Positions 1 to 31,596 of a stretch of DNA of 31,596 nucleotides are shown here, piece after piece. The DNA lies in the IMG/VR virus record IMGVR_UViG_3300031963_007865, positions 1-31,596 of that record, one strand, 5' to 3'. Position 1 is the stretch's first letter; every line of letters begins with the position of its first letter. The position numbers and the translations under genes are program-made. The notes beneath the pieces are model-generated. The model saw nothing but the letters and a program-made list of their open reading frames with translations. It was not told where the DNA came from and did no database searches. This stretch comes from a virus.

Positions 1-1099
1 CAAACACATCGTTGTTTGCATAAATTACGGTTGTTGTTTCTCCACTATGTGAGGCTGTTAGGGTATCTGTCACAAGTGCTCCGTAATTTCCATCATTAGG
101 ATCACCATACCATGCTGTAATTGTTTCTATCATTTTCCCAGATGGAGCATTGATGCTAAACGATCCATTTTCGTCTACTCTATAGGTATAATTAAATGGT
201 AAAGGTGCTGCAACATAAGGTTCTGGAGCAGGTGCTACATATGTAGAACCAGTAACAACATTTGAATTTTCAGAGTAAAGAGAGAATGTATCATTGTCAG
301 ATCTGATATGAAATGACCATATAGTTCCTGCTGGCATAAGTCCATTTAGCAAGGAATTATCAATTGTAATTGTTGTATTTAAGGAATTTGGTCCGCCAAC
401 ATTTCCAGTAGCAATTCCCCAGCCATTGCAACCAGTACAATTAAAACTAATCGCATATCTTTCTGGCTGAGTATTTCCAGTATTTGGAGGCTCCCAACTT
501 AACACTGTTGATGTTTCTCCACTGCTAATTGTTAAATTTCTTGGGGCACCTATTGTTTTTACTACAGGTGCAACCTGAGTTGTGCTAAATACAGATGATG
601 GGACTACTACCCAACCATCTCCAATATTCCATTGAAGACTACCATTTGATCCTCCGCCATTTTCATAAAACCATACGTCTATTGGAACCCAATCATTATT
701 TGTCATGGCATATGAAACTGGCAAGCCACACTGTCCGCCTCTATCAAACCAGTTGTTTACGATTAGCTGTCCATTAATGTATAGTCTCATGCCATCATCA
801 GAGCATGCTCTAAATTGTACAGTTAAGCCATTTGTTTGTTGTAAATATCCAGACCAATGATATTGATAGTCTTCTGAAACTCCTAATGGGCCGCTACTTC
901 CATCATTAAAATCTATATAAGGAACAACTCCAAGAGATTGTCCCGTTGTGTTACATCCCTCTGGGGGAGATTGATTATAGTACCATCCACAATCGTATGC
1001 TTCTAAATTTAATCCCTGCACAGCATTTGCGGCTGGAATTGCAAGAAGCCAGCCAAATGAAAGTAGGCTGACAAGTAGTAATCTAAACTTTCTGCTCAA
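1..1099 (-). CDS. Secreted PA14/Fn3 protein, 3' end beyond window
   Basis: An open frame of 366 codons runs off the left edge without a stop, so the C-terminus is missing. I start it at a TTG (1099-1097) because AGGAG lies 7 bases upstream and the first residues then form a textbook Sec signal peptide: basic MSRKFR, a leucine-rich core, and an AANA|VQ cleavage site near residue 26. Residues about 30-165 resemble a PA14 domain (DDGMRLYINGQLIVNNWFD is the typical core), a carbohydrate-binding beta-sandwich. Residues about 176-275 look like a fibronectin type III domain (APRNLTISSG, then LSWEPP), followed by a Pro/Ala linker (VAPAPEPYVAAP). The family binds glycans outside the cell. A cleavable signal is not what a virion fibre needs, so a protein exported by the infected host is more likely. 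Its exact job is unknown. An extended -10 element sits 40 bases upstream. Confidence 0.82.
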   Translation of the reverse strand, partial: MSRKFRLLLVSLLSFGWLLAIPAANAVQGLNLEAYDCGWYYNQSPPEGCNTTGQSLGVVPYIDFNDGSSGPLGVSEDYQYHWSGYLQQTNGLTVQFRACSDDGMRLYINGQLIVNNWFDRGGQCGLPVSYAMTNNDWVPIDVWFYENGGGSNGSLQWNIGDGWVVVPSSVFSTTQVAPVVKTIGAPRNLTISSGETSTVLSWEPPNTGNTQPERYAISFNCTGCNGWGIATGNVGGPNSLNTTITIDNSLLNGLMPAGTIWSFHIRSDNDTFSLYSENSNVVTGSTYVAPAPEPYVAAPLPFNYTYRVDENGSFSINAPSGKMIETITAWYGDPNDGNYGALVTDTLTASHSGETTTVIYANNDVF

Positions 1100-1140
1100 T
1101 TAGGATCTCCTAAGTAACACACTTGTTGCATTACATAGTA

Positions 1141-1149
1141 ATTATATCA
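1141..1149 (-). promoter_or_regulatory. Extended -10 promoter for the PA14 gene
   Basis: The minus strand reads TGATATAAT, a perfect -10 hexamer with the TGn extension and no convincing -35. Transcription would start near 1134, giving a leader of about 35 bases before the TTG start at 1099. The same TCTGATAyAATTAC string recurs upstream of the Leu tRNA. Confidence 0.55.
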
Positions 1150-1163
1150 GATTTAAGTTTTAA

Positions 1164-1352
1164 TTACTTAGGATTATCAGTTTTATAAAAGCCTTGGCCC
1201 TTAAATTGTACGCCAAATGGGGTGAAGTGTCTAGACATTAAAGACTCACATTCTTCACAAACATATCCTGGGTCATCCTCAGAGATAGATCTTGTCACAG
1301 AAAGAAGTGCATGTGACTCATCTTCTGTACACTTATACTCATATACTGGCAT
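1164..1352 (-). CDS. FmdB-like small zinc ribbon protein
   Basis: This 62-residue protein opens with MPVYEYKC and ends with FKGQGFYKTDNPK, the two conserved ends of the FmdB family of small putative regulatory zinc ribbons common in actinobacteria and their phages. Family members normally carry two CxxC knuckles. Here the second is intact (C32-x2-C35), but the first keeps only C8, with H14 as a possible substitute ligand, so metal binding may be altered. AAGGATAAAA precedes the ATG. It lies 68 bases downstream of hsp20 and is probably co-transcribed with it. The molecular role of the family is poorly defined. The assignment rests on end motifs and length. Confidence 0.75.
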   Translation of the reverse strand: MPVYEYKCTEDESHALLSVTRSISEDDPGYVCEECESLMSRHFTPFGVQFKGQGFYKTDNPK

Positions 1353-1399
1353 TTTTATCCTTTGATTGTAGTGAGCCTTTTAAAGACTTGCTCAGGTCT

Positions 1400-1420
1400 C
1401 CTTCGGTAGCGAATCGAAGA
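1400..1420 (-). other. Small hairpin after hsp20
   Basis: Directly after the hsp20 stop the minus strand forms a 6-bp stem, with one G-T pair, around a 9-base loop (arms CTTCG and CGAAG). No T-run follows, so it is a poor intrinsic terminator. It could protect the 3' end of the hsp20 message or be fortuitous. The rest of the 68-base gap to the FmdB gene shows only that gene's ribosome-binding site. Confidence 0.25.
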
Positions 1421-1837
1421 TTATTTAATTTTTAGAATCTTTGGCTTCTTTTCTGCTGGAACATTTCTAATTACTCTGATATGTAGCATACCATCTTTAA
1501 GTTCAACATTAGAAACTTCCATGTACTCACTTAGTTCAAAGATTCTAGTAAATTTACGTGCAGCTATTCCTTTATGAACAACCTCTGCATCAATTACCTC
1601 TGTGATTTCACCAGTAATCCAAAGACTTCCGTCCTCTATAGATACTGTTAAATCATCTTTTGTAAACCCAGCAACTGCTAGAGTTAGCTGATAGTTATCT
1701 TCGTCTAGCTTAAGTAAATCATACGGCGGGAAAGCAGTATTGTTTACCCTACTTAGACTATTAAATCGTTCCAACTCTCGGTTGAAACCAATAAAAAATG
1801 GATCCTTAAAAAGATCCATAGCAAATTGTGTTACCAT
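1421..1837 (-). CDS. hsp20: Small heat shock protein (Hsp20 family)
   Basis: The 138-residue product is an ATP-independent chaperone of the IbpA/Hsp20 type. The N-terminal FNRELERFNSLSR segment and FPPYDLLKLDEDNYQLTLAV lead into an alpha-crystallin domain (about residues 38-128) with the expected VAGFTKDDLTVSIEDGSLWI strand pattern. The C-terminus KPKILKIK resembles the short tail that docks neighbouring subunits. Length is normal for the family, and phage copies are well known in T4-like cyanophages. The start is certain: AAGGAGGAATAAAATG. A near-consensus promoter lies at 1900-1928 and the leader is strongly structured (1839-1898). Its probable role is protecting phage or host proteins during virion production. 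Confidence 0.92.
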   Translation of the reverse strand: MVTQFAMDLFKDPFFIGFNRELERFNSLSRVNNTAFPPYDLLKLDEDNYQLTLAVAGFTKDDLTVSIEDGSLWITGEITEVIDAEVVHKGIAARKFTRIFELSEYMEVSNVELKDGMLHIRVIRNVPAEKKPKILKIK

Positions 1838-1838
1838 T

Positions 1839-1898
1839 TTATTCCTCCTTCAAGCGAATAAGTTAATATATGGACCCTCTATTGAGCGATCCATATAT
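1839..1898 (-). promoter_or_regulatory. Structured hsp20 leader: palindrome plus SD hairpin
   Basis: Two inverted repeats lie between the promoter and the hsp20 start. The outer one pairs 1890-1898 with 1866-1874 (ATATATGGA / TCCATATAT, 9 bp, extendable by T-G and C-G pairs). The inner one pairs 1856-1861 with 1839-1844 (TTATTC / GAATAA, 6 bp). Its 11-base loop plus the edge of the stem hold the AAGGAGG ribosome-binding site, ending just before the ATG. The inner hairpin could limit ribosome access in a temperature-dependent way. The outer one overlaps the predicted transcription start, so it may act as an operator or as a 5' stabilising stem. Confidence 0.5.
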
Positions 1899-1899
1899 T

Positions 1900-1928
1900 A
1901 TTATAACAAAATATTTATAGTTTGTCTA
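1900..1928 (-). promoter_or_regulatory. Sigma-70-type promoter of hsp20
   Basis: The minus strand shows TAGACA (one mismatch to the -35 consensus), a 17-base spacer, and TATAAT preceded by TGT (extended -10). The -35 box overlaps the last codons of the upstream nuclease gene. The predicted start is near 1893, giving a leader of about 56 bases. Confidence 0.7.
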
Positions 1929-2330
1929 CTTCTTTTTAGCCCTTATCTTTGCAAGTGCCTCGAAGTCTTTTACTTTTGTGTCTCCTAGATATCCCCAAGC
2001 GTAACCATCAGCGATCATTTGCTCATTTATAGAAATACTTGATCCATCTAAATATACCCAGCCTAATATTCTTCCATATTTTTCTGAGCTATCCATTTTT
2101 TCTGTCTTTATCACAACGGTTTTAGCATCTTTAATTTTAGACTTAAGAAATTCTTTTGACTCCAGTCCTAAAACTTTTTCTGCTTTATCTGATGTACGGC
2201 TTTCTGGAGTATCTATACCAGCAAGTCTCACTCTTTGTGAATAAGATATACTAAATCCTAAATCAATGTCAACATCAATTGTATCTCCGTCAACAACATT
2301 AGTAACCTTTTTTACATAATATTCAAACAT
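1926..2330 (-). CDS. Staphylococcal-type thermonuclease (SNase) domain protein
   Basis: This 134-residue calcium-dependent nuclease homologue would cut DNA or RNA. The SNase fold shows in VVDGDTIDVDID, VRLAGIDTPE and SEKYGRILGWVYLDG. The catalytic set is complete (R35, D40, T41, E43, R87, with D21), and these numbers happen to match mature staphylococcal nuclease. The C-terminus is shorter than the bacterial enzyme and ends in RAKKK. No signal peptide is present, so it should act inside the cell. It could degrade host nucleic acid or nick DNA in repair. The ATG follows AGGATAAAA. The gene lies 8 bases after the SDR gene and its 3' end carries the hsp20 -35 box. Confidence 0.9.
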   Translation of the reverse strand: MFEYYVKKVTNVVDGDTIDVDIDLGFSISYSQRVRLAGIDTPESRTSDKAEKVLGLESKEFLKSKIKDAKTVVIKTEKMDSSEKYGRILGWVYLDGSSISINEQMIADGYAWGYLGDTKVKDFEALAKIRAKKK

Positions 2331-2338
2331 TTTTTATC

Positions 2339-3019
2339 CTATCCGTGTCTTTGATTTTCTGGATGCATTATTGTCATAGAATCAACATTGACTGTTGGTG
2401 GAAGTTCAATAATCCATCTAATGGCTTCAGCCACATCTTTTGCTTGTATTGCTATATCGTTTTTAACTTTTTGATTAGTATCTATGCTTCCTGGAGCTAT
2501 TTGAGAAATCTTAATTCCAGATCCAGACATTTCTATTCTTAGCGTTTCTGCCAAAGATATGGCACCACGTTTTGCAGTTGAGTAGTGTCCACCTTTTTTA
2601 TATGGATAGTATCCACAAATAGAAGTTATAATTATTATATCACCATAGCCATTTTTTTTCATAATGGGAATAACCATTTTAGAAAGACTCATTGGAGAAA
2701 CAACATTTAAATTATATGCGTACTGCCATGACTCAGGCAAATCATTTTCTACTAAATATGATCCGCTGCCACCACCCGCATTATTAACTAATGCCACTAT
2801 CTCTTTATCTTTTATATAATTTTGAAAATTATCATATAAAGAAAAGTCTGTAACATCCATTTGATAAGGATAAATGTTTTTATATTCAGAAAAAATAACA
2901 TTCATTCTTTCAATGTTTCTAGAAACAGCGATAACGTTATACTTCGAGGAAAGGAGCTTGCATGTTTCTTCCCCGACACCACGGCTTGCCCCAGTTACAA
3001 TTACATATTTATTTAACAA
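2339..3019 (-). CDS. Short-chain dehydrogenase/reductase (SDR)
   Basis: The 226-residue protein is a classical SDR, an NAD(P)-dependent oxidoreductase with a Rossmann fold. TGASRGVG (residues 9-16) is the cofactor loop, NNAG follows strand 4, the catalytic Tyr-Lys pair sits in YSTAK, and APGSIDT is the post-catalytic motif. The start is a TTG four bases after the lysin stop. It places the first beta strand (KYVIVTGAS) immediately at the N-terminus as usual, although the ribosome-binding site is weak and translational coupling to the lysin gene is likely. The substrate cannot be read from sequence. Sugars or lipid carbonyls are typical. Given the glycan genes elsewhere, a sugar-nucleotide step is possible but unproven. 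Confidence 0.88.
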   Translation of the reverse strand: MLNKYVIVTGASRGVGEETCKLLSSKYNVIAVSRNIERMNVIFSEYKNIYPYQMDVTDFSLYDNFQNYIKDKEIVALVNNAGGGSGSYLVENDLPESWQYAYNLNVVSPMSLSKMVIPIMKKNGYGDIIIITSICGYYPYKKGGHYSTAKRGAISLAETLRIEMSGSGIKISQIAPGSIDTNQKVKNDIAIQAKDVAEAIRWIIELPPTVNVDSMTIMHPENQRHG

Positions 3020-3023
3020 GCTT

Positions 3024-3653
3024 TTACTTTGCTACTACTGACTTTGCCCCGCCACCTTTTGTTGGCTTTGCTACTGCCGCTTTTTTGACTGGCGCTGCCT
3101 TCTTTGTTGTGGTATCTTTCTTAGTCTTTACTGGAGTTCCAAATGCTGGTCTTCCAAATCCTACAATGAATACTGGCTGGCTCTTACGAAGCTTTGAACC
3201 ATTCTTCTTCTTGTATGCACGATTCTTAAGGCAAGCCTCTCCGCCGTTTCTCTGGTCTCCCTTTTTATCTGCTGAAGTATTTCCTTCTACAACATCTACC
3301 GTTCCATCTGCATTGACTGCAGTAACAATTCCTACATGAGAAATTCTATCGACGCCATCGTTTGGGAAATCAAAATAACATATATCTCCGACTGCTGGGG
3401 CTGCTGTTTCTACTGGCTGCCATGTTCCTGCTTTAATAAATGCTTGTGCTCCTGTTGGAGTATAAACTGTATTTGGAACTTTTACTCCTGCTTCGTTAGC
3501 ACACCACATTACGAATGATCCACACCATGGCTGAAAGTTAGCCTTAGCAAACTTTCCATACTTTGTTTCATTATCTTTTGGACCTTCAATGTATCCAATT
3601 TCTCCCAGTGCTACTTCTACTAGTCTTGCTGCTGATCCTTGTACCGCTGTCAT
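3024..3653 (-). CDS. CHAP-domain endolysin (peptidoglycan hydrolase)
   Basis: The 209-residue protein carries a CHAP amidase/endopeptidase domain over about residues 1-150. The nucleophile Cys44 is in PWCGSFVMW, the general base His106 in ISHVGIV, and the third catalytic residue E123 or N125 in VVEGNT. It should cleave peptidoglycan peptide bonds at lysis. The tail (about 170-209) is rich in Lys, Ala and Thr (KKAAPVKKAAVAKPT), a basic low-complexity segment that may bind the anionic wall in place of a folded binding domain. GGAGGAAATCAAA precedes the ATG. There is no signal peptide, so a holin would be needed. The best candidate in view is the 35-residue membrane peptide at 13463, but it lies far away. 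The gene follows the Arg tRNA and has its own extended -10. Confidence 0.88.
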   Translation of the reverse strand: MTAVQGSAARLVEVALGEIGYIEGPKDNETKYGKFAKANFQPWCGSFVMWCANEAGVKVPNTVYTPTGAQAFIKAGTWQPVETAAPAVGDICYFDFPNDGVDRISHVGIVTAVNADGTVDVVEGNTSADKKGDQRNGGEACLKNRAYKKKNGSKLRKSQPVFIVGFGRPAFGTPVKTKKDTTTKKAAPVKKAAVAKPTKGGGAKSVVAK

Positions 3654-3685
3654 TTTGATTTCCTCCCAGAAATTTTATTATATTT

Positions 3686-3694
3686 ATTATACCA
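3686..3694 (-). promoter_or_regulatory. Extended -10 promoter for the endolysin
   Basis: The minus strand reads TGGTATAAT between the Arg tRNA and the lysin gene. A second TATAAT lies at 3677-3682. No -35 can be seen because the expected position is inside the tRNA. It would give a leader of about 25-30 bases and let the lysin be expressed independently of tRNA processing. Confidence 0.5.
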
Positions 3695-3706
3695 TTTAAT
3701 ATTTTG

Positions 3707-3779
3707 TGCCCTCGGCTGGAATCGAACCAGCGACCTGCGGATTAGAAGTCCGTCGCTCTATCCCCTGAGCTACGAAGGC
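3707..3779 (-). tRNA. tRNA-Arg (anticodon TCT)
   Basis: The sequence folds as a 73-base cloverleaf. The acceptor is GCCTTCG with CGAGGGC (one T-G pair), the D stem GCTC/GAGC, the anticodon stem CGGA/TCCG with loop CTTCTAA, the variable loop AGGTC and the T stem GCTGG/CCAGC with TTCGATT. Anticodon TCT reads AGA, a common codon in this AT-rich phage. The outer anticodon-stem pair is an A-C mismatch. The 3' CCA is not encoded (the strand continues CAAAA). It begins 4 bases after the preceding gene's stop. Confidence 0.93.
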
Positions 3780-3783
3780 ATTT

Positions 3784-4080
3784 TTATATGTCATCCTCAA
3801 TAGGAATGATTCCGTATTCTTTGGCAACTACCCTGCCTTCTTCTGTTAACTCAAACTCTGCCTCTAAATTTTCATTGTATGTTATATTTACCAAGCCCAT
3901 ATCAAATAACTCCATGAATATCTTATCGATTTCTTCTACATGAACTTCCCATAGCTCTGGTGCAAGATCCTTGGCTAGTTCAGTTATCTTAAATATAAAC
4001 TCGCCATCTTCTTCTATGCCAATAACTTCAATAACACCCATTTGAAGATACTCGTACATCTTGTCGTCGCTGTCTTCCAT
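3784..4080 (-). CDS. Hypothetical protein, winged-helix-like, between two tRNAs
   Basis: I start this 98-residue protein at the ATG at 4080, where AAAGG lies six bases upstream. The frame stays open 20 codons further, but that part is the Leu tRNA gene. The protein is acidic. Residues about 30-90 look like a small winged-helix module: a helix (ITELAKDLAPELW), a second helix (EEIDKIFMELFDMG), then a strand-turn-strand (LVNITYNENLEAEFELTEEG) with the T-E-E-G ending common in wHTH proteins. A regulatory or DNA-binding role is a guess from this pattern. It is sandwiched with gaps of 13 and 4 bases between two tRNA genes, so its mRNA would be released by RNase P and 3' tRNA processing. Confidence 0.7.
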   Translation of the reverse strand: MEDSDDKMYEYLQMGVIEVIGIEEDGEFIFKITELAKDLAPELWEVHVEEIDKIFMELFDMGLVNITYNENLEAEFELTEEGRVVAKEYGIIPIEDDI

Positions 4081-4093
4081 GTCTACCTTTCTG

Positions 4094-4166
4094 TACCCCC
4101 AGTGGGATTCGAACCTACGCTGGATGGATTTTAAGTCCACTGCCTCTACCGCTGGGCTATGAGGGC
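4094..4166 (-). tRNA. tRNA with Leu anticodon TAA but a short variable loop
   Basis: A 73-base cloverleaf is visible: acceptor GCCCTCA/TGGGGGT (two wobble pairs), D stem GCCC/AGGC (one mismatch), anticodon stem GTGGA/TCCAT with loop CTTAAAA, variable loop CCAGC, T stem GTAGG/CCCAC (one A-C mismatch) with TTCGAAT. The anticodon TAA reads the leucine codon UUA. Bacterial leucine tRNAs normally have a long class II variable arm. This one has five bases. Either it is a divergent leucine tRNA or its charging differs from its anticodon. CCA is not encoded. Confidence 0.78.
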
Positions 4167-4174
4167 CTAACGTA

Positions 4175-4203
4175 ATTGTATCAGATATTTTAAAATATTT
4201 AAA
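4175..4203 (-). promoter_or_regulatory. Promoter of the Leu tRNA
   Basis: The minus strand shows TGATACAAT (extended -10, one mismatch) 8 bases before the tRNA, and TTTAAA (four of six -35 matches) 17 bases further upstream. The predicted start is at about 4168, almost at the mature tRNA 5' end. The transcript would include the tRNA, the small wHTH-like gene, the Arg tRNA and perhaps the lysin. Confidence 0.55.
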
Positions 4204-4209
4204 GAGTTT

Positions 4210-4785
4210 TTAAAGATTTATGCATCTTAATCTTGCAATTGAGTACAGTCTATAATGCTCAGAAAGATCCATCTGCTTTATATAATCTAAATTATTTATA
4301 TACTTTGGTTTAGCCTTAGAAGAAATTAGCTTAAAGGGGTTTTGTGTTTCTTTATACCAAGCCTCGTATTCAGAAAAAGAATCTGATTTAATATCTAAAG
4401 TTCCATTAAATTTTTCACAGATGTATCTTACAACTTTTTCTGTGTCTTCTTTTAAATCTTCAAATTTAAAAAATATTGAGCAGTTTTCTAACATGAACCT
4501 ATAATGGTCTAAGTATTGCTGTGCCCTATACATAAACATTCCGTTGTCTTCCATTGTATTGATTGATGAAAGGCAGTCTACTGGATTTCTAACTATTGTT
4601 ATTATTGGATCAGACAAAATTTTTTGATAAAGTATTTCTGTAGGGTCATTTGCTTCTTTTATATCGTAATGAGTAAAGTTAACCTTCAAATTTGTATTTG
4701 TATTTATATACCAGTATAGCCAATGTCTTCCAGATCTTGGATAGGTTAACAGAGATATATTATTATCTTTACTTAGCTCTAGCAT
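4210..4785 (-). CDS. Sulfotransferase-like protein
   Basis: This 191-residue protein resembles PAPS-dependent sulfotransferases, which move a sulfuryl group to sugars, lipids or tyrosines. The 5'-phosphosulfate-binding loop is LTYPRSGRHWLYWYI (about residues 13-27), and the 3'-phosphate-binding segment is ITIVRNPVDCLSS (about 62-74). Between and after them the spacing matches the family, and FFKFEDLKED resembles the conserved strand-turn seen around residue 110. At 191 residues it is shorter than most full enzymes, so the acceptor region may be reduced. No membrane segment is seen, unlike Golgi enzymes. It follows the SGNH-like gene by 18 bases with only a weak ribosome-binding site. Virion or host surface glycan sulfation is the likely use; the acceptor is unknown. 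Confidence 0.8.
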   Translation of the reverse strand: MLELSKDNNISLLTYPRSGRHWLYWYINTNTNLKVNFTHYDIKEANDPTEILYQKILSDPIITIVRNPVDCLSSINTMEDNGMFMYRAQQYLDHYRFMLENCSIFFKFEDLKEDTEKVVRYICEKFNGTLDIKSDSFSEYEAWYKETQNPFKLISSKAKPKYINNLDYIKQMDLSEHYRLYSIARLRCINL

Positions 4786-4803
4786 AACTTTTTCATTTTT
4801 ATT

Positions 4804-5508
4804 TTAGTATCCCATAGCGTCAAGTATGCCGTTAACTATTTTTTGACTAAAAGGCTTTTTTAAATGATCCAGCTTAACTCCTTTATATCTTTCTCTTTCA
4901 CAGTCTGGACAATCACTACATTCAAATGACTCATCCAGCCTATCAACCCCCAGTATGTTTTCAATAGATATTGGATCATTTAAGCCTTGATCGTTTACAT
5001 ATTTTTTTAAAAAGTATTTAAACTCCTGATGATATGGAAACCTGTCATCAAAATCATAGTTTGGATTTCCACTTCCTAAAGGATTTATAAATTGTGGAAT
5101 TGGTTCTACAAATTGTATATTATATCCTTTAAAGAATGAAAGTGTTTTATTTACATACCTAGACACGGTTTCTTCTGTATTTTTTTCATGTGGTAGGTGT
5201 GCTTTAATATCAATATATCCAAATGACGGGAGTACGGTAAAATCTTCTTTAAGAGTTTTTAGGATGCAGGGAAATCCACCATTTGTGTATGTTGAAGAGT
5301 ATGCTGTTGCACCTCTAAATCCAGAAAAATAAATTTTTTCTCTAAGTTCACGAGAAGTGGATACATGATACCCAACACAATCTGAAGGGTTTGGAAAATC
5401 TTCGTGGGGAGGCAGTGGGCTTTGACCCCAATTACAGTAGCTTACAATATCTGTTTTCCCAGATAATGCGAGTCTGAACTGATGACTATCTCCAATTGAA
5501 TACAGCAT
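4804..5508 (-). CDS. SGNH/GDSL-like hydrolase or glycan-modifying protein
   Basis: The 234-residue protein begins MLYSIGDSHQFRLAL. The GDSH at residues 6-9 matches block I of SGNH-type esterases and acyltransferases, with the serine as nucleophile. A possible block V is the D-H pair in GVKLDHLKKP near residue 215, in the position where the catalytic Asp and His sit. A cysteine cluster CSDCPDC near 197-203 may bind metal. Related proteins in marine phages and in surface-polysaccharide loci act on O-acyl groups, but the middle of this protein is divergent and I cannot name a substrate. AAAGGTAACAAC precedes the ATG. It sits between the Met tRNA and the sulfotransferase gene, suggesting a small glycan-decoration unit. 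Confidence 0.6.
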   Translation of the reverse strand: MLYSIGDSHQFRLALSGKTDIVSYCNWGQSPLPPHEDFPNPSDCVGYHVSTSRELREKIYFSGFRGATAYSSTYTNGGFPCILKTLKEDFTVLPSFGYIDIKAHLPHEKNTEETVSRYVNKTLSFFKGYNIQFVEPIPQFINPLGSGNPNYDFDDRFPYHQEFKYFLKKYVNDQGLNDPISIENILGVDRLDESFECSDCPDCERERYKGVKLDHLKKPFSQKIVNGILDAMGY

Positions 5509-5523
5509 GTTGTTACCTTTCTG

Positions 5524-5597
5524 TGCAACAGGTCGGACTTGAACCGACGATTACCGAATTATGAGTTCGGGGCTTTAACCAACTAAGCTACTGTTGC
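5524..5597 (-). tRNA. tRNA-Met or Ile2 (anticodon CAT)
   Basis: A clean 74-base cloverleaf: acceptor GCAACAG/CTGTTGC fully paired, D stem GCTT/AAGC, anticodon stem CCGAA/TTCGG with loop CTCATAA, variable loop TAATC, T stem GTCGG/CCGAC with TTCAAGT. The paired position 1-72 (G-C) argues against initiator Met. Elongator Met and lysidine-modified Ile2, which reads ATA, cannot be separated by eye. In a phage rich in ATA codons Ile2 is a serious option. CCA is not encoded. Confidence 0.94.
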
Positions 5598-5607
5598 CTA
5601 GTTGTCT

Positions 5608-5636
5608 ATTATATTAATTATTATTAAAATAGTCAA
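5608..5636 (-). promoter_or_regulatory. Strong sigma-70-type promoter of the Met/Ile tRNA
   Basis: TTGACT, a 17-base spacer and TATAAT on the minus strand, 10 bases before the tRNA. Only one base differs from consensus. It fills the 44-base gap after the oxygenase gene and can also drive the SGNH-like and sulfotransferase genes. Confidence 0.8.
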
Positions 5637-5641
5637 TAGTG

Positions 5642-6241
5642 TTAATTGTTATAGGTTCTTTCTTCTGGCTTGTAGCCAGTTATATGAGCCCATTTCATAT
5701 TAACCTCATGTAGTTGATCAGGGCTTGACACATTCATTTCTTGATCATCTAAATCTAAATAATGTAGGAATACCATTTTTAAATAATCCCCATCATTGAA
5801 TTCTTTATGCATTCTCCAGTGATCTTGGTCCCTTGCATTTATTAGCAATGCACTGTTATCTATGAGAGTGTACGGTATTCCTTCAACATATATATCCCAA
5901 GACACATTCGAATCCAATTGACACAATATAGTCCCAGTAAAAGCACATGTGTCTTTGTGTGGACCCAGTTGTGGCATTCCAAATTCATTATTATATTCTA
6001 CAAGTGTGAAGTATTTAAATGAATACCTTCTTTGATCTTTATCGGAAAATTCTTTAATTAAATCATTTGCTTTACTCAATATGCTATGAGGCAGATTGTC
6101 TATATCTTTATTAGAATAATCTAGCCTTGTTCTGCCCAAAAATGTTTGTACTTCAGTATCATCTTTTTTTAAGGAAACTGCAGTTTCGATATCTTTTATT
6201 TCATCCTTAGTAAAAACATTATAGATTATGTTATTTTTCAT
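5642..6241 (-). CDS. 2OG-Fe(II) oxygenase-like protein
   Basis: This 199-residue protein has the signature of iron- and 2-oxoglutarate-dependent dioxygenases, which hydroxylate amino-acid side chains, sugars or nucleobases. The iron ligands H95 and D97 are in GPHKDTC, the distal histidine is H141 or H145 in DQDHWRMHKEF, and K155 in DYLKMVFLHY is ten residues after H145, where the 2OG carboxylate binder is expected. The N-terminal half is helical and divergent. The substrate is unknown. It is the third such enzyme in the window and only distantly similar to the other two. GAGGGAGAAAT precedes the ATG, and an extended -10 lies 54 bases upstream. Confidence 0.75.
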   Translation of the reverse strand: MKNNIIYNVFTKDEIKDIETAVSLKKDDTEVQTFLGRTRLDYSNKDIDNLPHSILSKANDLIKEFSDKDQRRYSFKYFTLVEYNNEFGMPQLGPHKDTCAFTGTILCQLDSNVSWDIYVEGIPYTLIDNSALLINARDQDHWRMHKEFNDGDYLKMVFLHYLDLDDQEMNVSSPDQLHEVNMKWAHITGYKPEERTYNN

Positions 6242-6294
6242 ATTTCTCCCTCATTAATAAAATTATTTTACCTTTATATTTAGACTACTACTCA

Positions 6295-6303
6295 ATTATA
6301 TCA
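6295..6303 (-). promoter_or_regulatory. Extended -10 promoter for the 5642-6241 oxygenase
   Basis: TGATATAAT on the minus strand in the 121-base gap between the small Cys protein and the oxygenase gene, with no clear -35. Start of transcription near 6288 would give a leader of about 47 bases. Nothing else is visible in this gap. Confidence 0.55.
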
Positions 6304-6362
6304 TTTTTATCATTCATTAAAGGATGCCATTTTGTGCTTAAACTATTATTATTTATCTTAGT

Positions 6363-6593
6363 CTATTTAGCGTTTGAATCTTCAACAATTTGCTGTACAA
6401 ATTCTGAAAAATGTTTCCTTATAGACCCGTTTGGGCGTGATCCTAGTGATGTCCATATCCTTTTATACTCTATAATATTGGAAAATGTGGTGGGGCACAC
6501 AGTTATACCCTCGTACTCCCTTAATACTGTAGGTAGAGGTACATGCTTACCACAGCATTTACATTCTTTTGCTTTTTCTTGATATGTGCTCAT
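6363..6593 (-). CDS. Hypothetical small Cys-rich protein after TerL
   Basis: The 76-residue protein starts within the terminase stop (ATGA overlap), so its translation is coupled to the large terminase gene. Its N-terminus has a C11-x-C13-C14 group in KECKCCGKHVPLP, and another Cys (C33) lies in ITVCPTTF, which together could form a small zinc site. The rest (FSNIIEYKRIWTSLGSRP, then an amphipathic C-terminal helix) is not diagnostic. A packaging accessory or an HNH-like remnant are possible, but no HNH histidines can be identified. I do not recognise the family. Confidence 0.7.
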   Translation of the reverse strand: MSTYQEKAKECKCCGKHVPLPTVLREYEGITVCPTTFSNIIEYKRIWTSLGSRPNGSIRKHFSEFVQQIVEDSNAK

Positions 6594-8413
6594 AGTATTT
6601 CCATATTCTCTAGTGCTCTTGACATTTTATCTATCTCTCCCGCCAATCTTTCAGGCATTCTTGGTGCTCTAATTAAGTTATCTCTGTAAACCTCTTGATC
6701 TTCTTCTAAATAATTATCTTCAACAAAAGACTCGTATGTATGAATATTTACTTCATCATTTACATTAGGCCTTGTTCTGCTAATTGAATTGTATATTGCA
6801 CCGCATACCGCATCAGCCAAGTCTTTAGACCCTTTTCTAGGGTGATCTACTCTGTCTCTCATAATTTTAAGCTGAAGTAGTTCATCTATGAGCAATGGTA
6901 TATGCGGACCATGGAGTCTTTCTTCTAGAACTACCATTGCCATATCGTCATAATGTTTTTTAGCAACAGAAAGTATCTCTGTATTAATTCCATATTGTTT
7001 TAACTGCTGCATCATATCATGTGAGTTCCATCTGTCGAATGTGCAGACTGTTATATTAAATCCTCTAGTTCTTAAGGATAATATGTAATCTTTAACTTCT
7101 GTAAAATCTACAGACTTATCTGGTGTTGGCGTCCAATACCTAACAGCATCCACAGACACTATTGGGGCTGGCTGAGAGTATTCATTAGTTACCCTTACAT
7201 TAACCCAGCTCTCAACATGTGCCATTGCTACTGCACAGTGGTCATGCTTTTGTGCTAAGTCTACATGTAGGAAATATTTTTTATCTGGGTCTGGCTTAAA
7301 CCATTCCTCTAGTCTTCCAAATTTATCTACTGCAAGCCCTGTACTATTGAAAGCTTTCTCTACTTTTTCTCTAGACTTAAAGAAAGCATCAATCATTTCT
7401 GGAGGCATGCATGCAAATCTTCCAAGGGCGTCTAAAGAATTTTTATAAAAAGCTGTCTTAAAATCTTCTATGCTTCTAGTAGGATTTACCTCCCATGTTG
7501 GACGCCTTAAAGCATAAACCTTTGGTATCAAATATGAATTAATGTGATCTTCTTCCCATTCAATTTCAAATTCGTTTCCCTCTGTTCCATCTGGCAAGTC
7601 TTCGTCCATCTTAAATTTATAAGACCTAATAATAGTTTCTTTATCTGCAATTACAGAATTATAAAACTTTTGAATAGGATCATTTTTAAATCGTGGAAAT
7701 GAAAGTAATATTACCTTTCCAAAGTCTGGGAAACGTGAGTCAACAGATGCACGATACATCTCATAAATAGCATCAGCTGTTTTAGCTTGGTCATGACCAG
7801 TCGTATTTTCAATTGCAAAACCTGAAATCTCATCAAGAATAACAACAATTACGTTATAGCCTTCCCATGCCTCACGCTCTGAGTGGCCAGAATGCACTGT
7901 TATAGCCTTGTCAAATTTCATCTTAGAGGCTTTTGGGTCGTACTTGCCAATGAACCATGGGGAGCGATCTATTCGTGTCTTAAAACCCTTAAAGAACACG
8001 TTGTTGGCCTGTTGTGAGTTAATTGCTATATTAAGAATATCAATTGAATCTCCAGGAGGCTTTCCATAATATGTAGCTGGATCCTTTAAACATAAAAGTA
8101 AATAAACAATATATGCAACAGCTATTGTAGAAGAATAATCTTTACCAGAACCTTTACCTAACTGGGCAATAACTTCTGTGCATGTTTGCTTATATATTCT
8201 TTCGCCTTCTTGCTCTCCAAATAGTTTCTTTAGGGTTGCTTCTTTATATATCTGAGAACTTTTTTCAATTAAAGTGTATTGTAATTCAGAAAGTGGTGGA
8301 AGACCTAGGTAGTCTGGACTAGTTACAAATGTCTGTAAATCTACTGGGCGCTCTTCAAACTCTTCGCCATCCAATATGTCAATTAAATCATCAAAACTAA
8401 ATTCCACTGACAT
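6590..8413 (-). CDS. terL: Terminase large subunit (packaging ATPase/nuclease)
   Basis: The protein, 607 residues from this ATG, is the motor that pumps DNA into the prohead and cuts the concatemer. The ATPase Walker A is in QLGKGSGKDYSS (about residues 85-95) and Walker B in VIVVILDEISG with D194 and E195. The C-terminal RNase H-like nuclease shows FLHVDLAQKHDHCAVAM, VCTFDRWNS and DLADAVCGAIYNS, carrying the expected three acidic clusters. I use the ATG at 8413. A TTG at 8422 adds three residues and has GAGG at better spacing, so it remains possible. The start overlaps the small-subunit gene by 17 bases. Length is typical for phage large terminases. Confidence 0.95.
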   Translation of the reverse strand: MSVEFSFDDLIDILDGEEFEERPVDLQTFVTSPDYLGLPPLSELQYTLIEKSSQIYKEATLKKLFGEQEGERIYKQTCTEVIAQLGKGSGKDYSSTIAVAYIVYLLLCLKDPATYYGKPPGDSIDILNIAINSQQANNVFFKGFKTRIDRSPWFIGKYDPKASKMKFDKAITVHSGHSEREAWEGYNVIVVILDEISGFAIENTTGHDQAKTADAIYEMYRASVDSRFPDFGKVILLSFPRFKNDPIQKFYNSVIADKETIIRSYKFKMDEDLPDGTEGNEFEIEWEEDHINSYLIPKVYALRRPTWEVNPTRSIEDFKTAFYKNSLDALGRFACMPPEMIDAFFKSREKVEKAFNSTGLAVDKFGRLEEWFKPDPDKKYFLHVDLAQKHDHCAVAMAHVESWVNVRVTNEYSQPAPIVSVDAVRYWTPTPDKSVDFTEVKDYILSLRTRGFNITVCTFDRWNSHDMMQQLKQYGINTEILSVAKKHYDDMAMVVLEERLHGPHIPLLIDELLQLKIMRDRVDHPRKGSKDLADAVCGAIYNSISRTRPNVNDEVNIHTYESFVEDNYLEEDQEVYRDNLIRAPRMPERLAGEIDKMSRALENMEIL

Positions 8414-8939
8414 TTTCCTCAATTACTACTGCCTCTACAATTCCAGTAATTTGAGAAAGCCTTTTAGCAACTTCCATTTTACATTTTGGACAGGTAGAGG
8501 TAACTTCTTTTAATATCTTAACAAGCACTTCTTGTTTTCTTTCCGCTTCTGCAACCTGTGTGGCAAGTTCGTTATTCTCAAGAACGCCGACGGACTGAAG
8601 CATTGCAATTCTTTTAGTCTCTATATCTGCAATAAGCTTAAGCGCTCCAGATTTAATGGCTAATTGGCCAGATTGATCTGCCTCATCAACTGTCTTCCAC
8701 GCCTCTTTGATAAGCATTGCATAATGCTGGTCTGCACCAGAAATAGCCTCTTTTGCCCTATCACGAACAGCATTGTCATTATGAACAATGTTCTTCCATT
8801 CATCTATAAGCTCGACCACTTCTTTTCTCTGAAGTCCAGTTATAGTTGCAATTTGGGTAGGGTTATTTCCCTGTAGTAATTTTTCTACTACATTATTCAT
8901 TCTATCCATGTGCTGAGGAAGGTCAATTTCCATTGTCAT
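8397..8939 (-). CDS. terS: Terminase small subunit-like DNA-binding protein
   Basis: The 180-residue protein directly precedes and overlaps terL, the usual place of the small terminase, which recognises the packaging site and forms a ring. Residues about 13-45 form a helix-turn-helix (VEKLLQGNNPTQIATITGLQ then KEVVELIDEW). The centre (60-150) is predicted helical, suitable for oligomerisation, and CPKC near residue 154 may bind metal. No ribosome-binding site precedes the ATG. Instead TATACT lies exactly six bases before it, implying a leaderless transcript. The assignment rests on position plus HTH, because small terminases share little sequence. Confidence 0.8.
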   Translation of the reverse strand: MTMEIDLPQHMDRMNNVVEKLLQGNNPTQIATITGLQRKEVVELIDEWKNIVHNDNAVRDRAKEAISGADQHYAMLIKEAWKTVDEADQSGQLAIKSGALKLIADIETKRIAMLQSVGVLENNELATQVAEAERKQEVLVKILKEVTSTCPKCKMEVAKRLSQITGIVEAVVIEENVSGI

Positions 8940-8945
8940 TATATA

Positions 8946-8954
8946 AGTATACCA
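8946..8954 (-). promoter_or_regulatory. Leaderless extended -10 promoter of terS
   Basis: TGGTATACT on the minus strand ends six bases before the terS ATG (TATATA between). Transcription starting seven bases after the -10 would begin on the A of the ATG, and no Shine-Dalgarno is present. The same TGGTATACT-N6-ATG layout occurs at 16228-16245. It lies inside the 27-base gap after the preceding gene. Confidence 0.65.
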
Positions 8955-8966
8955 TATTTTAGTTGA

Positions 8967-9293
8967 CTAAGATTGATTAGCAATTTTAAGAAGAATTAAA
9001 TATCCAATTAAATCATCTATATCATTGTCTCCAGCAAAGCCCTGTGCATGACTAATTCTATTTAACTTATCGTCAATACGAACTTTAAGCTGCTCTACCG
9101 AATTAGATGTAGCAAATAGCCTCATCGGATTTAATGCTGAATCTCCATATGATATATTCTTTTTAATTAACATCTCTGATACTTCTAGGCATTGATTAAG
9201 AATCTTATTGCCTGATGGAGCATCTGTTGCTATTACCTGTAGATCTGTAATCCACATTTGGTAGCCTTTATCTTTTTGTGGGTATCCCGCCAT
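8967..9293 (-). CDS. DUF1599/MazG-fold-like small protein
   Basis: The 108-residue protein has the pattern of the DUF1599 / nucleotide-modification-associated family: a helix (NQCLEVSEMLIKKNISYGDSA), then NPMRLF, then KVRIDDKLNRI and finally DDLIGYLILLKIA. These helices place acidic and lysine residues as in all-alpha NTP pyrophosphatases. Relatives are found in phages beside nucleotide metabolism genes and may hydrolyse or sense modified nucleotides. The conserved K-x-x-x-YG-x-S and R-x-x-DK motifs are visible. GGAATAAA precedes the ATG, and the gene follows the nucleotidyltransferase by one base. Enzymatic activity is inferred from family resemblance only. Confidence 0.62.
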   Translation of the reverse strand: MAGYPQKDKGYQMWITDLQVIATDAPSGNKILNQCLEVSEMLIKKNISYGDSALNPMRLFATSNSVEQLKVRIDDKLNRISHAQGFAGDNDIDDLIGYLILLKIANQS

Positions 9294-9294
9294 T

Positions 9295-9954
9295 TTATTC
9301 CATTTCTTTATATAGTTTTTTTAAGCCTTTTAATGTGCCAATGTCCATGTACTGTCCCCCTGGTTTTACGGCACGAATATCTAAATTCATATCAATCCAT
9401 TCCTGAATTTGTTTGCCTGGATGATCTAAATCTGCATCTACATATCTTATCAAATTTTTTCTAAATAGCATAGTGCCCCACATATACTCATATTCGCAGT
9501 CTTGAACTTTATCTTTAGAAGACAGAACCTTGTCTCCAGATAAAGATATCTGCCCAACTCTTCCCTTTAGGTCATCTGTACATTCCCATGCTCCGAGAAC
9601 TACATCCCCCTCTGACTTAATCATTTCTTTATATATATTTGTCTGGGCACCCAATATAAATGTATCTGGCATTCCAATAAAAACTGTGTGGTTATGTTCT
9701 CCTACCATAAATTTTACGGCATCAGACATAGTTGAAGGCTCACGCACAATAAGTTTAATATTCATATCCATATTCTGAATAATAGGAACCCATTCAGCTC
9801 TTGTTGATACCCTAACTTCATCACAAACTTCTAGCATTTGCTCTACATGCCATTGTAAAAGGGATCTCTCATCTGAAATTGGTAAGCAAAATTTAGGTAT
9901 GCCTCCAACTCTAGATGCTTTACCAGATGCTGGTAGAATTCCTATAACACTCAT
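9295..9954 (-). CDS. Sugar-phosphate nucleotidyltransferase
   Basis: The 219-residue protein is a GT-A-like NTP transferase that would activate a sugar phosphate to an NDP-sugar. The N-terminal loop is ILPASGKASRVGGIPKFCLP, with the variant ASGKASR in place of the usual GGxGTR and the conserved PK. The metal-binding aspartate is D97 in IGMPDTFI. VVLGAWECTD and EYMWGTMLF match later sheet strands, and PGGQYMDIGTLKGL resembles the family's closing Y-x-D-I-G-T motif. It is shorter than RmlA because it lacks the extended C-terminal region. It overlaps the glycosyltransferase stop by 4 bases, so the two probably work in one pathway. The base and sugar used are unknown. Confidence 0.85.
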   Translation of the reverse strand: MSVIGILPASGKASRVGGIPKFCLPISDERSLLQWHVEQMLEVCDEVRVSTRAEWVPIIQNMDMNIKLIVREPSTMSDAVKFMVGEHNHTVFIGMPDTFILGAQTNIYKEMIKSEGDVVLGAWECTDDLKGRVGQISLSGDKVLSSKDKVQDCEYEYMWGTMLFRKNLIRYVDADLDHPGKQIQEWIDMNLDIRAVKPGGQYMDIGTLKGLKKLYKEME

Positions 9955-10712
9955 TTATTATTTCCTTGACTTTCTTGCACATCTTTAACAGTTAAATTTT
10001 CAAAAATTGAATCTTTTTTCCATGCTACGTAATTTTCTAATCTTCCGTCTCCCCAATAAAGGTGCTTAACATCTTTATCTAATAACCTTCGAGCATCGTC
10101 TCCTCCAAAGCTAAAAAATTTATTTTCTTTTGCTACTGGTAAATTATTGAATTCAATTGTGCGCTGCTTTAAATCTCCGTTATACCCATCTTCTATGCTC
10201 ATTGATTTAAATAAGCTATCGGTAAACATTGCTACGTCTGTATAGTAATGAACCATATGCTGTTGCTCTACAATACCGTTTCTTGCTCTTTCTACAGCCA
10301 TGCTAATAGCATCTTCTAAAAACTTATGTCCTTTAGAAGAAGCAATTACCTGAGTGGCATACCATGGTGTGTTTCCTTCTAAATCAAGAATCATGTCGTA
10401 TTTAGGGTCTAACCAAGTATCTATTGGATTTATGCACTCTGTATCTAAATCAGCGTACACTCCACCATTAATATAAAGAATAGCAAATCTCCACAAACCA
10501 GCCTTCATTACTCCGAGTGGATACTTCATGTATGTATCAAAAACTTCTCCTCCAAATTCAGTTCTAAAAAAGTCTTCTCTGTCTTGACCGCTCATATATC
10601 CATGAGACCAATCTGGATTTATATTTTTCCAAGTTTCTAAACTTTGCTGTGCCTGTAAAGGCAAGCCCTCGATAGGCGTCTCGTATGTTTGCCATATTGT
10701 TTTTGATATCAT
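9951..10712 (-). CDS. Glycosyltransferase family 32-like (DXD sugar transferase)
   Basis: The 253-residue protein begins ISKTIWQTYETP, the hallmark start of the GT32/OCH1-like family, and carries FAILYINGGVYADLDTECI at about residues 77-94, where D88 and D90 form the DXD metal and nucleotide-sugar site. It transfers a hexose from a nucleotide sugar to a glycan or protein acceptor. Length fits bacterial capsular members. No membrane segment is seen, so it acts in the cytoplasm. AGGAGC precedes the ATG. It sits between the FkbM methyltransferase and the nucleotidyltransferase with 4-base overlaps on both sides, forming a three-gene glycan cassette. The acceptor could be a virion protein or host surface glycan. 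Confidence 0.88.
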   Translation of the reverse strand: MISKTIWQTYETPIEGLPLQAQQSLETWKNINPDWSHGYMSGQDREDFFRTEFGGEVFDTYMKYPLGVMKAGLWRFAILYINGGVYADLDTECINPIDTWLDPKYDMILDLEGNTPWYATQVIASSKGHKFLEDAISMAVERARNGIVEQQHMVHYYTDVAMFTDSLFKSMSIEDGYNGDLKQRTIEFNNLPVAKENKFFSFGGDDARRLLDKDVKHLYWGDGRLENYVAWKKDSIFENLTVKDVQESQGNNK

Positions 10713-11272
10713 ATATTTGTGCTCCTAATTACCTCTGGGTCTATCCACCAATCCTCAAACACTCTGTCTGGGGAACTATCATCAACATTTTCTACTAAAA
10801 GCTTATATCCTAAAGAAGACAATATATCGATTGACTCTTTTTTAATCTCTTTGTTTGATGGATCTGCATACAAATCGTGTTCATATGTTATTACAGAAAA
10901 TCTATATTCATCTAAGGGCATTTGTTTTAATGCTGCTAGGGTTTGATGAGCTGGTTCTATGTCGAGCTGTAAGTAGTCTATTTGTTTTGGAAATTTGTTT
11001 TCTTTAAAATATTTTAAATAGTCAAATTTTGTAGCATCTGTAGAAATGCATTTATTTTTTCTTACATTATTATAATTATCAACTAGGCTTTGATCCCAAT
11101 CAAAACCTACTCCATTCCAATCATACTCTGTTTCCAATAAGTAGGTATTATTATATATTATAGGATCATTAGAGCCAACTTCAACATACCAACCATTTCT
11201 TTTTTCATTTAAAACATTTAATACAAATGAATCCTGCTTGGCTTGCCCATTGCCATTTTTATATATTTTCAT
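10709..11272 (-). CDS. FkbM-like methyltransferase
   Basis: This 187-residue protein looks like an FkbM-type SAM-dependent O-methyltransferase. The cofactor loop is GWYVEVGSNDPIIYNNTYLLE (about residues 27-47), the second acidic position lies in GVGFDWDQS, and YLQLDIEPAHQTLAALK corresponds to the family's motif after strand 4. It ends at VFEDWWIDP. Such enzymes methylate sugar hydroxyls in glycan clusters. It overlaps the following GT32 gene by 4 bases and the preceding 48-residue HTH gene by an ATGA, so the cassette is translationally coupled to recombination genes. The substrate is not readable from sequence. Confidence 0.82.
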   Translation of the reverse strand: MKIYKNGNGQAKQDSFVLNVLNEKRNGWYVEVGSNDPIIYNNTYLLETEYDWNGVGFDWDQSLVDNYNNVRKNKCISTDATKFDYLKYFKENKFPKQIDYLQLDIEPAHQTLAALKQMPLDEYRFSVITYEHDLYADPSNKEIKKESIDILSSLGYKLLVENVDDSSPDRVFEDWWIDPEVIRSTNI

Positions 11273-11415
11273 CTTTTTTTAATTAATCCAAACTGGTCTA
11301 GGTATCTTTGAATAGTCATTACAGATACATTACATTCTTTAGCTATTTCTGTTACTGTCTTTTTTTGAACTATGTATCTTCTATATAGCCAATCCTTACT
11401 TTGGTAAAATTTCAT
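11269..11415 (-). CDS. 48-residue helix-turn-helix protein
   Basis: A very small gene lies exactly between two longer ones, sharing ATGA overlaps with both the RuvC-like gene before it (ATG 11415, TGA 11414-11412) and the methyltransferase gene after it (TGA 11271-11269). The product starts MKFYQSKDWLYRRYIVQKK and continues TVTEIAKECNVSVMTIQRYL, a classical HTH whose turn falls at ECNVS, ending FGLIKKR. This resembles the DNA-binding half of resolvase or Hin-type HTH domains standing alone. Precise overlap on both sides and a coherent HTH make it a real gene. It may help the resolvase or act as a regulator. Confidence 0.75.
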   Translation of the reverse strand: MKFYQSKDWLYRRYIVQKKTVTEIAKECNVSVMTIQRYLDQFGLIKKR

Positions 11416-11978
11416 CTCTCTGTTAACACCTTATTAGCATAGTGTGCAATACCAAAACTATCTGCAACATCAAAATCATTTAAAGACAGATCATACTTTT
11501 TATTAAAGTAATCCACAGTCCTCTGCTTTCTCATATTTCTTATCTGATTTTTATACCATGAATCTGCATATCCTGGATGTTTTAGCCTTATAGCCGCTTT
11601 TTCATCTTTATTAGGATTTTTATTTCCTATATAAGCTTGCCATGCAGTAGGGCTAATGGTAATTACTTTTGCACCTGTAGACATAAGCTCAGCAATTACT
11701 ACTCCGTACACATAAGATAATTTTATCACAGCATCTGGTGATCTGACAAGTACCGCACCCTCTACTACAATATAATCTGACTTTAATTCATTCAACATAA
11801 CAGACATTTTTTTCTTTGCGTCATGTATTTTTTCATAAATGTCATTGCCGTATAGATCTATTTTTCCCCATTTAAGAGGAATATCATTTTCCATAAGGCA
11901 AAATGCTATTGAGTTTGTAGAGGCATCTATACCCAATACTCTATGTGCTTTAACTTTTATAAGGTCAGCTAATTTCAT
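11412..11978 (-). CDS. RuvC-like Holliday junction resolvase
   Basis: The 188-residue protein has the RNase H fold of RuvC-type resolvases, which cut four-way junctions and branched replication intermediates. The first strand holds the catalytic D18 in RVLGIDASTNSIAFCLM, the second acid is E73 in YIVVEGAVLV, and the C-terminal acids are D169 and D172 in FDVADSFGIAHYA. Between them ITISPTAWQAYIG matches the SP-x-x-W-K region of RuvC relatives. It overlaps the zinc protein gene before it by 14 bases. Debranching DNA before packaging is the usual phage role. A PD-(D/E)XK resolvase-like gene at 14720 may be a second such activity. Confidence 0.88.
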   Translation of the reverse strand: MKLADLIKVKAHRVLGIDASTNSIAFCLMENDIPLKWGKIDLYGNDIYEKIHDAKKKMSVMLNELKSDYIVVEGAVLVRSPDAVIKLSYVYGVVIAELMSTGAKVITISPTAWQAYIGNKNPNKDEKAAIRLKHPGYADSWYKNQIRNMRKQRTVDYFNKKYDLSLNDFDVADSFGIAHYANKVLTER

Positions 11979-12243
11979 TTATCCGACCCAATATATTTTT
12001 TTTATTATTTAGGCTACCAATTTTTTCACATGAAGCACAAATATTGCTCTTATTATATCTACTTAGTCTGCTGCCACACTTTTTACAACCCCTAAATGCG
12101 CCATTTTTAATGGCCTTCTTTTCATAATACTTTTCCATGATTCTGCGATTAGTTGCAACTCTGCAACATTCATCGCAACAATACTTTTGATTATGTGTTT
12201 TAGAATCAAATTCTTTAGCACATTCTTTATTGCTGCATATCAT
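11965..12243 (-). CDS. Double zinc-finger protein
   Basis: The 92-residue protein contains two probable zinc sites. The first uses C3, C8 and the YCCDECC cluster (about residues 22-28), with the NQKYCCDECC pattern typical of small phage zinc fingers related to HNH and recombination factors. The second is CKKCGSRL followed by ICASCE, a CxxC-x14-CxxC ribbon. Between them is a basic helix (RRIMEKYYEKKAIKNG). A nucleic-acid-binding helper for the neighbouring Cas4-like nuclease (4-base overlap) and RuvC-like resolvase is plausible. No catalytic HNH residues are present, so I do not call it a nuclease. Confidence 0.75.
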   Translation of the reverse strand: MICSNKECAKEFDSKTHNQKYCCDECCRVATNRRIMEKYYEKKAIKNGAFRGCKKCGSRLSRYNKSNICASCEKIGSLNNKKNILGRINEIS

Positions 12244-13031
12244 ATTACTGGCACCTCAAATAATTCTATCTGTACTGTACCAAGCTTGGCATCTTTTGCA
12301 AAACACTCTTTCTTTACTGGACAGTATGTACACGGCATTTTTGATTTTGTGGCACCTGAAGGTCTCATTGGAAGATCACCGCTCTGAAAATTATCCCAAA
12401 CTTCTTGCATCCAAATAAATGTATCCTCAATAATTTTTTTATTTTTATCATTCATTGATACTGGTATTATTAAAATTTCTTGTGTATTTTTATTTTCATA
12501 AAGAAAGAATCCTTCTTTAGCATTCTTTAATTTCATATAAGTCAAAAGCTGAAGCATATGATTGGGTGAGGATTTCATTTCAGCCTGCCTAGCATCCCAT
12601 ACTTCTTGCTTAGCTGTTTTAATTTCTCCGATTACGGTCTCTCCATCATAGCTCATAATTAGATCTATGAATCCCCTGATTGGAGGATAATCATTAATTA
12701 TTTCTTCTTCTTCTGATACAAACTCTGGCATTGTTGCTATAAGCTTTTGCAGTCTTTCATGAGCTTGGGTCCCTTGTGCCATATTAGCAACTGCGACAGC
12801 ATCGTTATCATCAATAAACATAGCACCACTAAATGCCATATACCAATATCTGGGGCATCTTCCGTGTCCATAACCAAGCGAGCTTGGGCTAAAAGATTTT
12901 TTAGTCATCTCTCCATCTGCACGTTTTGTATTTCGATATGACTCATCGAGCAACTCGGCAAATCTTTCTGGGTCAAAGTGTTTCCCTGTGTGCTTTTTAA
13001 ATTTAAGATTCTTGACTATATCTCTACCCAT
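12240..13031 (-). CDS. Cas4/RecB-like PD-(D/E)XK nuclease with Fe-S cysteines
   Basis: The 263-residue protein matches Cas4-type exonucleases. The nuclease core is D123 in RGFIDLIM and E136-x-K138 in VIGEIKTAK, followed by QLLTYM with Q161 (motif QxxxY). Four cysteines fit the iron-sulfur pattern: C59 in GRCPRYWY and C234-x2-C237-x5-C243 in CTYCPVKKECF. Such phage enzymes resect DNA ends for RecA-mediated recombination, and phages often carry them without CRISPR. No CRISPR array or other cas gene is visible. The ATG overlaps the preceding stop (TAATG). With RecA and two resolvases in the same operon, replication-linked recombination is the likely role. Confidence 0.9.
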   Translation of the reverse strand: MGRDIVKNLKFKKHTGKHFDPERFAELLDESYRNTKRADGEMTKKSFSPSSLGYGHGRCPRYWYMAFSGAMFIDDNDAVAVANMAQGTQAHERLQKLIATMPEFVSEEEEIINDYPPIRGFIDLIMSYDGETVIGEIKTAKQEVWDARQAEMKSSPNHMLQLLTYMKLKNAKEGFFLYENKNTQEILIIPVSMNDKNKKIIEDTFIWMQEVWDNFQSGDLPMRPSGATKSKMPCTYCPVKKECFAKDAKLGTVQIELFEVPVI

Positions 13032-13369
13032 TATGAATTATACCTAACGACATACTTGAGTGCATCTACAAGTTTGTCTATAGACTCCTTTAGAGAATAG
13101 TACACATTCTTTTTATTGTTATTTATAGTTCCAGCCTTATCTTTAGCTATTGTAGAATAATATGAGGCAAGTACGGCAAATTTTGTAGACATTGCCTGCA
13201 ACTCCATTATAAGCATTGGAGATTTAGCGGAGGGAACATCGGGATTCATAAGTAATTTTACAACAATAGCCAGAGCTTTATCTAAGTGTTCGTCCTTCAT
13301 AAACTCATGAAGATCATTGAACTCTGTGATGTCGCTAATAAGCTCTAATGTATTTTTATCTTCTATCAT
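13031..13369 (-). CDS. Hypothetical helical protein in the recombination block
   Basis: The 112-residue product is predicted almost entirely helical (FNDLHEFMKDEHLDKALAI, MLIMELQAMSTKFAVLASYY, SLKESIDKLVDALKYVV), with no cysteine or catalytic motif. GAGGGATAAAAA precedes the ATG, and its 3' end abuts the Cas4-like gene. Similar helical bundles often accompany phage Cas4-like nucleases, possibly as a partner or dimerisation factor, but that is inference from position. I do not recognise the family. The 35-residue membrane peptide gene overlaps its first 14 bases in another frame. Confidence 0.78.
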   Translation of the reverse strand: MIEDKNTLELISDITEFNDLHEFMKDEHLDKALAIVVKLLMNPDVPSAKSPMLIMELQAMSTKFAVLASYYSTIAKDKAGTINNNKKNVYYSLKESIDKLVDALKYVVRYNS

Positions 13370-13463
13370 TTTTTATCCCTCTGCCTATTTTGTCTACAAA
13401 AGCTCTCAGTGCGTATCCTGTTGCAATTCCCACAATAATACTCATCATAAATACTTCTATCAT
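13356..13463 (-). CDS. 35-residue single-span membrane peptide
   Basis: A short frame starts with an ATGA overlap on the oxygenase stop (ATG 13463, TGA 13462-13460) and ends inside the next gene. Its product, beginning MIEVFMMSIIVGIATGYAL and ending RAFVDKIGRGIKNDRR, is one hydrophobic helix with a basic C-terminus, the form of small phage membrane peptides and pinholin-like proteins. It fills a 90-base gap that otherwise lacks a gene in this tightly packed operon. No strong ribosome-binding site is present, so expression would depend on coupling. The function is unknown. Confidence 0.55.
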   Translation of the reverse strand: MIEVFMMSIIVGIATGYALRAFVDKIGRGIKNDRR

Positions 13464-14422
13464 AAATCTCTGCCATCTATATATATATCTTGATTTTCAT
13501 TAATGTACAGTGGAAAAAGGTTTTTGCCTTCTATTGGCTTTTGTCCAGCCCTTACAACTTGTCTACCTACCTCACCAGAATCTACTGTTTTTTTAATTCT
13601 ATCCAGCTCCATATTATTCCATTTTTCTTCACCATGCTCTAGCACACCTTTTTGCCAGGCTTCTGATCCTTTATAATAATGTATGGCAAATGTTCTAAAA
13701 AATATTTTATTATTACCAGATCTAACTGCCTTTGCAGAATGCCAATAAGGTTTTCCAGAAGGGAAAATTGTAATATCCCCAGCTTTTGGCTTATATGTTA
13801 TAAGTTTATTTTCTCTTTCATCTATAAACTCAATTTCGCCACCTTCATAGTCATCATTTAGATAAACTGTAAAAGTTATAATCTGTTTTCCTCCTGAAGA
13901 CTCTATTTTATGTTCATGAAAATCAGTATGATATCCAATAGCTAACTCATTATCAATAACTATATTATGTTTTAAAATTTCAATTACACCTAATCCAAGA
14001 GAATCATAGATGTCGTCAGTTAGTTCTGTGCTTTTTATTCCATAAGGCCAGCCGTCAATATGATCTTCGTCAGACATATAATCCTCATGAACTTTGCGTA
14101 ATAGATTTACTATTTTTTGTTTCATTATAAATTCTTTTTTATTATCTGAATTTTCTGTAACTATTAGCCCTCTATTATTTAAAATACTTTTTGAACCATA
14201 GGTGTACCATGGCGTCCAACTATTAATTATACTTATGTCATCTTTTTCCATTGGCTGAATGCCGTGTTTATCTCTATAAGAAGACTCTTCTGGAGGTATT
14301 GCATAGTAGCTCTCAATACTATTTTCTGAATCTTTAATTATTTTTAGCATTTCATCAACTTCTTCAGACGAAAGCATATCTTTGTATACAACAACTTTAG
14401 GCATTATCTTAATTTTTTTCAT
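13460..14422 (-). CDS. 2OG-Fe(II) oxygenase, prolyl-4-hydroxylase-like
   Basis: The 320-residue protein has a P4H-type double-stranded beta-helix in residues about 155-255. Iron ligands are H165 and D167 in IGYHTDFHEH and H228 in PYWHSAKAV, and R243 in FFRTFAIHYY would bind 2-oxoglutarate. VYLNDDYEGGEIEF and AGDITIFPSG are the strongly conserved strands of the family. The N-terminal 150 residues are a separate mostly helical region and the last 60 are unassigned. It overlaps the resolvase-like gene by 14 bases. The target is not known. Peptidyl proline, a nucleobase or a sugar are all options. The insertion of such a gene among recombination genes is typical of phage cargo. Confidence 0.85.
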   Translation of the reverse strand: MKKIKIMPKVVVYKDMLSSEEVDEMLKIIKDSENSIESYYAIPPEESSYRDKHGIQPMEKDDISIINSWTPWYTYGSKSILNNRGLIVTENSDNKKEFIMKQKIVNLLRKVHEDYMSDEDHIDGWPYGIKSTELTDDIYDSLGLGVIEILKHNIVIDNELAIGYHTDFHEHKIESSGGKQIITFTVYLNDDYEGGEIEFIDERENKLITYKPKAGDITIFPSGKPYWHSAKAVRSGNNKIFFRTFAIHYYKGSEAWQKGVLEHGEEKWNNMELDRIKKTVDSGEVGRQVVRAGQKPIEGKNLFPLYINENQDIYIDGRDL

Positions 14423-14720
14423 GATTTTTCTCCCAACACTCTATTAGATCTTCTAATATCGACCACTCTATTATACCAAGCCTAACTCTGGATTCATTTC
14501 CTATAATAATTTTTAACGCTGGGTGCATATCTCTATCCACCCTAAAGGTATCTGTGCATATCTTTGACCATACATCTTTATTTAAAGTAAATGATCTGCT
14601 TGCCTCTTTATAGTCTACTAAAAAGCTTTTCCACTTAGCGTCACCCTTTTGATAATCACCACGGCCACTATTTTTTTGTGCCTTGGCCCCATCTCTTTTT
14701 ACTTCTGATCTTTCTGACAT
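14409..14720 (-). CDS. Putative PD-(D/E)XK resolvase-like nuclease
   Basis: This 103-residue protein fits a phage nuclease pattern resembling Hjc-type resolvases: a basic glycine-rich lead (KNSGRGDYQKGDAKW), a first acid D27 in KGDA, and D36-Y-K38 in FLVDYKEA as the (D/E)xK pair, followed by SFTLNKDVWSKICTDTF and PALKIIIG, as expected for the supporting helix and strand. The canonical second acid is Asp rather than Glu. It would cut branched DNA in recombination. Its start overlaps the preceding zinc-ribbon stop by one base and it lies one gene after RecA. TTGGTATAATAG inside it (14470-14478) could be an internal extended -10 for the oxygenase. The assignment is by motif only. Confidence 0.62.
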   Translation of the reverse strand: MSERSEVKRDGAKAQKNSGRGDYQKGDAKWKSFLVDYKEASRSFTLNKDVWSKICTDTFRVDRDMHPALKIIIGNESRVRLGIIEWSILEDLIECWEKNHEKN

Positions 14721-14908
14721 TACTGAACCCTATACTGGTTATCATGTCCTTCTGGACATTTCCAAGTCATTGTTAATGTATTAGGGTCCCAGAATGCTTC
14801 TTCTGCATCTTTATCACATTTAGAGCATGGCTTTAACCCACTTATTTTTTCCAAACCTTCCTTATGAATAATTTCTGTTCTATTAAAAAATTCATTAAGA
14901 TTTGGCAT
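14720..14908 (-). CDS. Small zinc ribbon protein
   Basis: The 62-residue protein has a CSKC pair (C28, C31) and a second pair C51 and H55 in WKCPEGHDNQY, a treble-clef or ribbon-type zinc site with a WDPNTLTMTW beta hairpin between. GGAGAAATAA precedes its ATG within the end of RecA, which it overlaps by 14 bases. Co-expression with RecA suggests a nucleic-acid role, but nothing more specific can be said. Confidence 0.72.
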   Translation of the reverse strand: MPNLNEFFNRTEIIHKEGLEKISGLKPCSKCDKDAEEAFWDPNTLTMTWKCPEGHDNQYRVQ

Positions 14909-15899
14909 TTATTTCTCCAATCAAGCTGTCTACAACATTTGGATTTTCTCTTAAATATGCGACAGCCTTTGCACGTCCTTGAAAACGTTCGCCATTGATT
15001 GTATACCATGCTCCCCCCTTTTCAACAATACCGTACATCTCTGCAACATCTAGGGTTTCTCCCACTCTATCTACCCCCAAGAATTCTCCTTGGTAGTAGA
15101 AGTCATATTGTCCAGATAAATTTGGGGGGCTTGTCTTGCTGTAATCAACAATCCAATTAACTGGTCTTCCGACTCTTTGTTCGATAATTTTGTCGCCAAC
15201 CTTAATGCCAGCTTTAATAGCATTAGCCTCAGCCTCAGAAGACCAAAGCTTAACGACTGTTGAGGAGAAGAACTTGACAGCCATTCCACCTGTGGGGATG
15301 TGACTAGCATGCATAGATCCAAATTGATTTCGTTGTTGTGAGATGAGAACAAGTAGTGTGTTTTTGTTTGCATAGTTTAACATTTTGACTGCGTGGGTCA
15401 TATCCTTTGCTTCAGCGCCGATTTGCTTAGTGTCCTGCAAATCCTTCATTTCATTTCCGTCTTTTTCAAAATATATTGCTGGGAGTAATGCTGATATAGA
15501 ATCAACCACTATTAGGTCAACTCCAGCATCCATAAGTTTAGTTGCAACATCTACCATATCATTAACTGTTTTTGCTGGAGAATAAATTAGCTTAGAGGAG
15601 TCTACTCCTAATGCCTCTGCCCAAGACTGATCATAGGAAGCTTCAGAATCTATCCACGCACATGTTTTGCCATCTTTTTGTGCCAGAGCTATCATCTGTA
15701 AGCAGAAAGAAGATTTTCCTGCAGACTTATTGCCCCAAACAAGAACTTGCCTGCCATAAGCAAACCCGCCCTTTAGGGCATCAGTTAGACCTATGCTAGG
15801 AGTTAATTGTTTTTCAATATGTATGTCCTGTGCAGACTGGACCCTAGCTCTTGTTTTTGGATCTAGCTTTGCTAAAATATTATCTATATCTATTGTCAT
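14895..15899 (-). CDS. recA: RecA-like recombinase
   Basis: The 334-residue protein is a RecA-family strand-exchange ATPase. Walker A is GNKSAGKSS (56-64), the catalytic glutamate follows in WIDSEASYD, Walker B is LIVVDSISALLP, and the L2 region shows QQRNQFGSMHASHIPTGGMAVKFFSS. Bacterial RecA is about 350 residues, so only the ends are trimmed. The C-terminal region (VDRVGETLDVAEMYGIVEKGGAWYTINGERFQGR) matches RecA's small domain. The ribosome-binding site is weak (AGAAAG). It is grouped with the resolvases, Cas4-like nuclease and polymerase, so it probably serves recombination-dependent replication and repair of phage DNA. Confidence 0.93.
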   Translation of the reverse strand: MTIDIDNILAKLDPKTRARVQSAQDIHIEKQLTPSIGLTDALKGGFAYGRQVLVWGNKSAGKSSFCLQMIALAQKDGKTCAWIDSEASYDQSWAEALGVDSSKLIYSPAKTVNDMVDVATKLMDAGVDLIVVDSISALLPAIYFEKDGNEMKDLQDTKQIGAEAKDMTHAVKMLNYANKNTLLVLISQQRNQFGSMHASHIPTGGMAVKFFSSTVVKLWSSEAEANAIKAGIKVGDKIIEQRVGRPVNWIVDYSKTSPPNLSGQYDFYYQGEFLGVDRVGETLDVAEMYGIVEKGGAWYTINGERFQGRAKAVAYLRENPNVVDSLIGEINAKS

Positions 15900-15903
15900 A
15901 TAA

Positions 15904-16230
15904 TTACTTTCTATAATGTGGGCTGTTATAATCTATAAAGCCTACTTCTAAGTTACCTCTTGTGCATTGAAAGCCTATAGCATTTTCTGGTTTGTACCCA
16001 TCGTCTTCGTACATAAGCTCAAAACCAAACTCTTTTTTATTAAAATCATATGTAACGCACATAGCACTACCGTTATTTGTAATAAAGTCATTAGGCCAAG
16101 ACTGCTCATTTAAAAGATCTGTTAATAATTCTTCTGGAACAGAAATTTTTCCTTGATGCTTTAATATTGCAACAAAGGCGCTGGTGGCTCTAAGATTTTC
16201 AAATATAGTTTTAAGACTTTCATTATCCAT
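15904..16230 (-). CDS. Hypothetical protein, probable leaderless gene
   Basis: The product is 108 residues from the ATG at 16230, or 109 from the adjacent ATG at 16233. TGGTATACT lies six bases before the 16230 ATG and no Shine-Dalgarno is visible, so I prefer that start. Its first half (AFVAILKHQGKISVP) and a later strand (MCVTYDFNKKEFGFEL) align with the small gene at 16819-16589, suggesting a diverged duplicate with the MazG gene between. The remainder (EDDGYKPENAIGFQC) is unassigned. It precedes recA by 4 bases. No known domain is recognised. Confidence 0.72.
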   Translation of the reverse strand: MDNESLKTIFENLRATSAFVAILKHQGKISVPEELLTDLLNEQSWPNDFITNNGSAMCVTYDFNKKEFGFELMYEDDGYKPENAIGFQCTRGNLEVGFIDYNSPHYRK

Positions 16231-16236
16231 CATATC

Positions 16237-16245
16237 AGTATACCA
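16237..16245 (-). promoter_or_regulatory. Leaderless extended -10 promoter
   Basis: TGGTATACT on the minus strand, sitting between the MazG stop and the next gene. Six bases (GATATG) separate it from the ATG at 16230, so transcription should begin at or next to that codon. It is the same nonamer and spacing as upstream of terS. It could let recA and the recombination genes be transcribed apart from the polymerase operon. Confidence 0.62.
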
Positions 16246-16602
16246 TTAAAACAAATTGCCGTGAAGTAGTGGTCTATTGTTATTTACTTCCATTTTTTGA
16301 TAAAGCATTTCATCTAAGCTATCTTCAATAAATGTAGCGTTCATCATTGCTGCATATAAATCTAATAGTCTAATAATAATGTCTGCCATTTCCTCTACGA
16401 CTTCTTGGCTACCTTTATTTTTTCTAATAGCTTCTAAGACTTCAGTAACTTCAGAATGAATTAAAGCTAATTTATTTCCAATTTTGTCGTGATTAATTGG
16501 CCCATCCCAAAATCCTTTTTTAATTGCTGTTTCATGTAGTACCGCAGACAATGCATCTAAGCCATACTGAGAAACTAACCTATCTTCATTATTCGAAATC
16601 AT
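16246..16602 (-). CDS. MazG-like NTP pyrophosphohydrolase
   Basis: This 118-residue all-alpha enzyme would hydrolyse (d)NTPs or alarmones to monophosphates. The metal-binding motif is clear: ALIHSEVTEVLEAIR (E-x-x-E) and EEMADIIIRLLDL (E-x-x-D) on successive helices, then KMEVNNNRPLLHG at the end, as in single-domain phage MazG proteins. AAGGA lies 8 bases before the ATG. It sits between DNA polymerase and RecA, a common arrangement, where it would adjust nucleotide pools or lower ppGpp during infection. Which nucleotide is used cannot be told. Confidence 0.88.
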   Translation of the reverse strand: MISNNEDRLVSQYGLDALSAVLHETAIKKGFWDGPINHDKIGNKLALIHSEVTEVLEAIRKNKGSQEVVEEMADIIIRLLDLYAAMMNATFIEDSLDEMLYQKMEVNNNRPLLHGNLF

Positions 16603-16819
16603 TTACTAATTCCTTTTCTTCTAAGTCTTTATCTCTAAGCCTAAACGTAAAAGATTCTGTATCAGAATCATATGTTACTTTCATTTCTCTATTTTCTTGA
16701 TTTGAATCTAAAAATGTAATTACTGGTACATTTATCTCTTTAAGGGTTGCTAAAATAGAAACCAATATATTACTGAGATTCATTCCTTCTATAAGTTGCT
16801 CTGGGTTATTGCTTGTCAT
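16589..16819 (-). CDS. Hypothetical protein, paralogue of 16230-15904
   Basis: This 76-residue acidic protein starts inside the polymerase stop (4-base overlap) and ends inside the MazG gene. It shares two spaced patterns with the protein two genes downstream: V-x-I-L-x5-I-x-V-P in LVSILATLKEINVP, and M-x-V-T-Y-D-x5-F-x-F-x-L in MKVTYDSDTESFTFRL. The two proteins are therefore probably old duplicates, this one lacking the C-terminal third. No motif suggests an activity. Its location between polymerase and MazG points to a replication-linked role. Confidence 0.7.
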   Translation of the reverse strand: MTSNNPEQLIEGMNLSNILVSILATLKEINVPVITFLDSNQENREMKVTYDSDTESFTFRLRDKDLEEKELVNDFE

Positions 16820-19800
16820 ATTATCTCCTTTATATTTAATGTGCCATCATCTAATTTAGATAGCACTACCTTACACTTCATTCCTTCACGCAATTTAGCA
16901 AGTGTCATCTTGTACATGGTAGGGAAGGCAATTGCTCTAATTAATTCTTTATCCTTATTTGCAAATACTATGTGGCTCATCATTTTACCCGCCTTTGTTT
17001 TAAATGGGGTAAAGTTAATAACCATATATTCATCTTCTTCTAAGTCATATTCTTTTCTGTAAAGATAATCCACAAAAAGATCTGAGCCGTTTGGATCTAT
17101 ATCTTTTACATTTATATATCTAGCAATTCTATTATCTCCTACAAGAATAAAATACATCTGGTTTGACTCAATTTGAGTATCTTCATGATGGAATAGACCA
17201 ATTGTTCCAGTCTCGTCAACTAGCTCAACTCTTGCCCAACCAGTTCCACGTTTAATATTTTTAACCATACCAAACATTACAAATGAGCCTAGGTCATCAA
17301 AATCTTCAATTGGTCTTGCCTGTGCTTTAATTCTTGGGGGTATGCCCTCTAGATTAAATGTTGGTATCCCAAGATACTCATAGTAATTATCTTTTTCGTT
17401 TCCAGATCTTGGGTTATCCTCAAAAGCTGCTCCTCCGATTGCATTAAGTGCATCTATCGCCCTGCTATTAATACCACTTCCCTTTTTAGAAGCTTTAGAA
17501 ATTAAATCAGCATAGTCTTTAAATGGACGTTGTGCCATAAGCTTATTTGCAATATTATCTGATATGAATTTAACTTCCGCTAAACCAAATCTAATTCCCT
17601 CATCTTGCAAGGAAAAGTATATGTCTGACTCGTTGACGTGTGGCAGCATTATTCGAAGCCCAAGTCTTTTTGCTTCGATTAAGTATTCAGTCCTAGCATC
17701 TTTATCATTTTCGTTTTTAAGGATCGAAAACATAAACTCAAGAGGATAATAAGTCTTAAGCCAAGCAGTATAATAAGAAAGCATGGAGTAAGCAACAGCA
17801 TGAGAGCGATTAAAAGAATACCCAGCATGCGCTTCAAAATCATGCCAAAGCTCCGCCGCTTTCTTTTCTGAGATATGCTCAGAAGCCCCGCTAATAAACT
17901 TATCCTTGAACTGGTCGAACTCTTTTGCATCTTTCTTTTTACCAATGATCTTGCGAACCTTATCGGCTTCTGACCAAGACATCCCTCCTAGATATACACA
18001 GGCTTGCATAACCTGCTCCTGATAAATAATAACACCATATGTATTCTCGGTAAAGTCTTTCATTAATACATGGCTATAGTCTACTGCTTCTCTACCATTT
18101 TTACGATCAATATACGAAGCACCTACAGTATTCATTGCTCCTGGTCTTACTAAGGCATTTGAGGCAACCAAATCTTCAAACTTATCTACACCCATTTTCA
18201 TAAGAAGATTTGTATATGGAGTTGCTTCCGCCTGGAATACACCCTTAGTATATCCTTCGCTTAACATTTGATAAACTTTTGGATCGTCCATAGTTAATTC
18301 TGAAAGATTAATCTGCTTTCCAGATCTATTTTTAATCGACCCCAATGTATCTGATATAACAGAAAGTGTTTTTAATCCTAGCGCATCAAGCTTAATCAAA
18401 CCAATATCTGCAACAGTATCCATATCGTATGCTACAACTGGAATACGTCCAGAGACTTTATCTTGTGCGTCTTCACGAGATTCAACTGGAGCATACTTTC
18501 TTAGATCATCTTTTGCCACAACAACTCCTGCAGCATGAACACCTACAGATCTAATTCTGCCACGCAGTCTTTCTGCTAGCCATACAACTTCTGGGTACTT
18601 AGCTCTGAATTCTTTTGTATTCGGCGAACTTAAAAAGTCTTCGAATGTGTCAATTTGTTTTGTTGCACGATTTACTTCTTGAAGGGGAACCATAAATACA
18701 CGAGCAGCATCTCTAATTACACCCTTATCTTTAAAGTATGTGTATGTAGAAATAGAAGCAACATGCTTAAACTTACCCTTTAAGTAATCTTTTACTTCCT
18801 TACGGCGTCTATCCTCAAAGTCTGTGTCAATATCTGGAAAATCATTTCGCTCTGGATTAATAAATCTAAAAAACAATAGGTTGTATTTAATTGGGTCTAC
18901 ATCTGTAATTCCTAGGGCATAGCAAACTAATGATCCCGCTGCAGAACCACGTCCTGGACCAACTCTAATTCCAGATTCTTTTGCCCAATTAATCATATCA
19001 CCAACAACTAAAAAGTATGAGGCAAAGTTTTTAGAAGCAATAACCGATAACTCTTCTTCTAGCCTATCCATATAAATTGGGTCTGAAGCCTTCTGAAGGC
19101 TCTCTAAGCCCTTTACGGCCAGTGATCTTAGTCTTTCATCAGCATCTGTTTTTGGAACTGGCAGAAGGTCAAGGCCCTGATTAAAATCATAATCTCCAAC
19201 CTTATTAGCAATCTCCATTGTATTTTCATATATATCAGTTCTATTTATATTAGATTTGTTAAAGTCTGACTCAATCTCAGATCTAGTTTGAATAAACAAA
19301 TTGTAGTCTTGAAAAGATATTCTTCTGTCTGGGTATAAATAATTAAACCTGTCCAGCATATTCTTCATATTCTTAGACATATCAAAATCTATATCCTTAT
19401 CAGCCTTGGGTGATGTAGATAAGATTAATAATGCTTCCTCAAGGATTCGATCTTCTTCTTTGGCAAAGTGTGCGTCTCCCGTTGCCACCGCTTTGATTCC
19501 AAGCTCATCAGCCAGCTCTAGTAATTTTGAGTTTATTTCTGCTGGGTTGTGAGATTGAACCTCAACATAAAAATCTTCGTGAAAAGTTTGCTTAAAGTCT
19601 TTGAGTATAAGCTTTGCTTCTGAGAATTCCTGACGTTCAATAGATTTGCTAATAAGCCCATTGAGACATCCAGACAATACAATGATGCCTTCCGCATATT
19701 CTTTTAACACCTCTCTGTCAATACGTGGCTTATGATAAAAGCCTTCGTTCCATGCAATTTCTTGCAGGGCATTTATATTTTCTAAACCCTTTTTATTTTT

Positions 19801-20085
19801 AGCCAAAAGAATGATGTGGTTGTAGGCCTGAATAGATTTATCTGTTTTAGACGACCTATCAAATCTGTCTGTCGGAGATATGTACGCCTCAACTCCTAAA
19901 ATTGGCTTAATTCCTAATTCTTTTGCTGCGATCTGCATTTCACGATGTGAAGAAAGTGTTCCATGATCTGTGATTGCAATCGCCGTTTGTCCAGCATCTA
20001 ATGCTGCTTGGCATAGCTCGGCAGGAGAATTAAGGCCATCCATCAATGAGTAGTATGAATGAACATGCAAATGTGTGAATGACAT
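16816..20085 (-). CDS. dnaE: DNA polymerase III alpha subunit (family C)
   Basis: The 1089-residue protein is a full-length DnaE-type replicative polymerase. The N-terminal PHP domain (1-280) keeps all nine metal ligands expected in active forms: H7, H9, D16, H41, E66, H90, C140, D204 and H206, so built-in proofreading is plausible. The palm shows GPGRGSAAGSL (376-386) and the catalytic aspartates in PDIDTDF (417-423), with the third in IGLIKLDALGL. Later blocks include VIIYQEQVMQ and GYSFNRSHAVAYS. After about residue 900 an OB-fold-like region follows (GMVKNIKRGTGWARVELVDE). GGAGAATTA precedes the ATG. No epsilon subunit or beta clamp is in view, so host factors may be used. Confidence 0.97.
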   Translation of the reverse strand: MSFTHLHVHSYYSLMDGLNSPAELCQAALDAGQTAIAITDHGTLSSHREMQIAAKELGIKPILGVEAYISPTDRFDRSSKTDKSIQAYNHIILLAKNKKGLENINALQEIAWNEGFYHKPRIDREVLKEYAEGIIVLSGCLNGLISKSIERQEFSEAKLILKDFKQTFHEDFYVEVQSHNPAEINSKLLELADELGIKAVATGDAHFAKEEDRILEEALLILSTSPKADKDIDFDMSKNMKNMLDRFNYLYPDRRISFQDYNLFIQTRSEIESDFNKSNINRTDIYENTMEIANKVGDYDFNQGLDLLPVPKTDADERLRSLAVKGLESLQKASDPIYMDRLEEELSVIASKNFASYFLVVGDMINWAKESGIRVGPGRGSAAGSLVCYALGITDVDPIKYNLLFFRFINPERNDFPDIDTDFEDRRRKEVKDYLKGKFKHVASISTYTYFKDKGVIRDAARVFMVPLQEVNRATKQIDTFEDFLSSPNTKEFRAKYPEVVWLAERLRGRIRSVGVHAAGVVVAKDDLRKYAPVESREDAQDKVSGRIPVVAYDMDTVADIGLIKLDALGLKTLSVISDTLGSIKNRSGKQINLSELTMDDPKVYQMLSEGYTKGVFQAEATPYTNLLMKMGVDKFEDLVASNALVRPGAMNTVGASYIDRKNGREAVDYSHVLMKDFTENTYGVIIYQEQVMQACVYLGGMSWSEADKVRKIIGKKKDAKEFDQFKDKFISGASEHISEKKAAELWHDFEAHAGYSFNRSHAVAYSMLSYYTAWLKTYYPLEFMFSILKNENDKDARTEYLIEAKRLGLRIMLPHVNESDIYFSLQDEGIRFGLAEVKFISDNIANKLMAQRPFKDYADLISKASKKGSGINSRAIDALNAIGGAAFEDNPRSGNEKDNYYEYLGIPTFNLEGIPPRIKAQARPIEDFDDLGSFVMFGMVKNIKRGTGWARVELVDETGTIGLFHHEDTQIESNQMYFILVGDNRIARYINVKDIDPNGSDLFVDYLYRKEYDLEEDEYMVINFTPFKTKAGKMMSHIVFANKDKELIRAIAFPTMYKMTLAKLREGMKCKVVLSKLDDGTLNIKEII

Positions 20086-20108
20086 TAATTCTCCGCCTTA
20101 ACTATTCT

Positions 20109-20783
20109 TTACCAGTCTAAGCTGCTGCTAGTTGCAGAGTTAGATTCTTCTTGGCTTCCGCCTTCTCCCATATAAAAAGCTTCTTGCTCTGCATACGGTA
20201 CATGACGAACTGCTGTCTTTTCAAGATCAAAGAGTTCTAGTGATGAGAAGTCAAATGCTGACTCGTCTTTTGCTAATGGAATGATTGTATAGCTTGTATC
20301 GGTCTTTGTTCCGTTTCGCTTAATTCTCCACATTAGATTTGTGATTGATCCCATTTCACCAGCATACTCAATAAGTGTTGGTGTAATTGTTTTACCACTT
20401 GTACCTTGAGAAAGAATTGCAACATATGGCTCTTCTTTTCCATCATCCACCAAAACATTGATGTATAGACGTGTCTTTGCCTTCCAACCAGCCTTTGGAT
20501 CCTTACGATGTTGTTCCTGTGCCCAATCACGGCCTTCTGACTCCATTGAATCTAGAGCTTTACGACGGTAGTCCTTTGGGTTTGTGTGCTCAAGAGCAAT
20601 GAATCCGCATCCGAGCTTATCATTATATGTAGGTGAGTCTGGATCAAGCTCTTGGAGGAAGCGAATCTTAACACTTTCTCCATCTTCAATCTTCAGCCAG
20701 CGACCTTTATTTTCATCGCCACCACTATATGTTGGCTTATCTAGTGCCTTATTTAAGTCTTTTAGACCCTTTACTATACTCAT
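20109..20783 (-). CDS. Single-stranded DNA-binding protein (phage type)
   Basis: The 224-residue protein appears to be a phage single-strand-binding protein of the gp32-like or actinophage type. An OB-fold region runs from KGRWLKIEDGESVKIRFLQEL to ARLYINVLV-like strands (about 27-125), then GTSGKTITPTLIEY, GSITNLMWRIKRNG and YTIIPLAK. The last 25 residues are Ser/Glu-rich and end in SSSLDW, an acidic tail with a terminal aromatic like those that recruit replication partners. It lies between primase and polymerase genes. AAGGAGAAATAA precedes the ATG, and an extended -10 lies 45 bases upstream. Direct binding residues cannot be confirmed by eye. Confidence 0.78.
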   Translation of the reverse strand: MSIVKGLKDLNKALDKPTYSGGDENKGRWLKIEDGESVKIRFLQELDPDSPTYNDKLGCGFIALEHTNPKDYRRKALDSMESEGRDWAQEQHRKDPKAGWKAKTRLYINVLVDDGKEEPYVAILSQGTSGKTITPTLIEYAGEMGSITNLMWRIKRNGTKTDTSYTIIPLAKDESAFDFSSLELFDLEKTAVRHVPYAEQEAFYMGEGGSQEESNSATSSSLDW

Positions 20784-20827
20784 TTATTTCTCCTTATAGT
20801 TGATGATATATATTCATCTGTTTAACT

Positions 20828-20836
20828 ATTATATCA
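20828..20836 (-). promoter_or_regulatory. Extended -10 promoter for SSB and polymerase
   Basis: TGATATAAT on the minus strand in the 53-base gap after primase, with only a weak -35 candidate (AATACA). The leader would be about 38 bases and ends in the strong AAGGAG site of the SSB gene. It would boost SSB and DnaE relative to the helicase and primase. Confidence 0.55.
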
Positions 20837-21832
20837 TTAATGCCAAGATCTGTATTCTATGTCTGACACAGCATTTTTAATACAGTGTTTAATCTCTGCA
20901 TCAGTCATATCACCAGCATCTTTTGCATCGTGTGGGTATATCTTACCATATTCATTGGATGCCCACAAGATGTCTTTCATTCTTAATTTATTAGATATAC
21001 TCTTTCCTAATTCTCTACCAGCTAAATCTGCATCTGTCATTATTGTTATTCTATTAAAATGCCTATTTAATATTTGTTGCTGCTCTGTAGATAAAAATCC
21101 TCCTAGTGTAGCAACTACGTTTGGAAAACCTGCCTGATGAACACGAATAGCATCAAAGCTGGATTCCACAATTATGACATGATCCCCAATCTTTTTGGCA
21201 CGATGTATATTAAATAATGTTTTGCTCTTAGGAAGATTAGTACTATTCTTAAAAGATTTTCCTTCTATTGACCTTCCAACAATTCCTATTGGCATACCAT
21301 CTGGGCTGTGGACGGGAACGGTAACCATATCCATATTTTCAGAATATCCTAGACCAAAATAATCCATAGCCTCATGATTTATTCCACGAGAAATAAAATA
21401 GTCACAAGCCTTTAAACTATTAGATCTATCTTTAGATAGCTTATCCAGAATATCTTTACTAAACTCCTCAAACATGGGCTTCTCTTCCATTGCCTCTGCC
21501 AGTAGCTCATCAAAATTTTCTAGGGATTCCGTCTCTTTGGCAGATATAAATCGCAGTGATTCAAAGTCATTCTTCTGCATTGTGCGTTTAACTAGATCCA
21601 ATAGGGTACCAGACTCTCCACATGAAGGGTTAAAGCAGATGAATGCACCTTTTTCACGGCTTACACTAAAGCTTGATGTATGTCTATTAGAATGAAATGG
21701 GCAGTAGCATAGAAAGTCATTAGATGTCTCTCCAACAATAGTAAGTCCTATTTCTTTTATAATTGACTTAATGTGTGCTGGCGAGTACTGCGTGGGATCA
21801 ATTTCCCTTGTGTTATACCCTCTGATTGCCAT
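20837..21832 (-). CDS. DnaG-like primase
   Basis: The 331-residue protein synthesises RNA primers. Its CHC2 zinc finger has C44, H47, C66 and C71 (CYCPFHSNRHTSS, then FICFNPSCGE). The TOPRIM domain shows VIIVESSFDAIRVHQAG with its catalytic glutamate, then ATLGGFLS, and the metal-binding D-x-D in ITIMTDADLAGRELG. It is much shorter than bacterial DnaG (about 600 residues) because it lacks the C-terminal helicase-binding domain, normal for phage primases. AGGAAAGAAGAAGGC precedes the ATG. The small gene before it overlaps its first 76 bases. It works with the DnaB-like helicase two genes upstream. Confidence 0.93.
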   Translation of the reverse strand: MAIRGYNTREIDPTQYSPAHIKSIIKEIGLTIVGETSNDFLCYCPFHSNRHTSSFSVSREKGAFICFNPSCGESGTLLDLVKRTMQKNDFESLRFISAKETESLENFDELLAEAMEEKPMFEEFSKDILDKLSKDRSNSLKACDYFISRGINHEAMDYFGLGYSENMDMVTVPVHSPDGMPIGIVGRSIEGKSFKNSTNLPKSKTLFNIHRAKKIGDHVIIVESSFDAIRVHQAGFPNVVATLGGFLSTEQQQILNRHFNRITIMTDADLAGRELGKSISNKLRMKDILWASNEYGKIYPHDAKDAGDMTDAEIKHCIKNAVSDIEYRSWH

Positions 21833-22059
21833 GCCTTCTTCTTTCCTACGTATACGCCATATAGTGTCATTAAAAACACCCAGGTCTCTCCTGTGAATTC
21901 TACCGAAAAGTTAGTATCTATGTCAAGTACTCTTGCATATCCTTTTGACCTCATATCTTGTGATAATAAAGATTCGTATTGAGCTTTTATTCTTATCATA
22001 TCTGAATCGTCTTTAAATTCAACCGTAACTTGAAATCTTTTAATTGGTTTATGATTCAT
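21757..22059 (-). CDS. Hypothetical protein between helicase and primase
   Basis: The 100-residue product is read from the ATG at 22059, which overlaps the helicase stop, and ends well inside the primase gene in another frame (76-base overlap). A TTG at 22083 would add eight residues. The alternation FQVTVEFKDDSDMIRIKAQYESLL and NFSVEFTGETWVFLMTLYG suggests an alpha/beta fold. The last 25 residues, which overlap primase, are basic and low in structure. The large overlap is unusual here, but the 216-base interval would otherwise be empty. No family is recognised. Confidence 0.68.
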   Translation of the reverse strand: MNHKPIKRFQVTVEFKDDSDMIRIKAQYESLLSQDMRSKGYARVLDIDTNFSVEFTGETWVFLMTLYGVYVGKKKAWQSEGITQGKLIPRSTRQHTLSQL

Positions 22060-23293
22060 CCTTAGACTTTCTAGGGTCCTCAAAGATTTCTTTAATAATA
22101 CCTCTATTAATATCCCAGTCTAAATAAACTCCAAAATCATGTCCATGTCTATTCTTTCTAGAAACAACTTCAATCAAATTAGAGTCTGGATATCTGTGAA
22201 TAGCCATAGCCATATCAGCATCGTACTCAATAGCCTTTGACCACGCAACCTGACTCATCATTGGTGGATTATCTCTATCAGAAATATCGTCTCCAGTTGC
22301 TGCAGTAATATCAATTACTGGTATATTGTTTCTAGTTGCTAAGTTTTTAAACTCACGAGACAAGTTCATATTACGCTCCGTGGGAGCCTTTGAATTATTG
22401 TTATCTGTAAACAACTGATGGTAATCAAGAATAACTAGGTCTGGCTTATGCTGATCAATTTTTGCCTGTACAGCATTAGGTGTTACCTGATTAAATCCCT
22501 CATTAGATACAAGAATAAATCCATTCTTATCCTGAAACTTTTTGCTAGACCAAGATCTGAAGTCATCTATATTGATGTCTCCCTTAGAGAAATCTGATGC
22601 TCTAAACAATCCAGAACCCAGCATTGTATAAATTCGATCACGCATATTCTCTGGAGTCATTTCAAGAGATATGATCATTGGCTTGAATCCCTGTTCCCAA
22701 GCCTTGCATGCTAGATAGGATGTAAACCATGTCTTACCTTTACCTGGCCAACCAATTGCAACAATTAAATGTCCTGGTGCCATTCCAGTTGGATAGGCTA
22801 AATCAATTGAGTCAAAGCCAGTTTTGATTCCTGGAGAACCACCCATTTCTGCAGAACGAATCTTTAGCGCCTCAATGTGCTTAATTGCACTTTCTGCATC
22901 AATAACATCTAGGTCACGAATATTACTAGTAAACTTATTTAGTGCTGATAGCTCTGACTGAAGATCTGCCAACACACGTGATGCAGCATCTTCTTTAAGC
23001 ATTGAGCCACCACGAATAAGTATTCCCTTAAGTTTATTAGAAAGAAATTCATTCTTTAGTTTATCTAGATAATATCCAGTCTCCGCACTTGCCTTTGTAT
23101 CTGGATCAAAGTCTTTGAAGCGTTCTTGTAGTACTCCAACTTCTGGAACAGCTTTAAACTTATAGTAATAGTTCTTTAAGGCATCCCATATGTCCCTATG
23201 TGATGTAAATAGATCATCTACGTTATCCGCAAGGAGTGTGCTAATATCTTTGTTCTTACATACAGCTGAAATTAATGTCGCTTCTGTATTCAT
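22049..23293 (-). CDS. DnaB-like replicative helicase
   Basis: The 414-residue protein is a RecA-fold helicase of the DnaB family that unwinds DNA ahead of the polymerase. The N-terminal region (MNTEATLISAVCKNKDIST) resembles the DnaB N-domain and the core starts with GIKTGFDSIDLAYPTG. Walker A is GWPGKGKTW (181-189), Walker B is LVILDYHQLFTD, and ISLEMTPENMRDRI holds motif H1a-type Glu and Met. AMAIHRY and VVSRKNRHGHDFG contain the Arg-rich H4 and finger region. Length is near phage DnaB norms. It overlaps the small protein gene before it by 4 bases and is followed by primase, forming a primosome operon. Confidence 0.93.
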   Translation of the reverse strand: MNTEATLISAVCKNKDISTLLADNVDDLFTSHRDIWDALKNYYYKFKAVPEVGVLQERFKDFDPDTKASAETGYYLDKLKNEFLSNKLKGILIRGGSMLKEDAASRVLADLQSELSALNKFTSNIRDLDVIDAESAIKHIEALKIRSAEMGGSPGIKTGFDSIDLAYPTGMAPGHLIVAIGWPGKGKTWFTSYLACKAWEQGFKPMIISLEMTPENMRDRIYTMLGSGLFRASDFSKGDINIDDFRSWSSKKFQDKNGFILVSNEGFNQVTPNAVQAKIDQHKPDLVILDYHQLFTDNNNSKAPTERNMNLSREFKNLATRNNIPVIDITAATGDDISDRDNPPMMSQVAWSKAIEYDADMAMAIHRYPDSNLIEVVSRKNRHGHDFGVYLDWDINRGIIKEIFEDPRKSKDES

Positions 23294-23610
23294 TTGCTTT
23301 CTCCTTCCACCATCTTTTTAGTTGCTTCTCTAAGTAATCGTCTGCGTTCTACATCTTGATCTATATCATTTTTAACTTTTTCTATCTTATCAAAGTTTAA
23401 ATAAAAGAATTGAAGCGGATGACCTTGCTTAGATAAAGTAAAGTAGTAGCTGAGCAACTTATAGGCATCATCAAATCCTACACTATCTATGACATCCTGC
23501 ATAGCCCATTTTTCACGAAACTTATTTACCCTGATCTCTTGACCATACTTCTGCTTATATAAATTTTGGTATAAAGTGATAAGAATATAGGGCTGTCTAT
23601 TATTTGACAC
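23290..23610 (-). CDS. Putative helicase-loader-like protein
   Basis: This 106-residue basic, helical protein starts with a GTG overlapping the preceding stop and runs into the helicase start. Its core, ILITLYQNLYKQKYGQEIRV then KFREKWAMQDVIDSVGF and LLSYYFTLSKQGHPLQFFYLNFDKI, is a compact helix bundle with a long charged C-terminal helix. A small helical protein directly before the phage helicase is often a loader or replisome organiser, and the gene order supports that role. No ATP-binding motif exists, so it would be a non-ATPase loader. The function is inferred from position. Confidence 0.65.
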   Translation of the reverse strand: MSNNRQPYILITLYQNLYKQKYGQEIRVNKFREKWAMQDVIDSVGFDDAYKLLSYYFTLSKQGHPLQFFYLNFDKIEKVKNDIDQDVERRRLLREATKKMVEGESK

Positions 23611-23803
23611 TCTTAAGCTCTTCTTCTACTTCACGAGTCTTTTCAATAAGCTTATTCTCAACAAATGCATAAACTCTTTCTGTGGCAGCATCTACTGTTT
23701 CGCCATGCCTAATATCATCTTCAACCCCAATACCTATCTTGATACTTTCGTAGTTGCCAAGATTTCGTGTAAAAGATAGATCGACCTTAACCCTTGTTGT
23801 CAT
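23600..23803 (-). CDS. Conserved-looking small protein before the loader
   Basis: I start this 67-residue protein at the ATG at 23803, which overlaps the preceding stop as TAATG with GGCGGAG before it. An in-frame ATG at 23818 adds MEGGV. The sequence TRVKVDLSFTRNLGNYESIK then IGIGVEDDIRHGET reads as a beta hairpin with a D-L-S-F-T-R-N-L-G-N-Y-E-S signature, which I associate with small proteins encoded near phage replication genes. A helix follows (AATERVYAFVENKLIEKTREVEEEL). Its role is not known. Location suggests an accessory to helicase loading or single-strand binding. Confidence 0.72.
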   Translation of the reverse strand: MTTRVKVDLSFTRNLGNYESIKIGIGVEDDIRHGETVDAATERVYAFVENKLIEKTREVEEELKSVK

Positions 23804-24285
23804 TACTCCGCCTTCCATACAGGGACATACTTACCGTCATTGGTCTTAGTATACAATATAACATTACTTTTGAGAAGGGCTAAAAGCTCTGCCTTAGATG
23901 GCAAATCTTTAGTGTGTCCTGCCTCTAAAATAAATTCATGTATCTGAACTATATCAGATTCGCTAAGCATATATTTAAACCAGGTACTATCTGGGTTTCC
24001 AATAGGGTATACCTTTTGCGGCGACTTTATTTTGCCAACCAAAATATACTCTTCAAGCGTGACCTTATGTCTATTTAAAATTCTACCAGCTTGCACTAGT
24101 GTATACGCATTTTCCATGCCTTTTGATACTAAGCTATAAGAATAAAGAACTCTTTTTTTATCTGGATAACACCAAGCAATTAGCTCGTCTTTTGCCCTAG
24201 ACGACTTTAATACTTTATGAATTTTCCCATTTAAGAAGAAATAGAGAAATCTTTTTTGTATTCCGACTCTTTTTGATCTAGCCAT
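23803..24285 (-). CDS. HTH/excisionase-like DNA-binding protein
   Basis: The 160-residue protein has a basic N-terminus (MARSKRVGIQKRFLYFF). Its central segment, AYTLVQAGRILNRHKVTLEEYI then LVGKIKSPQKVYPIG, has the shape of a MerR or excisionase-type winged helix, with a G-K-I-x-x-P-Q wing. LSESDIVQIHEFILEAGH is a second helix that could support dimerisation. It could read a site in the origin or regulate the replication operon. AGGAAA lies just upstream of the ATG, and the start overlaps the zinc protein gene by 55 bases in another frame. The call rests on secondary-structure pattern. Confidence 0.68.
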   Translation of the reverse strand: MARSKRVGIQKRFLYFFLNGKIHKVLKSSRAKDELIAWCYPDKKRVLYSYSLVSKGMENAYTLVQAGRILNRHKVTLEEYILVGKIKSPQKVYPIGNPDSTWFKYMLSESDIVQIHEFILEAGHTKDLPSKAELLALLKSNVILYTKTNDGKYVPVWKAE

Positions 24286-24416
24286 TTTCCTAGTTTACTC
24301 GATTCCCTATTAATCATCCAGCGCTTTCCACACATCACACAATATAATTCTATATGTAGCTTCTGAGAAAAAACTCTATCTATGAATACTCTTCCATTAC
24401 ATTTTTTGCACCACAT
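24231..24416 (-). CDS. Small zinc-ribbon protein
   Basis: The 61-residue protein has two CxxC knuckles, C3-x2-C6 in MWCKKCNG and C26-x2-C29 in YCVMCGKRW, separated by a strand-rich segment, a typical zinc ribbon. A Lys/Ser-rich tail follows and overlaps the HTH gene by 55 bases. The ATG overlaps the phosphoesterase stop (TAATG). It is probably a nucleic-acid-binding accessory, although no partner can be shown. Confidence 0.7.
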   Translation of the reverse strand: MWCKKCNGRVFIDRVFSQKLHIELYCVMCGKRWMINRESSKLGKWLDQKESEYKKDFSISS

Positions 24417-25216
24417 TATACTTTAAAAACCTTTCCATCTACAACGCATGAATAGTCTGGTGAAACATGAATCATTTGAATGTGAGGATAGTCATTTACA
24501 ATATGAGCAATAGCAAAACCCTTTTGCCAGTCATGATGCTGACTATACTTCATTCCGTCACTCTTTTCATCACACATGTGACCAATTTCATATCCACGCA
24601 ATGTTTCTCCTTCTCCATTATTTCGCAACTCATATGTTACCATATGTGAAGCAATTCTATGAGAGTGTCCACGAATTAACGATACCTGTAGATCTTCCAT
24701 ATCTTTTCTTACAGCTCCTGTGGCTGATACAGATAATCCATGGTGCACATGGATATCTCCAAAGCGTCGCTTTGGCAACTCATTATAATAAATATATTCA
24801 TATCCTAATGAATCTAAACTCCATAAAGATTCTGGTGTTACTTCGCTAATATATTCTGGAAGTTTTGCGTCTACATAATTAAATACTCTAATGTCATGAT
24901 TACCTAATGCTGAAAAAAGTTGTGCATCTGGAAGCATGTCTCTAGTCTTTGCGTAGAAATCTCTAGCACCCTTAGCTTCATGTCGCATCATTGGAACAAT
25001 TAAGTCTCCGCTTTCAGTCTTATGATAATTTAAAAACTCTGCAGATCTACCCTCAGTATATTTACTATAGCATGCCTGATCATCTGTATCGCCTAAGTAA
25101 TCTACTACATCTGGCTTAAACCATTTCATAACCTTAAACCAAAGCTCGATCATCTTATCATCCTGATACGGGAACTGCTGATCTGACGATAACATCCATT
25201 TTAAATCGTTTGACAT
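24416..25216 (-). CDS. Calcineurin-like metallophosphoesterase
   Basis: The 266-residue protein has the calcineurin-like two-metal fold. GDTDD (D43) and GNHDIR (N106, H107, D108) are clear, HVHHG (H156-H159) follows, and GHSHR (H184, H186) closes the site. The first motif, usually D-x-H, is D12-Q-Q14 here, so one metal ligand is changed. Phage members may act on DNA ends, cyclic nucleotides or RNA. The substrate is unknown. It is the first gene of the replication operon, 18 bases after the terminator at 25234-25258, and AAAGG precedes the ATG. The changed ligand could alter metal preference but does not by itself make the enzyme inactive. Confidence 0.88.
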   Translation of the reverse strand: MSNDLKWMLSSDQQFPYQDDKMIELWFKVMKWFKPDVVDYLGDTDDQACYSKYTEGRSAEFLNYHKTESGDLIVPMMRHEAKGARDFYAKTRDMLPDAQLFSALGNHDIRVFNYVDAKLPEYISEVTPESLWSLDSLGYEYIYYNELPKRRFGDIHVHHGLSVSATGAVRKDMEDLQVSLIRGHSHRIASHMVTYELRNNGEGETLRGYEIGHMCDEKSDGMKYSQHHDWQKGFAIAHIVNDYPHIQMIHVSPDYSCVVDGKVFKV

Positions 25217-25233
25217 TCATCTACCTTTATACG

Positions 25234-25258
25234 AAAAAAGTCACGGGATCGTGACTTT
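25234..25258 (-). terminator. Intrinsic terminator between virion and replication genes
   Basis: A perfect 9-bp stem (AAAGTCACG / CGTGACTTT) with a 4-base loop is followed on the minus strand by an uninterrupted run of T. On the plus strand there is no T-run, so it works in one direction. It ends transcription arriving from the structural genes and lies directly downstream of the promoter at 25273-25300. Confidence 0.85.
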
Positions 25259-25272
25259 GAGGCTACAATATA

Positions 25273-25300
25273 ATTGTAACATATTACATAGTACTGTCAA
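25273..25300 (-). promoter_or_regulatory. Consensus promoter ahead of the replication operon
   Basis: TTGACA (perfect -35), a 16-base spacer and TACAAT with a TGT extension on the minus strand. The -10 forms one arm of a palindrome, TACAAT-ATA-ATTGTA (25264-25278), a possible operator. Predicted transcription starts near 25266, only about 8 bases before the terminator stem, so early transcripts meet it almost at once. Confidence 0.75.
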
Positions 25301-25302
25301 TA

Positions 25303-25695
25303 CTATTCTGTTTTCTCTTTTGAAACCAATAAGTAATTAATCCTAAAATTGCTTCTATCAATTGCTGGAGATGTTGAAACCCTGATTTGCGGCTTAGTTG
25401 TTGAACCCACAATAGAAAGAGTTGCTTGTACTCCTGCCTTTAATTCCGAACCGATACTTGTAACTATATATGCATTGGGCAATGTGCCTAGGCTAATTTC
25501 TGTTGATAGCCCAACGCCTTTCTTTATATCTACAAGTACAAACCCAGAATCAAATCGGGTTACTTGGCCAGTGTCTGATGTATTCTTCACTGCCTCTTCA
25601 TACGCTACGATAATATTATGCTTAAGATCATTTAGCTTATTTGGGTCTAGAGGTTCGCCTTCATTGAACTCTACTGCTCTTAATTGCTGTGCCAT
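25303..25695 (-). CDS. Hypothetical virion-associated protein
   Basis: The 130-residue product begins MAQQLRAVEFNEGEPLDPNK, a start reminiscent of phage collar, neck or fibre-adaptor proteins, and continues with a helix (LNDLKHNIIVAYEEAVKN). The rest is beta-rich (RFDSGFVLVDIKKGVG, ATLSIVGSTTKPQIRVS, NFRINYLLVSKEKTE), consistent with a small jelly-roll or receptor-binding domain. It is the last gene of the structural block before the terminator, which is where decoration or fibre proteins often sit. AGGAGATAACTTATA precedes the ATG, overlapping the preceding stop. No motif identifies a specific role. Confidence 0.72.
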   Translation of the reverse strand: MAQQLRAVEFNEGEPLDPNKLNDLKHNIIVAYEEAVKNTSDTGQVTRFDSGFVLVDIKKGVGLSTEISLGTLPNAYIVTSIGSELKAGVQATLSIVGSTTKPQIRVSTSPAIDRSNFRINYLLVSKEKTE

Positions 25696-26090
25696 TATAA
25701 GTTATCTCCTTGATCATGCATATTTGTTTCCATTTCGCTAACTTCTATAATCATATTTCTATCTAAACCATATGCATTAAATACATCTGGACTAACAATA
25801 TGACGTCTTTTATTTTGTGATATTAAATATATTTTACCATCCGCTATATTCTTTATCAAGGTGCCGTCTCTAAATCCTAGCTTTCCCGCAATCTTCATTC
25901 CAGAAAGAGCTGACTCTTCTGCTAACACTGTAGGAAAGGACCAAGACTTCTCTGCCCTATCTGATACTAGCTTAAATAACTTTCCGTCTTTAACCCAATA
26001 GCATGCTTTCTTAGTCTTTACTGCAATGCCTGATGGGAAATTAGTCGGTAAGCTTACTGAGTGAATCTGAGTATTCTTGAAGAGCTTCAT
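25695..26090 (-). CDS. Hypothetical protein with LIK/YLI-type repeat
   Basis: I start this 131-residue protein at the ATG at 26090, where TAAGGCTAAAA is a good ribosome-binding site. The open frame extends to 26150, but that part overlaps the coiled-coil gene. A segment at about 73-115 (RDGTLIKNIADGKIYLIS, NKRRHIVSPDVFNAYGLD, then IIEVSEME) matches a recurrent surface-protein motif in which G-x-L-I-K, Y-L-I and R-x-I-x-S-x-x-V-F-x-x-Y-G recur; the first half (GIAVKTKKACYWVKDGKLFKL) may be a second, degenerate copy. These are small beta modules likely to bind ligands. A virion role is suggested by its neighbours. The motif is recognised by pattern only. Confidence 0.68.
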   Translation of the reverse strand: MKLFKNTQIHSVSLPTNFPSGIAVKTKKACYWVKDGKLFKLVSDRAEKSWSFPTVLAEESALSGMKIAGKLGFRDGTLIKNIADGKIYLISQNKRRHIVSPDVFNAYGLDRNMIIEVSEMETNMHDQGDNL

Positions 26091-26214
26091 TTTTAGCCTT
26101 ATCCATGAGTTGTGTAATATCTGCCCGTAAAATTGCAATCTGAGTTTCATAATTAGAAACTAGTTCTCCAATTCTTTGTTGTAGGGCGGTTATTACTAAT
26201 TCCGCTTTATCCAT
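26041..26214 (-). CDS. 57-residue coiled-coil protein
   Basis: A short frame with AGGAATAAA before its ATG (26214) encodes a protein starting MDKAELVITALQQRIGELVS and ending ALQEYSDSLSKLTD. It is almost entirely heptad-like helix (L/I spacing at LVITALQQRIGELV and IAILRADITQLM). It overlaps the next gene's start by 50 bases in another frame and lies one base after the upstream coiled-coil gene's stop. Filling the gap exactly, with a good ribosome-binding site, makes it a likely gene. Coiled coils near fibre genes often act as chaperones or trimerisation units. Confidence 0.68.
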   Translation of the reverse strand: MDKAELVITALQQRIGELVSNYETQIAILRADITQLMDKAKNEALQEYSDSLSKLTD

Positions 26215-26215
26215 T

Positions 26216-26437
26216 TTATTCCTGTTCTAAAGTAGTTTTTTCTGTTTCTAGAACACTAATCTTATCATCAAGATCGGAAATTTGCAATATCATTTCATTA
26301 ATAGTTGCCTGATTTGGACTTGATACAGCATTTAGCTCTAATATTGTAAGATTCAAATTATACTTATTATAATTTAATGTCTTAATATGTTGATTTACAA
26401 TTCCTATTTTTTCTTCATTAGTTAACTCTGATGTCAT
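26216..26437 (-). CDS. Coiled-coil protein
   Basis: This 73-residue acidic protein is largely helical, with leucine and isoleucine heptads in the second half (INEMILQISDLDDKISVLET) and a first helix (EEKIGIVNQHIKTLNYNKYN). AAGGAGGGTAAAA precedes the ATG. Together with the next 57-residue coiled-coil gene it forms a pair of small helical proteins just after the fibre-associated oxygenase. A fibre assembly chaperone or trimeric stalk component are options; nothing decides between them. Confidence 0.72.
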   Translation of the reverse strand: MTSELTNEEKIGIVNQHIKTLNYNKYNLNLTILELNAVSSPNQATINEMILQISDLDDKISVLETEKTTLEQE

Positions 26438-26455
26438 TTTTACCCTCCTTATTCA

Positions 26456-27151
26456 TTATAGCATATTATTTCTTTTATTTAAATCCGTCCAGAATATTGA
26501 AACTGTATATCTGGTTCCACTTATAACTGCTTTTACTCCGTGTAGAGTATTTTCGTCACCCTTAAATGTCACTAACATTCCTGGCTCTGGCTTTATAGAA
26601 AAATTGTTATATTGAGGAAACCAAAGCTCTCCGCCTTCATAATCATTATTTAAGTATATTAAAGAAGAAAAATGTTTTGTTTGGAACCTTCCCTCAAATG
26701 ACTCAAGGTACGTCTTAGATATATTATTTTCTGCTAGCATATCGTAATCGTGGTGACCTTCATTTGATATAAAATAATCTAGGTGTGGGGCTTGCTCCCT
26801 TCCAACCCTCCATCTATTGACAAGATACTGCTCTGTTTTTACCTTAACACCAAACTTGTCTTCGGTAACCAATTTAGTTTTATTCTCAATATCTTTATAA
26901 AAATCTCTATCTAGTGGATATCTGCCATAAAATTCTTCATGTGTAAAGTTAATGCACATTCCGTCCCACTGTTTAATAGATGGCCATAAAATTTTATCAA
27001 CATTTTCTTCTTTTGGATAATTAACTTTAAAATCAAGTCCCCACAGATCTTCTGAAAAATTTTTTGTTTCTAAAATTTTATCAATATCTGACTTATTAAT
27101 AAAATTTTTTACTATTCTAATGTTTGGCTTTTCTAGGTCTATGTATCTCAT
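26456..27151 (-). CDS. Prolyl-4-hydroxylase-like 2OG-Fe(II) oxygenase beside fibre gene
   Basis: The 231-residue protein (ATG 27151, with AGGATAGAC upstream; the frame's extra N-terminus overlaps the fibre stop) is a P4H-type dioxygenase. Iron ligands are H123 and D125 in APHLDYF and H204 in NTLHGVKAV. R214 in GTRYTVSIFW lies ten residues on, where 2-oxoglutarate is held. IYLNNDYEGGELWFP and PGMLVTFKG are the family's core strands. Family members hydroxylate peptidyl proline or other side chains. It lies two bases after a fibre gene whose product has a repeated PPSPPVN tract, an attractive substrate. It resembles the oxygenase at 14422 in these strands (both have DYEGGE) but has a different N-terminus. 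Confidence 0.88.
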   Translation of the reverse strand: MRYIDLEKPNIRIVKNFINKSDIDKILETKNFSEDLWGLDFKVNYPKEENVDKILWPSIKQWDGMCINFTHEEFYGRYPLDRDFYKDIENKTKLVTEDKFGVKVKTEQYLVNRWRVGREQAPHLDYFISNEGHHDYDMLAENNISKTYLESFEGRFQTKHFSSLIYLNNDYEGGELWFPQYNNFSIKPEPGMLVTFKGDENTLHGVKAVISGTRYTVSIFWTDLNKRNNML

Positions 27152-27153
27152 GT

Positions 27154-28941
27154 CTATCCTATACACCTGTCGCAGTCCCAATATGTTCCAGTTGGACAGT
27201 TGAATGTAGGCTCAAAGCAATTAGAAGGTGGGCTTGCTGGTGGGCTTGGTGGATTTACTGGTGGGCTTGGTGGATTTACTGGTGGGCTTGGTGGATTTAC
27301 TGGTGGAGTTGGCGGATCTACTGGTGGACTTGATGCTGGTGGAGTTGATGATGCTGGGGTTGCCGAAATTGTTCCAGAAGAAACAACTAAGGAGCTTCCA
27401 GCTGAATTAGATGCTGTTGCAAAAGCTTTAAATATATTTACTGGTGCAGTAGCATCATATGTAGTTATTGTATATGTGCATTCTGATGCTCCTCCCACTG
27501 AAAATGATACTATGTCACTAGTTGCAGTAGGAATAGATGGATGAATAGCGGTTCTTATAACTACGCTATATGATGTAGGAGACCCCGACCAGCCTGAAGT
27601 TGAAGCTGTAATTACGCTACCTGGTGTGCTGCCTCCTGTAAGAGAAACGGATCCACCTGTAGGAACTACTACTGCTGCCGTCCAAATAGCATAAAGAGTA
27701 AAGCTTTCTGTTGGAGTAAATACAGCCCCTGCTTGATAAGTATAGTATAAATCTCCAGAAATTGGATTTCTCCAATTACTAAATGTGTATCCATCCCTTG
27801 TTGGAGTTGGTGCTGTAACAGATTGTCCAGAATTAACTGTTGTTGATGTAGGTGATACAGTGCCACCATTTGCATTCCATGTAATTGTATATTGTACTAC
27901 TGGCGGCTCAAGAACTATAGTATTTGAATTAGCTGATGCAGATCCCCCAGCATTACTTGCAGTAACTGCAACATAATATTCTCTTAGATATGATCCTGAA
28001 TAGGCGTCTGAAGTATCTGCTTTTGTAACATCCCTTAAAAGAGTAATTGGCTGAGGGTCTGTTTGATACCATCTATATCTATAGGATGTTGGGCTGTTAT
28101 TCCATGATCCTGATGTCACTGACATATTGTTGTTTGAAGAAATTGATAGCACTGGTGCAGATATATTAGAAGGCGGAGAAATTGCAGCACTTGTTGTAAG
28201 GCTATAGTTTGCAGATGCTGTATTTCCAGTAGAAGATGTTACCGTTACCGTTCCAGTATAAGTAGTTCCTGCAGTAAGCCCCGTTTTTGAAACAGATGTT
28301 TCATTAGTTCCAGATCCACTAAATGTACCCGTTGATGACCAAGAGCTCTGATTTGTTGAGGTCCAATTAATCGTTCCTGCTGTCTGAGAAACTCCAGTAT
28401 TTGAACCCATTGTAATTGTTGGAGTTACTGGGGATACAACATTTTGTATAGTTACAGTACTACTTGTAGAAACAGTCTGTAGCGATGGAGATACATTAGT
28501 ATTTGTTGCAGTCACAACAAATCTAAATGATCCTGTTGATGTTGCTGAAGAAGATGGAAAATCTCCTATAATTGGTGTATATGTTTTTGTATTAGAGGAG
28601 CCAACAGAAGGATTGGTTATAGTTCCAGTTGCATTAGATCCATTTCCATCTAACCATTGAAAGCCGTTATAGTATTGAAATTTATATGTTAGTACTGTAG
28701 CATTTGTCCATCTATAATTAGTTCCAGTAAGAGTGGCTGGCATAGTTGAAGAGCTTGTTGTTAATGTTACTGTTTGTGCTATTGATGGTTCATTTGAAGG
28801 TGCAAGAAAACCAAAGATGCTTTTCCATACTCCGCCGCTTCTTATATAAGCTTTAGTTATAGTCTTCCATGCTCCGCCTGATCTAAGGTATGCTTTATTA
28901 ACATTTTTCCATTGAGATCCAGATCTTAATTTAATTGACAT
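27154..28941 (-). CDS. Long fibre/adhesin: WK repeats, Ig-like domains, Pro-rich tail
   Basis: This 595-residue virion protein starts with three 14-residue repeats of the RSGGxWKxIxKAYI type (about 6-46), a known start of actinophage minor tail proteins. Then come several Fn3/Ig-like beta domains rich in Ser and Thr (about 50-345), an InlB B-repeat-like module (TITWNANGGTVSP to FTLYAIW, about 350-420) and another Ig-like domain. A proline tract (PPTPPVNPPSPPVNPPSPP and on, about 533-573) is encoded by 21-bp tandem repeats. The protein ends with a 21-residue Cys-rich tail containing CFEPTFNC, YWDCDRC. It likely binds host glycans. The P4H-like gene follows by two bases. TTAGGTTTAT precedes the ATG. 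Confidence 0.85.
   Translation of the reverse strand: MSIKLRSGSQWKNVNKAYLRSGGAWKTITKAYIRSGGVWKSIFGFLAPSNEPSIAQTVTLTTSSSTMPATLTGTNYRWTNATVLTYKFQYYNGFQWLDGNGSNATGTITNPSVGSSNTKTYTPIIGDFPSSSATSTGSFRFVVTATNTNVSPSLQTVSTSSTVTIQNVVSPVTPTITMGSNTGVSQTAGTINWTSTNQSSWSSTGTFSGSGTNETSVSKTGLTAGTTYTGTVTVTSSTGNTASANYSLTTSAAISPPSNISAPVLSISSNNNMSVTSGSWNNSPTSYRYRWYQTDPQPITLLRDVTKADTSDAYSGSYLREYYVAVTASNAGGSASANSNTIVLEPPVVQYTITWNANGGTVSPTSTTVNSGQSVTAPTPTRDGYTFSNWRNPISGDLYYTYQAGAVFTPTESFTLYAIWTAAVVVPTGGSVSLTGGSTPGSVITASTSGWSGSPTSYSVVIRTAIHPSIPTATSDIVSFSVGGASECTYTITTYDATAPVNIFKAFATASNSAGSSLVVSSGTISATPASSTPPASSPPVDPPTPPVNPPSPPVNPPSPPVNPPSPPASPPSNCFEPTFNCPTGTYWDCDRCIG
27238..27321 (-). repeat. 21-bp tandem repeats in the fibre gene
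   Basis: Three identical 21-base units (27238-27258, 27259-27279, 27280-27300) are followed by a diverged fourth (27301-27321). Each unit is exactly seven codons and encodes VNPPSPP, with the fourth reading closer to VDPPTPP. Exact copies with an in-frame length mean that slippage would lengthen or shorten the proline tract by seven residues without a frameshift. Confidence 0.9.
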
Positions 28942-28947
28942 ATAAAC

Positions 28948-30837
28948 CTAAGAATTCTGATCCCAGACTAAAAGCACTGCCCCATTTTCTGCAGATGTAT
29001 AATATATATTTTTGCTTGCTTCTGCGAAGTTTCCTTCTGATATAGTAAACATATTTCTAAGTCCGCCAGAATTTGTAGTTTCTGTTCCAGCAACCTGAGC
29101 AGATTTTCTTACCTGAACTTGTCTAGAGTTTAATCCATCTTCATATCCTAAAAATATTCTACCATTGCTTCCAGCGTTATCTGTCTCTATAATTTTTCTT
29201 GTTGTTCCAGATTCTGTTAAAACTAAAACAGTACCAGATGCAGTTAAAGAAAAATCTCCTAGCTCAAGTGCGCCTGTTGTTCCCATGTCTATTAATGCGT
29301 TCCCAGTTGCTGTTATTCCAGAAGAACCTATTTCCCATTTTGTAGTTGAGGATCCAAATGATCCTCCTGTGGCATTTACTACTCCTTTAACAGATAATGC
29401 GGTGCCGTCCCAACGAACATAATTATCTGTGCTTCCGATATCTATTACTGGTGTTGTTCCGTTGTAGCCGAGATACCATCCAGTATTTGAGCTTTCCCAG
29501 CTTGGCTTATTTGAATAAATTGCACCTAATCCAGAAGCAAGCTGTACTGCTCTGTTTATTGCAGACCCATCAGAATTAAATGTATTCTTAGTTCTATCAT
29601 TTGCTGTTCCAGCTAGGGTAAGCGCCTCTCCCGCCGTTGATGCAGCTCCTGTTGCTGTTGATTGTGCTCCTGATGCTGTTGATGATATAGAATCTATGTC
29701 TCCTGGAGTGTATCCTCCAAATGCTACGTTACCAGCTAGGTCTGCTCTAAATACTGGAGAGTTTGCACTGTTGTAAACAGTAAGGCCAGAAAGAACTGCA
29801 TATCCACCAGCTTCTGTAGAATTTACATTTGCGGATGAAAGCTCTATTCTAGAAGATCCTGCAGTTCCAGTTCTTAGCCATGACTGAAATTGTCCATTAC
29901 CAGCCACTAAGTTTTCTATTGATATAAGTCCGTTTGTTAAGTCTATAAGATTGGCTTTTGTTGGGGCAATGGCAGTTGAATTTATTCTGGTGTAAGTTGT
30001 TGTACCGCTAACCTGATAGGGAATACCATTAGCATTTACTGCTAAATAATAAAGATATATTGAGGAGTCATATGCTTGTTGAGATGTTAAAGATAATACT
30101 TGTTTTAGTACGTCAAGCCCTATCGTTATTTTATTAGATGTTTGATCTACCGTCATTGATCCAACAAGCTTAGTGGATAAATTTGTAGTGGTATTAGAGC
30201 CTAGATCTGTTGTGCTTGCATATATATTTATTGCTTTAAATCCAGAAAATGTTTGGCTAGCATATGCCCCTGTCCACGCAACAGTTAATGCAAACGGTGC
30301 GGCTGAAGCAGAAAGTCCTGTAGGTAATGTAGGTGCTTCTATTGGTGTTCCATCTTCTACAGTTAATGTGACTGGTGATGTAGAGTTAGATAAGGTTCCT
30401 CTTGTGGTTACAGATCTTAGAGTAACATTGTATGTTCCAGCGGGAACCGCAATAGATACTGTTCCCTTTACTTTAAAAAATGCAACTGGATCTGATCCAT
30501 CTCCAAAGGTGTCGTCTGCATCCTCTAGATATATATTAACACGGTCTACTCCAACCATGTCTACGTTATTAGAATCTTTACCATTCCAATAAATTATTAT
30601 TTTGCCTGGTGCTGTTTTAAAGTCACCGCTAAATATATAAGGAACTGGAACTCCAGATTCTCCTGGAAGAACTAACTTTTTAACAGATGACCATTCACTA
30701 AAAGTTTTATCTTTATACTGCCATCTAAATTGTATTGGATAAGTTTCTGCTGGCTCAAGATCTGTGACGGTAACCAGAAAGTAATTTCCGTCTTCCTTGA
30801 TTTCTGAAGTATCTTTAAGTAGATCTTGATATGCCAT
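28948..30837 (-). CDS. Tail-tip/fibre protein with Fn3 domains
   Basis: The 629-residue protein begins with MAYQDLLKDTSEIKEDGNYF and Fn3-like domains (ETYPIQFRWQYKDKTFSEWS, then LPTGLSASAAPFALTVAWTG), followed by a Ser/Thr/Ala-rich linker (STASGAQSTATGAASTAGEA, about 385-405) that should form a stalk. The C-terminal part has GWYLGYNGTTPVIDIGSTDN, then VRWDGTALSVKGVVNATGGSFG, a motif seen at the end of many phage tail-tip and fibre proteins, and a final beta domain ending LLVWDQNS. It follows the partial structural gene with a gap of one base and a weak GAG ribosome-binding site. It probably attaches to the distal tail and carries the neighbouring fibre. Confidence 0.85.
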   Translation of the reverse strand: MAYQDLLKDTSEIKEDGNYFLVTVTDLEPAETYPIQFRWQYKDKTFSEWSSVKKLVLPGESGVPVPYIFSGDFKTAPGKIIIYWNGKDSNNVDMVGVDRVNIYLEDADDTFGDGSDPVAFFKVKGTVSIAVPAGTYNVTLRSVTTRGTLSNSTSPVTLTVEDGTPIEAPTLPTGLSASAAPFALTVAWTGAYASQTFSGFKAINIYASTTDLGSNTTTNLSTKLVGSMTVDQTSNKITIGLDVLKQVLSLTSQQAYDSSIYLYYLAVNANGIPYQVSGTTTYTRINSTAIAPTKANLIDLTNGLISIENLVAGNGQFQSWLRTGTAGSSRIELSSANVNSTEAGGYAVLSGLTVYNSANSPVFRADLAGNVAFGGYTPGDIDSISSTASGAQSTATGAASTAGEALTLAGTANDRTKNTFNSDGSAINRAVQLASGLGAIYSNKPSWESSNTGWYLGYNGTTPVIDIGSTDNYVRWDGTALSVKGVVNATGGSFGSSTTKWEIGSSGITATGNALIDMGTTGALELGDFSLTASGTVLVLTESGTTRKIIETDNAGSNGRIFLGYEDGLNSRQVQVRKSAQVAGTETTNSGGLRNMFTISEGNFAEASKNIYYTSAENGAVLLVWDQNS

Positions 30838-30838
30838 T

Positions 30839-31596
30839 TTAGAAGCTCAAATCCAGCTTATATTCTATATCTACCTGTCTACCGTTTAATTTTGTTAACG
30901 GAGTTGAAAGTATAGATCTGCTTATCAAACCGTATATTGGGTCAAATGTATCTTCGTCATTTATTCTTATTCCATCAAAAAAGACTTGTGATATCCCACT
31001 GGACGGCGTTATTAGGATTCCTATCTTAGTAATGTTATTTTTTTGTGGACTACCAACCGCATTTGAAAATAATGTATTCATTGATACTTCTGCAATTTTA
31101 TCTCCAGTTGTAGAGCTAGAAATTTGTGCATAGTAATAGTCTGTATCAGTAGTATAAAACTTAATTCTAAAAGATGAAAGATTTGAATCATATTGTCTAT
31201 ATGCAACTGTAAGCGTATCAGCAGAGCTATATCCTGAAAAGTCTAATAGTGCATTTGTCTTGTATTCATTAGCAGCGCTATTATTGGAAGACATTCCTAC
31301 TAAGAAGTCTCCAATTCTTGCATTAGAGGTAACCTCTTGCGCTGGTGAGCCAAGGGTGTCTACCCAGTCTGCTGGATTAGAAAAGTCAGATATAAATCTA
31401 CTATCATAATTATTGGTTCCAGTTTTTGTTGAGGGATAAAGACCAATCTCTTTAATAATTCCAGATATATCTTGTGGTATAGTGGTTTTAAATATAGCAG
31501 AGTATGTAAATATTGGCTGACTATTTGAGTCCAATCCGTCTTGCTGTATATCAGTGCTTGAAAGAGTTACTTCAGTTCTATAAAACTCAAATCCTA
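30839..31596 (-). CDS. Virion structural protein, 5' end beyond window
   Basis: This frame is open to the right edge, so the N-terminus is missing. The TTG at 31534 is an internal Leu codon and not a start. At least 252 residues are visible. The sequence is beta-rich with VTLSSTDIQQDGL, TYSAIFKTTIPQDISGIIKEIGLYP and repeated strand patterns of a jelly-roll or concanavalin-like domain (about 75-200: FSNPADWV, TLTVAYRQYDS, FRIKFYTTD, VFFDGIRIND). The C-terminus, PLTKLNGRQVDIEYKLDLSF, is typical of phage baseplate or fibre-adaptor proteins. It belongs to the tail cluster together with the next two genes. No enzymatic motif is seen. Confidence 0.75.
   Translation of the reverse strand, partial: GFEFYRTEVTLSSTDIQQDGLDSNSQPIFTYSAIFKTTIPQDISGIIKEIGLYPSTKTGTNNYDSRFISDFSNPADWVDTLGSPAQEVTSNARIGDFLVGMSSNNSAANEYKTNALLDFSGYSSADTLTVAYRQYDSNLSSFRIKFYTTDTDYYYAQISSSTTGDKIAEVSMNTLFSNAVGSPQKNNITKIGILITPSSGISQVFFDGIRINDEDTFDPIYGLISRSILSTPLTKLNGRQVDIEYKLDLSF

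Follow-up and report, generated by a model that had tools for sequence, protein, structure and literature searches.

The tail-fibre gene of a freshwater phage ends in a proline-rich spacer of SPPVNPP units that is probably hydroxylated on proline by a prolyl 4-hydroxylase (P4H)-type enzyme encoded directly beside it. Comparison of related sequences strongly supports a coupling of Pro-tract fibres with P4H-type enzymes far beyond chance over many phages, and their joint gain and loss in relatives suggests chemical modification of fibres by the phages themselves. In aquatic viruses, P4H-type genes rank with the most abundant "auxiliary" genes, and the comparison points to a concrete substrate class for them in the Pro tracts of tail fibres. 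If this is true, the fibres of abundant freshwater phages would be chemically modified by phage enzymes, with a bearing on adsorption, stability, and the prediction of fibres from sequence.

The stretch of DNA analyzed here (the window) is the entire linear IMG/VR record IMGVR_UViG_3300031963_007865 of 31,596 bases, which covers the phage genome only partly, syntenic relatives extending up to 110-120 kb. An actinophage is likely, since the phrog_9616 gene has its matches in phages of Streptomyces and Rhodococcus. A conserved metallophosphoesterase gene (24416-25216, (-) strand; phrog_221, 5.8e-54), which has 591 relatives in IMG/VR, served as the anchor for finding syntenic sister phages. Among the other genes of the window is an unusual item of cargo, a short-chain dehydrogenase (2339-3019; PF00106, 2.8e-38) that has an SNase gene on one side and a CHAP lysin on the other.

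The fibre/adhesin gene (27154-28941, (-) strand; an open reading frame of 595 aa) matches PF09479 (1.1e-12) and, at its N-terminus, phrog_36019/25859. It lies 3' of another fibre-like gene and of a phrog_9983 tail protein gene (30839-31594, (-) strand; 7.6e-40), which places the fibre and the adjoining oxygenase in the tail region. The protein runs from N-terminal LRSG-W-K repeats through an Ig-like region and a Flg_new (List_Bact_rpt) domain to the Pro tract and a Cys-rich cap. A sequence-only reading had put the terminal tract at 40 residues; in translation it comprises 44 (residues 531-574; 27220-27351, (-) strand), built of SPP/VNPP units with the sequence SSTPPASSPPVDPPTPPVNPPSPPVNPPSPPVNPPSPPASPPSN and a maximum of 18 Pro per 30 residues, and it is followed by the cap, CFEPTFNCPTGTYWDCDRCIG (27157-27219, (-) strand), which is conserved in the relative L006 as CFDPPNECPSGTYWDCNACIG. 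At the DNA level the tract repeats a 21-bp unit in tandem, in 4.6 copies with 93% match (27237-27332). A collagen-like fibre is ruled out, since the tract is without Gly and thus without a Gly-X-Y repeat. No match to the fibre was found among cultured phages by tblastn.

The oxygenase gene (26456-27151, (-) strand; 231 aa) starts with an ATG at 27151, two bases past the fibre stop. An alternative TTG start, lying 30 bases ahead of this ATG, is likewise open, but the relatives L006 and L328 favor the ATG. The protein scores 38.8 bits against PF13640 (1.9e-9, cut-off 27), the residues named in the sequence-only reading are intact, and the spacing that it gave for the two genes is confirmed. The iron triad HxD...H (H123, D125, and H204, numbered from the ATG) is invariant in 27 homologues, and the basic 2OG-binding residue, R214 (H204+10), is Arg or Lys in most of them. 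P4Hs typically have Lys at the 2OG site, and Arg in its place is found in non-prolyl relatives too, so R214 alone is no proof of prolyl specificity. A profile built from the 27 homologues and searched against the PDB ranked the Bacillus anthracis P4H 3itq first (5.9e-20), followed by a prolyl 3-hydroxylase, PKHD enzymes, and the P4Hs of PBCV-1 and Chlamydomonas. The AlphaFold2 model (pLDDT 86.8, pTM 0.86) has a double-stranded beta-helix fold nearest to P4Hs, and the top 24 Foldseek matches in the PDB are all prolyl hydroxylases, including PBCV-1 vCPH and the algal P4H with (Ser-Pro)5. The P4H-like character proposed from the sequence alone is thus borne out by both profile and fold, which make prolyl 4-hydroxylases the nearest solved relatives. 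As modeled, the oxygenase is P4H-type by fold; the fold does not fix the target residue, and members of PF13640 hydroxylate residues besides proline too. The PKHD-type Fe2+ dioxygenase equivalog of NCBIfam (YbiX/PiuC) was rejected at 22.5 bits against a curated cut-off of 180. An AlkB-type DNA repair dioxygenase is disfavored, AlkBH8 giving only a partial profile match (1.3e-3, versus 6e-20 for P4H).

A second oxygenase of the PF13640 family, 320 aa long, is encoded in the window's recombination/replication region (13460-14422, (-) strand; 2.2e-12); it is 39% identical to the fibre-adjoining enzyme over 54 aa and has recA, RuvC-like, and Cas4-like genes as neighbors with no fibre close by. An open reading frame at 5642-6241 was considered as a third oxygenase on a weak phrog_2954 match and set aside, having no score in the family models.

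The same fibre/oxygenase pair is present unchanged in several other contigs. In L006 and L014 the oxygenase is 93% identical to that of the window, the fibre is only 57-69% identical, and the tract is (PPASS)n in place of PPVNPPS. A change of tract beside an enzyme so well conserved would fit either a promiscuous enzyme or a tract that is not its substrate; the element kept between the two repeat units is the S-P-P or P-P site, and hydroxylation would most likely fall at such sites. The subfamily of the window enzyme has four members at 46-100% identity, three of which are found at Pro-tract fibres (the window, L006, and L328); the fourth, L104 (46% identical), has no fibre nearby.

The strongest test of coupling is provided by an array locus of sister phages, located through an anchor gene, rather than by the window's own pair. 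Whole-record searches showed that sister phages carry groups of five to eight PF13640 genes elsewhere in the genome. At the anchored locus a Pro-tract fibre is present in 14 of 14 genomes with an oxygenase array and in none of the 10 without, and each array whose 5' side is covered follows a Pro-tract fibre (FFPP or SFFAPP). In a tree built from this locus's anchor protein, the array label switches six times, and well-supported branches force five or more of the switches; L365 and L371, for example, have an array and an SFFAPP fibre, and L380, L381, and L383 have neither, with anchors at least 80% identical. This joint presence and absence through repeated switches indicates that tract and enzymes move together. 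The several divergent oxygenases of an array possibly act at different sites or on different residues of the tract. In L361 and L368 two more oxygenase clusters lie away from any Pro-tract gene.

Several features of these arrays may be recorded in their own right. In L359-L375 (e.g., L366:3479-11752), the five to eight divergent PF13640 oxygenases stand directly 3' of FFPP/SFFAPP fibres and are broken by a DUF6065-like pair (phrog_7084). Genes between the Pro-tract fibre and the array (L360:9583-10158 and L364:3581-4150) resemble aspartyl/asparaginyl hydroxylases by eye, the L360 gene having the motif WYEIN...H...RVHLIID, and NCBIfam gave no confirmation of that identity. A Gp23 search for a T4-like origin of the array contigs was silent, as was its control. 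A tblastn search of cultured phages with the DUF6065 gene and the oxygenases of the arrays gave only distant matches, to cyanophage oxygenases that do not adjoin fibres, and none of the phages searched carried the full cassette.

The oxygenase could be an unrelated DNA-repair, nucleotide, or metabolic 2OG enzyme lodged in a hypervariable tail region, given that metaviromic islands often hold Fe(II) oxygenases (PMC3909814), that an AlkB-like repair role has been proposed for those of cyanophages (PMC2984593), that cyanophage PF13640 genes adjoin uvsX, nrd, and similar genes, and that the second PF13640 gene of the window is near recA and L104 is away from fibres. This is nevertheless improbable in view of the co-presence and co-absence of Pro tracts at one anchored locus through five or more switches, the tight same-strand gaps of 9-100 bp, and the weak scores of AlkB-family chains (1e-3) beside that of P4H (6e-20).

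The coupling extends beyond the anchored locus. With a Pro tract defined by a hand-chosen threshold of at least 9 Pro in 30 residues, open reading frames called mechanically, and loci that are non-independent, 34 of 57 genes lying directly on the 5' side of an oxygenase run's first member had such a tract at loci sampled by the oxygenase motif, compared with 8 of 405 others (p = 1e-28) and with 8 of 53 fibres that sister phages carry at the window's slot (p = 1.6e-6). At loci sampled by the FFPP pattern, there were 107 in-frame tract genes, and for 74 of them the fetched stretch contained an oxygenase, in many cases on the same strand and 9-100 bp past the tract gene; the contigs are fragments, and absence from one is weak evidence. 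A scan for the general PPVNPP pattern (PPV[ND]PPxPPV) returned mostly unrelated Pro-rich proteins, with an oxygenase for 4 of 52, and three of these four belong to the window's own family; the association is therefore not with Pro-richness alone. The 52 non-redundant pairs of Pro gene and oxygenase within 200 bp contain nine oxygenase clusters at 40% identity (12 at 50%), and the metallophosphoesterase of the clade was present in only 3 of 40 tested records; a single lineage is thus insufficient as an explanation, though many of these records are fragments. Bacterial and archaeal genomes, scanned for FFPP, gave six stretches, of which the real tract genes resemble viral contigs in bins, two of them with oxygenases near. 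Proline is the sole feature common to most of the oxygenase-adjoining tract types (SPPVNPP, PPASS, TPTPTP, FFPP, and SFFAPP). The adjacency anticipated by the sequence-only reading for homologues is accordingly seen across many phages, and it is loose at the window's own slot.

That slot lies between the fibre and the phrog_9616 gene. In sister phages, an adjacent oxygenase was present at two of eight distinct Pro-tract fibres and at two of 45 non-Pro fibres (Fisher p = 0.10), so that six of the eight Pro-tract fibres are without one and a non-Pro fibre sits at two of the four slots that bear an oxygenase. L018, L029, L032, L081, L084, and L088 carry FFPP fibres with no oxygenase next to them, although L029 has an oxygenase array elsewhere in its genome (G017). 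L079/L082 (one oxygenase) and L051 (three) have their enzymes behind non-Pro fibres, whose tails consist of TIN/TID or NTIATQ (TIATQ) repeats with a C-terminal Hint-like domain. By its own terms the earlier suggestion would be refuted by related phages in which the oxygenase is present and the fibre lacks a Pro tract; such cases, together with the Pro-tract fibres that have no oxygenase beside them, weaken it in part. The enzymes at the non-Pro fibres share only 20-24% identity with that of the window in a 27-row alignment and therefore belong to different subfamilies. Hint-like C-terminal domains after tandem repeats, with oxygenase neighbors, were seen at L051:2884-6012, L079:3833-7906, L328:7945-10620, and L105:4661-5998; being intein-like autoprocessing domains, they make fibre-tip processing or ligation possible.

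These non-Pro tails lend some weight to a different target, in which the oxygenase would act on the fibre or its maturation at residues other than the tract prolines, such as those of the repeats, the cap, or Hint-domain proteins, and the shared factor would be low-complexity fibre tails as such. Arrays of five to eight divergent oxygenases seem more than one prolyl specificity would need, and Phe/Tyr recur as regularly as Pro in FFPP/YFPP tracts. We regard such a target as unlikely, proline being the only feature shared by the great majority of oxygenase-adjoining tract types, the nearest solved relatives being prolyl hydroxylases, and the enzymes at non-Pro tails belonging to other subfamilies.

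Tract type appears to be matched to enzyme type when fibre tails are compared at this slot. A PF11397 glycosyltransferase, in the place of the window's oxygenase, accompanies five of six poly-Thr-tract fibres and one of 47 others (p = 1e-5). The poly-Thr fibres so followed have 16-27 Thr per 30 residues (L021, L043, L045, L053, and L090), and in L051 a PF11397 gene comes directly after the three oxygenases. The flanks of L079 and L081 are closely alike, and fibre tail and enzyme differ together between the two, which is read as a cassette swap. A fibre-tip cassette of low-complexity spacer plus its own modifying enzyme is the most economical account. Whether freshwater phages in general carry swappable fibre-tip cassettes of this kind, amounting to a system of virion post-translational modification so far undescribed in phages, we judge evenly balanced; Pro tracts would be served by between one and eight 2OG-Fe(II) hydroxylases, poly-Thr tracts by a PF11397 glycosyltransferase, and TIN repeats with a Hint domain again by hydroxylases, and the window would be the minimal one-enzyme form.

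It had further been proposed from the sequence that the hydroxylated fibre is glycosylated by a GT32 enzyme and sulfated by a sulfotransferase. A full extensin-like pathway of this kind is very improbable, even with all three gene types within the window and the L051 PF11397 gene directly after three oxygenases. The GT32-like glycosyltransferase (9951-10712, (-) strand; PF04488 7.5e-14, 52.6 bits, cut-off 23) and the sulfotransferase-like gene (4210-4785, (-) strand; PF00685 at 21.5 bits, below its cut-off of 22) lie 16-23 kb from the fibre with no positional link to it. The PF11397 family includes the Skp1-hydroxyproline GlcNAc transferase, and its genes in this clade pair with poly-Thr rather than Pro-tract fibres; none was seen in the window. 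The algal P4H is a secretory-pathway enzyme, with glycosylation of hydroxyproline afterwards. The extensin analogy thus holds for the SPP/PP sequence and fails for a glycosyltransferase linked to the Pro-tract gene, as found in extensins/HRGPs, the GT32 gene being 16 kb away. The GT32-like gene overlaps a weak FkbM methyltransferase gene (9951-11272 for the two), possibly a glycan-modifying pair.

For the favored reading, in which the oxygenase is a phage prolyl-hydroxylase-type enzyme and has as its substrate the Pro-rich stalk tract in the product of the neighboring 5' fibre gene, the enzyme would be co-expressed with the fibre and act before virion assembly. Hydroxylation might yield a stiffer polyproline-II spacer, alter solubility or binding, or prime the tract for further decoration; the fibre as substrate, proline as the residue, and every such physiological effect are what we infer from the observations above.

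No report of phage fibre hydroxylation, or of a link to Pro-tract fibres, was found in the open-access literature. In a Baltic virome survey (2022), P4HA was among the abundant viral genes, its viral use "remains cryptic," and collagen-like fibres are mentioned (PMC9301287); by its title, Eriksson et al. (1999), cited there, gives evidence that viral proteins contain 4-hydroxyproline. A DNA repair role has been suggested for cyanophage P4H-domain genes (PMC2984593), metaviromic islands abound in tail fibres and in Fe(II) oxygenases, the two being tabulated jointly under host recognition (PMC3909814), and according to a paper on Escherichia coli prophage collagen, prolyl hydroxylases for collagen are missing from bacteria and viruses (PMC3368898).

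Among known systems, the 2OG-Fe(II) oxygenases of cyanophages (phrog_61, T4-GC clusters) are abundant phage genes that also belong to the PF13640 superfamily; they differ in lying in repair, nucleotide, or metabolic neighborhoods in the cultured cyanophages inspected, not beside Pro-tract fibres. PHROG and GenBank labels look misleading for some genes of ACG-2014f cyanophage records (e.g., KJ019148.1 147417-147746), which are named "DNA endonuclease V" or "ferrochelatase" yet match 2OG-Fe(II) oxygenases. The P4H of B. anthracis (PDB 3itq/5hv0/5v7y) is the best profile and fold match to the window enzyme, at 19-20% identity, but is a cellular enzyme with EF-Tu as substrate according to the 5v7y entry title. 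The vCPH of the Chlorella virus PBCV-1 (PDB 5c5t/5c5u) is a viral P4H that shares the fold and the HxD...H site; it is 16-18% identical, comes from a virus of a eukaryotic alga rather than a tailed phage, and in the part of the published account available to us is not reported in an operon-like pairing with a fibre gene. The Chlamydomonas P4H (PDB 3gze) is a eukaryotic secretory-pathway enzyme, but it has the same fold, and its bound (Ser-Pro)5 is the substrate type closest to SPPVNPP.
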